A DNA stretch of 64,000 nucleotides from Prochlorothrix hollandica PCC 9006 = CALU 1027 (GTDB lineage Bacteria > Cyanobacteriota > Cyanobacteriia > Prochlorotrichales > Prochlorotrichaceae): NCBI RefSeq assembly GCF_000332315.1, contig NZ_KB235941.1, forward strand, positions 1,145,956 through 1,209,955. The letters are read 5' to 3'. Below the pieces are notes generated by a model. The model made no database searches. It saw only the letters and a list, made by a program, of their open reading frames with translations, and was not told where the DNA came from. Positions 1 to 64,000 of the stretch are shown piece by piece. The position numbers were made by a program, and so were the translations under genes. How positions within the stretch are numbered: the first letter of the stretch is position 1; each line of letters begins with the position of its first letter.

Positions 1-161
1 ACCATTGCTTTGACGGCAATGCCAACACTAATCTTTTCGAGGGAATGGGGAGGAATTAGCTGGTCGATTAAGCCAACCAAATCCATTTCGTCCATGATTC
101 CTGCTATTATTCCTAAATGGTCAATGTCTTTGACATCGATCTCTTGTTCTTTTAAGTTCAT
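1..161 (-). pseudogene. N-terminal end of an IS1634-like (DUF4277) transposase, cut by the window edge
   Basis: Fifty-three codons read from an ATG at 161 toward the left edge. The peptide begins MNLKEQEIDVKDIDHLGI and continues with a hydrophobic helix and the segment VGLIDQLIPPHSLEKISVG. This is the DUF4277-type N-terminal domain that precedes the DDE core in IS1634-like cyanobacterial transposases. The catalytic part lies outside the window, so I cannot say whether the element is intact. No terminal inverted repeat was identified in the 600 bases to its right. Confidence 0.6.
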
Positions 162-461
162 CTCTTAACCCCTTTTATTTGTGAAATTCTTAAACATTTT
201 ATCCCTTTGAACAACCTGCTGAATGTGGGTTACAGGCTTTGCATTATTTAAAGTTGTACCGTTGAAAGGCTATGCACTCAGGAATGGCTCTCCTAAGTTT
301 GTGGCGGTGAGGCTGAGCGCCTCTACCCTAAACCCTGGTTGACTGACAAAAGATTTTGTATTGGGCGAGGTTGCCCCGCCCCTACCAGATTTTGGGCGAT
401 GTTCTGGGCGTTGGTAAATCAAAAGGTGAACTTGACACCTTATTTAATCTTTATTCCTGAG

Positions 462-640
462 GGGCACCTCGAAAAATGCAACTTCGCGCCCCTGTACCAA
501 CGGGTTATTAACTTAAGCCGGGACAGTGGGGCGCGGAGCGCCCCACTGTCCCGTTAATCTTGTCCCGCTGGCAGCGGTAAGCCGTACCAACGCAAGCATA
601 GGGGTTATGGCGAGCGGCGAAGTTGCCCTTAGGGGTGTTC
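462..640. repeat. Miniature element with TIR GGGCACCTCGA, interrupted copy
   Basis: Starts with GGGCACCTCGAAAAAT, as do the copies at 28313-28411 and 56265-56363. A fourth copy at 22638-22735 is inverted. The element is broken by the 81-bp palindromic element at 503-583. The right end is degenerate, so the 3' border is approximate. Confidence 0.6.
503..583. mobile_element. 81-bp palindromic mobile element, copy 1, with 9-bp target duplication
   Basis: A perfect hairpin core (GGGACAGTGGGGCGC, loop GGA, GCGCCCCACTGTCCC) sits inside an 81-bp unit. The nonamer GTACCAACG occurs on both sides, at 494-502 and 584-592. Uninterrupted copies of the host repeat have a single such site, so this is an insertion scar. 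Equivalent copies lie at 23017-23096 and 28024-28104. The unit has no coding capacity and would need a transposase supplied in trans. Confidence 0.75.
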
Positions 641-768
641 TATGGCCACCACACCAGCCTAGACCTCCCAGACAGCCGTGATTTTGTCCCGGGCATACAG
701 GATCTAAGGCATAATAAGTATTAAGATTTGTATCACTTAAATAATAAAAAACTCAGAAATAAAATTTA

Positions 769-1668
769 ATGGCTTTTTTTGATACGTCTACCCCCATCCT
801 CCAGACTAAGCCCACTCCCTTGGATCCAACCCATGCCCCTGGAATCCACCTCATGCGCTGGCGTTTGGGTTCCGTAGTGCTGCTGCAATCCCTCTATACT
901 CAAGTCGATCAGTCCTGTCTGATCTGGGGGTTGGTCTGTTTTGGCATCTTCTGCACCGCTCAGTTTTCCACCCTCGACTGGCTCACCCAGGCCCAACTCG
1001 GCACTATCCTCACCGCCCTAGCAACCCTAGCCATGGCTCATCTGAGCAGATCCTGGAGTCGATCGGAAAATATTGTGTGGATGGTCTATACCTGGGCCAT
1101 CTTGATGGGTCTGGGCATGGTACTGACGGATTTAGCCATTCTTTATAGCTGGAGTGGGCTATTGGTGGCCCTCTGTCCCCTGTGGCTGGGGCTATGTGCC
1201 CTGGGTTACGCCATCACCGGCTGGGCACTGCGATCGCGGGCTTTGTTGGGGGCGGCGATCGTCCATGGGGGGGCGATCGTCCTCTTGCCCTGGTGCGGAA
1301 GCTGGCAATATCTGATCACTGGTTTAGTGATGGGTCTCAGCCTCTGGATTTTGGCGGAATTGCGTTGGGATATGCGTCCCAGCCATTGCGAACCCCACGG
1401 CGAACCCCACGGCGAACCCCACTGTCAGCCCCACCGGGGTCACGGCGAGCCGTCTTACAGCGATCGGTATAGCGATCGGTATAGCGATCGCTACAGCGAT
1501 CGTTGCGGTAACCCCACGGCCTTGGCGGTCATCCCCGTCGCCGCCGTTAACCCTGGGCCTAGGCGCAAGCCATCCCCCAGACCCCAGAGCTACGCTCCCT
1601 GTTCCCCATCTTTGCTATCATGGCTAGCGTATCGAAAAGTCTGGGTTGGAGCTAATCCAAGACTCTAA
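769..1668 (+). CDS. Hypothetical polytopic membrane protein with repetitive C-terminal tail
   Basis: I do not recognise the family. The first ~200 of 299 residues contain about six hydrophobic stretches (roughly 50-67, 77-93, 101-127, 131-154, 158-180, 181-198), so it should be an integral membrane protein. The remaining ~95 residues are low complexity. They include EPHG-type repeats (12-bp DNA unit, ~1389-1428) and four YSDR units encoded by a 12-bp unit carrying the HIP1 core (1456-1503), then a Pro/Arg-rich end. The tail may be a slippage product rather than a folded domain. The ATG at 769 follows an AT-rich region without a strong ribosome binding site. An independent gene; the function is unknown. 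Confidence 0.65.
   Translation: MAFFDTSTPILQTKPTPLDPTHAPGIHLMRWRLGSVVLLQSLYTQVDQSCLIWGLVCFGIFCTAQFSTLDWLTQAQLGTILTALATLAMAHLSRSWSRSENIVWMVYTWAILMGLGMVLTDLAILYSWSGLLVALCPLWLGLCALGYAITGWALRSRALLGAAIVHGGAIVLLPWCGSWQYLITGLVMGLSLWILAELRWDMRPSHCEPHGEPHGEPHCQPHRGHGEPSYSDRYSDRYSDRYSDRCGNPTALAVIPVAAVNPGPRRKPSPRPQSYAPCSPSLLSWLAYRKVWVGANPRL
1456..1503 (+). repeat. In-frame 12-bp tandem repeat built on the HIP1 core (4 units)
   Basis: Four units of TAYAGCGATCGN encode (YSDR)4. This is a visible case of a HIP1-containing word expanded in tandem within a reading frame. Confidence 0.8.
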
Positions 1669-1689
1669 ATGGACAAAGAACGGGCGTAA

Positions 1690-1801
1690 GACCAGGATTT
1701 CTGGCAATCCGACTGCTTTGTCTAGCCAGCCGTACAGCGAACAGCTTGGACTATTCGCCTAGTCGGAGAATCCCCGCACCTTTAGGTCGGGGAGCATGTC
1801 A
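1690..1801 (+). mobile_element. Probable right-end remnant of an IS200/IS605-type (TnpB) element
   Basis: The segment ends in a hairpin (TCCCCGCACC, TTTA, GGTCGGGGA, 1771-1793) followed by GCATGTCAA. The text before it reads like the terminal untranslated/omega-RNA portion of cyanobacterial TnpB transposons, where a GC stem closes just before a conserved TCAA end. No tnpA or tnpB frame is present. The match is from memory of such ends, so it remains tentative. Confidence 0.45.
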
Positions 1802-1864
1802 AGGTTCATGATCCGGATTCAGTCTACTGTGCTGTTTGTTAGGAAAGGAAGGAGCGGGACCCCC

Positions 1865-3016
1865 GTGGACGATAAGTTAATGCTCATGATCCCTGGACCC
1901 ACACCTGTGCCAGAACGGGTGTTGCAGGCCATGGCCAAACATCCCATTGGTCACCGTACCGGGGAATTTAGCGAAATTGTGGCGGCTGTGGACGTGGATC
2001 TGAAGTGGTTGCACCAAACCCAAAATGATGTGCTGGTGGTGGCTGCCAGCGGTACGGGGGCCATGGAAGCAGGCATCATCAACTTTTTCAGCGCTGGCGA
2101 TCGCGTTTTGGTCTGTGGCAATGGTAAGTTTGGCGATCGCTGGATCAAGTTGGCCAAAGCCTATGGTCTGAACGTCGAAGTCATGCAGGAAGACTGGGGC
2201 AAACCCCTGGATCCCGATGCCATTGGAGCCATCCTCCAAGCGGACACCGGCAAAACCATCAAGGGAGTCGTCTTCACCCACAGCGAGACCTCCTCTGGGG
2301 TACTCAATGATTTAGCTGCCATCAACCGCCATGTGAAGGATCACGGGGAAGCCCTGATTATTGTCGATGCGGTCACCAGCCTAGGGGCCATTAGTGTGCC
2401 TGTGGATGAGTTGGAGCTGGATGTGGTGGCTTCTGGTTCCCAAAAGGGCTACATGATTCCCCCTGGTTTGGGGTTTGTGTCCGTCAGTGCCAAGGCTTGG
2501 GCTGCTTATGACAAAGCCACCTTACCCAAGTTTTACTTTGACTTGGGCACCTATCGCAAAAATGCTGCCAAGAACCTCACCCCCTTTACGCCTCCCATCA
2601 ACCTCTACTTCGCCCTCCAAGCGTCTCTGCAAATGATGCGTCAGGAAGGGCTGGAGAGCATTTTCGCCCGCCACAGCCGCCTCCAAGCCGCCACCCGCGC
2701 CGGGGTCAAAGCCTTGGGATTTGGGCTATTTGCCCCCGATAGCCACGCGAGTCCAGCGGTGACAGCAGCCACACCGCCGGAGGGGATCGCCGCCGGGGAC
2801 ATCAGTAAGATCCTGAGCAAGCGCTTTGATATTTCCATTGCAGGAGGCCAGGATCACCTCAAGGGCAAGATTATCCGCATTGGTCACTTGGGCTTTATTA
2901 GCGATCGTGATGTGTTGATGACGATCGCGGCCCTGGAAGCAACCTTGCTGGAATTGGGTTACACCGGTTTCACCCCCGGATCCGGTGTGGCCGCCGCTGC
3001 TAAGGCGTTCCAATAA
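1865..3016 (+). CDS. Alanine--glyoxylate / serine--pyruvate aminotransferase family enzyme
   Basis: A class V PLP-dependent aminotransferase of the kind that converts photorespiratory glyoxylate to glycine (alanine or serine as amino donor). The N-terminus DDKLMLMIPGPTPVP and the block IGHRTGEF are typical. The PLP lysine is expected at about residue 194 in SGSQKGYM. The C-terminal GHLGFISDRDVL block is also present, and 383 residues is the usual length. I chose the GTG at 1865 because homologs start at this point and GGAAGGAG lies just upstream. The frame stays open to 1796, but the extra 23 residues overlap an IS-end-like hairpin. Transcribed alone and closed by a strong terminator at 3132-3165. 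Confidence 0.9.
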   Translation: MDDKLMLMIPGPTPVPERVLQAMAKHPIGHRTGEFSEIVAAVDVDLKWLHQTQNDVLVVAASGTGAMEAGIINFFSAGDRVLVCGNGKFGDRWIKLAKAYGLNVEVMQEDWGKPLDPDAIGAILQADTGKTIKGVVFTHSETSSGVLNDLAAINRHVKDHGEALIIVDAVTSLGAISVPVDELELDVVASGSQKGYMIPPGLGFVSVSAKAWAAYDKATLPKFYFDLGTYRKNAAKNLTPFTPPINLYFALQASLQMMRQEGLESIFARHSRLQAATRAGVKALGFGLFAPDSHASPAVTAATPPEGIAAGDISKILSKRFDISIAGGQDHLKGKIIRIGHLGFISDRDVLMTIAALEATLLELGYTGFTPGSGVAAAAKAFQ

Positions 3017-3131
3017 GGGCACTGGGGATCCCAGAATCCTCACCCCTTGGCTGGAGCCTGGGTCATCCCTCGGTATTGGGATCGAGCCATAGGCCGCTCT
3101 CGAGCAGATCAAGCTAAATGACTGAACTAAC

Positions 3132-3165
3132 AGGTGTATTAGACTTAAACTAATGCACCTTTTTT
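3132..3165 (+). terminator. Rho-independent terminator of the aminotransferase gene
   Basis: AGGTGTATTAG pairs with CTAATGCACCT (one G-T pair) around a 7-base loop, followed by six T. It sits 115 bases after the stop codon, between convergent genes. Confidence 0.8.
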
Positions 3166-3175
3166 ATGGACTTCA

Positions 3176-3805
3176 TCAAATCCGGCGAAAGAGGAAGCGG
3201 TTCCCCGTTGCGCCTTCCCCGATATAGGTATCCTCATCGACATAGACCAATCGCCACAGGGCCGATCGCCGCAACAGGGGTAACACCGGTACCCACAACT
3301 CCGGTAACTGCCAGCCCGACTGTCCCAGAAATTGGGTCGATCGCAGACCCAATGCCCCAAAACTAACCTGGGCTTCTGTGCCGTTAGCCGCGATCGCCCA
3401 GGTGCCCGCCGCCCGCAACTGCCCCTCCCCCAGCAGTGGTAGCCGTAATCTAGCGCCATTCTCTGCCCTCACGGTCCCGTCTGCATCCTCCGTCAACACC
3501 TGCCAAATCTTGACCAGGGTCACGGCAGGGATGCCCTGGGAGTTCTGGGAAGGCCCAAGGCGACGGGTCACAACAGTACCCTGGGAGGCATACCGCAATT
3601 GCCAGGATCCCAGCAGGCCCGATCGCCCTGGGGCAGCTAAGGGTTGGGGCGTAGGGTTATGGTGGATCAGGGTCTGCAAGTGGGCATCGATCGGGGCTTT
3701 CAGGGCCGGTTCAGCGGCGGGCAACAGGGCGACTGAGGTGCCCAGGGCCGTCAAAGCCTCCCACAGTTCCGCTTTCAGGGTGGCGCGATCCAGTGACTTT
3801 ACCAT
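3176..3805 (-). CDS. PAP/fibrillin (plastid-lipid-associated) family protein
   Basis: A 209-residue protein. Its C-terminal block WRLVYVDEDTYIGEGATGN followed by RFLFRR is the hallmark of the PAP/fibrillin lipocalin-like fold. The N-terminal part (KAELWEALTALGTS) matches the conserved helical start, and GLLGSWQLRYAS corresponds to the first beta strand. Cyanobacterial members associate with thylakoid or plastoglobule-like lipid; the ligand and exact role of this one are unknown. It is convergent with the aminotransferase gene and separated from it by the terminator at 3132-3165. The ATG at 3805 is the natural start. It appears monocistronic. Confidence 0.85.
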   Translation of the reverse strand: MVKSLDRATLKAELWEALTALGTSVALLPAAEPALKAPIDAHLQTLIHHNPTPQPLAAPGRSGLLGSWQLRYASQGTVVTRRLGPSQNSQGIPAVTLVKIWQVLTEDADGTVRAENGARLRLPLLGEGQLRAAGTWAIAANGTEAQVSFGALGLRSTQFLGQSGWQLPELWVPVLPLLRRSALWRLVYVDEDTYIGEGATGNRFLFRRI

Positions 3806-3980
3806 CTTGTTCTAATCCCCAGACAACGTTTACCCCTGAGGGACTGACAAAATTTGCCAGAACTCAACCCCACTGACAGAATCAGGCAATCTGACCCCTA
3901 AACCAACCTAAAACCCGCTAGGGGCTTTGTTTCCACCCCCAATATAATCTCCTTCGCCTGTCAACCAGCAAATACTGTCT

Positions 3981-4083
3981 TACAGCAACCCTAAATCAGT
4001 TGTAGGTATCTCGATGGCTGAAACCCTTGGTGTGGTGTGTCCCCGGAGGGGGTACACCACATGACCCATTTCGGACTGTTGTA
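3981..4083 (+). repeat. 103-bp miniature inverted-repeat element, copy 1
   Basis: Nearly identical in length and sequence to 22404-22506. Imperfect ~18-bp terminal inverted repeats (CAGCAACCCTAAAT...) are flanked by TA on both sides, as expected for Tc1/mariner- or IS630-mobilised elements. The centre is a long hairpin (GTGTGGTGTGTCCCC / GGGGGTACACCACA). A half copy lies inverted at 61399-61453. Confidence 0.7.
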
Positions 4084-4206
4084 TTTTCAGTATTCACCAA
4101 TACAAACTTTACACTCTCCAGATCATTAAATGGAATGCGTTAGGTTAGTGGTCGATACAATTCTGGGTTAGCATCAGGGTTGGACTAGCTCATCTTATCT
4201 TTAAAG

Positions 4207-4262
4207 TCCAGCGATCAACGTCCAGCGATCAACGTCCAGCGATCAACGTCCAGAGATCAACG
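4207..4262 (+). repeat. 14-bp tandem repeat upstream of globin gene
   Basis: The unit GTCCAGCGATCAAC occurs four times, with the last copy diverged (AGAGATC). It ends about 28 bases before the globin start. It could act as a set of protein binding sites or be simple slippage. Confidence 0.8.
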
Positions 4263-4289
4263 TCAAGTTTGAGCAAGGAACTATTTCCA

Positions 4290-5189
4290 ATGAGCTTACA
4301 AGTTGAACTGTTAGAGCAAAGCTTTGAAAAGGTAAAGCCCCAGGCTACTGAGTTTGTCGATCGATTCTATGAAAACCTCTTTGCAGACTATCCAGCCGCT
4401 AAGCCTTTGTTTGAACATACCAACATGGCCAAACAAAAAACCATGCTGCTCAACTCCTTAGTCTTAGTGGTGGATAACCTGCGATCGCCCGATGTGCTCA
4501 GTGATGCCTTAAAGGGAATGGGGGCACGCCATGTTAACTATGGTGCTTTACCAGCGCACTACCCCTTGGTGGGCAACTCCTTAATTAAGACCTTTTCCCA
4601 GTTTCTAGGGGATGGTTGGACTTCGGACTATGAAGCTGCTTGGGCCGGTGCTTATGATGTCATCACGGATCTGATGCTGCAAGGGGCTGACTATTCCCAA
4701 GCTGATGTTCAGTTGACTAGTGCCCCATCCCCAGAACCCGAACCGGTTGCAGAACCAGAACCGGTTGTAGAACCAGAACCGGTTGCAGAACCGGAACTTG
4801 TTGCAGAACCGGAACTTGTTACAGAACCAGAACTTGTTACAGAACCAGAACTTGTTACAGAACCAGAACTTGTTACAGAACCGGAACTTGTTGCAGAACC
4901 CGAACCTGTTGCAGAACCAGAACTTGTTGCAGAACCGGAATCTGTTGCAGAACCGGAACTTGTTGCAGAACCAGAACTTGTTGCAGAACCGGAATCTGTT
5001 GTAGAACCGGAACTTGTTGCAGAACCAGAACCGGTTGCAGAACCAGAACCTGTTGTAGAACCGGAAGCTGTTGCAGTGGCAGAACCGGAACCGACTCCAG
5101 AGCCTGTTGCTCCCGTCAGTTCAGCACCCGTTAGTTTGGCAGAAAAATACCGACAGTTTATTCAACGCCTGTTTGGTGTAAACAAATAA
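4290..5189 (+). CDS. Globin-domain protein with long Glu-Pro repeat tail
   Basis: Residues ~1-145 form a single-domain globin of the flavohaemoglobin-like type. The helix A segment LQVELLEQSFEKVKP and the F helix with GARHVNYG are present, making His81 the likely proximal haem ligand. The next ~125 residues are about twenty hexapeptides of pattern EPE-x-V-x (18-bp DNA unit), followed by a short C-terminal segment (SLAEKYRQFIQRLFG) that is predicted to be amphipathic. Haem or O2/NO binding is known for the family; the tail may be a spacer to an anchoring helix (inference). The ATG at 4290 follows AAGGA at good spacing; the upstream TTG at 4269 is less likely. The repeat DNA is prone to copy-number change. 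Confidence 0.85.
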   Translation: MSLQVELLEQSFEKVKPQATEFVDRFYENLFADYPAAKPLFEHTNMAKQKTMLLNSLVLVVDNLRSPDVLSDALKGMGARHVNYGALPAHYPLVGNSLIKTFSQFLGDGWTSDYEAAWAGAYDVITDLMLQGADYSQADVQLTSAPSPEPEPVAEPEPVVEPEPVAEPELVAEPELVTEPELVTEPELVTEPELVTEPELVAEPEPVAEPELVAEPESVAEPELVAEPELVAEPESVVEPELVAEPEPVAEPEPVVEPEAVAVAEPEPTPEPVAPVSSAPVSLAEKYRQFIQRLFGVNK

Positions 5190-5563
5190 ATCGGCTCTCC
5201 GTAATTATTCAGGGGTCCACAGGAGAATGAGGGTTTTAGGCTCTAGACAACAGACCTTAGGCGATTTGAGAGAGTCCATTGCACTGGGGTGGGTTCACCG
5301 ATTTTGGTAGGGGCAATCCCCCCGTGGTTGCCCCGGTTGTGGGTCGCCAAGAGGGTCGGCACGGGGGCGCGACCCCTACCCGAGGTCGATGCTTCCAAGG
5401 TGGAATGCACCCCGTTGATCCGGCTCTGACCAGCGATCGTGGGGCTGAAACCCTACTCACTTTCCCCCTGAATAGTTACGCTCTCCTGATATTTGGGTGT
5501 CAATCGGTTAGCTCGATTAGGGGGGAGGCGGTGCAACCGCCCGCTTTAGGCTAACAAGGGGTT
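5190..5563. other. 374-base intergenic region
   Basis: No gene. Contains GC-rich palindromic text around 5305-5390 related in style to the repeats elsewhere in the window. The open frames here (e.g. 5279-5554) look non-coding. Confidence 0.6.
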
Positions 5564-6175
5564 CTAACGATGTTCTAAGGGGGGTAAGTGGCCTTCAATA
5601 AAGTCCACGATCGCCCCCAACCCTTCCCCCGTTTTCAAATTACTAAAAATAAAGGGCTTCGATCCCCGCATTTTCTGGGCATCCCGATCCATCACCCCCA
5701 AATCTGCCCCCACCAAAGGCGCTAAGTCAATTTTATTAATCACCAATAAATCGGATTTCGTAATGCCCGGTCCCCCTTTGCGGGGAATTTTATCCCCCGC
5801 CGCCACATCAATCACATAAAGGGTGATGTCTGCCAATTCTGGGCTAAAGGTGGCTGCTAAGTTGTCGCCGCCACTTTCCACAAAGACAAAATCCAAGTCC
5901 GTAAACCGCCGTTCCAAATCCTCGATCGCCCCCAAATTAATGGACGCATCTTCCCGAATGGCTGTATGGGGACAGCCCCCGGTTTCTACGCCAATAATGC
6001 GATCGAGGGCCAAGGCTTCCCGGCGCATCAAAAACTGGGCATCTTCCTGGGTATAAATGTCATTGGTGACGACTGCAAGGCTATAGCGATCGCGTAGGGC
6101 TAAACAGAGGGCTTCCACCAGGGCGGTTTTGCCGGATCCCACCGGACCCGCCACACCAATTCTGAGTTTGCTCAT
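5564..6175 (-). CDS. ureG: Urease accessory GTPase UreG
   Basis: 203 residues, the normal UreG length. A P-loop GPVGSGKT is at 10-17. The metal-binding CPH motif is in [14 protein letters not shown] (Cys68, His70). The G-protein motifs ESGGDN and NKIDLAP, which binds guanine, are present. UreG hydrolyses GTP and delivers nickel to apo-urease with UreD/F/E. The start at 6175 ([10 protein letters not shown]) matches homologs; a further upstream ATG in the same frame would add residues overlapping ylxR. It lies 35 bases downstream of ylxR on the same strand. No other urease gene is in the window, so the ure genes are scattered, as is common in cyanobacteria. Confidence 0.97.
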
Positions 6176-6210
6176 GGTTTTTGTAGGATGGTTGGTTTGA
6201 GGCAGCGTGA

Positions 6211-6465
6211 TTAGGGGTGGGAGTCCAGGCGTTGCCAAAGGGTTTGATATAGAGTCTCGGCGATGGGCACCCGCAGCGATCGCCCCAGGCGGTTTTTCTT
6301 TTGGGCTGAGCGTAGACAAGAGGCCGTGGGACAAAGATAGGCCGATCGCCCCATGCCCTGATCAAGCTGAACCTGGCGATCGCCCGCCCGCCGCACCACC
6401 CGCCAAAACTCAGCCTTGGGGGCCACCTTACGACAACTTAAACAGCGACGAGTATTCGGGACCAT
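6211..6465 (-). CDS. ylxR: YlxR (DUF448) family RNA-binding protein
   Basis: An 84-residue protein with the YlxR signature: [17 protein letters not shown] near the N-terminus, then GRSAYLCP and [13 protein letters not shown]. YlxR proteins are small basic nucleic-acid-binding proteins normally encoded between nusA and infB. Here neither neighbour is present: ureG follows at 35 bases, and a repeat cluster precedes it. It may be co-transcribed with ureG by accident of position. The family call is firm; the physiological role in cyanobacteria is not well defined. Confidence 0.9.
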
Positions 6466-6770
6466 GGGAACGATAACGAGACGAGGTTAGGGGGATAGGG
6501 GTCAGAAACCAGAGGTTAAAAAACAAGGTTGTGAACGAGGGTGCATCCCGCAGTGGCTACCCTCACCCTAAATCCCTCTCCCAGAACGGGAGAGGGACTT
6601 TGAACGCTGCCTGACTGACACCAGTCCCTGAAGCAACGCAAACCCGTCACGAGGTTTCAAGGGTTTCAGGAGATCTGTCAGTCCACCCGCTTTGAACGTG
6701 CTGGCTCCCCGTCTTCTGCCCTGGGAGAAGGGGCTGGGGGATGAAGAGCACGTTGCCCAACTGGCTCCCG
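6466..6770. other. 305-base repeat-filled spacer between ylxR and sppA
   Basis: No gene. It is largely one dispersed repeat (CCCTCACCCTAAATCCCTCT ... GAAGGGGCTGGGGGATGA) that has itself been interrupted at 6607-6689 by another small element. Confidence 0.7.
6607..6689. mobile_element. 83-bp inserted palindromic element with 9-bp target duplication
   Basis: CTTTGAACG is present on both sides (6598-6606 and 6690-6698), splitting a dispersed repeat whose other copies (46.8-47.1 kb and 62.94-63.04 kb) run straight through this point. The ends carry inverted CTGACTGACA / TGTCAGTCCA. No coding capacity. Confidence 0.6.
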
Positions 6771-8762
6771 TTAACGCACATCCAAACGGTAGGGGAGGCG
6801 GCTGTAGGCATGGCGGGGGTCATCCAGTTGCAACAGTAACGACCAATCATCCCCCAAATCCTGCACCAAACCCGCCACAGGGGGCGATAGGGGACGGGAG
6901 CCGGCGCTGATGGACCCAGCCAGACCCTTAGCACCAAGCCAAGGGGACAACACCGCCGAACCTCCCAAATTACCGATCGTACCAAAGGGGGGCAGATGGT
7001 CCAGAATCGTCCAGGGGCTGGGACTGCCGGGGTCCAAATTCCTTAAACCCTGGCCTGAGTTCCCTGGGGATTGAACCCCCACCCCCCCCAGATCACTGAA
7101 CAATTGATCCAGCACCGCCTTCTCCAAACTGGGTTGGGGGGGATACTCATCCACCGTCCAATCATCCCCCACCTTTGCCGCCGTTGCTGCCGCCTCTAGG
7201 GCCATATCCAGCCCCCCCAACTGATCCACTAGTTTCAGCCTTAGGGCCGCTGTACCCGACCAAACCCGACCCTGGGCCAGATTTTCCACCTCAGCAGGGG
7301 GCAGAGAGCGCCCATCGGCTACTAGGGTGATAAAACGATCGTAAACGTCATCAACAAAGCGCTGGAGTAGGGCCAGTTCCTGGGGCGTTTTGGGGCGGGA
7401 CAGGGTGTCGATATTGGCGTAGGGATTGGTGGTCACCGCGTCCCAGGTTACGCCATTATTGTTAGCCACTTGCTGGACATTGGGCAAGAGGCCAAAGACC
7501 CCGATCGATCCGGTGATGGTGGTGGGTTCTGCAAAAATCTGATCCGCTGGGGCGGCGATCCAATAGCCCCCGGATGCAGCCACATCCCCCATGGAGACGA
7601 TGACCGGCTTCACGGCCTTCAGTAATTCCACTTCCCGGCCAATGAGACCCGCTGCGGTGGCGCTGCCCCCAGGGCTGTTGATCCGCAGCACCACGGCTTT
7701 CACCGCTTCATCGCGGCGCAGGTCCCGCAACAGTTCGGTGTAGTCATCACTGGCAATAAACCCCTGATCGGCGGATCCCGTCACCACTTCCCCTTCAGCA
7801 TAGACCAGGGCAATGCGGTTGGGGCTGTCCATGGGGCTAGTCCCCCGGTTCCCCGCCTCCAGATCCAGGGCGTAGTCCGCCAGGGTAACCATGGGGATGT
7901 CTTCTTCTAGATCGGTCGTCCCCGTCAGCGATCGCAACTCAGTTTCCACCTCATTGGCGTATTTCAAACCATCCACCAATCCCTGGGCCTCGGCTTCCTG
8001 GGGCAAGAGCATCCCCTGCTGGTTGGCCACCGCCTGCAATTGCTCCGGTTTGAGGTCCCGACCTGTCGCCACGGTCTCCACAAAGTTCTGCCAGAGATCG
8101 GTAATCAGGGCCAGGTTTTGCTCCCGACTGGGGGCGCTGAATTTGCGATCGAGAAAGGGTTCCACCGCCGACTTATATTTGCCCACCCGCACAATTTGCA
8201 TCCCCACCCCATATTTGGCAAAAGCTCCCCCATAAAACTGGACTTCCGCCCGGAATCCATCCCAGGTCAAATCCCCCAGGGGGTTAATCCACACCGAGTC
8301 CGCTAGGGATGCCAGGTAATATTCCGGTTCGCTCCAGCCGGATCCATAGGCCAGCACCGGTTTGCCCGACTGTTCCTGAAACGCCGCCAGGGCATCCCGA
8401 ATGGCTTGGAGGGAGGCATAGCCCCCCACCCCTGGGGGCAGGTTGTTGCCCACCAGATAGAGACCCACAATGTCGTCATCGGTGGCGGCGGTGTCCAGGG
8501 CTTGGCCCAGGGAGCGCAGGGACAGGGTGGAGAGATCGTCAAAGGCGAAGGTCAGGAAGTCGGGGGGCAGGGGGCGATCGGTAACCAAGGTGGACAGGTC
8601 ATAGACCAGGAGGGTTTTGTCCCCCGAAACCACCACCTCTTCGTCCTGTTGGCCCAGACTGGCGAGGCCAATCATCAGCACTATCAACCCTGCTCCACTG
8701 AGACCTAGAAACAGAAACAGACCAAAAACGGTGGCAAAAACTTGTTTGAAGAAATCACGCAT
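6771..8762 (-). CDS. sppA: Signal peptide peptidase SppA (long, 67K type)
   Basis: A 663-residue membrane serine protease that degrades cleaved signal peptides; in cyanobacteria it is also linked to light acclimation. An N-terminal transmembrane anchor spans ~9-35. Two tandem ClpP-like domains follow. The catalytic lysine of the first domain is in KYKSAVEPF (Lys197) and the serine of the second in GDVAASGGYW (Ser397), so both parts of the Ser/Lys dyad are present. The last ~110 residues are a Gly/Pro/Ser-rich extension. The start at 8762 (MRDFFKQVFA) was chosen because the longer frame adds 56 residues with no homology character ahead of the anchor. It appears to be a single gene. Confidence 0.93.
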   Translation of the reverse strand: MRDFFKQVFATVFGLFLFLGLSGAGLIVLMIGLASLGQQDEEVVVSGDKTLLVYDLSTLVTDRPLPPDFLTFAFDDLSTLSLRSLGQALDTAATDDDIVGLYLVGNNLPPGVGGYASLQAIRDALAAFQEQSGKPVLAYGSGWSEPEYYLASLADSVWINPLGDLTWDGFRAEVQFYGGAFAKYGVGMQIVRVGKYKSAVEPFLDRKFSAPSREQNLALITDLWQNFVETVATGRDLKPEQLQAVANQQGMLLPQEAEAQGLVDGLKYANEVETELRSLTGTTDLEEDIPMVTLADYALDLEAGNRGTSPMDSPNRIALVYAEGEVVTGSADQGFIASDDYTELLRDLRRDEAVKAVVLRINSPGGSATAAGLIGREVELLKAVKPVIVSMGDVAASGGYWIAAPADQIFAEPTTITGSIGVFGLLPNVQQVANNNGVTWDAVTTNPYANIDTLSRPKTPQELALLQRFVDDVYDRFITLVADGRSLPPAEVENLAQGRVWSGTAALRLKLVDQLGGLDMALEAAATAAKVGDDWTVDEYPPQPSLEKAVLDQLFSDLGGVGVQSPGNSGQGLRNLDPGSPSPWTILDHLPPFGTIGNLGGSAVLSPWLGAKGLAGSISAGSRPLSPPVAGLVQDLGDDWSLLLQLDDPRHAYSRLPYRLDVR

Positions 8763-8885
8763 GGTGGCAGGGGGGTGGGGGTGAGGGGTCGATCGCAGGG
8801 GGCAGCGCAGTATTGTTCTTCCAGCGTACCTAAAATTAGACCGCTGGGAAGAATCTAGAGGAAGGGACGCTCCAACCGGGTGCCC

Positions 8886-8920
8886 AAAAAATCCCCAACC
8901 TCTGCGGAGAAGTCGGGGAT
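8886..8920 (-). terminator. Likely rho-independent terminator of remA-gmk
   Basis: On the minus strand ATCCCCGAC pairs with GTTGGGGAT (one G-T pair) around a 12-base loop and is followed by a run of T. It lies ~140 bases after gmk and upstream of sppA. Confidence 0.55.
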
Positions 8921-9058
8921 CTGCGTCCACCTTGGCACGGCGATTTAACGCGGTGCCGATCGCCGCTGCCCAGCCTCAGATCCAGGGGGATTAAGACCAG
9001 TAGCCCGATCGAGCCATGACCCAGACCTCCTGCCTGGGTTCAGGGAACGCTGGGATAA

Positions 9059-9736
9059 TCAAGCCGTTGGGGGATGCTCTAAAGCCTTTGAATCATCTAA
9101 AGCCTTTGGATCTCCTAAAGCCTCTGGATGATGCAAAACCTCTGGGGGCAACGGATCCCCCGGTGAATCGTGCGGGCCAAATAGGGCCATTTCTAAGGTT
9201 GCTAGGGCGGTAGGCAGGTGATCATTAACCACCTGCACATCAAACTCAGGGGCTGCTGCCAGCTCCTCCTTGGCCTTGTCCAAGCGACGATCGATCGCCG
9301 CCTCGGAATCTTGGCCTCGGCTGCGTAACCGTTTTTCCAGTTCCCCCAGGGATGGCGGCAACACAAAAATTTGAAGGGCATCGGGGAAGGTTTGGCGCAC
9401 TTGCCGCGCCCCTTCCACCTCAATTTCCAGAATCACTAAGTTCCCTTGGCTAACCTGGGTTTCCACCGGTTTACGGGGGGTGCCGTAGCAATTACCCGCA
9501 AACTCAGCCCACTCCAGCAGTTCCCCCCCTGTCACCATGGTCTGGAATTCAGCGGGACTGACAAAGAAGTAGTGCTGACCTTCCACTTCCCCAGCACGGG
9601 GCGATCGGGTCGTCGCAGAGATGGAGATGTGGATTTGGGGATATTTTTGTTGCAATTGCTGCAACAGAGTGCCTTTACCGACACCGCTGGGTCCCGTAAT
9701 CACCACGACTCGTTGACTATCCCGGCTGAAGCCCAC
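9059..9736 (-). CDS. gmk: Guanylate kinase
   Basis: Catalyses GMP + ATP to GDP + ADP. The P-loop GPSGVGKGT is at residues ~15-23. The GMP-binding region is [21 protein letters not shown], and ILEIEVEGA and RLRSRGQDS are the usual later motifs. The catalytic core ends near residue 190. The remaining ~35 residues form an unusual tail with repeats of the type ALxDxKAL, encoded by a short tandem DNA repeat (~9070-9140). It starts 2 bases after the remA stop, an arrangement common to cyanobacteria and Firmicutes, so the two are surely co-transcribed. Confidence 0.95.
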
Positions 9737-9738
9737 CG

Positions 9739-10002
9739 TTACGATCCCTCGTGATTGTCTTTGGTGACCACAAAGCGGTTGGCCACGGTCTCAGGCTGAA
9801 TGGCAGACAGAATAGTGTGACCGGAATCCGTCACAATCACAGCACGAGTCCGCCGTCCATAGGTTGCATCCACCAGTTGACCCCGTTCGCGAGCGTCACT
9901 GATGATACGTTTGATGGGGGCAGATTCGGGGCTAACGATCGTAATCACTCGGTTAGCCGCCACGATATTGCCAAAACCAATGTTAATGAGTCGAACATCC
10001 AT
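9739..10002 (-). CDS. remA: RemA/DUF370 family DNA-binding regulator
   Basis: 87 residues beginning [20 protein letters not shown], with the family block [15 protein letters not shown] and TDSGH near the end. In Bacillus, RemA activates biofilm matrix genes by binding DNA as a ring; the cyanobacterial role is not established. The start at 10002 matches the family; an upstream in-frame start at 10017 adds MCLTV only. It forms a two-gene operon with gmk. Confidence 0.92.
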
Positions 10003-10192
10003 AACAGTCAAACACACCGAAAGAGCTTACTGTTTCAATAATGCCAGGATCTGGACAATATGACCCTGAAAGCTGCAATCATCCCCTTTATACTAGGACG
10101 ATCTGGGGAAAATAGCCTCACGTTTGGGGGTCAAGACGACAAAATTTTTTATGAAGACCCCTCGAAAGGGGACATAAGGGGGGAATTGCACC

Positions 10193-11950
10193 ATGCAACC
10201 TGTGGATTTTACAACTTTAGTGGCCAGTTGCGCAGCCCTGCGCCAAGGTTGGCTTCCGGCTCGTGTCGAACAAGTGTATCAGTGCGATCGCCACACCCTG
10301 GCCCTGGGTCTCCGCACCCTCCAGGGGCGGGGCTGGCTGACCCTGTGCTGGCATCCCCAAGGGGCGCGGCTCCACCTGGGGGATTCGCCCCCCCGCGATC
10401 CCGACACCTTCACCTTTAGCAAGCAGGTTCTCTCCCAGATTAAGGGGTTGGCCCTGAGCCAGATCGCCCTGGTGGCTCCCTGGGAACGGGTGGTGGATTT
10501 GCAATTTGCCCCCCGCCCCGATGAACCGGCCCACTGGCATTTGTATTTAGAGGTAATGGGCAAGTATAGCAATGCCTTGTTAGTAAATGCTGACGATCGC
10601 ATTGTCAGTGTGGCCCACCAGGTCAGCAGTGGCCAATCCCGCATCCGCCCCATCCAGACGGGCCAACCCTATCCCCTGCCCCCCTTGCCCCCCGGCAGCA
10701 TTCCCCGCCGCGATGAATCCCTGGAGCAATGGCAGGCCCAGGTGAACTTGGTGCCGGGTCCCCTGGCCAAGGTGCTGCGCCAAAGCTATCGGGGGCTGAG
10801 TTCTGCTTTGGCCCAAGAGCTGGTGCAGGGGGCAGGGCTGGATCCCCAGTGCCCCAGCGATCGCCTCAGCCCCCCCCAGTGGCAAGCCCTGTTTACGCAG
10901 TGGCAGCGGTGGCTCCAAGCTCTGGAGCAGGAAAGCTTCCGACCGGGCTGGACGGCGACGGGTTACACCGTCATCGGTGGCGACCCCCCCCAGGGGCTGG
11001 ACCAGGTACACCCCCTGCTGCACCAGTACTATGGCCAGCACCTGCGGCGACACCATATCCAACAGCTCCAACACCAACTGGGCCAGCGGGTGCGCATCGC
11101 CCTGACCAAGGCCAACCACAAGGCGGCGGGGTTCCGCGATCGCCTCCAGCAATCGGACGGAGCCGATGACCACCGCCACCAGGGGGATCTGATCATGGCC
11201 CATCTGCACCACTGGCAACCGGGGCTACAGCAGTTACCGGTTCTGGATTTCGCCACGGGGGAGCAACGTTTGATTCCCCTGGAACCGACTAAAACCGCTG
11301 TGCAACTGGCCCAAGGTCTCTATAAGAAGCACCAAAAACTGAAGCGGGCGCGGCTGGCGGTGGAACCTCTGTTGGCGACGGTGGACCAGGAGGTGCGGTA
11401 TCTGGAGCAGGTGGAGGAGACGTTGCAGGAGTTGGGCAGTGGCGGCACTGAGGCGGATTGGCTGGCGTTGCGGGAGGTGCAGGAGGAGTTGTATCTGGAG
11501 GGCTATGGCACGGGGCAACGGGGGGACGATCGCCCCCTGATCCGCAAGAAAGGCAAGGTCAGCCGCCGCTCCCAAACGGATTTCTACCGCTACCGCAGTC
11601 CCCAGGGGCTGGAGGTGTGGGTGGGCCGCAATAATCACCAAAATGACGATCTGACGTTCCGGGTGGCGACGGCCTATGATCTCTGGTTCCATGCCCAGGA
11701 AATTCCCGGTAGCCATGTGTTGCTGCGTCTGGAGCCGGGACAGGTGCCGGAGGCGGAGGATCTGGCCTATGCGGCGGATGTGGCCAGTTACCATAGTCGC
11801 GCCCGCCAGGGCGATCGTGCGCCGGTGGTTTATACGGAACCTCGCCATGTTTATAAGCCCAATGGGGCGGCTCCGGGGCTGGTGATCTATAAACATGAGC
11901 GCATTCTCTGGGGATCTCCCCAAAACATCGCCCCGCTCTCCCATCCCTAG
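10193..11950 (+). CDS. NFACT family protein (RqcH/Rqc2 homolog)
   Basis: 585 residues with NFACT organisation. The N-terminal domain begins with the typical MQPVDFTTLVASCAALRQ and LGLRTL block and continues to ~230. A helical/coiled-coil middle (~300-440) includes KKHQKLKRA. The C-terminal NFACT-R domain (~455-560) has RSPQGLEVWVGRNNHQNDDL and LWFHAQEIPGSHV. RqcH binds stalled 50S subunits and recruits tRNA-Ala to tag nascent chains; this function is inferred from the family. In other Gram-positives, homologs were described as fibronectin-binding. Divergent from remA, with ~190 bases between starts. No neighbour links are apparent. Confidence 0.9.
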   Translation: MQPVDFTTLVASCAALRQGWLPARVEQVYQCDRHTLALGLRTLQGRGWLTLCWHPQGARLHLGDSPPRDPDTFTFSKQVLSQIKGLALSQIALVAPWERVVDLQFAPRPDEPAHWHLYLEVMGKYSNALLVNADDRIVSVAHQVSSGQSRIRPIQTGQPYPLPPLPPGSIPRRDESLEQWQAQVNLVPGPLAKVLRQSYRGLSSALAQELVQGAGLDPQCPSDRLSPPQWQALFTQWQRWLQALEQESFRPGWTATGYTVIGGDPPQGLDQVHPLLHQYYGQHLRRHHIQQLQHQLGQRVRIALTKANHKAAGFRDRLQQSDGADDHRHQGDLIMAHLHHWQPGLQQLPVLDFATGEQRLIPLEPTKTAVQLAQGLYKKHQKLKRARLAVEPLLATVDQEVRYLEQVEETLQELGSGGTEADWLALREVQEELYLEGYGTGQRGDDRPLIRKKGKVSRRSQTDFYRYRSPQGLEVWVGRNNHQNDDLTFRVATAYDLWFHAQEIPGSHVLLRLEPGQVPEAEDLAYAADVASYHSRARQGDRAPVVYTEPRHVYKPNGAAPGLVIYKHERILWGSPQNIAPLSHP

Positions 11951-12396
11951 GGACTTAGGGTGAGTATTGTCTTGTGCCCCGATCTGGAGGGGCTAGGGGT
12001 GGGTTTGACCGGGCGATCGCCGCCGCAGACTCACAAGATTTCCTACGGGTAGCGTAGATTGACCCACGCCCCGAACCCCTCCCCCTACCGTGTACACATA
12101 AGTTGCACTTCACTTCGGAGGCAACAGTTTTCTAGGCTGTGCCTGTCTCCCCGCGTCAGGCTTTGGCCATGGGGGCTGCGATCGGGTAAGCAGCCGTTAT
12201 CCGCCAGTTACTTCAGAAATCTCTATAAAAGCAGGTAGCATAAATCATTAATTGCATAATTGCGTAAGTAAGATTAGCATAGGGAAAGTCTCATTAAATA
12301 TGCCCCCAGCAGTGCAATGCCAGCTTTGCAATGGGTGGTGGCTTATCTATTGGGAAAATGGCGCAGTGATTACCCTATTCTCCTGTGATCTTCTGA
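11951..12396. other. 446-base intergenic region at the edge of the AT-rich island
   Basis: No gene seen. GC-rich until about 12200 and AT-rich after it. This change in base composition marks the left border of the accessory island. A 41-codon open frame at 12300 lacks a ribosome binding site and was not accepted. Confidence 0.6.
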
Positions 12397-13128
12397 ATGG
12401 TTACCTCAATGTATTATTTTATTAGACTTCTTGAATATCTCTCAAATTGGTATGATTGGAATGCAACAGGGGAGTCTGGATTATCAAGTCCAGCACTCTT
12501 GTTGAATGCACTAATATCATCAGTATCAGGTGCAGTAATTAGCGCATTATTAGCAACGACAATTGCCAACAATAAAGATCATAGAAGAAAATCCGGGATC
12601 AGGAAAATGATGATCTTTGAGATAAGAAAAAATTTGATCACTATAGATGAATATATTAAATTTAACAAGGTTAAGCGATGGATTGAATTGACTAAGAGGC
12701 CGTTTCCAGAATTTGATTATTCAATATTTCAACAACTGCTTAAAGATCTCCCTGATGCCTATAAAGATAAAGAGATTCAGAAGATTCTTGACTTTATTGA
12801 TGGGCTTCAAAAAATAGAAGAATTATACAATGAATATAAAGATAGAGATAATAGAGAACGACAGGAAGTTGACAGCCTAATTAGTGGAGTGGAGGATCCA
12901 GGATATCCTGATACTCAGGCTATATTTCGTATTCCATGGAAAGAGGTTGAGGCACACTGTGAAAAAGAGATTCGCCAGGGTCACGAGATAGAATATAAGG
13001 GTGACCTAAACCGTCAGGCATTCCTTGAACGCGGAAGGAAAATAAAGCAGAGTTCAGTAGTACTAAAGACACATTTGGAAGGAATTTATCAGAATGGCCT
13101 AGACTTGGAAATAGCCATAAAGTCTTAA
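12397..13128 (+). CDS. Hypothetical AT-rich membrane-anchored protein
   Basis: 243 residues, family not recognised. One clear transmembrane segment (LISSVSGAVISALLATTIA, ~39-58) is followed by a basic stretch KDHRRKSGIRK and a charged, mostly helical cytoplasmic domain (to 243). Codon usage is AT-rich and unlike the flanking GC-rich genes, which suggests horizontal acquisition. It is the first gene of the 12.3-15.6 kb island and is separated from the next gene by ~295 bases. Because it pairs one TM with a soluble domain and sits among accessory genes, a membrane-associated conflict role is possible, but there is no direct evidence. Confidence 0.6.
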   Translation: MVTSMYYFIRLLEYLSNWYDWNATGESGLSSPALLLNALISSVSGAVISALLATTIANNKDHRRKSGIRKMMIFEIRKNLITIDEYIKFNKVKRWIELTKRPFPEFDYSIFQQLLKDLPDAYKDKEIQKILDFIDGLQKIEELYNEYKDRDNRERQEVDSLISGVEDPGYPDTQAIFRIPWKEVEAHCEKEIRQGHEIEYKGDLNRQAFLERGRKIKQSSVVLKTHLEGIYQNGLDLEIAIKS

Positions 13129-13423
13129 CCGTCTTTTTAGATCAAAACTCCCTTGGGTCTATTTTTTTGCCTCCGTAGTAGTTTTCATGAATTCTAGAAC
13201 ACGCGATCGCCCCCCTAACCCTTCCCCTAGAACATCACCATGATTCACTCAGACTTACCCCGATCGCCACCGCCCCGGCAGCACCCCCCTAGCACCCCCT
13301 AGCTATATTGCGCTGTGTTCCCCCTGAATCAAGGGTTTGAGCCTGTTTCAGCATAGAAGGTTAGGCTGCTGATTGCTGCCTAATTAATAGTTAGCACCAC
13401 TGAATTTAGTTGTTAGAGAAAGT

Positions 13424-13839
13424 ATGATGCTTATGTCAACACGATTCTACTACTGGGATGGTCATGTTTCTCTGGAGACGATTTGTGAAGGATCAAAATA
13501 TTATTTAAGTTTTTGGCCTTCACCAAGCAAGAAAAAAAAGTTCTATATTCAACTATCCCTCATCTAGTTACTAGTTATGATGAAGATGTTTATAGAGTTG
13601 GTCGAAAAGCTGATGATTATCTAACCATGTTTAATTTGCCTTACGAGAGTAACATGTCATGGTTGCCTAATTGGTGTATAAAACATTGGAATTATTCTTA
13701 TGTTAAGAATAATTGCTGTCGTGCAGTTGTAGATGCTTTACAGGATCTTTCAGGTGTAAAAACACGGGGATGGATACCAGTATGGACTCCATCGGATGCT
13801 TGGAATTTTGCATTACGAATTAGAAAGGAATTAGGTTAA
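13424..13839 (+). CDS. Papain-like/NlpC-P60-type peptidase-fold protein, requires -1 frameshift
   Basis: Two frames must be joined. Frame one starts at ATG 13424 and contains YYWDGHVSLET and YYLSFWPSPSKKKK, then stops at 13565. Frame two continues with VLYSTIPHLVTSYDEDV and ends at 13839. Together they give ~138 residues with a His in GHVSLET near the N-terminus and Cys in VKNNCCRAVV, followed by TPSDAW. This is the His-first, Cys-later order of permuted papain-like folds. The switch lies at A AAA AAG (13534-13540), the classic -1 slippery heptamer in the correct phase, within an A8 run. It may be programmed frameshifting, transcriptional slippage, or a disabling mutation. Its stop overlaps the next start (TAATG), so the two genes are coupled. 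The exact enzymatic activity is unknown. Confidence 0.6.
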
Positions 13840-14828
13840 TGATAATGCTTCTTAAGTCTGAATTTCAACCAAAGCTAATTTATTCGCCCGAATATAACAT
13901 TAATTTTTTTGGAGTTGAGAAGCTTCATCCATTTGATAGCTGCAAGTATGGTCGTTCGTGGAATGAATTATTTGCAATTTATGGCAAACAATTGCAGTCA
14001 TTACATATTCTTCCCTCTCGATCTATTAGTCATCATGAGTTATCTACTGTACATACCAAAAGTTATTTAGAACTATTGTCAAGTTCTAGATACTTAGCTC
14101 AGGCTCTAGAAATGCCGCCTTTGGCTCTATGTCCCAGTAGATTGATTGACAAGCATATTTTGAACCCAATGCGTTTAGCAACTATGGGAACCTTAATTGC
14201 TGCAAAGTCTGCTATTAAAAATGGAATTGGTATAAATCTATCTGGGGGATATCATCATGCTAGTGAAGCTAATGGTGAAGGTTTCTGTATTTATTCCGAT
14301 ATTGGTATAGCAATTGCCTCGCTAAGAATGGAAGGTACTATACAAGAAACAGATCAAGTTGTTATTATTGATTTGGATGCCCATCAAGGTAATGGTCTTG
14401 AAAGGATTTTTCTTAATGACCAAAATGTAAAGATATTTGATGTATACAATGCCGAAATTTACCCTAATGATGGGTGGGCAAAGCGTGGAATAGATTTAGA
14501 TATTCCTTTGAAATCTGGAACCAGCGATAGAAAATACATTGAGTTGCTTCAAGAATATTTGCCATCCTACTTAGATAGTATAACTCCTATAAGGCTAGCA
14601 TTTTATAATGCAGGTACGGATATATATTGCAAAGACCCATTAGGAAAATTAGATATATCTGCTCAAGGAGTGCTTAGTAGGGATATTTTAGTGTTCAAGA
14701 CCTTATTGGAACTTAAGATACCCTTTGTTATGGTTCTCAGTGGAGGATATACCAAGGACAGTTATTTGTTGATAGCTAATAGCATTAGATATTTGATTGA
14801 TAATACATCAGGGATTCCCGCTCCTTGA
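13839..14828 (+). CDS. Class IV HDAC-like (HDAC11-type) deacetylase/deacylase
   Basis: 329 residues with the arginase/deacetylase fold. The paired histidines are in SGGYHHAS (His139/His140). The zinc ligands are expected in IDLDAHQGNG (Asp180, His182) and NAGTD (Asp261), and the active-site Tyr304 is in SGGYTKDS. GEGFCIYSDIGIAI is typical of the class IV branch. Members remove acetyl or longer acyl groups from lysines or small amines; the substrate here is unknown. The ATG overlaps the stop of the papain-like gene by one base, implying translational coupling and a joint function. AT-rich codon usage supports acquisition by transfer. All catalytic residues are intact, so the enzyme should be active. 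Confidence 0.88.
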   Translation: MIMLLKSEFQPKLIYSPEYNINFFGVEKLHPFDSCKYGRSWNELFAIYGKQLQSLHILPSRSISHHELSTVHTKSYLELLSSSRYLAQALEMPPLALCPSRLIDKHILNPMRLATMGTLIAAKSAIKNGIGINLSGGYHHASEANGEGFCIYSDIGIAIASLRMEGTIQETDQVVIIDLDAHQGNGLERIFLNDQNVKIFDVYNAEIYPNDGWAKRGIDLDIPLKSGTSDRKYIELLQEYLPSYLDSITPIRLAFYNAGTDIYCKDPLGKLDISAQGVLSRDILVFKTLLELKIPFVMVLSGGYTKDSYLLIANSIRYLIDNTSGIPAP

Positions 14829-14901
14829 TCATTATTAGTGTGATCGCTGACCTTTTAGGGAGCGTTAATGAAATGTAACTCACCTCTTTCTTTTAGTCAA
14901 A

Positions 14902-15315
14902 CTATTTCTGGCTAATCTCAAATGCTGATTCGGCTCTGTAAAAACACACATCGAATGCAAGAAAGAAGTTCATATGCCCTAATATTAGCGGTGCATATTT
15001 ATCTTGCGTCCAAGCAAAAGCTAGATCCACAGCAGGAAATTGTTCAACATTGGCTTTGACAACCAATGCACGAGCCTCAAATCTAGCTAAATTCCCTCCT
15101 AATGGTAAAGACAGCCTTTGGTTTTCCCAGACTGCGCCTAATGCTAAACCCATTTCATACGGCAAGACATTAACGCTGGAGCCAGTGTCCAACAAACCCG
15201 AAACACTCAAGGATTGATTTTGATACGTTAATGTCAAGGGTAAATAAGGAAGCGTACTTAATGCTCCAAGACTAGGATCTACCTCAGTGAAAGCAAATCT
15301 TACTTTATTAGCCAT
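14902..15315 (-). CDS. Retropepsin-like aspartyl protease
   Basis: 137 residues, the size of a single retropepsin lobe. The active-site motif is GLLDTGSSVNVLP (Asp42 or thereabouts). A later hydrophobic strand LILGHMNFFLAFDVCF corresponds to the conserved hydrophobic-Gly motif near the end of the fold. Such enzymes act as homodimers. It overlaps by 8 bases the small gene at 15308-15529, and similar two-gene pairs are common in cyanobacteria, reminiscent of toxin-antitoxin layout. Substrate unknown. Convergent with the HDAC-like gene and more AT-rich than the NRPS next door. Confidence 0.75.
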   Translation of the reverse strand: MANKVRFAFTEVDPSLGALSTLPYLPLTLTYQNQSLSVSGLLDTGSSVNVLPYEMGLALGAVWENQRLSLPLGGNLARFEARALVVKANVEQFPAVDLAFAWTQDKYAPLILGHMNFFLAFDVCFYRAESAFEISQK

Positions 15316-15529
15316 GAGTCAATTCTTGTTTCTCTTTTAATGCTTGGGCTAAAATGGCGGCAGCCTCAAAAGAGTCGTGCAAACCTTGTCTAGGCAGATC
15401 GTCTTGAATAGATAGCGGCACAATACCAGATTCTCTGAGCAACTCGGCTACAAGTAAATTAAGTAATAAGAGTTTATCAGAGTAAGGCAATTGCCTAAGC
15501 ATGGGAGCAAATTGAGTAGTTGTCAGCAT
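15308..15529 (-). CDS. Small protein paired with the retropepsin-like gene
   Basis: 73 residues. The helical N-terminus (MLRQLPYSDKLLLLNLLVAE) resembles the small upstream partners found with cyanobacterial toxin-like or protease-like genes. The C-terminal helix is FEAAAILAQALKEK. It is translated first, and its end overlaps the start of the protease gene by 8 bases. An antitoxin-like or chaperone role is plausible by position only. The start ATG at 15529 lies 85 bases from the attC-like structure. Confidence 0.6.
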   Translation of the reverse strand: MLTTTQFAPMLRQLPYSDKLLLLNLLVAELLRESGIVPLSIQDDLPRQGLHDSFEAAAILAQALKEKQELTHG

Positions 15530-15613
15530 AGTTGTAAGAAAGCTACAGGCTTTGATTTTTTGCGCTTGATCTAAGTATACACCACCTTCGCGCTAATCCC
15601 TGCCCCAACAGCC

Positions 15614-15700
15614 GTCTAACACTGCGTTGGAGCCGACTTCATCAAAAGCTGTCTGTAAAAGTCAAAGATTGACTGAAGCGGCTCAACTAGACCGTTAGAC
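15614..15700 (+). other. attC-like (integron cassette recombination) site
   Basis: GTCTAAC at 15614 and GTTAGAC at 15694-15700 match the R'' (RYYYAAC) and R' (GTTRRRY) consensus and are fully complementary. Inside, TTGGAGCCGACTTC (15627-15640) pairs with GAAGCGGCTCAA (15675-15686) leaving two unpaired bases on the left arm, at the same positions as in the aadA-type attC. The two pairs of boxes are separated by unpaired spacers of 6-7 bases, and the loop is 34 bases. This is the complete attC architecture. No integrase or second attC is in the window. Confidence 0.6.
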
Positions 15701-15805
15701 CGCTCTTCTTGGCGGGTGCTGGGGGGCGATCGCCTTGCAACTAGCCAGCTCCTAGGGCAGCTCCAGGGTTCCGACTGCCCCATCAGTTACCACTTCTTAT
15801 CGCCA

Positions 15806-18800
15806 CTATTGCACCCTGGCCCGTTGGGGCTGCACGCTAGCTTCCAGGGGGCTATTACCCAAGCATTCGTCTAATTTCAGAGCCAATTCCTTAACATAAG
15901 GCTCCTGAAACATCTGATTATGGGGGGCTTTAAATGGAATAACCCGTAAACCGCCCTGGGCCACTTGCTCCAGGTTGGAGCGATCGACAAACTGCCATTC
16001 TGAGGAGAGCAACAGGGTAATGGGGCGATCGTAGGACTGAGGCTTGTATTGGGATGAACGGGACAGATAAAGGGCGTAAAATAACTTATCCTTCGGTGTA
16101 TCCTCCAACATCTCCAGACGAGCCTGGGTGGATAGATCCTGAATCACTTGCCGGTAACTGACTTGGGGATGCTGACGAAGATAGCGTTTTATAAAACGTT
16201 GCATACTACCCACCAAATAAGGTATGCCCATCCGGGACAAACTATATAAGCGGTGGTGAAACTGGGGAGTATGTCGCCGTAGGGAGCTATCCAATAAACA
16301 AAGCTGGGAGACTTCATCACCACCTTGGCGCAACTGGTGAGCCAGTTCTAACGTTAAGGGACCATCCTGGCAGTAACCAATCAAACGATAGGGACCCAAG
16401 GGTTGCTGAGCCTTGAGGGACAGGAGAAAATACTTGGCAATTTGGGGAATTAAATCAGCGGAGGTAGTGGGATCGGCGGCTGTTTTCAGCACAGAATCAA
16501 ACTGGGAACGAATACAGAACATATTGAGGCTATAAACCGGTTGTTCTGGATGCAAAAACTGGCATAAAATCTGGGCCTGTCCAGTGGAGTTAATAATAAA
16601 ACAGGGCAATGCTGATCCCTGGGTCTTGAGGGGAATTAAGGCCGAGAGGGGGAGGATACTAGCACTAGACTGGTGACCGGACTGCGGTCGATCGCGGCGT
16701 TGGATATACTGGGAGAGACTAGCCACCGTTGGATTTTGGAAAAGCTGCACCAAAGGGACCTCTAAACTGAGTTGACGGTTGAGTTGAGTGACCAACTGAA
16801 TCGCCAGTAACGAATGTCCCCCCAGATCAAAAAAGTTATCATGCACCCCCAAGGGATAAACCTTCAATGCTTCAGACCAAACCTGGGCTATGCTCTGTTC
16901 AACTTCTGTCTGGGGCGCAACTAACTCCGTATTACGGCAGACAGTAAACCAGTCGGGCACAGGCAGGGCACGACGATCGATCTTGCCATTGGGAGTTAGG
17001 GGGAATGACTCCAGCACCACAAAAGCCGATGGCACCATGTAATCCGGCAATTGTTGCTGTAAAAACTGCCGCAACTCCCCCAAGGTGGGGGCAGGAGTTG
17101 TGTTCACCACCCCATAGGCCACCAAGCGGCGATCGCCGGGATTATGTTCGCGATCGACCACTACCACATGGCTTAAACCGGGATGCTGCCGCAATACGGC
17201 TTCAATTTCCCCTAATTCAATGCGGAATCCCCGAATTTTAACCTGATAATCAACACGGCCCAAGAATTCTAACTGACCATCACTGCGATAACGGACGCGA
17301 TCGCCGGTGCGATAGAGGCGATCGCCTCTGACTCCCGGCAACTCATGGGCAAAGGGATGGGCAATAAAACGCTCAGCGGTCAGTTCGGGGCGTTGCCAAT
17401 AGCCCCGCGCTAAACCATCGCCACCAATGTACAGTTCACCAGGCACACCGATGGGTACGGGCTGCTGTTGATCGTCCAGTACATAAAACTGGGTGTTGGC
17501 AATGGGACGACCCACAAACACCGGTCCAGCCCCCGGTTCCACCAGACTGACCGCTGACCAAATGGTGGTTTCCGTGGGACCATAGAGGTTCCAGAGGCTG
17601 GCTCCCTTCGGAAGGAGGCGATTAGCCAGTTCTCGACTGAGAGCCTCACCACCACAGAGCATTTTTAGCCCCGATCGCCCAGACCAGTGGGCACTTAATA
17701 ACATTTGCCAAGTGGCAGGGGTTGCTTGGAGAATAGTGACCTGGGATTGCTCCAGGGCTTCGGCCAACTGATAGCCATCGGAGGCCACCGCGCGGCTGAC
17801 AATCACCACCTTAGCCCCCACCAATAAAGGAGTGAATAACTCTAAGCCAGCAATATCAAAGGAAAGGGTAGTAACAGCCATTATGACATCATGGGACTGA
17901 ATTCCTGGCTTCTGTAAGATGGAATTTAACAAATTTTGTAGGGAATGATGGGTAATTTCCACGCCTTTCGGTTTGCCCGTGGAACCACTGGTGTAAATCA
18001 CATAGGCTAACTGGTGGGGTTGAATCACCGTAGCGAGATTGGCAATACTGCAATCTTGCCATGGGTTCCCAGGGGTATCTAAGGTTATAACGTGAGCCTC
18101 AACTGCTGGCAAGGTGGGTGTTAGGCTGGACTGGGTTAATAGTAAGGAGATGTGGGCATCTTCCAGGACATAGGCAACGCGATCGGGGGGATAGGCCGGA
18201 TCTAAGGGCACATAGGCTCCTCCAGCCTTGAGAATGGCCAACAGGGATACCACCATGTCTAGGGAGCGGCTGAAACAAACCCCCACTAAGGTTTCAGTGC
18301 CCACCCCCAAGGTTTGCAAATAGCGGGCCAGTTGGTTCGATCGCTCATTCAGGCGCTGGTAAGTGAGGGTTTGGCCTGCCCACTCCAGGGCAACGGATTC
18401 GGGATTCTGGGCAGCTTGGGCTTGAAACTGGTGTAACCAATGGAAATCCTGCTGATTCCAACCCAAAAGCAATTGCTGATGTAACCAATGGGAATCCTGC
18501 TGGTTCCAACCCAAAAGCAATTGCTGACGTTCAGACTGGGAGAGGAGGGGAATATTAAACACCGGCACCTGGGCGTTCTGCACTGCCCCCTCCAGCAGCA
18601 CTTGAAAATGGTTGGCCATGGCTTGGATGGTGGGGCGATCGAAGAGATCGGTATTGTAGGCCCAGGCCATGCGTAGCCCTTCTGCGGTTTCCGTCACCAT
18701 CAAGGTCAGGTCATATTTTGCCGACTCATCAATGGCAATGGGGTGGGTGGTCACCCCTGGCAAGTCAGGACACTCTAGGGGAAAATTCTGCATCATAAAC

Positions 18801-19897
18801 AGCACCTGAAACCAGGGGGTATGGCTGGCGCTGCGTTGGGGTTTCAGGGTGGCCGTCAGTTGCTCAAAGGGCACATCTTGGTGGGCCAAGGCTTCCAAGG
18901 TAAGGGTTTGCACTTGCTGCAAAAACTGGCTAAAGGGAGGATTATCCTCCAGGGAAGCCCGCAGTACCAGCAAATTACTAAAGAAACCCAGCAATGGCTC
19001 CACTTCACGGCGGTTACGGTTGGCAATCATCGAACCCACCACAACATCACTTTGGCCGCTATAACGTGCCAAGAGGATTAAAAAGGTGCTGAGGAGGGTC
19101 ATAAACAGGGTCACCCCCCCACGGCGGTTAAAGTGCTGCACCTGGGCCGTCAGGTCTGGGTCAATGAGGAGGGTCTCGGTGGCACCGTTGAAGGTTTGGA
19201 TGGGGGGCCGGGGGCGATCGGTGGGCAAGGGCAACAGGACCGGAGCACCCTGGAGTTGCCGTTGCCAGTAGGCCAGTTGCTGATCCAGCAGATCCCCCGA
19301 CAGCATCTGGCGTTCCCAGGTGGCAAAATCGGCAAATTGGAGATCCAGCACTGGCAGGGGAATTTGAGCATGGCGGTGAAATGCGGTGTAAAGGGTGCTT
19401 AATTCCTGCCAAATAATGCCTAATGACCAGCCATCAGAGGCTAAATGATGACGTACTAGGATAAATCGATAATGGGTAGGGCTAAAACCCACTAAACAAG
19501 CCCGAATCATTAAGTCCTGCTGTAAGTTGAAGGGACGGTGATCCTCGTCATGCATGATGGCGTGCCATTGACGCTCCTGGCTGTCAGGATCAAGGGCACT
19601 GAGATCCCTCAAGGGCATAGCCACTGATCGCGGTGGGTTCACGAGCTGACAGGGTTCTGGCCCTAGATCGAGGAAAGTGGTGCGCAAAATCTCATGACGC
19701 TGCACCAGGGTATCCAAAGCCTGCTGAAGGGCCGGAATATTTAATATTCCCTGGAAATCTAGGGCTTTTGTCACGACATAGGTACTACTGCCCGGTTCCA
19801 ACTGCTCAAAGACCCACAGGCGCTGTTGGGAAAAGGAGAGAGGGGCAGGGGCGCGATGGCCCCGACAGGGAATGGTGCTCAAGCCACGGGGCACCAA
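15806..19897 (-). CDS. Non-ribosomal peptide synthetase, C-A-PCP-TE, predicted glycine-activating
   Basis: 1363 residues. The condensation domain (~15-440) has an intact RHHLASDGWS (His150, His151, Asp155). The adenylation domain (~490-990) has YTSGSTGKPKGV. Hand alignment to GrsA gives the specificity code D-I-L-Q-L-G-L-I-W, which is a glycine code. The carrier serine is Ser1029 in DLGGHSLL. The thioesterase (~1090-1345) has GYCQDG at the nucleophile elbow, so Cys1176 replaces the usual Ser; His1326 is in KAPHNQ. A 48-bp duplication repeats QQLLLGWNQQD between C and A. It is downstream of the A-PCP gene by 33 bases and completes a two-module line. Confidence 0.92.
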   Translation of the reverse strand: MVPRGLSTIPCRGHRAPAPLSFSQQRLWVFEQLEPGSSTYVVTKALDFQGILNIPALQQALDTLVQRHEILRTTFLDLGPEPCQLVNPPRSVAMPLRDLSALDPDSQERQWHAIMHDEDHRPFNLQQDLMIRACLVGFSPTHYRFILVRHHLASDGWSLGIIWQELSTLYTAFHRHAQIPLPVLDLQFADFATWERQMLSGDLLDQQLAYWQRQLQGAPVLLPLPTDRPRPPIQTFNGATETLLIDPDLTAQVQHFNRRGGVTLFMTLLSTFLILLARYSGQSDVVVGSMIANRNRREVEPLLGFFSNLLVLRASLEDNPPFSQFLQQVQTLTLEALAHQDVPFEQLTATLKPQRSASHTPWFQVLFMMQNFPLECPDLPGVTTHPIAIDESAKYDLTLMVTETAEGLRMAWAYNTDLFDRPTIQAMANHFQVLLEGAVQNAQVPVFNIPLLSQSERQQLLLGWNQQDSHWLHQQLLLGWNQQDFHWLHQFQAQAAQNPESVALEWAGQTLTYQRLNERSNQLARYLQTLGVGTETLVGVCFSRSLDMVVSLLAILKAGGAYVPLDPAYPPDRVAYVLEDAHISLLLTQSSLTPTLPAVEAHVITLDTPGNPWQDCSIANLATVIQPHQLAYVIYTSGSTGKPKGVEITHHSLQNLLNSILQKPGIQSHDVIMAVTTLSFDIAGLELFTPLLVGAKVVIVSRAVASDGYQLAEALEQSQVTILQATPATWQMLLSAHWSGRSGLKMLCGGEALSRELANRLLPKGASLWNLYGPTETTIWSAVSLVEPGAGPVFVGRPIANTQFYVLDDQQQPVPIGVPGELYIGGDGLARGYWQRPELTAERFIAHPFAHELPGVRGDRLYRTGDRVRYRSDGQLEFLGRVDYQVKIRGFRIELGEIEAVLRQHPGLSHVVVVDREHNPGDRRLVAYGVVNTTPAPTLGELRQFLQQQLPDYMVPSAFVVLESFPLTPNGKIDRRALPVPDWFTVCRNTELVAPQTEVEQSIAQVWSEALKVYPLGVHDNFFDLGGHSLLAIQLVTQLNRQLSLEVPLVQLFQNPTVASLSQYIQRRDRPQSGHQSSASILPLSALIPLKTQGSALPCFIINSTGQAQILCQFLHPEQPVYSLNMFCIRSQFDSVLKTAADPTTSADLIPQIAKYFLLSLKAQQPLGPYRLIGYCQDGPLTLELAHQLRQGGDEVSQLCLLDSSLRRHTPQFHHRLYSLSRMGIPYLVGSMQRFIKRYLRQHPQVSYRQVIQDLSTQARLEMLEDTPKDKLFYALYLSRSSQYKPQSYDRPITLLLSSEWQFVDRSNLEQVAQGGLRVIPFKAPHNQMFQEPYVKELALKLDECLGNSPLEASVQPQRARVQ
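18430..18530 (-). repeat. 48-bp in-frame duplication in the NRPS C-A linker
   Basis: Two adjacent near-identical units encode QQLLLGWNQQDSHWLH and QQLLLGWNQQDFHWLH. The duplication keeps the frame and falls in the linker, so function is probably kept. A second copy with several substitutions shows it is not brand new. Confidence 0.85.
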
Positions 19898-19930
19898 AGT
19901 AGCAAGACCTTGGGTTAACTGAGGCTCTAA

Positions 19931-21832
19931 TCACGCCGCTAAACGGGCCACGGTAGAATGATTAAATAAATCCTGGGGAGTTAGGGCAATATTGAAGCGA
20001 TCCCGCAGCCGGGAGAGAATCTGCATTCCCCGTAGGGAGTTGCCGCCCACATCGAGGAATTGATGGTCTAATCCCACCTGTTCCACTGTTAGACCCAGGA
20101 TTTCGGCCCAAATTTGCACAATTTCCAGCTCTAGGGGAGTGCGGGGGGCGATGTAATGGGACGGGGTGATGGGGGCGATGGCGGGGGGATCCGGTAGGCT
20201 GCGGCGATCGATCTTGCCATTGGGGGTTTGGGGCAAGGCTTCCAGAGTCACAAACCGGCTGGGGATCATGTAGTCTGGCAGTTTTTGGGCCAGAAATTGT
20301 CGTAATTCGCTCACCGTTGGGGCGGGCTGCTGGAGGGGAACCCCATAGGCCACCAGGGAGAGTTCTCCGGGGCTAAGTTCCCGCCCTACCACCACCACTT
20401 CTTTCAGAAAGCCATAGTCCATTAAAGCGGCTTCAATTTCCGCCACATTGACGCGATACCCCCGGATCTTGACCTGAAAATCCTTACGACCCAGGTGCAC
20501 AAGGCAACCATCGGGCAATAACTGGCCTAAATCCCCCGTGCGAAAACGCCGCACCGGACTGCCGGGAGCAATGGGGGCAAAAACCTCGCCATTGGTGTCC
20601 TCCTGCTGCCAGTAGCCCAGGGCCAAATACTGACTTTGGATCACAATTTCCCCCACCTCACCGGGGGGCACCTCCTGTCCTGCCTCGTCCCACAGCAGCA
20701 CCTTCACCCCCTCCACTCCATAGCCGGGGGGCACCAGTCCGGTGCTAATCTCACTGGCTTTGTTGAGCATAAAGACCCGAATGGTGCCTGCTTCCGTGGA
20801 TCCCAGCCCGGTGCAAAGGAGACAGCGATCGGGAAAATACTGCTTATAAAACTCCACATCCTTGCGGGTCATGGCCTCTCCCCCCAAGATCACCAGGCGC
20901 AGATGGGGAAATGCTTCTGTATCCCGGAAAATCTCGGCAAAGTGACGAAAAAGGGTAGCTACAGAATGGAACACCGTAATCTGCTCATCCACCAACAGCG
21001 ATCGCAGGGCATTGAGTCCTTCCGCCTTGACATCAAAGGGATATAAGGTGGTGCCACTGAGGAGGGCGTTATAAATGACCCGCACAGCCCCCATGACACT
21101 ACAGGAATGCACCAGGGGCATCCGATCGCCCTCCCCCAAGTGGAAGGCGTTAATCTGGTTCATGGCATTGTGGAGCAGGTTTCCATTGCTTTGGAACACC
21201 CCCTTGGGTTTGCCCGTGGAACCGCTGGTGTAAATAATGTAGGCCAAGGCATCCGGGGAAATACTGAGACCGGGGTTATGGTCATAGCCCTCCAGGGCTA
21301 GGGTGTCAATATTGAGGAGGGGACAGCTCCCGGCGGCCAAATGTTCGGCCACAGCCCAGTTAGCGGTATTGGTGACAATTAAATGGGCTTGGGCATTTTC
21401 GAGAATATAGCGATTGCGGGATTCTGGAAAACTGGGATCAATGGGTACATAGCATTTTCCAGTTTTCAATACCCCAAAGATCGATCCTAAAAAGTTAATG
21501 CTCTGCTCGAAGAACAAAACAATCTGTTGGCTACCTTCCCCTTGCTGAGCCAAAATACCATGGGCAATGCGGTTAGCAAAGGCATTAAATTGTCGATAGG
21601 TCAGAGCCATCATCCGATCCTGCACCGCTAGGCGATCGGGGTATTGTTCCACCCGCTGCTCAAAACACTGGGCAACGGATTGCTCCACGTCCTCAGGGTA
21701 AAAGCAAGTAAAATGCTTTTTAGGTAAAACTCTGGCCCGAAATATAGAGGTAGGGATAACAGTGGGATAATCAGAACTCGAAACAGTCAAGGTCGATGAA
21801 ACAATGGTTTCTGAATCTAAGGGAATAGTCAT
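19931..21832 (-). CDS. NRPS loading module, A-PCP, with atypical adenylation pocket
   Basis: 633 residues: an adenylation domain (~45-540) and a carrier domain with Ser599 in LDVGGNSLRGM. Core motifs are intact (YIIYTSGSTGKPKGV, RTGDLGQL, KIRGYRVNVAEIEA, PNGKIDRR). The A5 motif reads GLGSTEAG rather than GPTE. At the position of the Asp that binds the amino group of alpha-amino acids, hand alignment gives Met (SVMGAVRVIYNALLSG). The code is roughly M-G-R-H-I-G-G-T-I. This argues against a normal amino acid and for an acid lacking the alpha-amine, although unusual pockets exist. First gene of the operon; it would hand its acyl group to the next protein for coupling to glycine. Confidence 0.88.
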   Translation of the reverse strand: MTIPLDSETIVSSTLTVSSSDYPTVIPTSIFRARVLPKKHFTCFYPEDVEQSVAQCFEQRVEQYPDRLAVQDRMMALTYRQFNAFANRIAHGILAQQGEGSQQIVLFFEQSINFLGSIFGVLKTGKCYVPIDPSFPESRNRYILENAQAHLIVTNTANWAVAEHLAAGSCPLLNIDTLALEGYDHNPGLSISPDALAYIIYTSGSTGKPKGVFQSNGNLLHNAMNQINAFHLGEGDRMPLVHSCSVMGAVRVIYNALLSGTTLYPFDVKAEGLNALRSLLVDEQITVFHSVATLFRHFAEIFRDTEAFPHLRLVILGGEAMTRKDVEFYKQYFPDRCLLCTGLGSTEAGTIRVFMLNKASEISTGLVPPGYGVEGVKVLLWDEAGQEVPPGEVGEIVIQSQYLALGYWQQEDTNGEVFAPIAPGSPVRRFRTGDLGQLLPDGCLVHLGRKDFQVKIRGYRVNVAEIEAALMDYGFLKEVVVVGRELSPGELSLVAYGVPLQQPAPTVSELRQFLAQKLPDYMIPSRFVTLEALPQTPNGKIDRRSLPDPPAIAPITPSHYIAPRTPLELEIVQIWAEILGLTVEQVGLDHQFLDVGGNSLRGMQILSRLRDRFNIALTPQDLFNHSTVARLAA

Positions 21833-21889
21833 AGCTCTAAAAAACAGAATCTTAAAAGGGACAGGATCTTAAAATCGTCGTAACCATCC

Positions 21890-22235
21890 CAGAGACTCCG
21901 ATCGGAGTTGGTAGCGAACGAGTTTAAAGGGTTTCAGTCTTCGCTTTTCACGATTACGTTCGTAATAACGACTTCAGTCGTTCTCCTCCAGGAAGCTACG
22001 AACCTGAGCGACTTCAGGGGCGCATGTCAGGGTTGGGGGGGTGCATCGTAGGGGCGAAGCATGGGCGGCAAAACTTGGGGCGATCACCCAGAGAATACCT
22101 GCGCCCATGCTTCGCCCGTACCCAAAATGGGGGCATTGACCTCCCCTGATTTCAATCCGATCTTGCCCCCCAATGACGAGATGCGCCCCGACTGAAGTCG
22201 CTACCACGAACCTGAGCGACTGAAGTCGCTACTAA
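21890..22235. repeat. Dispersed repeat rich in GACTTCAGTCG palindromes, copy 1
   Basis: CCCAGAGACTCCGATCG...GTTGGTAG, then GTTTCAG, then TTCGTAATAACGACTTCAGT and AAGCTAY...CCTGAGCGACT reappear in the same order at 47300-47525. Shorter relatives sit at 30515-30560 and 32815-32845. Short GAAGTC/GACTTC inverted repeats can form hairpins. Confidence 0.7.
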
Positions 22236-22403
22236 GTAGGTCAGGATAATTAATCCGAGGTAGAGATGAGGGCAGAGTGAGGATTACAGCCGTTTTTAAC
22301 CGTGTTTATTTTCCCTCGCCTACTTAAAGTATAGGGGTACAAGAATTACGGTCTAAGCTCAGTAGCCCGATCGTACTTCATAGCAGTAGCTAGACAGACA
22401 ACA

Positions 22404-22506
22404 TACCGCAACCCTAAATCAGTTGTAGGCATCTCGATGGCTGAAACCCTTGGTATGGTGTGCCCCCGGAGGGGGCACACCATACGACCCATTTAGGACT
22501 GCTGTA
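22404..22506 (+). repeat. 103-bp miniature inverted-repeat element, copy 2
   Basis: Same length as 3981-4083 and alignable end to end. The central stem is perfect: TATGGTGTGCCCCC, loop GGA, then GGGGGCACACCATA. It is flanked by TA on both sides. Confidence 0.7.
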
Positions 22507-22637
22507 GTATCGGTTGTATTTCATGACAGATCTTAAAAAATGGTTTTTGATAGGGGGCTAGAAGGGGAATTGCAGGAAAAATCCGTAGACTTAAGACTCA
22601 GGCATTAATCGTTATCTGCAATTGCGATCAAACGATA

Positions 22638-22735
22638 GGGCATCTCGATTAATTGTGGCCAGCGGCTTCGCCGCTCGCCACAACCCCTATTTTTACGTGG
22701 GACACTGGGGGAAAATTCGGATTTTTCGAGGTGCT
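22638..22735 (-). repeat. Miniature TIR element (99-bp family), inverted diverged copy
   Basis: Reads as the reverse complement of 28313-28411, with ATTTTTCGAGGTGC at its right end and CATCTCGATTAATTG at its left. The termini have diverged. Confidence 0.55.
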
Positions 22736-23016
22736 CTATATAAGGAGTATTAAAAACAGAAGCGTGTTAAAAACTGACTTTTGGCTTATTCTAATCAATC
22801 AGCCAATAAAGCGTCAAATAAATCCGGTACGAAGTCAGGAAATTGAAACAAATCTATAACAACACCCAGAAACAGGGGATTTAGATCTATCTTAAGCTTA
22901 TAAACGTAAATGCTGATCTCCGTGAATGTTGTTTTTTATACATCGTTCACCCTTGGCCCATGGGGGATCTGAGGAGCAGAGACTCGGTACCCTGACCCTC
23001 CTCTTAATCAAGGGCT

Positions 23017-23096
23017 GGTGTATCAACTTAAGCCGGGATAGTGGGGAGCGGATCGCCCCACTGTCCCGGTAGTCTTGGCCCGCTTTTGGTGGGAAC
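23017..23096. mobile_element. 80-bp palindromic mobile element, copy 2, with 9-bp target duplication
   Basis: Contains AACTTAAGCCGGGATAGTGG and the matching CCACTGTCCCGG arm. TCAAGGGCT is duplicated exactly at 23008-23016 and 23097-23105. The stem has picked up mismatches (GGAGCGGATCGCC), so this copy is older than the two at 503 and 28024. Confidence 0.75.
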
Positions 23097-23146
23097 TCAA
23101 GGGCTAAAGCCTAAAAGATAGAGAAACTAGTGGAATATGATTTGAA

Positions 23147-23950
23147 ATGACCATAAAACTTAAATTCACCGAAAAAGTCAAGGATTATAGCCAATATCGG
23201 GCCGACTATCCCGATGCTATGTTTAAAGCGTTGCTGGCAGACTTGGGAGCACTGGATCAGGTTCAGGCTGTGGATGTGGGGGCGGGCACGGGTATTGCCT
23301 CCCGACAGTTGGCCGATCGCGGAGTCCGGGTGATAGCCATTGAGCCGGATGCCGCCATGGTGGCCGGGGCACTCCCCCATCCCCAGGTGGACTTTCGGTT
23401 AGGGTCCGGGGAGACCACTGGGTTGCCTGACCATACAGTGGATCTGATCACCTGCTTTCAATCCTTCCACTGGCTCCAGTTCCGCCCCAGTTTGAAGGAA
23501 TTCCATCGCATCCTCAAACCTGGGGGAAAGCTGGCACTGGTCTGGAACTGGTGGGACAGTCGGGATTTATTCAGTCGGCAATATAACCAAGCCCTTGCTG
23601 AGACGGCTAAATCTTATAAGTATGCTGATTTAAAGCCCACTTCCATTGAGAATATTGAAAAATTCTTCGCCTTGGCCCAACGTATTCCCAGCAAAGTCCA
23701 GATGAAGCTCCTGGATCGGTGGGGGTGGTTACCTTATTTTGAGGAGGTCCAAACCCAGTATTTTACCTTTACCCAAGCCGTGGATGAGGAGATGCTGGGG
23801 GGACTGGCCCGATCCTATAGCTTTATTCCCGAGACAGGATCCCTATGGGAGGCGCTGGCGATCGAGTTATCCCAGTTAATCGCTACAACACCAGGAAATC
23901 CCTGCCTACAGTATCGAACGCGCCTGGTTACGGCCAAAACTAAGGTTTAA
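23147..23950 (+). CDS. Class I SAM-dependent methyltransferase
   Basis: 267 residues. SAM-binding motif I is VDVGAGTGIASRQL (~42-55), with the acidic residue in VIAIEPDAAM. Motif II/III follows in VDLITCFQSFHWLQF and RILKPGGKLALVWN. The family includes small-molecule and tRNA/lipid methylases; the substrate cannot be read from the sequence. The C-terminus ends seven bases before a cobB remnant. It sits alone behind a mobile-element copy (23017-23096), whose insertion may have separated it from its old promoter. The AAGG-type ribosome binding site is weak. Confidence 0.85.
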   Translation: MTIKLKFTEKVKDYSQYRADYPDAMFKALLADLGALDQVQAVDVGAGTGIASRQLADRGVRVIAIEPDAAMVAGALPHPQVDFRLGSGETTGLPDHTVDLITCFQSFHWLQFRPSLKEFHRILKPGGKLALVWNWWDSRDLFSRQYNQALAETAKSYKYADLKPTSIENIEKFFALAQRIPSKVQMKLLDRWGWLPYFEEVQTQYFTFTQAVDEEMLGGLARSYSFIPETGSLWEALAIELSQLIATTPGNPCLQYRTRLVTAKTKV

Positions 23951-23951
23951 G

Positions 23952-24335
23952 AACGGGGTGATGGGGTTGTTTGATGGGGTGGAAACGCCCCCGGCAGTAC
24001 GGCACGGCGATCGCCCCTACCAATTACCCGACTATGGCAGCACGGCCCACATTGCTCGTCTCCTCAATCTGCCAGTGGTTTTGGTGTTGGACTGTAGCCA
24101 CCTGTCGGGATCCGTGACCGCCATTGTCCAGGGCTACCGCAGTTTCGACCCCCTGTTGCCCTTGGCGGGGGTGGTGCTGAATCGGGTGGGCAGCGATCGC
24201 CATCTGCGCCTGTTGACCCTGGCCTTGGAGACCATCCAAATGCCCATTTTGGGAGTACTGCGTCGCCAAGGGGGTATTGCGATTCCCGATCGCCACTTGG
24301 GACTGGTGCCTGCTGGGGAACTGACCCACCTCGAT
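23952..24335 (+). pseudogene. cobB: Internal remnant of cobyrinate a,c-diamide synthase
   Basis: The frame GVMGLFDGV ... GSTAHIARLLNLPVVLVLDC ... GVVLNRVGSDRH ... AIPDRHLGLVPAGEL is unmistakably the middle of the CobB/CbiA ATP-dependent amidase. The N-terminal P-loop (~80 residues) and the whole C-terminal glutamine amidotransferase domain are missing. The following sequence in the frame (to 24428) is unrelated. A functional copy, if cobalamin-type synthesis is kept, must be elsewhere. The methyltransferase upstream and uraH downstream have closed around it. Confidence 0.85.
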
Positions 24336-24417
24336 CGGGTGCTGGGGGGCGATAAAGTAGAGCTTACTGCACAGTACCTTCTCATACTCCACCATGGTGT
24401 ATCTGTCGGGTGGTGGA

Positions 24418-24777
24418 TTAACCTTTAGAAACGCTATAGGCCCAAGGGGAAATGAGGAGAGCAATGTGATAGTGGGCCGCTGTGTCCGCCATGCCGAAGC
24501 GAATGGGAATTTCCGTCAGGAAGGGGGGCTTATCCAGCACCACCCCTTGGTGGCGAAAATAGTCGCCAACCAAAAAAATCAGTTCATAGGTGCCCGTCTC
24601 TAGCTCTGGCTCCATAATTAAAGGCTCGTCAGTTGTACCCCGATCGTTGGTGTGGGTAACCAGTAACTGAGTTTGACTTTCGACACGGGGATCCAGAATC
24701 CAAAGCTCGACCCCCAGATTTGCAGCAGGACAACCCTGGGTCGTGTCCAGGATATAGGTTGTCAATCGACCGGTCAT
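24418..24777 (-). CDS. uraH: 5-hydroxyisourate hydrolase (transthyretin-like)
   Basis: 119 residues. HIU hydrolase converts 5-hydroxyisourate from urate oxidation to OHCU in purine degradation. The N-terminal LTTYILDTTQGCPAANL corresponds to the conserved catalytic-histidine motif (usually LTTHVLD). Here the His is replaced by Tyr (LTTYILD). The Arg-equivalent PPFLTEIPIRFGMAD and AHYHIALLISPWAYS blocks are kept. The terminal YRGS tetrapeptide is replaced by VSKG. Since both the first His and the terminal motif are altered, activity is doubtful or changed. It is convergent with the cobB remnant. No urate oxidase or OHCU decarboxylase lies nearby. Confidence 0.8.
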   Translation of the reverse strand: MTGRLTTYILDTTQGCPAANLGVELWILDPRVESQTQLLVTHTNDRGTTDEPLIMEPELETGTYELIFLVGDYFRHQGVVLDKPPFLTEIPIRFGMADTAAHYHIALLISPWAYSVSKG

Positions 24778-25118
24778 AGACAGTTCATTCCAGAGGTGTG
24801 GGGCTGCGAGAGGACAGATCAGCGGTAGGCCAGAAAAATGCCAAGGGATTTTGATTTATCTAGCCTACGCCGATCATTCAATCTAGACACTCCTCAGTCT
24901 AAGGACGCGAGGGTTGGGGCTGTGCTAAATCTCCCTAGACTCAGGCACCCAACAGTGTCTAAATCCAGGGAGACGTACTGCAAAGATTACTAGGGATACC
25001 CCAGAGGGATCCCGCTCCCCTGGGCGGGCAGAGCGGTGGTGCGGGTCGTGGTGCGGGTCGTGGTGCAGGTTGTTGAACACCGTCCTATCTTCAGGAGTGT
25101 ACCATGACCTCTTTCGGC
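24778..25118. other. 341-base intergenic region
   Basis: No gene seen. A 12-bp tandem repeat (GTGGTGCGGGTC, three units) lies at about 25035-25070. The rest is unremarkable. Confidence 0.55.
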
Positions 25119-26192
25119 TTACTCGGCTTTTAGGCGAACCCCCAAACCAGGGCGATCGGGCAAAACCATGGACCCCGTTTCATCCAGGGTCACCCCCTCA
25201 AAGGGATCATCCTTGAGATTCAAATGGCTATCCAAATCCAGATACTGGGCCAGGGGAGCCAACTGAGCCGCCGCCGTATTCAACAAACTGCTGTCGGAAT
25301 AGCAGCCCAACATAATTTGGAGACCTAGAGCTTGGGCCAGGTGAATCATGCGCCATGCCTCCGTTAAGCCGCCGGTTTTCAGCAGTTTGATATTAATGCC
25401 CCGGATGCCCAAGGCTCCCACCTTGAGCACATCCCCCAGGGTCCAGCAGCTTTCATCCACAAAAATGGGTAGGGGACAGTCCCGCATCAGGGTCGGCAGT
25501 TGGTCTTCTGCCCCCTTAGGCAGGGGTTGCTCCAGATAGACCACCCCCCGATCGGCCAACCACTGCCCCATGGCAATAGCGGTCTCTAAGTCCCAGCCCC
25601 CATTGGCATCCACCAAAAACTGAGCCGTGGGATCCGCCACTGCCTGGACCGCACTGAACAGGGCACGATCGGTCTCTGCCCCCTGGGGACTGCCCAACTT
25701 CACCTTGATCCAAGGGCTGGGGGTGATCGATCGCCAAGCCAGGAGCCGTTCCTGGGCGGCAGCAGGGGTACCTAGGCCAATGGTGACCGAGGTGGGGGGC
25801 AGGGGCGTGGGGGTTAAGCCCCACAATTGCCACAGGGGACGGCCCAAGCACTTCCCCCACCAATCCCACAGGGCCAAGTCTAGGGCGGTGCGAATGCCAG
25901 AGGGCAGGGCAGGTGCCAGATCCCCCAGCAGGCTGTCGAGGCACTGCCGTTGCCAGGGGTTGTAGGCACTGAGGTGGGGAACGAGGGCGGTGAAGGCAGC
26001 TTGGAGCAGGTCTGTGGTTTGGTCGGGGTGGGCGGCGCTATGACCAATGGAAAAGGGGGATGCTTCTCCCCAGCCTTCGATACCGTCATGGCGCAGCCGG
26101 AGCCAGAGATTGGTGCTGCGATCGGTGGTGCCCCGGCTGATGGTGAGGGCAAAGCGCTTGTGGACGGTGAAGGATTGTAGGGTCAGTTCCAT
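25119..26192 (-). CDS. Dipeptide epimerase, enolase superfamily (L-Ala-D/L-Glu epimerase type)
   Basis: 357 residues, muconate-lactonising subgroup. The catalytic lysines are in WIKVKLG (Lys163/Lys165) and NIKLLKTGG (Lys269). The metal ligands are in LVDANGGW (Asp195), YLEQPLP (Glu221) and IFVDES (Asp246). The closing loop is GCYSDSSLLNTAAA. Family members epimerise dipeptides from murein recycling; exact specificity cannot be read. The ATG at 26192 is natural. The hypothetical low-complexity gene ends 33 bases upstream on the same strand, so they may share a transcript. Confidence 0.88.
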   Translation of the reverse strand: MELTLQSFTVHKRFALTISRGTTDRSTNLWLRLRHDGIEGWGEASPFSIGHSAAHPDQTTDLLQAAFTALVPHLSAYNPWQRQCLDSLLGDLAPALPSGIRTALDLALWDWWGKCLGRPLWQLWGLTPTPLPPTSVTIGLGTPAAAQERLLAWRSITPSPWIKVKLGSPQGAETDRALFSAVQAVADPTAQFLVDANGGWDLETAIAMGQWLADRGVVYLEQPLPKGAEDQLPTLMRDCPLPIFVDESCWTLGDVLKVGALGIRGINIKLLKTGGLTEAWRMIHLAQALGLQIMLGCYSDSSLLNTAAAQLAPLAQYLDLDSHLNLKDDPFEGVTLDETGSMVLPDRPGLGVRLKAE

Positions 26193-26224
26193 GGTAGGGG
26201 GAGGCGGAGGGGGTACGAACTGGG

Positions 26225-26809
26225 CTAATGACCCAGGGGGTCAGCAGTATCGGAGTCAGCGGAATCGGGAGAATGGGGTTCAGCCAAATCACCAAAATCA
26301 CTATGAAGGAATGCCTCCAAATCTGCGATCGCCTCCTCCAGTAAGGCTAACTTGGTATGACGTTCTGGGGGCTGTTCCGGGGCCGATCGAGGGCTGTCCC
26401 CAGGGGGTTTGGCGGTTAAACCTGGTTCAGCGCCTAGATCAGCGCCTAGATCAGCATCCAGATCAGGGGAGGTAGCTTGGGTCGAGGCTGGGCCGACGGG
26501 GTGAGGCGATCGAGGGTGAGGCGAGCGGGGGTAGGGAGATCGGGGATGGAGAGATCGGGGCGGGAGAGATGGAGACGGGAGAGATGGAGACGGGAAAGAT
26601 GGAGATGGGAAAGATGGAGAATGAGGGGTAAGGGTCGAATCCCCTGGGTTCTGTTGTGGCAGGCTGGGGTTGGGGGGATCCGGGGGGGTGGAATCGGGGG
26701 GCGGCGTTAGTAATTCTGGAATGACCAATACATCATCCAACTGCTCCAAGGCTTCATAAAACGCCGCCGCTTTATCGGGCTTTTCGGCTTTGTCGCGATC
26801 GTGGCTCAT
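26225..26809 (-). CDS. Hypothetical low-complexity Pro/Ser-rich protein
   Basis: 194 residues; not recognised. Short folded-looking ends (KAAAFYEALEQLDDVLVIPELL at the front, LALLEEAIADLEAFLHSDFGDLAE at the back) flank a ~110-residue Pro/Ser/His-rich centre with repeats such as FPSPSFPSPSLPSP. Several 10-18 bp tandem DNA repeats make up this centre. The ATG at 26809 follows GGGAGGAT at ideal spacing; the longer frame to 26845 is less likely. Upstream of the epimerase on the same strand. Probably cyanobacteria-specific; the role is unknown. Confidence 0.6.
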   Translation of the reverse strand: MSHDRDKAEKPDKAAAFYEALEQLDDVLVIPELLTPPPDSTPPDPPNPSLPQQNPGDSTLTPHSPSFPSPSFPSPSLPSPSLPPRSLHPRSPYPRSPHPRSPHPVGPASTQATSPDLDADLGADLGAEPGLTAKPPGDSPRSAPEQPPERHTKLALLEEAIADLEAFLHSDFGDLAEPHSPDSADSDTADPLGH

Positions 26810-27201
26810 GGGATCCTCCCTTCGCATCACAAAACGGTACGACACAGAACGGTACGACAGAGAACATTACGACACAGAACGGTACGCCTAGTCTCCAGGG
26901 CATGACTGCGTTTAATCCTGGTCGTCAACTGTTGCTCACGGTCCAGACTCTACAGAAGAGCCAGAAGCGTGGTGCTAGGGAGCATCTCACCGTTGCGCCT
27001 CTAGGGCGATCGCGATGTGTCCAAGGTGGGATCAATCCACCTCAACAAACACGGGATACTACAAAAACAGGATGCTCCCTGGGGGGTTGCTTTTATAGCT
27101 TGTTGTTATGGCTTGTACCTATCTTGTACCTATCTTGTACCTAATATTGTAACCGACCTGTTTTCCGATCCTGTTTAAGATTCATAGCGAACCCCTACAC
27201 C
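26810..27201. other. 392-base intergenic region with two minisatellites
   Basis: No gene seen. A 15-bp repeat (CACAGAACGGTACGA, four units) spans ~26827-26888, and an 11-bp repeat (TTGTACCTATC, three units) lies near 27113-27145. Confidence 0.65.
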
Positions 27202-27993
27202 CTAAAATTGCTGCAACCACTGGTTTAACTCCCCCTGCAACTGATCTAAGTCTTGGTAAACCTCCTGACGGAACCATTGCCCCACCGCATCCAGGGGCGA
27301 GAAGGAGGAACCCGGTTCCCAATCCAGGGACTGGCCGAGGGGGGTGAGGTGGTTGCCAGACAAAACGCGAAAGCGAAAGGTTTGGGGGAAACGCTGCTGC
27401 AAAATGGCACCGATCGCCCGACTTTCGTCCAGATCATCCCGCTGAAATTGGATCAGCAAACTATGGGGGGTGGCGTAGTGCTGTTGGGCTAGATCTAACG
27501 TCGCCTCCGGGCTGGGGCTAAATTCCACAGTCATATCCAACTCGGGGGAGACCTGGGTCAATACTTGATCCAGAAAGGGGATCGATCGCCGCGCCGGATA
27601 ATTATTAAAGGCCAGAAAGATATTGCCCTGGTGTCGCCCCGGATCCAGGCTTTCCAGGAGTACAAGCAACTTGCAGCCCATGCTGTGGCCTAGGCCAAAG
27701 ATCGGCAGATCCCGATCGAACTTGCCCTGTTGCTCTAAATACAACCGGGTGCGATGGAAGCGCTGGCCCAGGCTGCGGGCAATATCAGCGTGATCAAAGG
27801 TGTTGACGAAAGGGGTGGCAATAATGGCATAGCCCTGTTGGGCCAAATACTCCAGCAGGCGTTGATACACCACCTGGGGAGCCATGCCCAGGAACGCTCC
27901 CCCCAAAAAGTGAATCAGACCATGGGGGTGGGGGGGAATCAACACTGCATTGCCGCGATGATCCAGGCGAAGGAGGGGAAGTTTAACGACCAT
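27202..27993 (-). CDS. DUF1350 family alpha/beta-hydrolase-like protein
   Basis: 263 residues with the DUF1350 signature: HFLGGAFLGMAPQVVYQRLL and TPFVNTFDHADIA. The nucleophile-elbow-like GLGHSMGCKL is at ~110-119. The family is widespread in cyanobacteria and plastids and is uncharacterised. The frame stays open to a TTG at 28032, but that codon lies inside the inserted 81-bp mobile element, so the start must be the ATG at 27993 (MVVKLPLLRL). The mobile element sits 30 bases ahead of this start and may have displaced the original promoter. Confidence 0.82.
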   Translation of the reverse strand: MVVKLPLLRLDHRGNAVLIPPHPHGLIHFLGGAFLGMAPQVVYQRLLEYLAQQGYAIIATPFVNTFDHADIARSLGQRFHRTRLYLEQQGKFDRDLPIFGLGHSMGCKLLVLLESLDPGRHQGNIFLAFNNYPARRSIPFLDQVLTQVSPELDMTVEFSPSPEATLDLAQQHYATPHSLLIQFQRDDLDESRAIGAILQQRFPQTFRFRVLSGNHLTPLGQSLDWEPGSSFSPLDAVGQWFRQEVYQDLDQLQGELNQWLQQF

Positions 27994-28023
27994 GGTAAGG
28001 AGGAATAAAACCAGGGATAAAAC

Positions 28024-28104
28024 GGGTATCAACTTAAGCCGGGACAGTGGGGCGCGGAGCGCCCCACTGTCCCGTTAATCTGGTTCCGCTTTCAGCGGGA
28101 ACCC
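28024..28104. mobile_element. 81-bp palindromic mobile element, copy 3, with 8-bp target duplication
   Basis: Begins GGGTATCAACTTAAGCCGGG and ends CAGCGGGAACCC. GATAAAAC is duplicated at 28016-28023 and 28105-28112. The central GGGACAGTGGGGCGC / GCGCCCCACTGTCCC stem is perfect. It is inserted just upstream of the DUF1350 gene. Confidence 0.8.
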
Positions 28105-28112
28105 GATAAAAC

Positions 28113-28550
28113 CAGGGATCAAACTAACGCGAGACGCAACGTTGAACCTGATGCCGTTTGATCCTAACGTGGCTGGAGGCATCCTGGGGCTAAGCCATGG
28201 GTCATGGCCCCTCGATCGCGGGATCCTACCTCAACAGCCCCCTAGGGGTTCCAGGGGCAATGGTATCCTTAAAAAGTATTCTCAAAGTATTCTCAAAGCA
28301 TCCCCAAAGCCAGGGCACCTCGAAAAATCTAAATTCCCGCCCCTGTAACCACGCAAAAATAGGGGTTGTGGCGGGTGGCGAAGCTGCCCAACCCAATCAA
28401 TCGAGGTGCCCGACAGATAGATGGATTGCTGAGTCAGGAACCGGGTCAGGCAACCTGAACCCTACACCGACCAAAACCGGTTAGGGGGGTGGTTTCCGCG
28501 CCCAAGGCAGGGTGAATTGTAAAAGGGATTGTAAAAGGGGCAGAATCGCG
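28113..28550. other. Gene-free stretch carrying the 99-bp TIR element
   Basis: Between the 81-bp element and the substrate-binding gene. Apart from the element at 28313-28411 I see no gene. A short direct repeat (AAAGTATTCTC) is near 28272-28295. Confidence 0.6.
28313..28411 (+). repeat. 99-bp miniature element with perfect 11-bp TIRs
   Basis: GGGCACCTCGA at the left and TCGAGGTGCCC at the right are exact inverted repeats. Same length as 56265-56363. Too short to code. Confidence 0.75.
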
Positions 28551-29471
28551 GTGACTCAAACACGACGCAGGGTCTTGCAAGGCATCCTAGGCTTGACCCT
28601 GGCCAGCATCCTCCCAGCCTGTGGCAGCGATCGCAGCACAAACGAAACCACCGAAACCACCATTCGCATTGGCTCCAAAGACTTCATTGAACAACTGATT
28701 TTGGGGGAAATGTATGCCCTGGCCCTGGAAGAGGAGGGCTTTAAAGTCGATCGCGTCCTCAACCTAGGGGGAACCCCCGTCGCCCAAGCCGCCTTACGGG
28801 CAGGAGACATTGATCTCTACCCGGAATACACCGGCACAGGGTTGCTGACGGTCTTAAAACTCCCCAGCGATAGCGATCCCCAAGGGGTCTACACCAGCGT
28901 TAAAGAGGGCTACAAGCGCCAATTCAACCTGGTGTGGCTGGATCCGGCCCCCCTGAACAACACCAATGCCCTAGCCATGACCCGATCCCGTGCCCAGGAA
29001 CTGGGGATCACCACCCTGTCGGACTTTGCCGCCCAAGCCCAGACCCTGACCCTCATCGGTGCCCCAGAGTTTGAAGTGCGGGAAGATGGCTTACCCGGTT
29101 TGCAACAGGTCTATGGTCCCTTTAGCCTGGGGAGCTACAAGGCCGTGGATTCTGGGTTACGGTACCAAGGACTGTTGGCGGGGGATGGGGATGTGGCCGT
29201 GGCCTACACCACCGATGGGGAAATTAGTGCCTTTGACTTAGTATTGCTGGAGGACGATCGCCAGTTCTTCCCCCCCTACCAAGTGGCTCCTGTGGTGCGC
29301 CAAGATACCCTGGATGCCCATCCCACCCTGGCTGATACCTTAAACCGCCTCTCCCCCCTGCTCACCACTGCGGTGATGCAGGATCTCAACAACGCCGTCA
29401 GTGGCCAACAGCAGGAACCTGCCGCCGTGGCGCGATCGTTCCTGGTGCAGCAGGGAGTTATTCCAGAGTAA
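28551..29471 (+). CDS. Glycine betaine/choline-type ABC transporter substrate-binding lipoprotein
   Basis: 306 residues. A lipobox ends at LPACG, so it should be a periplasmic lipoprotein. The OpuAC/OsmF fold is recognised by IGSKDFIEQLILGEMYALAL, LNLGGTPVAQAALRAGDIDLYPEYTGTGL and AYTTDGEI. It binds quaternary amines. A GTG at 28551 is preferred because AAGGGG sits ~10 bases upstream and a twin-Arg-like/basic signal start TQTRRRVLQG follows; an earlier GTG at 28512 is possible. It is the first of two genes with the ATPase (gap 63 bases). No permease gene follows. Confidence 0.88.
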   Translation: MTQTRRRVLQGILGLTLASILPACGSDRSTNETTETTIRIGSKDFIEQLILGEMYALALEEEGFKVDRVLNLGGTPVAQAALRAGDIDLYPEYTGTGLLTVLKLPSDSDPQGVYTSVKEGYKRQFNLVWLDPAPLNNTNALAMTRSRAQELGITTLSDFAAQAQTLTLIGAPEFEVREDGLPGLQQVYGPFSLGSYKAVDSGLRYQGLLAGDGDVAVAYTTDGEISAFDLVLLEDDRQFFPPYQVAPVVRQDTLDAHPTLADTLNRLSPLLTTAVMQDLNNAVSGQQQEPAAVARSFLVQQGVIPE

Positions 29472-29534
29472 TATCCAGACGGGTTGCCCAGTTTTTGCCC
29501 CTGTTCCCCGGTTTTCGCCCCGATGTGTCCTGCC

Positions 29535-30488
29535 ATGATTGAGTTCGATCGCGTCAGCCTCCAATTCCCCACCGCTAGCCATCCCGCCGTCCACCAGGTC
29601 AGTGCCCACATTAAAGCCGGGGAAGTGGTGGTGATCCTCGGTCCCTCCGGCTGTGGCAAAACCACCCTGCTGAAACTGGTCAACCGGCTCTATGAACCGA
29701 CCCAGGGTCAAATTCGCCTGGAAGGGGTGCCCATTGGCCAGATCAATGCCAGCCCACTGCGCCAGAAAATGGGCTATGTGATGCAGCAATCGGGACTATT
29801 CCCCCACATGACGGTGTTTGACAATATTGCCGTGGTTCCCAAGCTCTTGGGGTGGCCTAAGGCCCAAATTCGGCGACGCATTGAGGAACTCCTGACCTTG
29901 GTGGAGTTGCCCCCTAGCCACTATCGCCATCGCTACCCAGCCCAGCTATCCGGCGGACAACAACAACGGGTGGGCCTCGCCCGTGCCCTGGCGGGAGATC
30001 CCCCCATCCTCCTGATGGATGAACCCTTTGGAGCCATTGATGCCCTCACCCGCGCCAGCCTGCAAACCGAGGTGCTGCGGCTCCAGGCGCAGTTACAGAA
30101 AACCATTCTGTTTGTGTCCCATGATGTGGAAGAAGCCCTACGGCTGGGCGATCGCATTATGGTGATGAACCAAGGGGAGGTGGTGCAGTGTGATACGCCC
30201 CTCGCCCTGCTGACCCACCCGGCCACGGATTTTGTCCATCGCTTACTGGGGGCGGACGATCGGGTGCGGCAGTTGTCTCTGCTCTCGGTGGCGCGGGTGA
30301 TGACCCCCTGGAATCCTGGTGTAGTCGATGGCCATAATATTCCCAGCCTGGGACCCGACCAAAGTTTACGGGATGCCCTCTCGTTATTGCTCAAAACCGG
30401 CACCAATGCCCTCCAGGTCACCCAAGACGGCCAAGCCGTGGGCCTGATCACCCTCAACCAAATTCGGGCCTATGCCCAACAGGTCTAG
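29535..30488 (+). CDS. Glycine betaine/choline-type ABC transporter ATPase
   Basis: 317 residues. Walker A GPSGCGKTT, signature LSGGQQQR, Walker B ILLMDEP and switch SHDVEEAL are present, with the Q-loop in YVMQQSGLFPHMTVFDNI, typical of OpuAA/OpuCA. The C-terminal portion carries a CBS-type segment (ARVMTPW ... ALQVTQDGQAVGLITLNQI), used as an ionic-strength sensor in this family. An ATG at 29535 (MIEFDRVSLQF) is the likely start; the frame extends to 29484. It powers uptake with the SBP gene upstream, but the membrane permease is not in the window. Confidence 0.9.
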   Translation: MIEFDRVSLQFPTASHPAVHQVSAHIKAGEVVVILGPSGCGKTTLLKLVNRLYEPTQGQIRLEGVPIGQINASPLRQKMGYVMQQSGLFPHMTVFDNIAVVPKLLGWPKAQIRRRIEELLTLVELPPSHYRHRYPAQLSGGQQQRVGLARALAGDPPILLMDEPFGAIDALTRASLQTEVLRLQAQLQKTILFVSHDVEEALRLGDRIMVMNQGEVVQCDTPLALLTHPATDFVHRLLGADDRVRQLSLLSVARVMTPWNPGVVDGHNIPSLGPDQSLRDALSLLLKTGTNALQVTQDGQAVGLITLNQIRAYAQQV

Positions 30489-30709
30489 CCGTTGCTGAGT
30501 CAAGGCTGCAGCCCTTCCCGTTCGTAGCCAGGACTGCAAGTCCTGAGATCCCAGATCGACCCGGCAAACCCCAACCGACGATCGGTCTTCGTTCGTCGTC
30601 AAAACGCCCTCCATCTGACCAAGGGGAATTTAGGGGAATTTAGGGGAATTTAGGGGGATTCCAGTACGCCCTAACGCTGCTCTCCTGGGGCTGCTAAGGT
30701 CAGAAAATA
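30489..30709. other. Intergenic repeats between transporter and tetR genes
   Basis: Contains a short GGACTGCAAGTCCTGA palindrome (~30530-30546) related to the GACTTCAGTC repeats, and an 11-bp tandem AAGGGGAATTT-type repeat (three units, 30620-30660). Confidence 0.55.
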
Positions 30710-31312
30710 TCAGAAAATAAGGGAAACTAGATTCTTAACGTAGCTCTCTCGATCTAAGGGCAGAATACTGGCAGATTGGAGCATGTGTTGGGTCATGGTG
30801 TAGTAAATCAGGGATCCCAGCAGAGTGCTGGCGGTGAGGTGGGGATTGGGGCAGGAAATGGCGGGGTGGGTGGCCAGCAGGTGGCTCAGGCGTTCAATCA
30901 CTGGTTTGTGGATCGATCGCACCATGCCCTGGGCTAACCCTGGAAAACGACCCGACTCCCCCAACATCAGGCGGATAACATCGTGGTGATGATCGGTGTT
31001 CGTGAGCATTCGATCGAGGAGACCATTGAGAATCGTGGTGAGGAGAACCTGGGGATCGTTGTGGCGATCGAGATCCAAAGGCAGCACGTTAATATCCTGT
31101 TGCAGTCCTTGGAGTTGGTGCTGCACCACCGCTTCAAATAGAGAGGCTTTGTCCTTAAAGTGGCTGTAGAGGGTGGGTTTAGAAACTTGGGCCACCTTAG
31201 CGATGCGATCGAGACTCGTCCCCATATAGCCGGTTTTGAGGAATTCCTGGAGGGCAGCGGCCTGGATGAGTTCAGCTTTACTGGGTTTGGGAGCGGAAGG
31301 CTCGATCGCCAT
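30710..31312 (-). CDS. TetR/AcrR family transcriptional regulator
   Basis: 200 residues. The N-terminal helix-turn-helix is GTSLDRIAKVAQVSKPTLYSHF (~34-55), followed by the TetR core KDKASLFEAVV. The C-terminal effector domain resembles AcrR-type. The start at 31312 (MAIEPSAPKP) agrees with the family. It is divergent from devB-like efflux genes, and the intergenic region holds two palindromic operators. It is therefore expected to repress the exporter, and probably itself, until a ligand binds. Confidence 0.9.
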   Translation of the reverse strand: MAIEPSAPKPSKAELIQAAALQEFLKTGYMGTSLDRIAKVAQVSKPTLYSHFKDKASLFEAVVQHQLQGLQQDINVLPLDLDRHNDPQVLLTTILNGLLDRMLTNTDHHHDVIRLMLGESGRFPGLAQGMVRSIHKPVIERLSHLLATHPAISCPNPHLTASTLLGSLIYYTMTQHMLQSASILPLDRESYVKNLVSLIF

Positions 31313-31345
31313 GGTGCATAACCTGAAATGGGGGTTGCCAGACTT

Positions 31346-31362
31346 TACTAAACGGTTTAGTA
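31346..31362. promoter_or_regulatory. Operator 1: perfect 17-bp palindrome
   Basis: TACTAAACGGTTTAGTA is a perfect inverted repeat (8+1+8) between the divergent tetR and devB genes, as expected of a TetR operator. Confidence 0.75.
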
Positions 31363-31377
31363 TCATCAGTATAGCTT

Positions 31378-31394
31378 GACTATACCGTTTAGTT
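31378..31394. promoter_or_regulatory. Operator 2: related imperfect palindrome
   Basis: GACTATACCGTTTAGTT shares TA-ACCGTTTAGT with operator 1 read on the other strand. The centres are 32 bases apart (about three helical turns), so two repressor dimers could bind on the same face. Confidence 0.6.
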
Positions 31395-31418
31395 AATTAT
31401 TCCTGAGAGGGAACCCCC

Positions 31419-32792
31419 ATGGTATCTCCTGCCCTTGAGGACTCATCCTCGGATTGGGTCCGCGATCGAACCCCCGACCCATCCCCCGATCCAGCGGCTG
31501 ACACCTCGACGACAACAGCAAGTATAAACTCAGCAATTATAAACTCAGCCCCCATCACTCCCATGGTTCCAGCCGTGCCGTCCGGGGGCGATCGGATCCA
31601 ATCCCGCCCCAGCCCAGTCCCCTTTCCCGCCGCCTCAGCTTTTCCCAAGGCGTTGTCCTGGGTGCTGGTGGCTTGCCTTGGCGCAGGCTTAGGGATTGTG
31701 GCGTTGCGCCCTGGACAGGCCATCCCCGCAGAGGATACCCCCATGGAGGCGGTGGCGGTGGTGCCTGCAACGGTCACGGCCCTGGGTGCCCTGGAACCGG
31801 AGGGGGAAACCCTGGGGATTGCTGTGCCCTCCAGTGCCCAAGGTAGTCGGGTGGAGCAATTGAAGGTGGCCCAGGGGGATTCCGTGGAGGCGGGGCAAGT
31901 TCTGGCAGTTTTGGACAGCTACGAGGTACGGCGGGCAGCGGCAGTGCGGGCAGAGCAAGACTTGCGGGTGGCAGAAGCCCAATTGGCCCAGGTGGAAGCA
32001 GGAGCTAAAAATGGAGCCATTATTGCCCAACAAGCAGAAATTCAGCGATTAAATGCAGATCAACAGGCCCGCATCGCATCCCAGGAAGCCTTAGTCAACC
32101 GCTTGGTCGCAGAAGAAAACAATGCAGCAGTGGAACTAGGCCGCTATAGCAAACTCTACGACGAGGGGGCCATTTCCGCTTTGGAGCGGGATAGTCGCCA
32201 GTTAACCCTGGAAGCCGCCCAGCAAAACCGCCAGCAGGCAGCAGCGGAACTAGTGCGGTTACAAAGCACGGAATCCCCCCAATTATTAGCAGCCCAAGCT
32301 ACATTAGCCCAAATTGCAGAGGTGCGGCCCGTGGATGTGGCCCTAGCCCAAGCCACCGTAGACCGGGCACAGGCGGGTCTCCAGCAGGCACTGGTGGACT
32401 TGAATCAAACGGTGGTGCGATCGCCGCGATCGGGAGTCGTTCTCGATATCCTTGCCCAGGCGGGGGAGCGGGTGGACGCGGGGGGAAACCTGTTGGAACT
32501 GGGGCAACTCACCCAGATGGCCGTGCGCACGGAGGTCTATGAAAGCGATCTGCAACGGGTGGCGGTGGGTCAGCCTGTCCAGGTGTCCAGCGCCGCCCTA
32601 CCCCAGGTGCTCCAAGGCCAGGTGGTGCGGTTGGGCTGGAAGGTGCAACCCCAAAGCATCATCACCACCGATCCCAGCGCCACTATTGATGCGCGGGTGG
32701 TGGAAGTGCAGGTAGCCCTGGATGAGCCGTCCAGTGCCATTGCCCAACGGTTTACCAACTTGCAAGTGACCGTAGAAATTGATACGCAATAG
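31419..32792 (+). CDS. DevB-type membrane-fusion protein of an ABC exporter
   Basis: 457 residues. A Pro/Ser/Thr-rich cytoplasmic start (1-75) is followed by a transmembrane anchor (~80-97). A periplasmic HlyD-like body comprises a lipoyl half GSRVEQLKVAQGDSVEAGQVLAVLD, a long coiled-coil hairpin rich in Ala/Gln (~170-310), the second lipoyl half RSPRSGVVLDILAQAGERVDAGG, and beta-barrel segments. DevB links the DevC/DevA inner-membrane pump to an outer-membrane TolC protein; the founding system exports heterocyst glycolipids. It starts the devB-devC-devA operon controlled by the divergent tetR. Confidence 0.88.
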   Translation: MVSPALEDSSSDWVRDRTPDPSPDPAADTSTTTASINSAIINSAPITPMVPAVPSGGDRIQSRPSPVPFPAASAFPKALSWVLVACLGAGLGIVALRPGQAIPAEDTPMEAVAVVPATVTALGALEPEGETLGIAVPSSAQGSRVEQLKVAQGDSVEAGQVLAVLDSYEVRRAAAVRAEQDLRVAEAQLAQVEAGAKNGAIIAQQAEIQRLNADQQARIASQEALVNRLVAEENNAAVELGRYSKLYDEGAISALERDSRQLTLEAAQQNRQQAAAELVRLQSTESPQLLAAQATLAQIAEVRPVDVALAQATVDRAQAGLQQALVDLNQTVVRSPRSGVVLDILAQAGERVDAGGNLLELGQLTQMAVRTEVYESDLQRVAVGQPVQVSSAALPQVLQGQVVRLGWKVQPQSIITTDPSATIDARVVEVQVALDEPSSAIAQRFTNLQVTVEIDTQ

Positions 32793-32882
32793 CCAACCCT
32801 CCCCAGTTCGTAGTAAGGACTTCAGTCCTTCTAGTTCCGCAAAAATCATCATAAAACCAAATCGTTAGGGATAATCAGGCCA

Positions 32883-34088
32883 ATGATCGCAAAAGTGGGA
32901 TTAATGGGGGGAATAGGGCAGAGTATCTTAGGCTTAAAGCGCCGTACACCCCTAGGCTGGCTACAACTGAGGCGGGATAAAAGTCGGTTAGCCGTAGCCG
33001 TAGCCGGTATTGCCTTTGCCGATATCCTCATTTTCGCCCAACTGGGATTCCGAGGGGCACTCTATGACAGTAACACCGCCTTCATTAAAAGCCTCAACAC
33101 CGATATTGTTCTCGTTTCCCCCAACGCCAAAAATAGCCAGAATTTCGCCACCTTCAGCCGTCGCCGCCTCTATCAAGCCCTCGATGTCCCCGGAGTGGCC
33201 AGCGCCCACCCCCTCTATTCCCGCATCCTCAACTGGCGCAACCCCCAAACCCAACAGGACACCGCAGTTCAGCTTATTGGCTTTGATCCCAGTGTCCCCC
33301 TGTTGAATTTACCAGAATTAAATAGCCAACTGGATATCCTGAAACAACCCCAGGCAGTGCTATTCGATCGCGGCGCACGGGGACAATATGACCAGATGAT
33401 TGCCACCCTAGACCAAGGCATCGAGGTTAAAACCGAATCCGAGGGTAAAACCCTAAAAATCAAAGGATTATTCAAACTGGGGGCATCCTTTGGCACCGAT
33501 GGCTTTTTAGCCGCCAGCGATCAAACCTTTTCCCTGTTGTTTCCCAGGCGCAGTCTCGGCAGTGTCAGCTTGGGCTTACTGAAGCTGGAACCAGGGGCTG
33601 ATGGGGAGGCGATCGCCCAAACCCTGGAGCAATACCTCCCAGAAGATGTGGCGGTGTATACCCAACAAGCCTTTATCGAAAAGGAACAAGCTTATTGGGC
33701 TAGGGAAAGCCCCATTGGCTTTGTCTTTGGTTTGGGGGCCACCATGGCCTTTGTGGTGGGGGTGGTGATTGTCTATCAGGTGCTGTCAACGGATGTCAAT
33801 TCCCATATTCGGGAATATGCCACCTTTAAGGCCATGGGCTACAGTCACCTCTATTTACTGGGTATTATCATCGAGGAATCGATTATTCTAGCGGTATTTG
33901 GCTTTATTCCTGGTCTTTTTTGTTCCATGGGTCTCTACAACCTAGCCGCTGCCGCCACCACTTTACCCATGGCCCTGAAGGCCGATCGGGCCGTGTTTGT
34001 CTTGGTGCTAACCTTGATCATGTGTCTGTTATCCGGGGCGATCGCCACTCGCCAGCTACAAGAAGCCGATCCCGCTGACTTGTTTTAA
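32883..34088 (+). CDS. DevC-type permease of an ABC exporter
   Basis: 401 residues with FtsX/MacB-like topology: one N-terminal membrane segment (near AVAGIAFADILIFAQLGF, ~38-55), a ~200-residue periplasmic domain, and three C-terminal segments (~278-300, 325-350, 367-388). TPLGWLQLRRDKSRL and DVNSHIREYATFKAMGY are typical of DevC. It lies 90 bases after the DevB-type gene, with a GACTTCAGTC-type repeat between. Transports a lipid or small amphiphile with DevA energising; the substrate is unknown. Confidence 0.9.
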   Translation: MIAKVGLMGGIGQSILGLKRRTPLGWLQLRRDKSRLAVAVAGIAFADILIFAQLGFRGALYDSNTAFIKSLNTDIVLVSPNAKNSQNFATFSRRRLYQALDVPGVASAHPLYSRILNWRNPQTQQDTAVQLIGFDPSVPLLNLPELNSQLDILKQPQAVLFDRGARGQYDQMIATLDQGIEVKTESEGKTLKIKGLFKLGASFGTDGFLAASDQTFSLLFPRRSLGSVSLGLLKLEPGADGEAIAQTLEQYLPEDVAVYTQQAFIEKEQAYWARESPIGFVFGLGATMAFVVGVVIVYQVLSTDVNSHIREYATFKAMGYSHLYLLGIIIEESIILAVFGFIPGLFCSMGLYNLAAAATTLPMALKADRAVFVLVLTLIMCLLSGAIATRQLQEADPADLF

Positions 34089-34109
34089 ATCCTAATTCCT
34101 GTCGATACG

Positions 34110-34165
34110 TTCTGTTATTGCGTTTTGTTATTGCGTTTTGTTATTGCGTTTTGTTATTGCGTTCT
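34110..34165 (+). repeat. 14-bp tandem repeat between devC and devA genes
   Basis: Four units of TGTTATTGCGTTTT lie in the 93-base gap between the permease and ATPase genes. Confidence 0.8.
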
Positions 34166-34181
34166 GTCGTGGAGATTCCCC

Positions 34182-34901
34182 ATGTCCCTTACTGTTTCCC
34201 CAGCATCCCAGACCCTAACCCAAGGCGATAGCACGGCGACCATCGCCGTCCAACAGGTCAATCACTACTTTGGCAAAGGAGATCTACGCAAACAGGTGTT
34301 ATTTGACTTAAATCTGCGCCTAGACAAGGGGGAAGTGGTGATTATGACGGGTCCATCGGGTTCCGGCAAAACCACCCTCCTGACCTTGATCGGAGGACTG
34401 CGATCGCTGCAATCCGGCAGTCTACGGTTTTTAGGTCAGGAACTGCTGGACGCTAATGGGGCACAGTTGCGATGGGTGCGGCGACAGGTGGGCTACATTT
34501 TCCAGGCCCACAACCTCCACAACAGTTTAACGGCCTTACAAAATGTGGTCATGGGCTTAGAAGTCCAGGGGGGCTTACCTGTAGCGGTGATGGCGGAACG
34601 GGCACAGCAAGCCTTGGCGGACGTGGGCCTGGGCGATCGGGGTCACTCTTACCCCAGCCAGCTTTCCGGGGGCCAGAAACAACGGGTGGCGATCGCCCGT
34701 GCCTTGGTCAGTCACCCGGCTTTGGTCTTGGCGGATGAACCGACCGCCGCCCTGGACAGTAAGTCGGGGCGGGAAGTGGTGACCATCATGCAAACCCTAG
34801 CGCGGGAGCAGGGCTGTACTATTTTGCTGGTCACCCATGACAATCGTATTCTGGACGTGGCCGATCGCATTGTTTCCATGGAAGACGGACGATTTTTGTA
34901 G
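34182..34901 (+). CDS. DevA-type ATPase of an ABC exporter
   Basis: 239 residues. Walker A GPSGSGKTT, signature LSGGQKQR, Walker B LVLADEPTAALD and H-loop LVTHDNRIL are intact; LolD/MacB-like. The N-terminal TIAVQQVNHYFGKGDLRKQVL is the DevA signature. The ATG at 34182 (MSLTVSPASQ) is chosen over the frame start at 34125, which lies in the 14-bp tandem repeat. The third gene of the exporter operon. Confidence 0.9.
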   Translation: MSLTVSPASQTLTQGDSTATIAVQQVNHYFGKGDLRKQVLFDLNLRLDKGEVVIMTGPSGSGKTTLLTLIGGLRSLQSGSLRFLGQELLDANGAQLRWVRRQVGYIFQAHNLHNSLTALQNVVMGLEVQGGLPVAVMAERAQQALADVGLGDRGHSYPSQLSGGQKQRVAIARALVSHPALVLADEPTAALDSKSGREVVTIMQTLAREQGCTILLVTHDNRILDVADRIVSMEDGRFL

Positions 34902-35344
34902 AGTTATTTTGTCTCTGGGGGTTGAGATCCCCGGTTTCTGTGCCAAGGTTTAAAGATTTCGGCTTTCAGCATAGAAGAAACCGGGGATCTGGGCTTCAAG
35001 AGACTAGTATGGGAGCTTTCCCCTGGAAGTTGGAGATCCCTGGTTTCTTAGCGAGTTATTTTGTCTCTGGGGGTTGAGATCCCCGGTTTCTGTGCCAAGG
35101 TTTAAAGATTTCGGCTTTCAGCATAGAAGAAACCGGGGATCTGGGCTTTAAGAGACTAGTATGGGAGCTTTCCCCTGGAAGTTGGAGATCCCTGGTTTCT
35201 TAGCGAGCTATTTTGTCTCTGGGGTTTGAGATCCCCGGTTTCTGTGCCAAGGTTTAAAGATTTCGGCTTTCAGCACAGAAGAAACCGGGGATCTGGATTT
35301 CGGCTTTCAGCACAGAAGAGACTGGGGATCTGGGCTTCAAGAGA
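34902..35344. repeat. 152-bp tandem repeat, about 2.9 units
   Basis: Units begin at 34901, 35053 and 35205 (exact period 152). Each holds GAGATCCCCGGTTTCT and the inverse AGAAACCGGGGATCT around a ~35-base loop, so each can form a long stem, plus a second GGAGATCCCTGGTTTCT copy. The last unit is truncated and rearranged, and its end supplies the stop codon of the minus-strand gene that follows. No gene lies within the array. Confidence 0.9.
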
Positions 35345-35965
35345 CTAGTCATCAGATTGAGAATCAGGAGCAGAGAGGGCGGATTCAGGGGTAGGAGTAG
35401 CAGCCGTGAGGGTGGCGGCAATTTCTTCCCCCATAAAAGTTAATTCATTGATAATCAACTGATGGCGACCCGTGGAGGTTTCATACCAATGGGACACCTT
35501 CACCTTAGATTCCGCCAAACCCTTGAGGGTTTTCGCAAAATTCTTATCCGCCACCGCTTCACACTCCGCCGCGCTCAAATGGCCACTGTCAGGAGCCACC
35601 ACCTTCAGCACCAAATCCTTATAGTCCTGGGCCGCCAGGAACGCCTTCGCTAAATCCACCTTCAGCTTCGCCAGTTCAATAATATCAGTGGCAGCTAGGA
35701 TAATATCCTGCTCTTCCGGGGAGGGGGGGATAGTCATGGCGGTCTCCTGTAGGGGGTGGGGGGGAATAAAAATCAAGTCGGCAGCACCGAGACCATTGGG
35801 GAAACAGCGATCGAGATCCACCTGTTCCATTAGTAAGTCCAGTGCCTGTTGGCGGTTGCGGAGGGTATCTTTGGTGGAAGAACCGGGAATTCGCACCAGA
35901 TAAACCCCCTGGCGCAGGTTTTCCCGATCGTCGGGAGCCGCATACACAGCACCACGCTTGCTCAA
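35345..35965 (-). CDS. Hypothetical protein, TTG start, stop codon provided by the tandem repeat
   Basis: 206 residues; family not recognised. The front part (RENLRQGVYLVRIPGSSTKD) reads as genuine coding sequence. The back part is helical (EEQDIILAATDIIELAKLKVDLAKAFL) with a Thr/Pro/Asp/Ser-rich end. The TTG at 35965 is preceded by GGAGG. An internal ATG at 35737 also has a very good ribosome binding site (CAGGAGA), so a shorter 131-residue product starting MTIPPSPEEQD is possible. The stop TAG is part of the CTAGT at the border of the 152-bp repeat, so the repeat has replaced the original 3' end. Divergent from the acyltransferase. Confidence 0.6.
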   Translation of the reverse strand: MSKRGAVYAAPDDRENLRQGVYLVRIPGSSTKDTLRNRQQALDLLMEQVDLDRCFPNGLGAADLIFIPPHPLQETAMTIPPSPEEQDIILAATDIIELAKLKVDLAKAFLAAQDYKDLVLKVVAPDSGHLSAAECEAVADKNFAKTLKGLAESKVKVSHWYETSTGRHQLIINELTFMGEEIAATLTAATPTPESALSAPDSQSDD

Positions 35966-36056
35966 GGGTTTACCTCCAGCGGTCAGGAACGGGGCAGTTG
36001 GATCATAGCGGATGGCTGGAGATGGCTCAAGATTAACCCCAGGAAAAGCTCAGATT

Positions 36057-37505
36057 ATGGTTCAAATTACCCAACGCCTTGCCCCACCCCTAGCCACCCT
36101 GCCTCCCCGCTTCCACGGTGGACTGTTGCGGCTGGCCCAAGCGGCCCTGCCCCTGCTGTTACGGCTGCGGCTGCGGCCCTGGCTCCCGGCGGGCATCAGT
36201 GCCATTACCGTCCACAACGCCCTGACCTTGGCCCACCTATACCACCAGTTCCAACGGGGGGAGGGTCGGTTTATGGTGGCCTTCCGCCATGGGGAGGTGG
36301 ACGATCCCCTCTGTGTGGCCCATTTATTCAGCCGCACCCTGCCCAGGGTGGCCCGATCGGCGGGCATTCCCCTGACCCCTCCCTTCCATGTCCATGGTCT
36401 CTACGATCGCGGCATGACCCTCTGGGGGGGGCGCTGGTTGGGGTGGTTCCTCTCCCACTTGGGAGCCATCGCCATCCACCGGGGCAAGCGGCGGGATCTG
36501 GAGGGTATCCGCACCGCCCGTCTCTATGGCCGATCGGGGCAATTTCCCCTGGCCATCGCCCCGGAGGGAGCCACCAATGGCCACAGCGGGCGGGTCAGTC
36601 CCCTGGAGCCAGGAGCAGCCCAGTTGGGGTTTTGGTGCGCTGAGGATTTGGCCAAGGGAGGCACCCCCCAGCCGGTGTGGATTCTGCCCCTGGGGATCCA
36701 GTATCGCTACCCCCATCCCCCCTGGCGGCGGATCGATCGCCTCCTGGCCCGTCTGGAGCAGGACTGTGGTTTAGTCCCAACGCTCCCCATTGCCCCAGGG
36801 TTCCCAGATGGGGAGAACTGGCCCGATCGCCTCTGGCCGCGATTACTGGCCCTGGGGGATCATCTGCTGGGCCAGGTGGAAACCTTCTATGGCCGCTGCT
36901 ATCCCCAGATCTTTACGCCCCTAGTGCCCGATCGCCATCTCCCCCTGGCGACTCAGTTAGAAAAACGACTACACCACTGGCAAGATGGAGCGTTACGGGT
37001 TGCAGAACAGCATTTTGACTTAAAGTCTGAGGGAACCATCATCGATCGCTGTCGTCGCCTGGAAGAAGCCGGTTGGCAACAAATTTACCGCAGTGATCTG
37101 CCCCCCTTGGATCAGCTTAACCCCGTCGATCGAGGCTTGGGGGACTGGCTAGCCCAGGAGTCGGCGTTACATTTGCACCATATGCGCCTGGTGGAAAGCT
37201 TTGTGGCGGTGACGGCGGACTATATCCCCCAAGACCCCAGCCCGGAACGGTTTGCGGAAATGGCCCTGCTGCTGTTGGACGGGGTGGAACGGCTGAAGGG
37301 GCGCAAAATGCCGGCCCGTCCCCGGTTGGGCTGGCGGGAGGCGGTGCTAACCCTGGGGGATCCCATTAATGTCAGCGATCGTCTGCCGGACTACCTCAGT
37401 CACCGCACGGCTGCCAAGGCGGCGATCGCCCAACTCACCACCGATCTCCAGCAGTCCCTAGAAGCCCTATTACCCGGTAGTTCCCCAGCAGGATATAAGG
37501 ACTGA
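36057..37505 (+). CDS. PlsC-like acyltransferase domain protein
   Basis: 482 residues. The catalytic HX4D-type motif is FRHGEVDDPLC (~82-92). The second block is HRGKRRDLEG, and the acceptor/EGT motif AIAPEGATNGHSG is at ~178-190. This is a 1-acyl-glycerol-3-phosphate-acyltransferase-like core, with a ~200-residue C-terminal extension that is not recognised. Phospholipid assembly is likely. The start at 36057 (MVQITQRLAPP) follows AGGAAAAG; the longer frame to 36012 crosses the neighbouring promoter region. Stand-alone. Confidence 0.8.
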   Translation: MVQITQRLAPPLATLPPRFHGGLLRLAQAALPLLLRLRLRPWLPAGISAITVHNALTLAHLYHQFQRGEGRFMVAFRHGEVDDPLCVAHLFSRTLPRVARSAGIPLTPPFHVHGLYDRGMTLWGGRWLGWFLSHLGAIAIHRGKRRDLEGIRTARLYGRSGQFPLAIAPEGATNGHSGRVSPLEPGAAQLGFWCAEDLAKGGTPQPVWILPLGIQYRYPHPPWRRIDRLLARLEQDCGLVPTLPIAPGFPDGENWPDRLWPRLLALGDHLLGQVETFYGRCYPQIFTPLVPDRHLPLATQLEKRLHHWQDGALRVAEQHFDLKSEGTIIDRCRRLEEAGWQQIYRSDLPPLDQLNPVDRGLGDWLAQESALHLHHMRLVESFVAVTADYIPQDPSPERFAEMALLLLDGVERLKGRKMPARPRLGWREAVLTLGDPINVSDRLPDYLSHRTAAKAAIAQLTTDLQQSLEALLPGSSPAGYKD

Positions 37506-37939
37506 AGTTTTGACTACGAACGAAGAACGATCGGCGATCGTAAGTTGGCTTGAGGAACGCAACCTAACAAGGGAGAGTTTCACTCAAATAATGCTGTTGG
37601 TCGATGGCGATCGCTAGCATCTGTTGGCCTGAGTCATGATGCCTCATCCCATTGGCTGGACCCTCTCGAACGTTGAGATGGGATTGTCGAGTTGTACTCG
37701 ACCCTAAGCCGACTACAAGTCGGCTCTCCCAGGGGGATTGTCGAGTCTCCCAGGTTGAGATGGGATTGTCGAGTTGTACTCGACATTATCCTGCCAGGGG
37801 TATGGGGTTCTGGCCAGGTTTGTTAGCCAGATTTGTTAGTCCCCCAGCCCTGGGGTACACTGGGTAATATTAAGAAATATTAACTAAAGCCAACAACCTA
37901 AAGCCAACAACCTACAACCAACAACAAGGTCTCAGTCCC
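37506..37939. other. 434-base intergenic region with hairpin-rich repeat
   Basis: No gene. A ~150-bp repeat (37571-37603 and 37673-37790) matches the complement of 46908-47058, but is split here by a 69-bp insertion (37604-37672). It contains GTCGAGTTGTACTCGAC and AGCCGACTACAAGTCGGCT hairpins. Direct repeats of AAAGCCAACAACCT occur just before the next gene. Confidence 0.7.
37571..37790 (+). repeat. Hairpin-rich dispersed repeat, interrupted copy
   Basis: GGAGAGTTTCACTCAAATAA, then GTTGGTCG, a 69-bp insertion, then TTGAGATGGGATTGTCGAGT and the rest up to GTACTCGACATTAT. The other copy at 46908-47058 (opposite strand) is uninterrupted at this point. Confidence 0.75.
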
Positions 37940-39478
37940 ATGGGTGCTTCCCGCCTCCCCCAACCCTCCCCTCAAACCCCCATTATCGTCATTGGCTCCG
38001 GTATTGGGGGTCTCACTGCCGCCGCCCTCCTGGCCCACCGGGGCTACCCCGTCACAGTGTTGGAGCAAGCCAACGTTCCGGGGGGTTGCGCCTCCACCTT
38101 CCAGCGTCGGGGATTTACCTTTGACGTGGGGGCTACCCAAGTGGCAGGACTGGAGCCGGGGGGCATTCACCACCGCATCTTTACGGAACTGGGCCTAGAG
38201 ATACCCGCCGCTACCCCCTGCGATCCGGCCTGTGCCGTCTATCTTCCCGGAGAAACAGAGCCGATTCAGGTTTGGCGCGATCGCCAGCGCTGGCAACAGG
38301 AGCGACAGCGGCAATTTCCCGGCAGTGAACCCTTTTGGCAGTTTCTCACCCGTTTGTTTGAAGCCAGTTGGCAGTTCCAGAGTCGGGATCCCATCGTGCC
38401 CCCCCGCAGCCCTTGGGACTGGGGGCAACTGATCCAGGCATTGCGCCCCAGCACCCTCATCACGGTGCCCCACACCTTAGCCACCGTGGGGGATGCCTTG
38501 GACTACTACGGTTTAGCCGCCGATCGCCGCCTCAGAACCTTCTTAGATCTGCAACTAAAGCTCTATTCCCAGGTGGATGCCGCCGAAACTGCCCTCCTCT
38601 ATGGGTCCACCGCCCTCGCCGTCTCCCAGGTACCCCAGGGACTCTGGCACCTCAAGGGCAGTATGCAAGTGCTGAGCGATCGCCTAACCCATGCCCTCGA
38701 ACGGGATGGCGGGAGCCTGCGTCTGGGTCAGCGGGTGACGGGGCTGGTGCTGGCGGGCGATCGGGTGACCGGCGTAACGGTTCTCAACACTGCCACCGGT
38801 AGCACCACCACCCTCGCTGCGTCCCAGGTGGTGGCCAACGTCACAGCCCAAAACCTAACCCAGCTCCTGCCGTCCTCCTGTCCCCCCTTCCAGGGATATC
38901 GCCGCCGGGTTCAGGGCTTGCCCGCCGGATCCGGTGCCTTTGTGGTCTATGGGGGAGTCACCACCGCCGCCCTCCCGCCCCAGTGTCCCCCCCACCTGCA
39001 ATTTCTCTATGACTACGATGGACCCCTGGGGGAAAATAACTCCCTGTTTGTCTCCGTCAGTCAGGGGGAGGATGGACGGGCACCAGCGGGTTGCGCCACG
39101 ATCATCGCCTCCACCTTCACCGATCCCCATCTCTGGCAGGATTTAGACCCTAGAGCTTATAAACAGCTTAAAAAACAGTACTTAGATCAAACTCTAGGGC
39201 GCTTAGGTCAGTTTTTCACCCTAAATCCCGAAACCCTGCGCCATAGCGAAGCAGCTTCCCCCCGCACCTTTGCCCACTACACCGCCCGGAGCCAGGGACT
39301 AGTGGGGGGCATTGGTCAACGGGTTTCCACCTTTGGACCCTTCGGCTTGGCCACCCGAACCCCCCTCCCCAATCTGTGGTTGGTGGGGGATTCCACCCAT
39401 CCCGGTGAGGGCACGGCAGGAGTCAGCTACTCCGCCCTAACGGTGGTGCGGCAGATGGTGCGGCAGATGGTGGGATAG
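37940..39478 (+). CDS. crtD: Carotenoid C-3',4' desaturase, CrtD type
   Basis: 512 residues, phytoene-desaturase-like flavoprotein. The FAD dinucleotide-binding motif is IIVIGSGIGGLTAAALLAHRG (~15-35), with PGGCASTFQRRGF next. The C-terminal GDSTHPGEGTAGVSYSALTV block and FLYDYDGPLGENNSLFVSVS segment distinguish cyanobacterial CrtD from CrtH isomerase. It introduces the 3',4' double bond into the carotenoid chain during myxol/myxoxanthophyll synthesis (family knowledge). The ATG at 37940 is preceded by a repeat, not by an obvious promoter. Ends with a short QMVRQMV duplication. Confidence 0.85.
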   Translation: MGASRLPQPSPQTPIIVIGSGIGGLTAAALLAHRGYPVTVLEQANVPGGCASTFQRRGFTFDVGATQVAGLEPGGIHHRIFTELGLEIPAATPCDPACAVYLPGETEPIQVWRDRQRWQQERQRQFPGSEPFWQFLTRLFEASWQFQSRDPIVPPRSPWDWGQLIQALRPSTLITVPHTLATVGDALDYYGLAADRRLRTFLDLQLKLYSQVDAAETALLYGSTALAVSQVPQGLWHLKGSMQVLSDRLTHALERDGGSLRLGQRVTGLVLAGDRVTGVTVLNTATGSTTTLAASQVVANVTAQNLTQLLPSSCPPFQGYRRRVQGLPAGSGAFVVYGGVTTAALPPQCPPHLQFLYDYDGPLGENNSLFVSVSQGEDGRAPAGCATIIASTFTDPHLWQDLDPRAYKQLKKQYLDQTLGRLGQFFTLNPETLRHSEAASPRTFAHYTARSQGLVGGIGQRVSTFGPFGLATRTPLPNLWLVGDSTHPGEGTAGVSYSALTVVRQMVRQMVG

Positions 39479-39522
39479 ATGGCGTGGGATAGGTGGCGCG
39501 ATAAGTGGCGCGTTAGCCCCCG

Positions 39523-42246
39523 TTAGTTGGCGTTGAGGAGGACTTTTTCAGATTGATGGCAATGGTCTTGGTAGGTTTGGAAAGCGGCTTGGATTTCCAG
39601 TTTACGGATCGGTTTGGTCAGGTAGTCATTCATCCCCACCTTAAAACAGCTCTGTTGGGCTTCCGTGGTCACATGGGCTGTCAGGGCGATAATCCAAGGG
39701 CGGATTGGGGACTGATACTGTTGCCGAATCTGCTGGGTTGCTTCCAGCCCATCCATTTCTGGCATTTGTAAATCCATAAAAATGACATCATAGGACTGAT
39801 CCTGGAGCTTAGCCAGGGCTTCCAAGCCATTATTGGCCACATCCGCTTGATGGCCCAAGGATGCTAAAACCCTCAATGCCACCTTTTGATTGGTCAGTAC
39901 ATCTTCCACCAACAGCACTTTGAGGTTGGCGATCGCGGGTAGATTGGCGATCGCGGGACTAGGGGTTAGGGTTGAGGCAGGGGCAGCAGGGACTAGGCTC
40001 GTGCCAGGGTAGTCCCTAGGGATGGGGACTACGGGAGAGGCGGGACTAGGGGAAAGGGGCAAGGAGTTGGCGGCTGGCTCTGGGTTTGGGGCAGTGGGGG
40101 GGGCGGCGAGGCAGTGTGTGACGGTGTCCAACAGTTGCGATCGCCGCAGGGGTTGAGCCAGAGCGGTGTAGGCACTGGGTTCGAGGGGCAGTGGGACAGG
40201 GGCTGACCCAAAGGAGAGGAGGACTAGGGGCAGCGATCGCCCCTGAATTTGGGCCATCAAGGACTGCCACCGGGAAAAATCGGCAGATTGGGAGTCCACG
40301 GCCCGACTATCGACAAAAAAGATGGAAATGTCCTGGGATTGGTTTAATAATTCCTGTAGATCAGCCACAGTCACCACCGTATAAAGCTGAATCCGCGCGG
40401 CTTCTGGCAGGCTCTGGAGTTGGGCCGTCAGAAACTGGGCCAGGATCCTACTGGGGCTGATCAAAATCCCCGGACGGAGGGGGACCGCGAGGGGGGGGCG
40501 ATCGGGGATAGTGCCTAATCGCGGCGCTTCCTTCAGGGGTTGATGCAGGGGCTGGGCGAGTTGCAGGGTGAAGTAAAACGTCGCGCCGGGTCCCGTCTTC
40601 TGTTTGGGATCACGCTGATCCGCCCTCGGCTGATCTGGCACCGTCGATCGTTGCCAATCCGCCGGTGGCCAACCTGCCCCTTGGCCTTGGCTCTCCACCC
40701 AAATTGTTCCCCCCATCAACTCACAGAGGCGCTTACTAATGGCCAACCCCAGCCCTGTTCCCCCAAAGCGGCGACTGATGGATGCATCCCCCTGGTTAAA
40801 GGGTTGAAACAGGCGATGGATACTACTGGGATCAATGCCCATGCCGGTGTCACGAATTGCAAATTCGAGTTCATAGGTGGAAGCAATCAGTTGTAGGGGG
40901 ACATTAGTCCATGGACAACGGTTGGGGCTGTGGTGCTTCCGCACGGTGACTTCGGTGGTGATACTGCCAGATTTCGTGAATTTAATGGCATTATTCAACA
41001 GGTTCAGCAATACCTGTCGTAATCGAGTGGCATCTCCCAACAACTCTGAAGGAACCTCTGAGTCGATGAGATAAGTCAATTCAATGGCCTTGGAACCGAG
41101 TTCATTGGCTAACACCTCCATCACGGTTTCCATGCAGGTTTGAATATTGAGGGATTTAGCTTCTAGTTCTAACTTTTGGGATTCTAATTTTGAGAGATTA
41201 AGGATATCGTTGATAATCGTCAGCAAGGTTCCACCGCTAGACTGAATCATACGGGCTAAATCCTGTTGATAGCGATCGAGGTGGGTTTCTAAGAGTAACC
41301 CCGATCCCCCCACCATAGAGTTCATGGGGGTACGGATTTCATGGCTGACGTGGTGAATAAATGATGATTTCTCTTCAGCTATTTTATTAGCTTGGCGCAA
41401 CAAAGTTTTAAGAAGAACAGTATAAGCAATGAGGAGTAGGATGACGACTAAGGTGAGTAAGGTTAAGGCATATAGCAATCGCCGTTGGTTTAACTGATCC
41501 TTTCGATCTTGCTCAAGATAAATCTGTCGAAATACAACCTCCATGTCCTCCACATCTGGATTACGTTGATAGAGGAGGGCAATAATGGCACTATACTGAT
41601 CCGTCTGATTTAACTGCAAGGTGTCAATCAGGGGATCAATGTCATGGAGGGTATGTTTAAGGCGTTCTAAGTCCGATCGAAACTTTTGCCTTTCTATGTT
41701 CTTGCCTGCAAAATAGCCATCAATATCCCATTCTTCCAGGCGATTAATCTGGTACCAAAGGGAGTTGTAGGAATCCTGAATGGTCTGGATTGTTATGTTG
41801 GGGGCGATCGCAGCGTTATCTTGTCCTAGGCTGCTGTTTGGGGCAATATTTACGGTAGGTGTGATGGCGGCAGGTGCGATGGCGGCAGGTGCGATGGCGG
41901 CAGGTGCGATCGTGCCTGGGGTGTTCTCCCCAGTTTGGGATCCAGGGTCTAGATTGCCAGAGTCTAGATTGCCAGGATCTAGATTGCCAGGATCTAGATT
42001 GCCAGAGTCTAGATTGCCAGCGGCCTGGGTGGCTAATTGTCCCACCTCTATTTGTAGCGCTAGGAAGCTGGACTGTAACTGAGCCGCTGCCCAAATATCC
42101 ACCTCAGTCCTTAGGGTCTGAGCTGTCTCACTGCTGTAGCCCCGTAACCAATCTACTGCGACTCCTGTGCTGCTGGCGCATAACAGAATAAACAGACCGA
42201 TCCAGTAGGGTTTTTGCCGTTCTTTCAGTAAATGCTGGAGTAACAC
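39523..42246 (-). CDS. Membrane hybrid sensor histidine kinase/response regulator
   Basis: 907 residues. TM1 (~15-32) and TM2 (~256-280) enclose a ~220-residue periplasmic sensor. It holds tandem repeats, GNLDPGNLDP and IAPAAIAPAA, that are encoded by 15-bp DNA repeats near 41880-42010. The DHp helix has the phospho-acceptor in VSHEIRTPMNSMVGGSG. The HATPase has NAIKFTKSG, DTGMGID and GGTGLGL. A degenerate receiver-like region follows and then a true C-terminal receiver with the Asp in DVIFMDLQMPEMDG. A GTG start follows AAAGGAG. The input signal is unknown. Orphan, with no separate regulator adjacent. Confidence 0.9.
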   Translation of the reverse strand: MLLQHLLKERQKPYWIGLFILLCASSTGVAVDWLRGYSSETAQTLRTEVDIWAAAQLQSSFLALQIEVGQLATQAAGNLDSGNLDPGNLDPGNLDSGNLDPGSQTGENTPGTIAPAAIAPAAIAPAAITPTVNIAPNSSLGQDNAAIAPNITIQTIQDSYNSLWYQINRLEEWDIDGYFAGKNIERQKFRSDLERLKHTLHDIDPLIDTLQLNQTDQYSAIIALLYQRNPDVEDMEVVFRQIYLEQDRKDQLNQRRLLYALTLLTLVVILLLIAYTVLLKTLLRQANKIAEEKSSFIHHVSHEIRTPMNSMVGGSGLLLETHLDRYQQDLARMIQSSGGTLLTIINDILNLSKLESQKLELEAKSLNIQTCMETVMEVLANELGSKAIELTYLIDSEVPSELLGDATRLRQVLLNLLNNAIKFTKSGSITTEVTVRKHHSPNRCPWTNVPLQLIASTYELEFAIRDTGMGIDPSSIHRLFQPFNQGDASISRRFGGTGLGLAISKRLCELMGGTIWVESQGQGAGWPPADWQRSTVPDQPRADQRDPKQKTGPGATFYFTLQLAQPLHQPLKEAPRLGTIPDRPPLAVPLRPGILISPSRILAQFLTAQLQSLPEAARIQLYTVVTVADLQELLNQSQDISIFFVDSRAVDSQSADFSRWQSLMAQIQGRSLPLVLLSFGSAPVPLPLEPSAYTALAQPLRRSQLLDTVTHCLAAPPTAPNPEPAANSLPLSPSPASPVVPIPRDYPGTSLVPAAPASTLTPSPAIANLPAIANLKVLLVEDVLTNQKVALRVLASLGHQADVANNGLEALAKLQDQSYDVIFMDLQMPEMDGLEATQQIRQQYQSPIRPWIIALTAHVTTEAQQSCFKVGMNDYLTKPIRKLEIQAAFQTYQDHCHQSEKVLLNAN

Positions 42247-42758
42247 AGCAGACTCCTTTTGCAGCAGGGTACCCCATGGAAAGGTGGCTAAGGTGAGATC
42301 TGCTCTGATCAGTCACCTTCCCTTGGGGGCTGTTTTGTTAAGATACACAATGGCCGTTTAAGATTCCGAAGACTAACTCACTAAAGTTCAGCCTGCTCCG
42401 CTGATTCAGCACCGAGTCCCTGACTAATCTTAGATCGATCATGATTGAGGTGACGAGTCGCTGTAGGTTGGGTTGAGGTCCGAAACCCAGCAGCCACAAG
42501 GGTTGTGTTGGGTTTCGCAAGGCTCTACCCAACCTACGGAAACATAAGCCTTTCAGAAGTTGTGTCAGTCAAGCAGGTCCCTAGCTGATCTTAGATCAGT
42601 ATGGATGGGGCGGGTGACGAGCGATCGTTGAGGGATGGTGGTAACAATGACAAGTCTATCCCATGGATTAATCCATCGGTTGATCGTGGTCAGTCCTACG
42701 ATAAAGGAGCTAAAACCTATGGAATGGCATTACACCAAAGTTGGCTCTGATCCCTGCC
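42247..42758. other. 512-base intergenic region with a REP-like palindrome
   Basis: No accepted gene. A 75-bp inverted repeat at 42463-42537 (GTAGGTTGGGTT ... ACCCAACCTAC) is a common cyanobacterial REP-like element. Flanking it is a degenerate direct repeat around TCCCTGACTAATCTTAGATC and CCCTAGCTGATCTTAGATC. A 28-codon open frame at 42719-42805 with a good ribosome binding site is noted but not called. Confidence 0.65.
42463..42537. repeat. REP-like palindromic element GTAGGTTGGGTT
   Basis: Ends are inverted repeats GTAGGTTGGGT / ACCCAACCTAC, with inner CGAAACCCA and TGGGTTTCG also inverted, so the 75 bases fold into one long hairpin. Confidence 0.75.
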
Positions 42759-42968
42759 CTAGCGGGACAAGGCTAAATCACGGATCAGAGATAATTTTGA
42801 GCTAATATACTGCATCACTTGATCAGCCTCTGGGGCACTCAGGAAGTGGTGCTTTTGCAGTTGATTGAGGAGGAGATAGACCAAACTATTGTCATCTAGT
42901 TGGAGTAGCACGGTGGTCTGGGTTTCCTCAACCTGGGACCAAATCTGGCGCAAAAGTGAGGGGTTCAT
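42759..42968 (-). CDS. Small conserved-looking hypothetical protein
   Basis: 69 residues, unrecognised. A helical protein starting MNPSLLRQIWSQVEETQ, with the middle LLQLDDNSLVYLLLNQLQKH and a basic end. Sequence complexity and codon use look like a real gene, and an ATG at 42968 is followed downstream by no competing frame. It could be a regulator-sized or phycobilisome/photosystem-associated small protein, but there is no direct evidence. Confidence 0.55.
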   Translation of the reverse strand: MNPSLLRQIWSQVEETQTTVLLQLDDNSLVYLLLNQLQKHHFLSAPEADQVMQYISSKLSLIRDLALSR

Positions 42969-43187
42969 GGTAACACTGTGTTTATATTATCTTAACATTT
43001 TGCGGGTCACAGGTACTACCATACTGGATTTAGGGGAGAGTGGCGAGGGTGGCAATAAGACGATACATGGTCGTAATACAGCTTTATATTGCTAGAGATC
43101 GGTCAAGAATCCGGTTTCTGGGCCAGGATCAGGTCTCTGGATAGCCAGGGTTGTCCTTTAGAGGGTAAAGGCTGGAATTGCTCTCTT

Positions 43188-44222
43188 TCAGGCGATTATA
43201 GGGTTTAAGAGTTCTTTTTCGACAGCGGCGATCGCTCCCTCCAACAAGGCTATCCCTTCCGCCACGGAATTAATGCGGGCCAATTGTTGCCGCCAGTCTG
43301 CTGCTCCTTCAAATCCCTTAACATACCATGTCATATGTTTACGGGCTTGGTGGATCCCCCGTTGGCCTTTGTAGGCAGCTAGGGCTTGGAGATGATCCTG
43401 GGCACACCGCAGGCGATCGACCACGGTGGGGGGAGCCATGGCAACACCGGTGCGCAAGAAATGCTCAATTTCCCCCACTAACCAGGGATAGCCCAGGGTT
43501 CCCCGCGAACACATCACCCCATCGGCCCCTGTCTGCTCCAGGCAGGCCAGTGCTGTCTCCAGGGATAGAATATCGCCATTGGCAATGACAGGGATCCCCA
43601 CGCTGTCCTTCACTCGCCGGATCCAGTCCCAGCGGGCTGCGCCGTTATAGCCTTGGCTGCGGGTTCGGCCATGGATGGTGAGGAGTTGTGCCCCGGCTGC
43701 TTCTAGGCGACGGGCAAAATCGAGAATGGTAATGTCGTCGTCGCACCAACCGAGGCGGGTTTTGACCGTGACGGGCACCGCCACCGCCTGGGCCACTTGG
43801 CGAACAATGGCTACCGCTACCTCTGGCTCCCGCAGCAGGGAGGATCCCCCTCCTTTGCGGGTCACTTTGTTGACGGGACAGCCCATGTTAATGTCCACCA
43901 TCCAGGCTCCCGCCGCCACGGCTGCTTGGGCCGCTTCTGCCATGAAGTCAGGGCGACAGTCGAATAACTGCACACTAATGGGCCCTTCGCCGGGGGCAAT
44001 GTCCATAATGGGGGTGGTCTGATGCTGTCCATGGTGGATCCCTGCGGCCTGTACCATTTCGGTGTAGACCATGGAATGGGGCGCATGGCGACGCACAAGC
44101 TGCCGAAAAACTCGATCGGTAACTCCCGCCAGGGGTGACTGAAACACCCGACTGTGGAGGGTGAGGTTGCCGACGGTCAAGGGGCTGCGGAAGTGGTGTT
44201 GTAGGCTAGGGGATAGGATCAC
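43188..44222 (-). CDS. dus: tRNA-dihydrouridine synthase
   Basis: 344 residues with an FMN-dependent TIM barrel. SPLAGVTDRVFRQLVR is the Dus N-terminal signature. INMGCPVNKVTRKGGGSSLL contains the active-site Cys (~112). RLGWCDDD and IHGRTRSQGYNGAARWDWI are conserved, with IPVIANGDI for flavin phosphate. Reduces uridine in the tRNA D-loop. The GTG at 44222 lies only 18 bases from the divergent hydrolase start, so the promoters must overlap or one start lies further in. Subfamily (DusA/B) is not decided; DusB-like is likely. Confidence 0.92.
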   Translation of the reverse strand: MILSPSLQHHFRSPLTVGNLTLHSRVFQSPLAGVTDRVFRQLVRRHAPHSMVYTEMVQAAGIHHGQHQTTPIMDIAPGEGPISVQLFDCRPDFMAEAAQAAVAAGAWMVDINMGCPVNKVTRKGGGSSLLREPEVAVAIVRQVAQAVAVPVTVKTRLGWCDDDITILDFARRLEAAGAQLLTIHGRTRSQGYNGAARWDWIRRVKDSVGIPVIANGDILSLETALACLEQTGADGVMCSRGTLGYPWLVGEIEHFLRTGVAMAPPTVVDRLRCAQDHLQALAAYKGQRGIHQARKHMTWYVKGFEGAADWRQQLARINSVAEGIALLEGAIAAVEKELLNPIIA

Positions 44223-44240
44223 GATCGCGGGAAGAGGTTC

Positions 44241-45425
44241 ATGGTCAAGGGGAGAATGCAGGTGGCACTCATTTTAGGGGTATTGGGGGTTTGTGCCTAT
44301 GGGGGGCTGGGGTTGATGGTGTTGTTAACCCAGGGTCGCTATATTTTTTTCCCAGGGCGGCAGTGGAAAGAAACCCCCCAGGATTGGGATTACAGCTATG
44401 AGGATCTCTGGATCCCCCTGTCCCAGGAGTCCCAAGATCTCACGGCCTCCCCCACGAACCCCACCACCGCCCGCACCCTGGCTCTGACTGGGTTTGGTTC
44501 CGGCTTTGAGTCCGGTGCTGATGCTCCTTCTAGTGCTAATGCTCGTTCTAGTTCTGACGCTCTCGCTACCCCTCAAGTTAATCTCGATTCTATTAATCTC
44601 GATTCTATTAATCTTGAAGCTAATTTAAAACCTGGTTCTAGCTCTGGTTCTAACTCTAGCTCTGGTTTTGGTTCTAGCTCTAGCTCTGGTTCTAGCTCTA
44701 GCTCTGGTTCTAGTGCTAGCTCCACCGTTGTTGCACCCCTTGATCCGCCCCAGGGGGATTATCTCCATGGTTGGTGGATCCCCCATCCCCAACCCCGGGT
44801 CCCTGTGATGGTCTATTTCCATGGCAATGGTGGCACGGTGGGGGATACCCTGCACCGAGTTGCTGATTTCCGATCCCTGGGTTTTAGCAGTGTGGTGGTG
44901 GATTACCGGGGTTATGGCCAGAGCACCCCCACGTTTCCCCAGGAGGATCGCCTCTATGACGATGCCTTGGCCACGCTCCATTATCTGGTGACGGTGCGGG
45001 GCATAGAACCCCAGCGGATCCTGGTTTATGGTCATTCCTTGGGGGGTGCGATCGCCCTGGATGCAGTCACCCGATCGCAGCTTCCCGTGGCGGGTCTGAT
45101 TATGGAAGGCTCTTTTACGTCTATGTTGGCCATGGCCAATCATGCCCGCAAGTTTAGCTATTTGCCCATGGGCTGGTTGTTGCGCCAACGCTTTGCCTCG
45201 ATCGAAAAAGTCCCCCGCCTTCAGGTGCCAGTGTTGTTTGTCCATGGCACGGGCGATCGCACGGTGCCCCATTGGATGAGCGAAGCCCTCTATGCAGCGG
45301 CCCCGGAACCCAAGACCTTAGCCCTGATTCCCGATATTGATCATGACATCACCGAAAGCAGTCAGGATCAAGATCTACAGATCCTCAAGGATTTCATTGC
45401 TAGCCTCCACCTCACCGCTCCCTAA
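44241..45425 (+). CDS. Membrane-anchored alpha/beta hydrolase with Ser-rich insertion
   Basis: 394 residues. An N-terminal membrane segment (~7-28) is followed by QGRYIFFPGRQW, typical of ABHD13/BEM46-like hydrolases. The nucleophile is Ser266 in VYGHSLGGAIAL, and the late Asp and His are in GTGDRTVP and PDIDHDITE. A ~95-residue insertion (~70-165), made of Ser/Gly/Asn-rich repeats (DSINLDSINL, SSSGSSSSSG), sits between the first strands and is encoded by short tandem DNA repeats. Substrate unknown. Confidence 0.85.
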   Translation: MVKGRMQVALILGVLGVCAYGGLGLMVLLTQGRYIFFPGRQWKETPQDWDYSYEDLWIPLSQESQDLTASPTNPTTARTLALTGFGSGFESGADAPSSANARSSSDALATPQVNLDSINLDSINLEANLKPGSSSGSNSSSGFGSSSSSGSSSSSGSSASSTVVAPLDPPQGDYLHGWWIPHPQPRVPVMVYFHGNGGTVGDTLHRVADFRSLGFSSVVVDYRGYGQSTPTFPQEDRLYDDALATLHYLVTVRGIEPQRILVYGHSLGGAIALDAVTRSQLPVAGLIMEGSFTSMLAMANHARKFSYLPMGWLLRQRFASIEKVPRLQVPVLFVHGTGDRTVPHWMSEALYAAAPEPKTLALIPDIDHDITESSQDQDLQILKDFIASLHLTAP

Positions 45426-45469
45426 ATCCCCCAGGTTTGGGAGATTTCTTGACCTCACCAAAGGCTGGC

Positions 45470-46267
45470 TTAAGGCTGATCCAGCGTTAACAATACTGGC
45501 GCATGATCGCTGGGTTTCTCCCAGTAGCGGGGTTCCGCGTCAATGGTGCAACTGCGGGCACGATCGGCCAATGGGGGCGATAGATAATGGTGATCAATGC
45601 GCCAACCCTTATTGCGGGGGAACGACCCAGCCCGATAGTCCCACCAACTAAAATGGCCCCCCTCTGCCGTAAACTGGCGAAATGTATCCGTAAACCCCAA
45701 ATCAAGAATCTGTTGCAGGGCTTGCCGTTCCGGTTCGGTGGCCATCACATGGTTGCCTTTGCCCTGGGGATCATGGATATCGCGATCGCCGGGGGCAATA
45801 TTAAAGTCGCCGCAGATGTGAATCTGGGTTTCTGTGGCCAATAAGGTGGCGAGATAGTCCCGGAGGGTGGCTAGCCAGCGCAACTTATAGCTGTATTTGT
45901 CACTGTCCACACTGGAACCATTGGGCACATACAGATTGAGGATCCGTAGATCCCCCAGCTTGGCGGTGATCACCCGCTTTTGATCATCCAAGTCCCCCAC
46001 CCCATCGCTGCCCAACACCGGACTAAAGCCCCGACTGACTTCGGTTAAGGGCGATCGTGACAACAACGCCACACCGTTATAGGCTTTCTGCCCAGAAATA
46101 TAACAGTGATACCCCAACGCTTCCCAAGGTGCCTGGGGAAATTGTTCGTCCGTTACCTTGGTTTCCTGAAGACAGAGCACATCCACAGGATGGGTCTCCA
46201 GCCAGGTGCCCAAATGATCCAGGCGGGTTCGGATTGAGTTGACGTTCCAGGTGGCCAAGGTGAGCAT
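45470..46267 (-). CDS. xth: Exodeoxyribonuclease III
   Basis: 265 residues of the exonuclease/endonuclease/phosphatase fold. Signature motifs: LATWNVNSIRTRLDH, LCLQETKVTD, RILNLYVPNG, CGDFNIAPGDRDIHDP, WRIDHHYLS and SDHAPVL. The last contains the catalytic His. Acts on abasic sites and 3' ends in base-excision repair. The start at 46267 (MLTLATWNV) agrees with homologs. The upstream part of the frame is a 14-bp tandem repeat (GTAGGTTGGGGCTG, ~46278-46331) and not protein. Confidence 0.95.
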   Translation of the reverse strand: MLTLATWNVNSIRTRLDHLGTWLETHPVDVLCLQETKVTDEQFPQAPWEALGYHCYISGQKAYNGVALLSRSPLTEVSRGFSPVLGSDGVGDLDDQKRVITAKLGDLRILNLYVPNGSSVDSDKYSYKLRWLATLRDYLATLLATETQIHICGDFNIAPGDRDIHDPQGKGNHVMATEPERQALQQILDLGFTDTFRQFTAEGGHFSWWDYRAGSFPRNKGWRIDHHYLSPPLADRARSCTIDAEPRYWEKPSDHAPVLLTLDQP

Positions 46268-46790
46268 TTTGGTTTGTTTGTAGGTTGGGGCTGTAGGTTG
46301 GGGCTGTAGGTTGGGGCTGTAGATTGGGGCTGCGATCGGGGCTGTTATCAAACGCTGTTCCAGGAGCTACCACAGAGGGCGATCGCCAACAAGCTGTCTC
46401 CCCACGGGCCAGGATATCTTCAGAGGATATCTGAAAAGGGGCGAATCCCTAAGTACACCAGGGAGTAAGTTGTTCGATCGTGCCCAGGCTCCAGCGTGGA
46501 GACGGTCTGCTGGACGCTTCAGCGTCCCCTGGAAGAGACATGGCACAGGATCGCTACGGGCGGCATTCCCACCCAGAGGGGAACGATCGCATTATTCTTG
46601 CCAGTAAGTCACAATTTAGTCATGAATTGACGATCTGATCTTAAAGATCAGAAGGCTGAATCCGTTTTTTTGACAATCCATGATAAGCTTGACAAGTAGA
46701 ATAGTATCGTTAAAAACTTAAAAGTCTATCAGCCTTCAACCACTAAGCGCTTAAGAACTAGTAAAACATGATATCCGACGTTCTCGAAGA

Positions 46791-47130
46791 CCCTCACCCT
46801 AAATCCCTCTCCCAGAGCGAGAGAGCAACTTTGAAGAACTCTTGCTCCCCTTCTGTCCTGGTGGGAGAGGGACTTTGAAGAACTCTAGCTCCCCTTCTGA
46901 AGAGTTTCACTCCAATAATGTCGAGTACAACTCGACAATCCCCATGGGAGACTCGACAATCCCCCTGGGAGAGCCGACTTGTAGTCGGCTTAGGGTCGAG
47001 TACAACTCGACAATCCCATCTCAACGACCAACAGCATTATTTGAGTGAAACTCTCCCCTTCTGCCCTGGTGGGAGAGGGACTTTGAAGAACTCTTGCTCC
47101 CCTTCTCCCGCCCTGGGAGAAGGGGCTGGG
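46791..47130. repeat. Compound dispersed repeat (CCCTCACCC element with a hairpin repeat inside)
   Basis: Left CCCTCACCCTAAATCCCTCT and right GGAGAAGGGGCTGGGGGATG ends match 6557-6756 and 62942-63040. The middle (46908-47058) is the complement of 37571-37790. GAGGGACTTTGAAGAACTC appears twice, as if a duplication accompanied the insertion. Confidence 0.7.
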
Positions 47131-47299
47131 GGATGAGGGTTGTTTGCCCATCGCGTTAATCGTCTCAGTAAAGTCAGATTCCTACATTTACAAGTCGTCT
47201 TGGGGGAATCCCTGGGACGCTGTTCCCTCCCGTAAACTCCCACCTATGGTACGGTTACGGCCTTAACCTCCCATCCCTCAACCTCCCATCCTTGGGCCG

Positions 47300-47525
47300 A
47301 AATCTCGTAACCGTCCCAGAGACTCCGATCGAGGTTGGTAGGGAACGAGTTTAAAGAGTTTCAGCTATTTCAGGCTAAAACGATTAATCTTCCTTAAAAT
47401 ACCGGGTACGGTTACGTTCGTAATAACGACTTCAGTCGTTCCCCTCTAGGAAGCTATGGACCTGAGCGACTGAAGTCGCTACTACAAACCTGAGCGACTG
47501 AAGTCGCTACTACAAACCTGGTTCT
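47300..47525. repeat. Dispersed repeat rich in GACTTCAGTCG palindromes, copy 2
   Basis: Matches 21890-22235 in order: CCCAGAGACTCCGATCG, GTTTCAG, TTCGTAATAACGACTTCAGT, AAGCTATGGACCTGAGCGAC. Ends with ACTGAAGTCGCTACTACAAA twice. Confidence 0.7.
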
Positions 47526-47709
47526 CAGGTTGGCACCGGGACAACCCTGGGAATGATTCAAGGTACCCGTGAGTTTGGTTAATGTGATAGGGTACTGTCC
47601 CCGCAGATTTAAGGATTCTATCGAACTTTGCTAGAGTTTAGGGTACCGGACTCACCTTAACAGACTTCGCCTGCACCAAAGTCTCTGCATTATTTAAGGA
47701 ATATTATCT

Positions 47710-50517
47710 ATGGGTGGGCTGCAATCCCATTGGCACCAACTATTTAAATCCCTACGCCCCCTATGGCCAGGAACCGTCACTGCTGTATTTATGCTGGCAC
47801 TGTTGCGGTTAGGGGTTTGGGAGTCCCTGGAGAATCTGACCTATCATTTTTTATTTAAGATGCGGGGGGAACAGGCGTGGGACGATCGCATTGTTTTAAT
47901 TACCCTGGATGAAGCCAGCGCAGACCATTATGGACCCTTTCCCTGGAGTCGAGACCTTTACACCCAACTGATCCAAACCCTGGATGTGGTGCAGCCTTCG
48001 GCCATCGGTTTTGATCTGATTTGGAGCGAACCCACTGCTGAGGATGATGCCCTGGGGGAAGCCCTGATGCTCAATGGCAGTGTGGCCTTAGCCTGGGCTG
48101 CGGATAGCAAAGGCGAACCCATTGCCTCCGTGCCGATTCTGGACTCCACTACCTTCCCCGGTCATGTGGACAAAAATGTTGATCTGGATGGGGTCACCCG
48201 CTACGTCTATCCCTACTTGGGAAATGTGCCCACCCTGGGCCTATCCTTAGAGTCCATCCATCGGCAAAGTCTGGGGACAATGGTTAGCCCAGATGTTAGC
48301 CTAGTGGCTCCAGGATCCCTTGCCGATTCCCCGCTGTTTTCCCCGGCTACGGCCCCCGATCGCTTCTGGGTCAATTGGCCCGGATCCGCCCGTCATCTTG
48401 CCCAGTATTCCCTGTGGAATGTGCTGGAAGGACAGGTTCCCCTGGAGGTTTTCCGCAACAAAATTGTTTTGGTGGGGGCCACCCTCACCGGCCAGGATCC
48501 CTTATCCACCGCCTTTGATGTCAACCCCCCCACCTTTGGGGTTTATCTCCATGCCGCTGTTGTCCATAACCTGCTGCGCAATAACTTTCTCCACCGGCCC
48601 CTAGACTCTTGGATTGGCCTGTTAATTGTCTTGGGGGGTCCAGGTCTCAGTTTCTGGCTCCACACCTGTAGCCTTCGTCGGCAGCGCTGGTTAGCGGGAT
48701 CCCTCTGCCTGGGGTGGGCGGGTCTAGGGGTTCTGCTGTTCTATGGCAATGTTTGGATTCCCATTATTAATCCCATTTTTCTGATGGGCTTAACCAGTGG
48801 TTTAGTCCTGTTTAAGACCCAGGTCCAAGCCACTGCAACCCTCAAGGCCCGCAGTGAATTTTTGGCCATGATGAGCCATGAGTTACGCACTCCCATTAAT
48901 GGGGTCATTGGCATGACGGGGATGTTGTTGGAAACGCCTTTAACGGCGGATCAAAGCCACTATGCCAATGTAATTCGCAGTAGTGGTGAAACAATCCTAG
49001 CCCTGGTCAATGACATTTTAGATTTCTCCAAAATTGAAGCGGGCCATTTGGAGGTGGAGGACCATCCCTTTAATCTACGGGAATGTATTGAAGATTGTCT
49101 TGATTTAGTGGTGATCAAAGCACGGGAAAAGAATGTGGAGATGGCCTATGCCGTTGCCCCAGAGGTGCCTGAGATTATTCGAGGTGATATTACCCGTATT
49201 CGCCAAATCTTGCTCAATCTTTTAAGTAATGCCGTTAAGTTTACGGCCACGGGGGATGTCTTAGTGTGGGTGCGTTGTCTCGATCGGGCGATCGCCGGGG
49301 GAGACGGACAAGCCACCCCTGGCCCTGGATCCGCCCAGGAATCTCCGTTAATGCTGGAATTTGCTGTGGCCGACAGTGGCATTGGCATTCCGCCCCAGGG
49401 GATACAGTGGTTGTTTAAGCCCTTTATGCAGGTGGATGTCTCCACCAGTCGCAAATATGGCGGTACGGGGTTGGGGTTGGTCATTAGTCAGCGGCTGAGT
49501 GTGCTAATGGGGGGGACGTTGTGGGTCGTGAGCCGGGATGGGGAGGGGAGCGTGAGCCAAGGGGGCACTCCCCCCCGCGATGACCTTGCGCCCCAGCGGG
49601 ATTACCAAGGATCGACGTTTTATTTCACCCTCCGTACCCAGGGGGTGGCATCCCCAGAACCGTCCTTACCGTCTCCCCTGGCGGGACAATGTGCCCTGGT
49701 GTTGGAATCCCAGCAGCGCCATTATCAGCTTTTGGAGCAACAGTTGGCGAGCTGGGGCATGACGACGGAGTGGGCACGATCGCAGGAAGAGATGGTGCAA
49801 CAGATCACCAGCACCCTCAACACCATTACGGTAGCTTTGATTAATGCGGATACCTTCCCAGAATTGCCCTCGGTTCTCCAAAATCTGCGGGCATATATGG
49901 GCACTCGAGCGTTTCCCATTATCTTTTTAGCGAGCCTCGATCGTAGTCAACGGGTTGTCCGCATTGGTTTTTCCAGCTTGTTAACGAAGCCGATTCGCCA
50001 TGACCAAATGCATGACATGCTGATCAAGGTTTTGGTCCCTGCTGTTGCTGCCGATGCCGCCCTCTCCCCAGCGGTCAGTGAACCCCATCACCAGAGTTTT
50101 TCCCAGAAATTTCCCCTCCGCATTCTGATGGCGGAGGATAACCCGGTTAACCAAACCGTGGGCTTGCATTTATTAAAGCGCTTGGGCTATCGGGCTGATA
50201 CTGCCAATAATGGCCAAGAGGTGTTAGATAGTCTCCAGCGCCAATGGTATGACGTGATTTTGATGGATGTCCATATGCCGGAGGTGGATGGCTTAATGGC
50301 CACTCGCCAGATTTACCAACGCTGGAAACAACCGCCCCGCATTGTTGCCATGACTGCTAGCGACTATGGCAAGGATCGCCGTGATTGTGAAGACGCGGGC
50401 ATGGTGGATTATTTGTGTAAACCCTTTCGGGTTGATGACTTAAAACGGGTTTTACGGCGCTGTGCGGCCCAGAAAACGGTCTCGATCGAAGATCAAACCC
50501 CCGCATCACGATCGTAA
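47710..50517 (+). CDS. CHASE2-domain hybrid sensor histidine kinase
   Basis: 935 residues. Extracytoplasmic CHASE2 sensor (~45-300; DRIVLITLDEASADHYG, PSAIGFDLIWSEP), then about three transmembrane segments (~303-385). The DHp helix has MMSHELRTPINGVIGMTG and the HATPase has NAVKFTATGD, ADSGIGIP, GGTGLGLVIS. A first receiver-like domain (~655-780) is degenerate (ALINADTF; no clear phospho-Asp). The second receiver (~800-920) is complete, with DVILMDVHMPEVDG and KPF. Signal unknown. AAGGA precedes the ATG. Adjacent to, but not obviously linked with, the AAA+/nuclease block. Confidence 0.92.
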   Translation: MGGLQSHWHQLFKSLRPLWPGTVTAVFMLALLRLGVWESLENLTYHFLFKMRGEQAWDDRIVLITLDEASADHYGPFPWSRDLYTQLIQTLDVVQPSAIGFDLIWSEPTAEDDALGEALMLNGSVALAWAADSKGEPIASVPILDSTTFPGHVDKNVDLDGVTRYVYPYLGNVPTLGLSLESIHRQSLGTMVSPDVSLVAPGSLADSPLFSPATAPDRFWVNWPGSARHLAQYSLWNVLEGQVPLEVFRNKIVLVGATLTGQDPLSTAFDVNPPTFGVYLHAAVVHNLLRNNFLHRPLDSWIGLLIVLGGPGLSFWLHTCSLRRQRWLAGSLCLGWAGLGVLLFYGNVWIPIINPIFLMGLTSGLVLFKTQVQATATLKARSEFLAMMSHELRTPINGVIGMTGMLLETPLTADQSHYANVIRSSGETILALVNDILDFSKIEAGHLEVEDHPFNLRECIEDCLDLVVIKAREKNVEMAYAVAPEVPEIIRGDITRIRQILLNLLSNAVKFTATGDVLVWVRCLDRAIAGGDGQATPGPGSAQESPLMLEFAVADSGIGIPPQGIQWLFKPFMQVDVSTSRKYGGTGLGLVISQRLSVLMGGTLWVVSRDGEGSVSQGGTPPRDDLAPQRDYQGSTFYFTLRTQGVASPEPSLPSPLAGQCALVLESQQRHYQLLEQQLASWGMTTEWARSQEEMVQQITSTLNTITVALINADTFPELPSVLQNLRAYMGTRAFPIIFLASLDRSQRVVRIGFSSLLTKPIRHDQMHDMLIKVLVPAVAADAALSPAVSEPHHQSFSQKFPLRILMAEDNPVNQTVGLHLLKRLGYRADTANNGQEVLDSLQRQWYDVILMDVHMPEVDGLMATRQIYQRWKQPPRIVAMTASDYGKDRRDCEDAGMVDYLCKPFRVDDLKRVLRRCAAQKTVSIEDQTPASRS

Positions 50518-50553
50518 GATCATTAGATCATTAGATCATTGACAGCAATCAGT

Positions 50554-52098
50554 TTAGCCGCGAATGACGACGATCGATCTCCCCCCCGGACTCACGGCGC
50601 TTTCCGTCGTGGTGCGATCCTCTAGGGGCGGTAAACCCGGACGGCGATCGAAAATAACCAACCATCCGGTTTCTAGTCCCAACCCTGCCAAATATTTATC
50701 GATTTGCTCCAATCCCTTCCCCACTGGATCTGGTTTCCCCTCCCGCCACACCTTAAGTTCCATGCCCAGCGTCACCCCCCCGTACCGCAAACACACATCC
50801 ATTCTGCCGGATCCGATCGCATACTCCCGCTCCAAACTGCCGCCCCCGTTCACCACCCGGTGCAAAAATGCCATCAGCACCAAATGGGGCGCAATTTCAT
50901 GGTAAGGCGCACTTTTGAACAGGGGTTCCCCATGTTGCCGCCAAAACTCTAGAAAAGCCTCTAAAAGCTGATGGGGATTGAGGCTATGATCCGCATTGAG
51001 CCAACTGGGTTGGATTTGGGGCAAGCTGTCCTGACTGCCTTGGGATAGTACCCGAGGCAAGACCTCTTTGTAGATGGGATTGGCAATGATCAAGCCACCC
51101 AAGGGACTCCGTTTGACTAAGCCTAAATCCAAGAGAAAGCGACGATCGTCATCTGGAACATCGGGTAAATCTTGACCCGCTAAAATAGGTTCAATAATCT
51201 GTTTGACTCTGTTTTCCCGCAGTCGTTCGGCAAGACTATCCAGGTGTGTGTCCTGACGCTGAATTAGGATTTCTTTGGCTTGTTCAATGACCCCGATCGT
51301 AATCGGTTGGGTCACGTCTTCCACTAAAAATTCGGTGGCCTGACGGGCCAAGGCATTCACCAACCAGGGCTGACCATCGGTGAGGTAAAAGGCATGGCGT
51401 ACTGCTTCTGGCGTGAAAATCTGGCCTGTGGACTCAGTATGCTGCTGATAAAGGCTCTGAACATCCTCAAACGTGAAATTTTCTAGGGTTAAGGACGCTA
51501 CTTTGATATTAAAGGGACTGGACGTATTCAGTTTGTCACTGCCGCCGGATTTAACTTTATAGTCCCGCACATCCCGCATCCCAATTAAGCCGAGGGAGTA
51601 GGGAAAGCCCTGGGGACGGCGGGGATAGCCGTCGCGTAGTTGTCGTAGAACCGAGATCAGAGTTTGGTTTTGGAGGGAGTCGATTTCATCAATGAAGATA
51701 ACAAGAGGACGAGGTGAAATTTTCGCCCATTGCTTGAGGAACGTACTAATATTCTGACCTTCTTCTCGATCGAAGGTGGGATGTAATTCTTCAGGGAGCC
51801 AAATATCAATGGCATCTTGCCAGGATCTAAGAATGGCGACTTCAGCCTTGTCAGGTTGCTCGGGGAAGGCGGCTCCCACCTCTACAGAGACCATGACAGC
51901 GGTGTATTGCTCGCTTTCGGTCAGTTCCTGGGCGAGGGCAATCATAGCCGTGGTTTTGCCCACTTGGCGGGGGGCATGGATCACGAAGTAGTTGCGTTGG
52001 TCAATGAGGCGACACAGTTCCGGGAGGCGGGCTGTGGGCGACAGCATGTAGTGAATGTCAGCTTGGCAAGGACCGGCGGTGTTGAACCATTTGGGCAT
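50554..52098 (-). CDS. AAA+ ATPase fused to PD-(D/E)XK-like nuclease domain, paralog 1
   Basis: 514 residues. Conserved start MPKWFNTAGPCQADIHYMLS. Walker A HAPRQVGKTTAM (~41-52), Walker B PLVIFIDEIDSL (~130-141). An arginine-rich sensor region includes RDVRDYKVKSGG. A middle helical and winged-helix-like region follows, then a C-terminal domain with GSGRMDVCLRYGG and LGMELKVWREGK, fitting a D...ExK nuclease core. The family is common in cyanobacteria and anaerobes, and its function is unknown. Its three paralogs lie at 56432-61293. Residues ~75-125 and ~300-385 differ from the other copies, while the ends are nearly identical. Confidence 0.85.
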   Translation of the reverse strand: MPKWFNTAGPCQADIHYMLSPTARLPELCRLIDQRNYFVIHAPRQVGKTTAMIALAQELTESEQYTAVMVSVEVGAAFPEQPDKAEVAILRSWQDAIDIWLPEELHPTFDREEGQNISTFLKQWAKISPRPLVIFIDEIDSLQNQTLISVLRQLRDGYPRRPQGFPYSLGLIGMRDVRDYKVKSGGSDKLNTSSPFNIKVASLTLENFTFEDVQSLYQQHTESTGQIFTPEAVRHAFYLTDGQPWLVNALARQATEFLVEDVTQPITIGVIEQAKEILIQRQDTHLDSLAERLRENRVKQIIEPILAGQDLPDVPDDDRRFLLDLGLVKRSPLGGLIIANPIYKEVLPRVLSQGSQDSLPQIQPSWLNADHSLNPHQLLEAFLEFWRQHGEPLFKSAPYHEIAPHLVLMAFLHRVVNGGGSLEREYAIGSGRMDVCLRYGGVTLGMELKVWREGKPDPVGKGLEQIDKYLAGLGLETGWLVIFDRRPGLPPLEDRTTTESAVSPGGRSIVVIRG

Positions 52099-52118
52099 GG
52101 TGAGGGGTTGCTTAATTC

Positions 52119-52158
52119 AGTGGGTGTCTTTACCCCTAGGATACCTTGCCTAGGATAC
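52119..52158 (-). promoter_or_regulatory. Conserved upstream motif of the AAA+/nuclease paralogs (copy 1)
   Basis: On the gene strand GTATCCTAGGCAAG is followed directly by GTATCCTAGGGGTAAAGACA and CCCACTG, ~20 bases from the ATG. All four paralogs have the second unit; paralogs 1, 2 and 4 have both. Confidence 0.7.
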
Positions 52159-52159
52159 A

Positions 52160-53269
52160 TTAAGGACTTGATTGCAACAGCACCACAACTCCGGCGATCG
52201 CCACCGCCGCCCCCACCAGCGCCCGCACCGTGACCCGCTCCCCCACGGCGATCGCCACGGGCAAGACAAACAGGGGACTGGTGCTACTGAGGGTTTGGGC
52301 GATCCCCGTTTCGGCATACTTAAAGGCGGTTTGCTGGAGCCAGAGGGCGAGATAGGTGCTAAAAAAGGAGACAACGGCGATCGTGGCGATAATCTGACCG
52401 GAAGGATTGAAAGGGGGGCGGTTTTGAGGATTGGGCGCGATCGGAAGCTGGGGAACCGGAAGCTGGGGAACTGGAAGAGGGGAGCTAGGGCCGTTGGCGA
52501 TCGGAGGGTTAGGCATCGGCAGATCGCCGATCGGGACATCACCCGCAACCGTTCGATGGAAAAGGGGACGGGGGAACCGGACCCGATCGCGGGACCACCG
52601 CCCGATCGCCGCCAAGCCCAGGCCGATCGCCAAGGCAACCACCCCCGCACTCAGCCGCACAATCGTACTCCAAAGGGGATCCACCGCCGTGTCCGCCAGG
52701 GCCGATCGGGACATCACCGCCCCCGCCGATTGGCTCAGATTCGCCCCCACCGCCCACAGCACCCCCGCCAGCAGCGATCGGGTCGGAATTTGCACCGCCG
52801 TTGCCAGGGATCGATCGGGCACCCGTTCCACCATTACCCAGGCCACCCCGCCCAAAATCAGCCCAATTCCCAGCCAATCCAGCCCTCCCAGCGCTTCCCC
52901 CAGGAAAATCCAGGCAATACCGGCGGTTAAGGGGGGAGAGAGGGTTTCCAGCAGGAGAGCGCGACGGGCACCGAGGCGGTTGAGGGTATTGAAGTAGCAG
53001 GTGTCGCCGATGCTAATGCCAATGACACCGCTGACCGTGAGCAGCAGTTTTTCCCGATCGCCCAGGGCCGCGATCTCCTCTAACCCGCTCCCCGGTTGCC
53101 AAAGTTCCCGCAGTCCAAGGGTCAGGGCCAAAAACCCCAGGGCCATTAAGCCCTTGAGCAAGTTCAACACCGCTGGGGGGAGGGCTTGCCCCAAACGGGC
53201 ATAGATCACGGAGGCGATCGCCCACAGCACCGCTGCCCCCAATGCGGCCATTTCCCCAATCCCGTTCAT
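52160..53269 (-). CDS. EamA/DMT family transporter
   Basis: 369 residues with about ten transmembrane segments in two EamA halves (LGAAVLWAIASVIYARLG and GVIGISIGDTCYFNTLNRLG in the first; SFFSTYLALWLQQTAFKYAE and LVGAAVAIAGVVVLLQ in the second). A ~45-residue Pro-rich loop (PVPQLPVPQLPIAP), encoded by a tandem repeat, separates segments in the middle. The second half also has the typical LSSTSPLFVLP block. The family exports metabolites; substrate unknown. Ends 62 bases upstream of paralog 1, so they may be read on one transcript. Confidence 0.85.
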   Translation of the reverse strand: MNGIGEMAALGAAVLWAIASVIYARLGQALPPAVLNLLKGLMALGFLALTLGLRELWQPGSGLEEIAALGDREKLLLTVSGVIGISIGDTCYFNTLNRLGARRALLLETLSPPLTAGIAWIFLGEALGGLDWLGIGLILGGVAWVMVERVPDRSLATAVQIPTRSLLAGVLWAVGANLSQSAGAVMSRSALADTAVDPLWSTIVRLSAGVVALAIGLGLAAIGRWSRDRVRFPRPLFHRTVAGDVPIGDLPMPNPPIANGPSSPLPVPQLPVPQLPIAPNPQNRPPFNPSGQIIATIAVVSFFSTYLALWLQQTAFKYAETGIAQTLSSTSPLFVLPVAIAVGERVTVRALVGAAVAIAGVVVLLQSSP

Positions 53270-53404
53270 AAAATTTCCCCAGTCCCATGCGTTAGAATCG
53301 CTCCATTATCTTGCCCGATCGCAGGGGGCGATCGCCCTGCCCTCATTGCCCTGTTGCCCGATCGCCCCGTCCCGTTGTCTTTTCGCTCAGCCATATCTAC
53401 TGCT

Positions 53405-55285
53405 ATGAACCCCAAGCCCGCAACCCAACCGATCAAGATTCTCCAGCGCACCTATCATTTGCCAGTGCTGACGGGGGATAGCCTGAAGCAACTGCAAGCC
53501 AGCATCCAAAACCGCCAGCAAGCGATCCGCACGGGCGAGGAAATTGTGGTCGTGCAGGTGCAGCAACAGGAGCAAGTCCCAGGCGGTCTGCTGGGACTGG
53601 GGCGCAAGACGGTGACTCGGACCATACGCCAACGCCAGCGCAAGCCCTTGGATATGCAGCAGCGGTTTCAGTATTTGGAGGCCCAGATTCGGGATTATGA
53701 TGTCTTGTTGCGGCTGCTGAAACAGCATCGGGTTGCCTATCAGCGCTTTTTTCTGGATCTGTCCAAGGAAGTGCAGCAGTTAATTGAGACAAAATGCCAG
53801 CAAATGGCAGCTTTGGAGGCAAAGCGGCAGCAAATTGAGACCCAAGCCCAGGCCAAGGGCAATCAGGGGTTGCTGGCAATGACCCTGAGCCAAAAGCGCC
53901 AGGTGATTGATAGCTTGCTGATGTTGGATAAGGCGGCGGTGCTGATGCTGAAGAAGGTTAGCCTGATTAGTGAGGGCATTGCTAAGCTGACCCAGGACAG
54001 TGAGCTATCGAAGCAGGTGCTGGAAAATATGATGGCAGAACTGCGGGACTATCGGGAAGCCATAGTCCTTCAGCGAGAGCTAGACGCGCTCCAGCAGGAA
54101 ATTACCCAGTTTACCCAGGTGGCTCTGGATTTGGAGCATTATTTACAGCAGTATTTGGGTCCGTTCCAGGCATTGATTGAGGATGCGGCCCAGGTGGATG
54201 GACAGTTGGCCCAGACGGTGGAGGAGATTCGCAACTTGGCGGAGGATTTGATGGGGGCACAGGGGGGCTGGTTTGATGTGGCGGGGGCGGAGCAACTGAC
54301 GGAGAGCTTGCTGACGCTGGAGGTGGCGCGAATCCAGAAGCAGGAGCGGCTGGGGGATGCCCTGGAGATGGCGGGACGGGAGCGGCTGACGGGGCAGTTC
54401 CGGGCGGCGAATCTGTCGGATCGGGCGGTGGCGGCGGTGGAGATTGGGGAGCAGATCGCGGCGATCCAGGGCCATGTGCAGCGGCAGTTGGTGGGGTTGC
54501 AGGGGACGATGACGGTGGAGATTGAGGCGGAAATCGAGGCGGATCCGGATTTAGGGGCCGGGTTTTATGGCCTGTCTGCTACAAGTGAGCCGATTACCTT
54601 TGAATTGCCAAAACAGGGTGGCACCCTGGAGTTAGTGCCGGTTCCGGCGGGGGAGTTGGTGATGGTGAAGGGAAGCCATCGGGTCCAGGTGCCGGAGTTC
54701 TCTATGGGGAAATTCCCGGTGACCCAGCGCCAGTATCAGGCAATAATAGGCCAAAATCCATCGAAGTTTGGTGATAATCCAGAGCATCCGGTCGAAACAG
54801 TGACCTGGCACCAAGCCATGGCGTTTTGCCGGAAGTTGACCAAATTACTCCAGCTTACGGACCAGGTGATAACGCTACCCAGCGAGACGATGTGGGAGTG
54901 GGCGGCACGGGAGGCGGAGAACAGCAGCTTGACCTATGCGGTCAGTAATGATCTGGATCAGGTGGGCTGGTATAAGGAGAACTCCAGTCGAACAACGCAT
55001 CCGGTGGGGCAGAAAGATGCGAATAAGTTAGGGATTCATGACATGAGCGGCAATGTCTGGGAGTGGTGTCAGGATAATTGGGCTAGTAGTACAAATGAAC
55101 TATCTCAGGATGGCAAACCTCTGTTAAAGGGGGGTGATAACACCCTGCGCGCCGTTCGTGGGGGTTCCTGGTTCGACTACGCAGTCATTTGCAGTTCTGG
55201 GAATCGCGACTTCTACGATCCGGGCTGCAGCTACGGCAACCAAGGTTTTCGTGTTGTTTTGCTGCCGGTTGGTTTTGTGCCCTGA
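53405..55285 (+). CDS. Coiled-coil protein with C-terminal formylglycine-enzyme (CLec) fold; candidate DGR target
   Basis: 626 residues. Residues ~1-395 are helical coiled coil (LQQEITQFTQVALDLEHYLQ). Residues ~405-626 form the FGE-sulfatase/C-type-lectin-like domain: GTLELVPVPAGELVM, MGKFPVTQRQYQA, LPSETMWEWAARE, GIHDMSGNVWEW, AVRGGSWFD and QGFRVVLLP. The catalytic cysteines of true formylglycine enzymes are absent, so it is a binding fold. Codons 590-613 are almost all NNY and mostly NNC: the pattern of a diversity-generating retroelement variable region. ATG at 53405 preferred; the frame to 53186 overlaps the transporter gene. No reverse transcriptase is in the window. Confidence 0.85.
   Translation: MNPKPATQPIKILQRTYHLPVLTGDSLKQLQASIQNRQQAIRTGEEIVVVQVQQQEQVPGGLLGLGRKTVTRTIRQRQRKPLDMQQRFQYLEAQIRDYDVLLRLLKQHRVAYQRFFLDLSKEVQQLIETKCQQMAALEAKRQQIETQAQAKGNQGLLAMTLSQKRQVIDSLLMLDKAAVLMLKKVSLISEGIAKLTQDSELSKQVLENMMAELRDYREAIVLQRELDALQQEITQFTQVALDLEHYLQQYLGPFQALIEDAAQVDGQLAQTVEEIRNLAEDLMGAQGGWFDVAGAEQLTESLLTLEVARIQKQERLGDALEMAGRERLTGQFRAANLSDRAVAAVEIGEQIAAIQGHVQRQLVGLQGTMTVEIEAEIEADPDLGAGFYGLSATSEPITFELPKQGGTLELVPVPAGELVMVKGSHRVQVPEFSMGKFPVTQRQYQAIIGQNPSKFGDNPEHPVETVTWHQAMAFCRKLTKLLQLTDQVITLPSETMWEWAAREAENSSLTYAVSNDLDQVGWYKENSSRTTHPVGQKDANKLGIHDMSGNVWEWCQDNWASSTNELSQDGKPLLKGGDNTLRAVRGGSWFDYAVICSSGNRDFYDPGCSYGNQGFRVVLLPVGFVP
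55155..55265 (+). other. Candidate DGR variable region (VR)
   Basis: Between conserved GTGGGGGTTCCTGG and GGTTTTCGTGTTGT, 20 of 24 codons (55172-55243) end in C or T and 15 end in C (TTC, GAC, TAC, GTC, TGC and others). A template with AAC codons mutated at the first two bases gives this pattern. A pyrimidine tract and a GGCGC-GGA-GCGCC hairpin (55362-55374) follow, as in downstream regions of known DGR targets. The template repeat was not found in the window. Confidence 0.65.
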
Positions 55286-55517
55286 GGACTTCTTTACACT
55301 TTTTAACTTTCACCTTTACACTTTTTCTTTTTTATTTTCTTTTCTTTTCTTTACCCCTCTTGGCGCGGAGCGCCGAAAATTTTTTTCATTAAATTGTCGC
55401 TATAACGGCAGCAGCACAGCCCTGCGGTTTTGGATTCGCGGTGGTTGGCATCCGCCCAGTTCCGACCCAATTTTCCCAGCAGAATAGTCCCAAAGCAGTT
55501 CCAAGAACACCAAACCC
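55286..55517. other. Intergenic pyrimidine tract and hairpin after the candidate VR
   Basis: A T/C-rich stretch (55290-55355) leads into the hairpin at 55362-55374. I see no template repeat and no gene before the Uma2 start. Confidence 0.6.
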
Positions 55518-56213
55518 ATGACCACCACCCTCCCTCGTCCCGCTACCCCTGCCAGTTCCCCCAACCCGACCCCCCCACAAATCTACAGCCCAGACCAATA
55601 CCGCCAACTTGAAGAACGCGCCGAAACCCGCCATGAATACCACGATGGAGTAATTGTCCCCATGACCGGTGGCACGATGGATCATGCCTGGATTATCAGC
55701 AACTTGATTTTTATCTTTCGCTTAGCCCTGCAAAACACCAATTTCCGAGCCTATGGCGGTGAACTGCGGGTTTGGTTACCGGAACATAATCGGGGGGTCT
55801 ATCCCGACGTGAGTGTGATTGAGGGAGAGGCAGTTTTGACTGCAAATCGCCGGGATGAGGTGCTAAACCCCCGTTTAGTGGTGGAAGTGCTGTCTAGCTC
55901 CACAGAAGCCTACGATCGCGGCGATAAATTCCGCTTTTACCGCTCCCTGCCCAGCCTTCAGCACTATCTCCTCGTCAGCCAAACCCAACCCCTGATTGAG
56001 GCTTACCAGCGGGAGGAAGCCGCCGATCGCTGGATCCTGACCACCACCGAAGGCTTGGAGGCGACCCTTTCCCTGCCCTTGGGTGACCTGGAACTACCCT
56101 TGGCCCAGATTTATCAAGGGGTGGAGTTTAACCCGCTGGAGGAGTCAGACTCCGATCGGGTGAGGGATCTAGGGGGCGATCGAACCAACGAGCCTGAATC
56201 TGCTTCACTATAA
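55518..56213 (+). CDS. Uma2-family (DUF820) PD-(D/E)XK endonuclease
   Basis: 231 residues. Sequence blocks: SPDQYRQLEERAETRHEY, GVIVPMTGGTMDHAWIISNL, GVYPDVSVIEGE (Asp) and PRLVVEVLSSSTEAYDRGDK (Glu-x-Val in place of ExK, the usual Uma2 form). The C-terminal ~25 residues are Asp/Ser/Glu-rich. Uma2 genes are abundant in cyanobacteria and mostly uncharacterised. A 15-bp tandem repeat begins right at its 3' end. It lies between the candidate DGR target and the tandem AAA+/nuclease paralogs. Confidence 0.88.
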   Translation: MTTTLPRPATPASSPNPTPPQIYSPDQYRQLEERAETRHEYHDGVIVPMTGGTMDHAWIISNLIFIFRLALQNTNFRAYGGELRVWLPEHNRGVYPDVSVIEGEAVLTANRRDEVLNPRLVVEVLSSSTEAYDRGDKFRFYRSLPSLQHYLLVSQTQPLIEAYQREEAADRWILTTTEGLEATLSLPLGDLELPLAQIYQGVEFNPLEESDSDRVRDLGGDRTNEPESASL

Positions 56214-56262
56214 TCTGCTTCACTATAATCTGCCTCACTATAATCTGCCTCACTATAATCTA
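56198..56262 (+). repeat. 15-bp tandem repeat at the Uma2 3' end
   Basis: Four units of AATCTGCYTCACTAT, the first overlapping the last codons and the stop of the Uma2 gene. Confidence 0.85.
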
Positions 56263-56264
56263 GA

Positions 56265-56363
56265 GGGCACCTCAAAAAATCCAAATTCTCGCCCCTGTGC
56301 CAACGCAAGAATAGGGGTTGGGTTGGGCGGCGAAGCCACCCAACCTAATTAATCGAGGTGCCC
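56265..56363 (+). repeat. 99-bp miniature TIR element with TAGA target duplication
   Basis: GGGCACCTC ... GAGGTGCCC ends with an internal CAACGCAAGAATAGGGGTT core; 99 bp as at 28313-28411. TAGA flanks it at 56261-56264 and 56364-56367. Confidence 0.75.
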
Positions 56364-56431
56364 TAGAGAATCGGCACAATACACAAGCTCAAAAACGTCT
56401 GAGGGTAGAAATCGCCGTCATGGAATCTGAC

Positions 56432-57982
56432 TTAGGCCCGAATAACGACGATCGATCGCCCCCCCGGACTCACGGCGCTTTCAGTGGTGGTGCGATCCTC
56501 TAGGGGTGGTAAACCCGGACGGCGATCGAAAATAACCAACCATCCCGTTTCTAGCCCTAATCCCGCCAAATACTTATCGATTTGCTCTAATCCCTTCCCC
56601 ATTGGATCCGGTTTCCCCTCCCGCCACACCTTTAGTTCCATGCCCAGCGTTACCCCCCCGTACCGCAAACACACATCCATTCTGCCGGATCCGATCGCAT
56701 ACTCCCGCTCCAAACTGCCGCCCCCATTCACCACTCGGTGCAAAAACGCCATCAGCACCAAATGGGGCGCGATTTCATGGTAAGGCGCACTTTTGAACAG
56801 GGGTTCCCCATGTTGCCGCCAAAACTCTAGAAAAGCCTCTAATAACTGATCGGGTAGCAGTTCACCCGCCGCATTGAGCCAGCGAGGTTCGATCGCACCG
56901 ATCGAAGTCCGAGTCGTATAGCTCAGCACCAAGGGCACAACTTCTCGATAAATGGGATTGGCCACTTCGATCCCCCGACCGTTGTTATCGCGGCACAGAC
57001 CCAAATCCAGGACATAGCGAATGTCATCGGGGGGAACATCGGGTAAATCATTTCCGGCTAAAATCGGTTCTATCACGGTTCTCACGCGAGGTTCCCGTAG
57101 CCGCTCCGCTAAACTATCTAAATGCGTGTCTTGACGCTGAATTAGAATGTCTTTGGCTTGTTCAATGACCCCGATCGTGATCGGTTGGGTCACCTCTTCC
57201 ACTAAAAATTCGGTGGCCTGACGGGCCAAGGCATTCACCAACCAGGGCTGTCCATCGGTGAGGTAAAAGGCATGTTGAATCGCTTCCGGGGTGAAAATCT
57301 GGCCCGTGGCCTCGGTATGCTGGTGATAAAGAGTTTTTACATCATCAAAGCTAAAGTTTTTGAGGGTTAGGGACTCTACCTTAATGTTAAAGGGGCTAGA
57401 TGTATTCAGTCTGTCACTGCCACCGGATTTAATTTTATAGTCCCGCACATCCCGCATCCCAATTAAGCCTAAAGAGTGGGGAAAGCCCTGGGGTCGGTTG
57501 GGGTAGCCCGATCGTAACTGCCGCAGAACAAAGACGAGGGTTTCCTCGCTAAGGGCATCCACTTCATCGAGAAAGATCGCCAGCGGTTGTTGAGCTGTCG
57601 CCGCCCAACTACTCAGAAATGTGCTGATTTGGGCGCTACTGTCCGGTATAGGCCATTCGGTGGGCCGGAGGTTTTCCGGCAGACGAAAACGCAGGGATTG
57701 CTGCCATTCACTTAAAATGACTCGCTCAGCCTGCTGCGGATCATGGGAGAAGCTTGCCCCCACTTCCAAAGACAACATCACCGCCACATAGTCGCCGCTT
57801 GCGGTCAGTTCCTGGGCCAGGGCAATCATGGCCGTGGTTTTGCCCACTTGGCGGGGGGCATGGATCACAAAGTAGTTGCGTTGGTCAATAAGACGATGCA
57901 GTTCTGGGAGGCGGACTGTCGGAGACAGCATATAGTGGATATCGGCTTGGCAGGGACCTGCGGTGTTGAACCATTTGGGCAT
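56432..57982 (-). CDS. AAA+ ATPase/PD-(D/E)XK-like nuclease, paralog 2
   Basis: 516 residues, same architecture as paralog 1: HAPRQVGKTTAM, LAIFLDEVDALS, GSGRMDVCLRYGG, LGMELKVWREGK. Its first variable segment (ASFSHDPQQAERVILSEWQQ ... RPTEWP) is shared with paralog 4, whereas its second (~300-385; VLDLGLCRDNNGRGIEVANP) is identical to paralog 3. The C-terminal 120 residues are almost the same in all copies. This mosaic indicates recombination among the copies. Its start lies 112 bases from the stop of paralog 3, so a tandem read-through order 4-3-2 is possible. Confidence 0.85.
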   Translation of the reverse strand: MPKWFNTAGPCQADIHYMLSPTVRLPELHRLIDQRNYFVIHAPRQVGKTTAMIALAQELTASGDYVAVMLSLEVGASFSHDPQQAERVILSEWQQSLRFRLPENLRPTEWPIPDSSAQISTFLSSWAATAQQPLAIFLDEVDALSEETLVFVLRQLRSGYPNRPQGFPHSLGLIGMRDVRDYKIKSGGSDRLNTSSPFNIKVESLTLKNFSFDDVKTLYHQHTEATGQIFTPEAIQHAFYLTDGQPWLVNALARQATEFLVEEVTQPITIGVIEQAKDILIQRQDTHLDSLAERLREPRVRTVIEPILAGNDLPDVPPDDIRYVLDLGLCRDNNGRGIEVANPIYREVVPLVLSYTTRTSIGAIEPRWLNAAGELLPDQLLEAFLEFWRQHGEPLFKSAPYHEIAPHLVLMAFLHRVVNGGGSLEREYAIGSGRMDVCLRYGGVTLGMELKVWREGKPDPMGKGLEQIDKYLAGLGLETGWLVIFDRRPGLPPLEDRTTTESAVSPGGRSIVVIRA

Positions 57983-58000
57983 CGGGGACTTGGCTCCATC

Positions 58001-58041
58001 CAGTGGGTGTTTCTACCCCTAGGATACCTTTCCGAGGATAC
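58001..58041 (-). promoter_or_regulatory. Conserved upstream motif of the AAA+/nuclease paralogs (copy 2)
   Basis: GGTATCCTAGGGGTAGAAAC and CCCACTGG on the gene strand, preceded by a diverged GGTATCCTCGG. The 20 bases next to the ATG differ from the other copies. Confidence 0.6.
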
Positions 58042-58094
58042 CCTGATGACTGACCCCTCGATCGCCCTGTTCTCGTACCCCAGAAACCGTCCAT

Positions 58095-59645
58095 CTAGCC
58101 GCGAATGACGACGATCGATCGCCCCCCCGGACTTACGGCACTTTCCGTCGTGGTGCGCTCCTCTAGGGGCGGTAAACCCGGACGGCGATCGAAAATTACT
58201 AACCATCCGGTTTCTAGCCCTAATCCCGCCAAATACTTATCGATTTGCTCTAATCCCTTCCCCACTGGATCCGGTTTCCCCTCCCGCCACACCTTCAGTT
58301 CCATGCCCAGCGTTACCCCCCCGTACCGCAAACACACATCCATTCTGCCGGACCCGATCGCATACTCCCGCTCCAAACTGCCGCCCCCATTCACCACTCG
58401 GTGCAAAAATGCCATCAGCACCAAATGGGGCGCAATTTCATGGTAAGGCGCACTTTTGAACAGGGGTTCCCCATGTTGCCGCCAAAACTCTAGAAAAGCC
58501 TCTAATAACTGATCGGGTAGCAGTTCACCCGCCGCATTGAGCCAGCGAGGTTCGATCGCACCGATCGAAGTCCGAGTCGTATAGCTCAGCACCAAGGGCA
58601 CAACTTCTCGATAAATGGGATTGGCCACTTCGATCCCCCGACCGTTGTTATCGCGGCACAGACCCAAATCCAGGACATAGCGAATGTCATCGGGGGGCAC
58701 ATCGGGTAAATCATTTCCGGCTAAAATCGGTTCTATCACGGTTCTCACGCGAGGTTCCCGTAGCCGTTCCGCCAAACTATCTAAATGCGTGTCTTGGCGC
58801 TGAATTAGAATGTCTTTGGCTTGTTCAATGACCCCGATCGTGATCGGTTGAGTCACCTCTTCCACGAGGAACTCTGTCGCTTGACGGGCCAAGGCATTTA
58901 CCAACCAGGGTTGTCCATCGGTGAGGTAAAAGGCGTGTTGAATCGCTTCTGGGGTGAAAATCTGGCCCGTGGCCTCGGTATGCTGGTGATAAAGAGTTTT
59001 TACATCATCAAAGCTAAAGTTTTTGAGAGTTAGGGATTCTACCTTAATGTTAAAGGGGCTAGATGTATTCAGTCTGTCACTGCCACCGGATTTAATTTTA
59101 TAGTCCCGCACATCCCGCATCCCAATTAAGCCTAAAGAGTGGGGAAATCCCTGGGGTCGGCGGGGGTAACCAGACCGCAGTTGTCTAAGCAGAGAGAGCA
59201 GGGTGGCATCCGTGAGCGCATCCACTTCATCCAGGAACACAACTAAAGGACGGGGTAGGGTTTGGGTCCAAGTCGTTAGTGCTGCCCCAATGCGGCGACC
59301 TGCCTCTGCTTCTGGCCACTGGGGAGGATGTAACTCCGGGGGCAGGTAAGCCCGAGCCGAGTCCTGCCACTCATTGAGGATAGCTAGTTCAGCGGTACCT
59401 GGATCGGCTGAAAAGGGTGCCCCCACTTCCAAAGACAGCATCACAGCGCCATAGTCGCCGCTTGTGGTCAGTTCCTGGGCCAGGGCAATCATGGCCGTGG
59501 TTTTGCCCACTTGGCGGGGGGCATGGATCACAAAGTAGTTGCGTTGGTCAATAAGACGACGCAGTTCTGGGAGGCGGACTGTCGGAGACAGCATATAGTG
59601 GATATCGGCTTGGCAGGGACCTGCGGTGTTGAACCATTTGGGCAT
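58095..59645 (-). CDS. AAA+ ATPase/PD-(D/E)XK-like nuclease, paralog 3
   Basis: 516 residues, all motifs as in paralog 2. The first variable segment is its own (APFSADPGTAELAILNEWQD ... PPELHPPQWP; Walker B PLVVFLDEVDALTDATL). From the conserved RQLRSGYP region to the C-terminus it is virtually identical to paralog 2, including the second variable segment. It therefore looks like a hybrid of two sequence lineages or a recent conversion product. Member of the three-gene tandem array. Confidence 0.85.
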   Translation of the reverse strand: MPKWFNTAGPCQADIHYMLSPTVRLPELRRLIDQRNYFVIHAPRQVGKTTAMIALAQELTTSGDYGAVMLSLEVGAPFSADPGTAELAILNEWQDSARAYLPPELHPPQWPEAEAGRRIGAALTTWTQTLPRPLVVFLDEVDALTDATLLSLLRQLRSGYPRRPQGFPHSLGLIGMRDVRDYKIKSGGSDRLNTSSPFNIKVESLTLKNFSFDDVKTLYHQHTEATGQIFTPEAIQHAFYLTDGQPWLVNALARQATEFLVEEVTQPITIGVIEQAKDILIQRQDTHLDSLAERLREPRVRTVIEPILAGNDLPDVPPDDIRYVLDLGLCRDNNGRGIEVANPIYREVVPLVLSYTTRTSIGAIEPRWLNAAGELLPDQLLEAFLEFWRQHGEPLFKSAPYHEIAPHLVLMAFLHRVVNGGGSLEREYAIGSGRMDVCLRYGGVTLGMELKVWREGKPDPVGKGLEQIDKYLAGLGLETGWLVIFDRRPGLPPLEERTTTESAVSPGGRSIVVIRG

Positions 59646-59664
59646 GGTGAGGGGTTGCTTAATC

Positions 59665-59692
59665 TAGTGGGTGTCTTTACCCCTAGGATACC
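59665..59692 (-). promoter_or_regulatory. Conserved upstream motif of the AAA+/nuclease paralogs (copy 3)
   Basis: GAGGTATCCTAGGGGTAAAG followed by ACACCCACT on the gene strand. The upstream half of the direct repeat is missing. Confidence 0.6.
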
Positions 59693-59745
59693 TCAATGAC
59701 TGGACCCCCCGATCGCCCTGTTCTCGTACCCCAGAAACCGTGAAT

Positions 59746-61293
59746 CTAGCCACGAATGACAACGATCGATCGCCCCCCCGGACTCACGGCGCTTTCAGTG
59801 GTGGTGCGATCCTCTAGGGGTGGTAAACCCGGACGGCGATCGAAAATAACCAACCATCCCGTTTCTAGCCCTAATCCCGCTAAATACTTATCGATTTGCT
59901 CTAATCCCTTCCCCAATGGATCCGGTTTCCCCTCCCGCCACACCTTCAGTTCCATGCCCAGCGTCACTCCCCCGTACCGCAAACACATATCCATTCTGCC
60001 GGATCCGATCGCATACTCCCGCTCCAAACTGCCGCCCCCGTTCACCACTCGGTGCAAAAATGCCATCAGTACCAAATGGGGCGCAATCTCGTGATAGTCA
60101 AAGTTTTGCAGTAAGGGCTGGCCATGTTGCCGCCAAAAGCCCAAAAAGGCTGAAAGTAACTGCTCAGGACGCAATTCTCCTGTTTCCGAGAGCCAGGTGG
60201 GTTGTACATATCCCAAGCCCACCGTTGTGGATGCGGCCAGACACCGGGGCAGCACCTCTCGATAAATGGGGTTGGCAATGTCCAAGACTCCCCGTTTGTT
60301 GGAGCATAAGCCGAGGTCCAAAACATACTGAATATCATCCCAGGGTGGGTTATTGAGTTCTTGACTAGCCAGAATCGGCTCAATGACTCGTTTCACTCTC
60401 GCTTCCTGGAGGCGTTCCACCAGACTATCCAGATGGGTGTCCTGGCGTTGAATTAAAATCTCTTTCGCTTGTTCGATGACCCCGATCGTGATCGGTTGAG
60501 TCACCTCTTCCACTAAAAATTCGGTGGCCTGACGGGCCAAGGCATTCACGAGCCAGGGTTGTCCATCGGTGAGGTAAAAGGCGTGTTGAATCGCTTCTGG
60601 GGTGAAAATCTGGCCCGTGGCCTCGGTATGCTGGTGATAAAGAGTTTTTACATCATCAAAGCTAAAGTTTTTGAGAGTTAGGGACTCTACCTTAATGTTA
60701 AAGGGGCTAGATGTATTCAGTCTGTCACTGCCACCGGATTTAATTTTATAGTCCCGCACATCCCGCATCCCAATTAAGCCTAAAGAGTGGGGAAATCCCT
60801 GGGGACGGTTGGGGTAGCCCGATCGCAACTGCCGCAGAACAAAGACCAGGGTTTCCTCACTAAGGGCATCCACTTCATCGAGAAAGATCACCAGCGGTTG
60901 TTGAGCTGTCGCCGCCCAACTACTCAGCAATGTGCTGATTTGGGCGCTACTGTCCGGTGCAGGCCATTCGCTGGGCTGGAGGTTTTCCGGCAGACGAAAA
61001 CGCAGGGATTGCTGCCATTCACTTAAAATGACTCGCCCAGCCTGCTGCGGATCATGGGGGAAGCTTGCCCCCACTTCCAAGGACAACATCGCCGCCACAT
61101 AGTCGCCGCTTGCGGTTAGTTCCTGGGCCAGGGCAAGCATGGCCGTGGTTTTGCCCACTTGGCGGGGGGCATGGATGACGAAGTAGTTTTGCTGGTCAAT
61201 GAGGCGACGCAGTTCTGGCAGGCGGACTGTCGGAGACAGCATGTAGTGGATGTCGGATTTACAAGGGCCAGCGGTGTTGAACCATTTGGGCAT
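59746..61293 (-). CDS. AAA+ ATPase/PD-(D/E)XK-like nuclease, paralog 4
   Basis: 515 residues; Walker A, DEVD Walker B and D...ExK are intact (GSGRMDMCLRYGG has Met for Val). The first variable segment is the paralog-2 type (SFPHDPQQAGRVILSEWQQ). The second is unique: SLVERLQEARVKRVIEPILA, LCSNKRGVLDIANPIYRE, FWRQHGQPLLQNFDYHE, replacing the common EPLFKSAPYHE. First gene of the minus-strand array. It is followed upstream by the conserved GTATCCTAGG motif and then the half copy of the 103-bp element. Confidence 0.85.
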   Translation of the reverse strand: MPKWFNTAGPCKSDIHYMLSPTVRLPELRRLIDQQNYFVIHAPRQVGKTTAMLALAQELTASGDYVAAMLSLEVGASFPHDPQQAGRVILSEWQQSLRFRLPENLQPSEWPAPDSSAQISTLLSSWAATAQQPLVIFLDEVDALSEETLVFVLRQLRSGYPNRPQGFPHSLGLIGMRDVRDYKIKSGGSDRLNTSSPFNIKVESLTLKNFSFDDVKTLYHQHTEATGQIFTPEAIQHAFYLTDGQPWLVNALARQATEFLVEEVTQPITIGVIEQAKEILIQRQDTHLDSLVERLQEARVKRVIEPILASQELNNPPWDDIQYVLDLGLCSNKRGVLDIANPIYREVLPRCLAASTTVGLGYVQPTWLSETGELRPEQLLSAFLGFWRQHGQPLLQNFDYHEIAPHLVLMAFLHRVVNGGGSLEREYAIGSGRMDMCLRYGGVTLGMELKVWREGKPDPLGKGLEQIDKYLAGLGLETGWLVIFDRRPGLPPLEDRTTTESAVSPGGRSIVVIRG

Positions 61294-61311
61294 GATGAGG
61301 GGTTGCTTAAT

Positions 61312-61352
61312 CCAGTGGGTGTCTTTACCCCTAGGATACCTTCCCTAGGATA
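61312..61352 (-). promoter_or_regulatory. Conserved upstream motif of the AAA+/nuclease paralogs (copy 4)
   Basis: GTATCCTAGGGAAG then GTATCCTAGGGGTAAAGACA and CCCACTGG on the gene strand, the best match to copy 1. Confidence 0.7.
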
Positions 61353-61398
61353 CTTTGAGGATCTATTTCACTGGGGCACAGGCCAGGGGCTGATGCCA

Positions 61399-61453
61399 CA
61401 ACACCAAGGGTTTCAGCCATCGAGATGCCTACAACTGATTTAGGGTTGCTGTA
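61399..61453 (-). repeat. Half copy of the 103-bp miniature element
   Basis: Complement of the left half of 3981-4083 (CTACAACTGATTTAGGGTTG). The hairpin centre and other end are missing. Confidence 0.7.
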
Positions 61454-61484
61454 GAGGCAACGATTTGAAATTTTCCGAGGTGTC

Positions 61485-61961
61485 CTATATAAAAACCCAG
61501 CGATCGAAGGTGGCCCCTTGGCCCCAGTATTGGCCCGCTTCATCCACCAAATTCCAGACTAAGACATTCTCAATGCGAAAGCGTTGACCCGTTTTAGCGA
61601 TGCGAATTCCAGAACAGTGATCGATAAAGCCTTGGCGTTTCACCTCTGCCAACAGCCGCGATCGCTCCTCCCGGTCTGGTATATCCGCCGATAGACGGGA
61701 GGGCATACTGGTGAACTCGGCCCAGGTCATGGCAAACAGTTCCATCACTTTTTGGTTACCATAGGTATAAATGGGATCAGGGCTGGCATTGTGGGAAACC
61801 ACGGCAAAGGGTGCTTCAAAAATTTTTTGGGCCGCCCCGCGATCGCTCAGGGCCGGACTGACTAAATCTCGCCCCGTTAACTGCTTGAAACTGCGACGCA
61901 GCAGGTTGATGTGTTCCACCAAATAACGGTTATCAGCATTGGGATTTGGAAAAATGGACAT
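61485..61961 (-). CDS. MEKHLA domain (PAS-like) protein
   Basis: 158 residues. Features: VEHINLLRRSFKQLTGRDLV at the front, FAVVSHNASPDPIYTYGNQK in the centre, then VMELFAMTWAEFTSMPSRLS and WGQGATFDRW at the end. This is the MEKHLA form of a PAS fold, found alone in cyanobacteria and at the end of plant HD-ZIP III proteins. Likely a small sensor; ligand unknown. An independent gene. Confidence 0.85.
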   Translation of the reverse strand: MSIFPNPNADNRYLVEHINLLRRSFKQLTGRDLVSPALSDRGAAQKIFEAPFAVVSHNASPDPIYTYGNQKVMELFAMTWAEFTSMPSRLSADIPDREERSRLLAEVKRQGFIDHCSGIRIAKTGQRFRIENVLVWNLVDEAGQYWGQGATFDRWVFI

Positions 61962-62134
61962 AGTCTTGATTTGACCCCTGGATAATCGATAAACGTGTTG
62001 GGTTATGGTTGGCTACCAACTTAAGGCGGGAGAATCGGGCGGAGCATCAGGGTTGTAGGGGGCGGCTGTGCTGCATCCCCCCAGGCATCGCGGTACCCTC
62101 GGTAGAGCCAGAAGTCGAGTTCTCCTAGGGTTAG

Positions 62135-62779
62135 CTAGCGCTGGGCCACTAGCCCTACAAAGTTATCCAGGATTTTCAGTCCCGTTGTCGATGACTTTTC
62201 AGGGTGGAACTGGGTGGCTAAGAGGTTGTTGTGGGCAATGGCAGCGGTGACGGCTTGGGTTCCATGGATCACCTTGGCGGAGGCAACGCTACCACTTTTG
62301 GGATCCACATAATAGGAATGGACAAAATAGGCCCAGGCGGGGTGGGACAGTCCTTGCCAGAGGGGGCAGTCGGGTTGGGTATACTCCAGGGTGTTCCAGC
62401 CCATGTGGGGGATGGTCAGATTTGGCTCGGACTGGAAACGACGCACCCAGCCGGGAATGATCCCCAGCCCTGGCTCTTGGCCTTCCTCGCTGCCATCAAA
62501 CAAAATTTGCATCCCCAGGCAAATGCCGAGGAAGGGTTTATCCGTGGCGGCGATGTCTTGGAGGGGGGCGATCAGGTGCCGCGATCGCAGGTGTTGAATG
62601 GCGGGATCAAAAGCACCCACCCCCGGCAGGAGCACGGCATCGGCGGCGGCCAGCACCTGGGGATCGTCGGTAATTTCAGGGTGCGCCCCGGAGTTGGCGA
62701 GGGCTTTACAGACGGAGTGGAGGTTGCCCATGTCGTAATCCACCACGGCAATTTTGGGATGAGTTGGGGACATGGACAT
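62135..62779 (-). CDS. hisH: Imidazole glycerol phosphate synthase, glutaminase subunit HisH
   Basis: 214 residues, class I glutamine amidotransferase. The active-site Cys (~84) is in FLGICLGMQIL, and His and Glu are in TQFHPEKSS near the end. The start motif KIAVVDYDMGNLHSV is characteristic. It provides ammonia to HisF for histidine and AICAR formation. The ATG at 62779 follows AGGAG at suitable distance; the frame upstream to 62911 is not needed. hisF is not nearby, as usual in cyanobacteria. Confidence 0.95.
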   Translation of the reverse strand: MSMSPTHPKIAVVDYDMGNLHSVCKALANSGAHPEITDDPQVLAAADAVLLPGVGAFDPAIQHLRSRHLIAPLQDIAATDKPFLGICLGMQILFDGSEEGQEPGLGIIPGWVRRFQSEPNLTIPHMGWNTLEYTQPDCPLWQGLSHPAWAYFVHSYYVDPKSGSVASAKVIHGTQAVTAAIAHNNLLATQFHPEKSSTTGLKILDNFVGLVAQR

Positions 62780-63099
62780 GGGAAAAGCTCCTGGGGCAAT
62801 GGGTAAAATGCGGCACTGAACCCTGGGGGGGTGGGTCACGCTGTTTCTAATCAGGAGTCCATTGTATCGGTGAAAGTAGCGGTCAATCCATGAAATCCCC
62901 GTATCGGTCAAAGTTAGGATGAGGTGGGACTTTCCCGAAGACCCTCACCCTAAATCCCTCTCCCAAGGCGGGAAAGGGACTTTGAGAAATTCTTGCTCCC
63001 CGTCTCCCCTGGGTGGGAGAAGGGGCTGGGGGATGAGGGTTTCCCATTACGTTGTCTATCGTGTCAGTAGGATTAACGAACCTATCTATCGGTGAACCC
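62780..63099. other. 320-base intergenic region with dispersed repeat
   Basis: No gene. An uninterrupted copy of the CCCTCACCCTAAATCCCTCT ... AAGGGGCTGGGGGATGAGGG repeat occupies ~62942-63040. Confidence 0.7.
62942..63040. repeat. CCCTCACCC dispersed repeat, intact copy
   Basis: Runs CCCTCACCCTAAATCCCTCT, GGACTTTGAG, TTGCTCCCCGTCTCCC, GAAGGGGCTGGGGGATGAGG without interruption, so it is the reference for the split copy at 6557-6756. Confidence 0.75.
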
Positions 63100-63630
63100 A
63101 TGAAACCCCCCTCGCTGTTGCTGACCTCCTTCGATGTCTGGTTGGCCCACCACATCACCAATAGTTCCGATGATTTGCTGGAGCATCTGCACCACACCCA
63201 GGGATTGCCGCCCCAGTGCCATCTGCTGCGCCGGTTGCCGGTGGCGGTGGCTCCAGCCTTGGCCCAGGTGCAAGCTGCTATCCTGGCCCATCGCCCTCGC
63301 TGGGTTGTGTGCTGTGGTATGGCGGAATCCCGATCGCGGCTAGAACTGGAACGCCAAGGGGTGCGGGGCGATCGGGTGCTGCACACCAGCCTGGATCTGC
63401 TCCGTCTCAGCCAGGGTCTAGCCCACACGGCCATTAGTGACGATGCAGGCCGCTTTGTTTGCAATGATCTCTATTTTTCGGTTTTAGATTGGTTACAGCG
63501 GGATGGTTTGGCCACCCAGGGGCTATTTGTCCATGTGCCCCCTCTGACGGCGGAGACGCGATCGGCCATCGTTGGCGATTTCAGGACTGTCCTCGATCGC
63601 CTCGCCAGAGGTGCTGACGACGGGGGCTGA
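63100..63630 (+). CDS. Peptidase C15 (pyroglutamyl peptidase I)-like protein
   Basis: 176 residues. LLTSFDVWLAHHITNSSDDL corresponds to the C15 start. The catalytic Glu, Cys and His are expected in CCGMAESRSRLELE, RFVCNDLYFSVLDWL and LFVHVPPL. All three are present, so it may remove N-terminal pyroglutamate, although the overall sequence is diverged and shorter than the typical ~215 residues. ATG at 63100 preferred; the frame to 63052 overlaps the repeat. Stand-alone. Confidence 0.8.
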   Translation: MKPPSLLLTSFDVWLAHHITNSSDDLLEHLHHTQGLPPQCHLLRRLPVAVAPALAQVQAAILAHRPRWVVCCGMAESRSRLELERQGVRGDRVLHTSLDLLRLSQGLAHTAISDDAGRFVCNDLYFSVLDWLQRDGLATQGLFVHVPPLTAETRSAIVGDFRTVLDRLARGADDGG

Positions 63631-63761
63631 TGGGGAACGGGGATCCCTGCTGGACTGACACAACTACTGACACAACTTCCGAAAGGCTCATGTTGCGTCT
63701 CGATGATCGCCAGCACATCACCCCCTTAAGCTCTCAAGATTGCTTCTCAGGACTTTAACGC

Positions 63762-64000
63762 TCAAGATTTGTCTTTAGCATTCAACAAATCCAACTGTTG
63801 CTGTAGTTCTCCGATGATTTTGGCTTTTTCCGCCGCCTCAATCTGGTTATTATTGCTCACTTCCTCCAGGCGCTGGCTTAGATCCAAGACCCGAATCGGA
63901 TCCCAGAGATCATCCGTCGCCGGCTCAAACCCAGACCAATCCAACGGCGTTAAAACCGCCTCATCCTTGTACTGATAGAAAAACGTCCGCACAGCCTCCT
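63762..64000 (-). CDS. C-terminal end of a gene cut by the window edge
   Basis: The frame is open to the right edge; 77+ residues are visible. TPLDWSGFEPATDDLWDPIR is followed by a helix (LSQRLEEVSNNN, ELQQQLDLLN) and a stop at 63762. An AGGAGG at 63995-64000 is too close to the GTG at 63992 to be a good start signal, so the protein probably begins outside the window. Family not recognised. Confidence 0.55.
   Translation of the reverse strand, partial: EAVRTFFYQYKDEAVLTPLDWSGFEPATDDLWDPIRVLDLSQRLEEVSNNNQIEAAEKAKIIGELQQQLDLLNAKDKS

Follow-up and report, generated by a model that had tools for sequence, protein, structure and literature searches.

Diversity-generating retroelements (DGRs) can act on genes that lie far from their reverse transcriptase (RT), and 76 such remote targets have been recorded in 21 cyanobacterial genomes (PMC7517822). 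The available part of the account of Thiohalocapsa PB-PSB1 describes trans DGRs whose variable regions (VRs) match a distant template (TR) at all non-adenine sites, as well as incomplete DGR loci, and considers that the RT and/or the TR may be encoded elsewhere; the donor there is another locus of the same genome (PMC10907252). The mechanism has been dissected in BPP-1, where the RT and Avd are recruited by the spacer RNA and an internal adenine acts as the primer for cDNA synthesis (PMC12875486). In that system a TR-RNA placed outside the operon under its own promoter still supports retrohoming (PMC12875486).

The target described here lies in a 64-kb stretch of the Prochlorothrix genome (G000, 13 contigs; the stretch, C9:1145956-1209955, is referred to as the window). 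It resembles the published remote cyanobacterial variable proteins in being a target with a C-type-lectin (CLec) end, far from the RT and with its template elsewhere. Those remote targets are, however, tied to the template of the DGR cassette (PMC7517822), whereas the template matching the window gene, termed TR2, is itself remote from the RT and unlike that of the cassette. The exact match of VRs to a distant TR at non-adenine sites and the incompleteness of the loci are shared with Thiohalocapsa PB-PSB1, but the available part of that text does not describe a free-standing template that carries its own DGR RNA and serves several targets (PMC10907252). As in BPP-1, the template lies outside the operon, although there the separation was engineered on a plasmid (PMC12875486) and here it is natural and spans contigs. 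Since the BPP-1 TR-RNA works outside its operon, the precedent makes use of TR2 in trans more plausible without demonstrating it. Remote targets and diversification in trans have already been published; a free-standing template split from its RT was not found in the open-licence literature, and we regard it as a new variant.

Target gene and variable region

The CLec organization, with RGGSW and GFRVV near the C-terminus, had been proposed from the window alone. Both motifs were located, at nt 55157 and 55244, in a region that matches the FGE-sulfatase family (Table 1), and among solved structures the C-terminal part is closest in sequence to 2y3c, the variable protein of a Treponema denticola DGR (E=5e-28). 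Together, the family and 2y3c matches indicate that this part of the protein probably adopts a CLec fold, and the VR forms the 3' end of the gene and reaches the stop codon. The codon counts on which the original prediction relied are exact: of the 24 codons between the two motifs, 15 have C and 20 have C or T as third base, whereas the remainder of the gene reaches 18% and 36%. Relatives of the target in the scanned reference genomes are distant FGE proteins only, with 29-41% identity. A long coiled coil ahead of the CLec domain had also been predicted and could be checked only weakly; long helices do appear at residues 84-390 in a low-confidence, single-sequence AlphaFold model (mean pLDDT 39.5), but a test for heptad periodicity in the protein was not significant. 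The varied CLec domain may be the sensor end of a helical protein, recognizing a ligand or an antigen, and the available part of one study proposes that the varied CLec domains of clade 5 DGRs are antigen sensors of conflict systems (PMC10907252).

Table 1. Features of the target gene and of the sequence that follows it (window coordinates)
Feature	Position	Strand	Remarks	Basis
DGR target gene	53405..55285	+	626 aa; helix-rich N-terminal part (~aa 84-390), C-terminal FGE/C-type-lectin domain	ORF
FGE-sulfatase/CLec domain PF03781	54668..55258	+	aa 422-618, E=1.3e-38	hmmscan
DGR variable region (VR)	55148..55286	+	no difference from TR2 outside template adenines	
Span of the 15 substituted adenine positions in the VR	55172..55236	+	none at third codon position	
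AGGACT, base pattern marking recipients (VRs)	55285..55290	+	templates AG[C/T]ACT here; TR2 AGTACT	
Pyrimidine-rich tract 3' of VR	55291..55361	+	similar tracts after VRs L007 and L008, not L004	
GC hairpin GGCGC-GGA-GCGCC, then T run	55362..55374	+	candidate target-recognition hairpin or plain terminator	

Searching the genome with window positions 55145-55290 returned five other places. One of them, C4:225514-225656, is the predicted adenine-bearing near-copy: its variable positions hold AAC or AAT, nine times in its core, and it constitutes TR2. Relative to TR2, the window VR is changed at 15 of 32 adenines and at none of 107 other bases (Fisher p=1.2e-11); the substituted positions are 55172, 55173, 55175, 55178, 55185, 55188, 55208, 55212, 55214, 55217, 55226, 55227, 55232, 55235 and 55236. 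The 250 bp directly 5' of the VR share only 67-79% identity with TR2 or with the other targets. The DGR-type variable region of the original prediction is therefore confirmed, its true extent being 55148-55286. Paralogous FGE-domain genes are plentiful, with 19 such places in the genome, and the pattern might in principle reflect ordinary paralogues shaped by codon bias or gene conversion with no DGR involved. We consider this highly improbable, because the differences are confined to template adenines, with p values down to 1e-11, and because the adenine-rich copy has a DGR RNA attached to it and differs from its recipients in a polarity base.

This polarity base was examined in TR/VR pairs located near DGR RNAs in other cyanobacteria. 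Of 34 rows, 29 have a template that ends in AGCACT or AGTACT and 23 a target that ends in AGGACT, with AGG at the start of most other target endings; the 34 rows include one shifted duplicate of its neighbour (L055 at 1892). The endings in the window and in TR2 conform to this usage, so that target and template can be told apart independently of their adenine counts.

The pyrimidine tract and the GC hairpin expected after the stop codon are both present. The hairpin is weak evidence, as its 5-bp stem and 3-nt loop, ~75 bp after the VR (fold z=-2.07), also read as a terminator. The hairpin or cruciform 3' of the VR in phage DGRs has a stem of 7-10 bp and a 4-nt GRNA loop (PMC3240598). A hairpin similar to that of the window follows the VR of L008 (z=-3.10), and none was seen after the sister VR L004.

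The surroundings of the gene contain four near-identical genes for AAA-type ATPases of ~515 aa, all on the minus strand (50554-52098, 56432-57982, 58095-59645 and 59746-61293), whose ends are nearly identical and whose middles have diverged; the first matches AAA_35. A gene of the Uma2 family (PF05685; 55518-56213, plus strand) lies directly 3' of the target gene.

The orphan template TR2 and its recipients

The remaining four places found by the genome search are probable further recipients of TR2, with three distinct sequences distributed over C4, C12 and C1. All of these paralogous targets repeat the adenine pattern of the window. L004 (C4:219989) differs from TR2 at 10 of 32 adenines and at no other base, and the identical pair L006 and L007 (C12:83406 and C1:1488322) at 13 of 32 adenines and at no other base. 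L008 (C1:650388-650530) is changed at 14 of 32 adenines and at four other bases. These four changes are all G to T, unlike anything in the other VRs. Over the four distinct VRs, adenine was replaced by T 32 times, by G 18 times and by C twice, never at a third codon position. The domains ahead of the shared CLec end differ among the targets, being helix-rich in the window protein and TPR in L007.

Among the window, L004, L007 and TR2, the non-adenine bases are identical at 107 of 107 sites, whereas the 250 bp upstream are only 67-87% identical. A block that is uniform except at template adenines and is bounded by diverged flanks points to copying from a template and not to descent. The template itself is not preceded by the usual leader. 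Over the 297 bp before it, the sequence shares 96% identity with the 3' end of the target gene located at a distance of 5.5 kb, and TR2 thus sits in a target-gene remnant.

One reverse transcriptase and two templates

The original prediction noted no RT near the target, and none is present in the 64-kb window. It also held that an RT should exist elsewhere in the genome, and the sole DGR RT was found at C9:101797-102882, on the same contig as the target (C9:1201103) and ~1.1 Mb from it. Its frame is open over 362 aa and contains a YVDD motif. An Avd gene, open over its full length, lies directly upstream (NF033474, E=9e-40; also PF22296). A PF00078 match at C6:68409 was considered as a second DGR RT and rejected, since the DGR RT query misses its 412-aa frame at cut-offs as loose as E<=1.

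Directly downstream of the C9 RT lies a template, TR1, which two local FGE targets equal at every non-adenine base. The adjacency of TR1 to the only DGR RT and its perfect fit to these local targets would make it the obvious source of the window VR. Of 66 non-adenine sites, however, 25 disagree between TR1 and the window VR, compared with 0 of 59 for TR2, which refutes this reading and leaves it a negligible probability. The expectation that the template would be found beside the RT accordingly failed: the RT has a different template, and that of the window is an orphan on another contig with a DGR RNA of its own. Near TR2, neither an RT nor Avd appears in the open reading frames of ~17 kb upstream and 20 kb downstream, and a profile built from DGR RTs detected no RT. 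At 4-5 kb upstream of TR2 (C4:220.4-221.5 kb) the assembly has two gaps of 100 N, which might conceal an undetected RT, although the genome is 99% complete. Target, template (C4:225514) and RT do not share one locus, and the proposal of an orphan target diversified in trans is supported.

The spacers behind RT-adjacent cyanobacterial templates have a common conserved structure, from which a covariance model, R1, was built using 20 RT-adjacent loci and leaving TR2 out. In 29 of its 42 pairs, one or more sequences carry changes at both partners. R1 has exactly two matches in the Prochlorothrix genome, one behind TR1 (128.7 bits) and one behind TR2 (116.7 bits, E=6e-28). The TR2 RNA keeps 39 of 42 pairs and has 11 compensatory changes relative to the TR1 RNA. 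The identity of the two RNAs is nevertheless only ~61% where bases are paired and 52% where they are not, which tempers the case that the C9 RT uses TR2. The full model of the described family, Rfam RT-14 (RF02921), resembles TR2 (38.5 bits) and the locus L036 (35.3 bits) in sequence and structure, both below its curated gathering score of 48.1, and R1 scores far better; TR1 is not matched by RT-14. In a 60-row RNA tree TR2 fell in a nearly all-orphan clade, a placement that was not upheld with 120 rows. The larger tree does not reject TR1 and TR2 as sisters (AU p=0.47), and hence no origin is claimed for TR2. Orphan states are clustered on it, with 30 changes compared with a mean of 39.6 for shuffled labels.

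We propose that TR2, an adenine-rich template lying in the remnant of a target gene and followed by the complete DGR RNA, would be transcribed into a non-coding RNA and that this RNA would be bound in trans by the RT and Avd encoded on C9. The RT would copy this RNA with errors at adenines, and the cDNA would then replace the VR of the window gene and those of the four other copies on C4, C12 and C1. The window VR was very probably written in this way, in trans from TR2 by the sole DGR RT and Avd of C9, and the genome likely operates one RT with two templates and scattered targets, all in trans. Diversification may still go on at the present day. Alternatively, TR2 might descend from a second complete DGR that wrote the five VRs and then lost its RT, leaving a dead template. 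Loss of the RT with retention of the template does occur, orphan RNAs beside RT fragments being common (18 of 128 DGR RNAs in the scan described below), and the four non-adenine changes in L008 also speak for this history, as does a VR/TR pair in a genome, G288, where a DGR RT was not found. We consider it unlikely. Three distinct VRs on different contigs show no non-adenine change over 107 sites between flanks of 67-87% identity, and the TR2 RNA has kept 39 of 42 pairs, both of which argue for recent or continuing use; moreover, an open RT and Avd are present in the genome.

Orphan DGR RNAs in other cyanobacteria

After removal of three weak matches, a scan of 291 cyanobacterial genomes with R1 left 128 good ones, distributed over 83 genomes. 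Among these DGR RNAs, 54 adjoin an intact DGR RT and 18 an RT fragment, 22 have an intact RT only elsewhere in the genome (a 36-aa RT remnant is present at two of them), and 34 belong to genomes without an intact DGR RT. The 56 of 128 without an adjacent RT are an upper bound, as some orphans lie near contig ends. When 54 orphans were examined, 25 followed an adenine-rich template, 20 lay directly behind an adenine-poor CLec end, mostly in long open frames, and nine had no CLec end. Adenine-poor CLec ends followed by a complete DGR RNA are seen in target genes with open frames of 445-995 aa (L128, L130, L134, L164, L173, L179, L180, L181, L183, L188, L189 and L192). These genes look as if their own mRNA could serve as template and its adenines had been exhausted. 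In G288, the locus L125 (G288:C1:1868000-1885000) contains at 7960-8640 a template and a target that differ at 17 of 29 adenines and at 0 of 86 other bases; the RVT_1 matches of this genome do not match the DGR RT query.

The remote-template arrangement is independently repeated in another species, G128, and is not a one-off. On a 6.4-Mb contig of that genome, an orphan template at 5.58 Mb (L116; C1:5583785-5584059, minus strand), adenine-rich, unmutated and followed by a DGR RNA, lies at a distance of 3.9 Mb from the intact RT (1.66 Mb). In three remote VRs of the genome, 13-15 of 27 adenines and 2-4 of 101 other bases depart from L116, and two of the latter differences are the end bases that distinguish template from target. 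L116 lies within an open caspase-CLec gene (PF00656 and PF03781).

We tentatively suggest, at somewhat less than an even chance, that a cyanobacterial DGR RT commonly serves scattered, free-standing templates. Such templates could arise where the 3' end of a target gene joins a DGR RNA, so that this gene, or what remains of it, also acts as a template for the paralogues, while a self-templating gene would exhaust its adenines. TR2 in its remnant, L116 in its open gene and the 20 adenine-poor target genes would then represent stages of this process. DGR surveys such as DiGReF start from the RT and by default look ±5 kb around it (PMC3521204), and RT-centred surveys of this kind, which cover a few kb, miss free templates and their targets. 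The combination of an adenine-rich block with a DGR RNA and the polarity of AG[C/T]ACT versus AGGACT provides a descriptor that permits RT-independent searches. If the templates do function in trans, several separate programmes of diversification can depend on a single RT, and more genes undergo directed hypermutation than current counts suggest.
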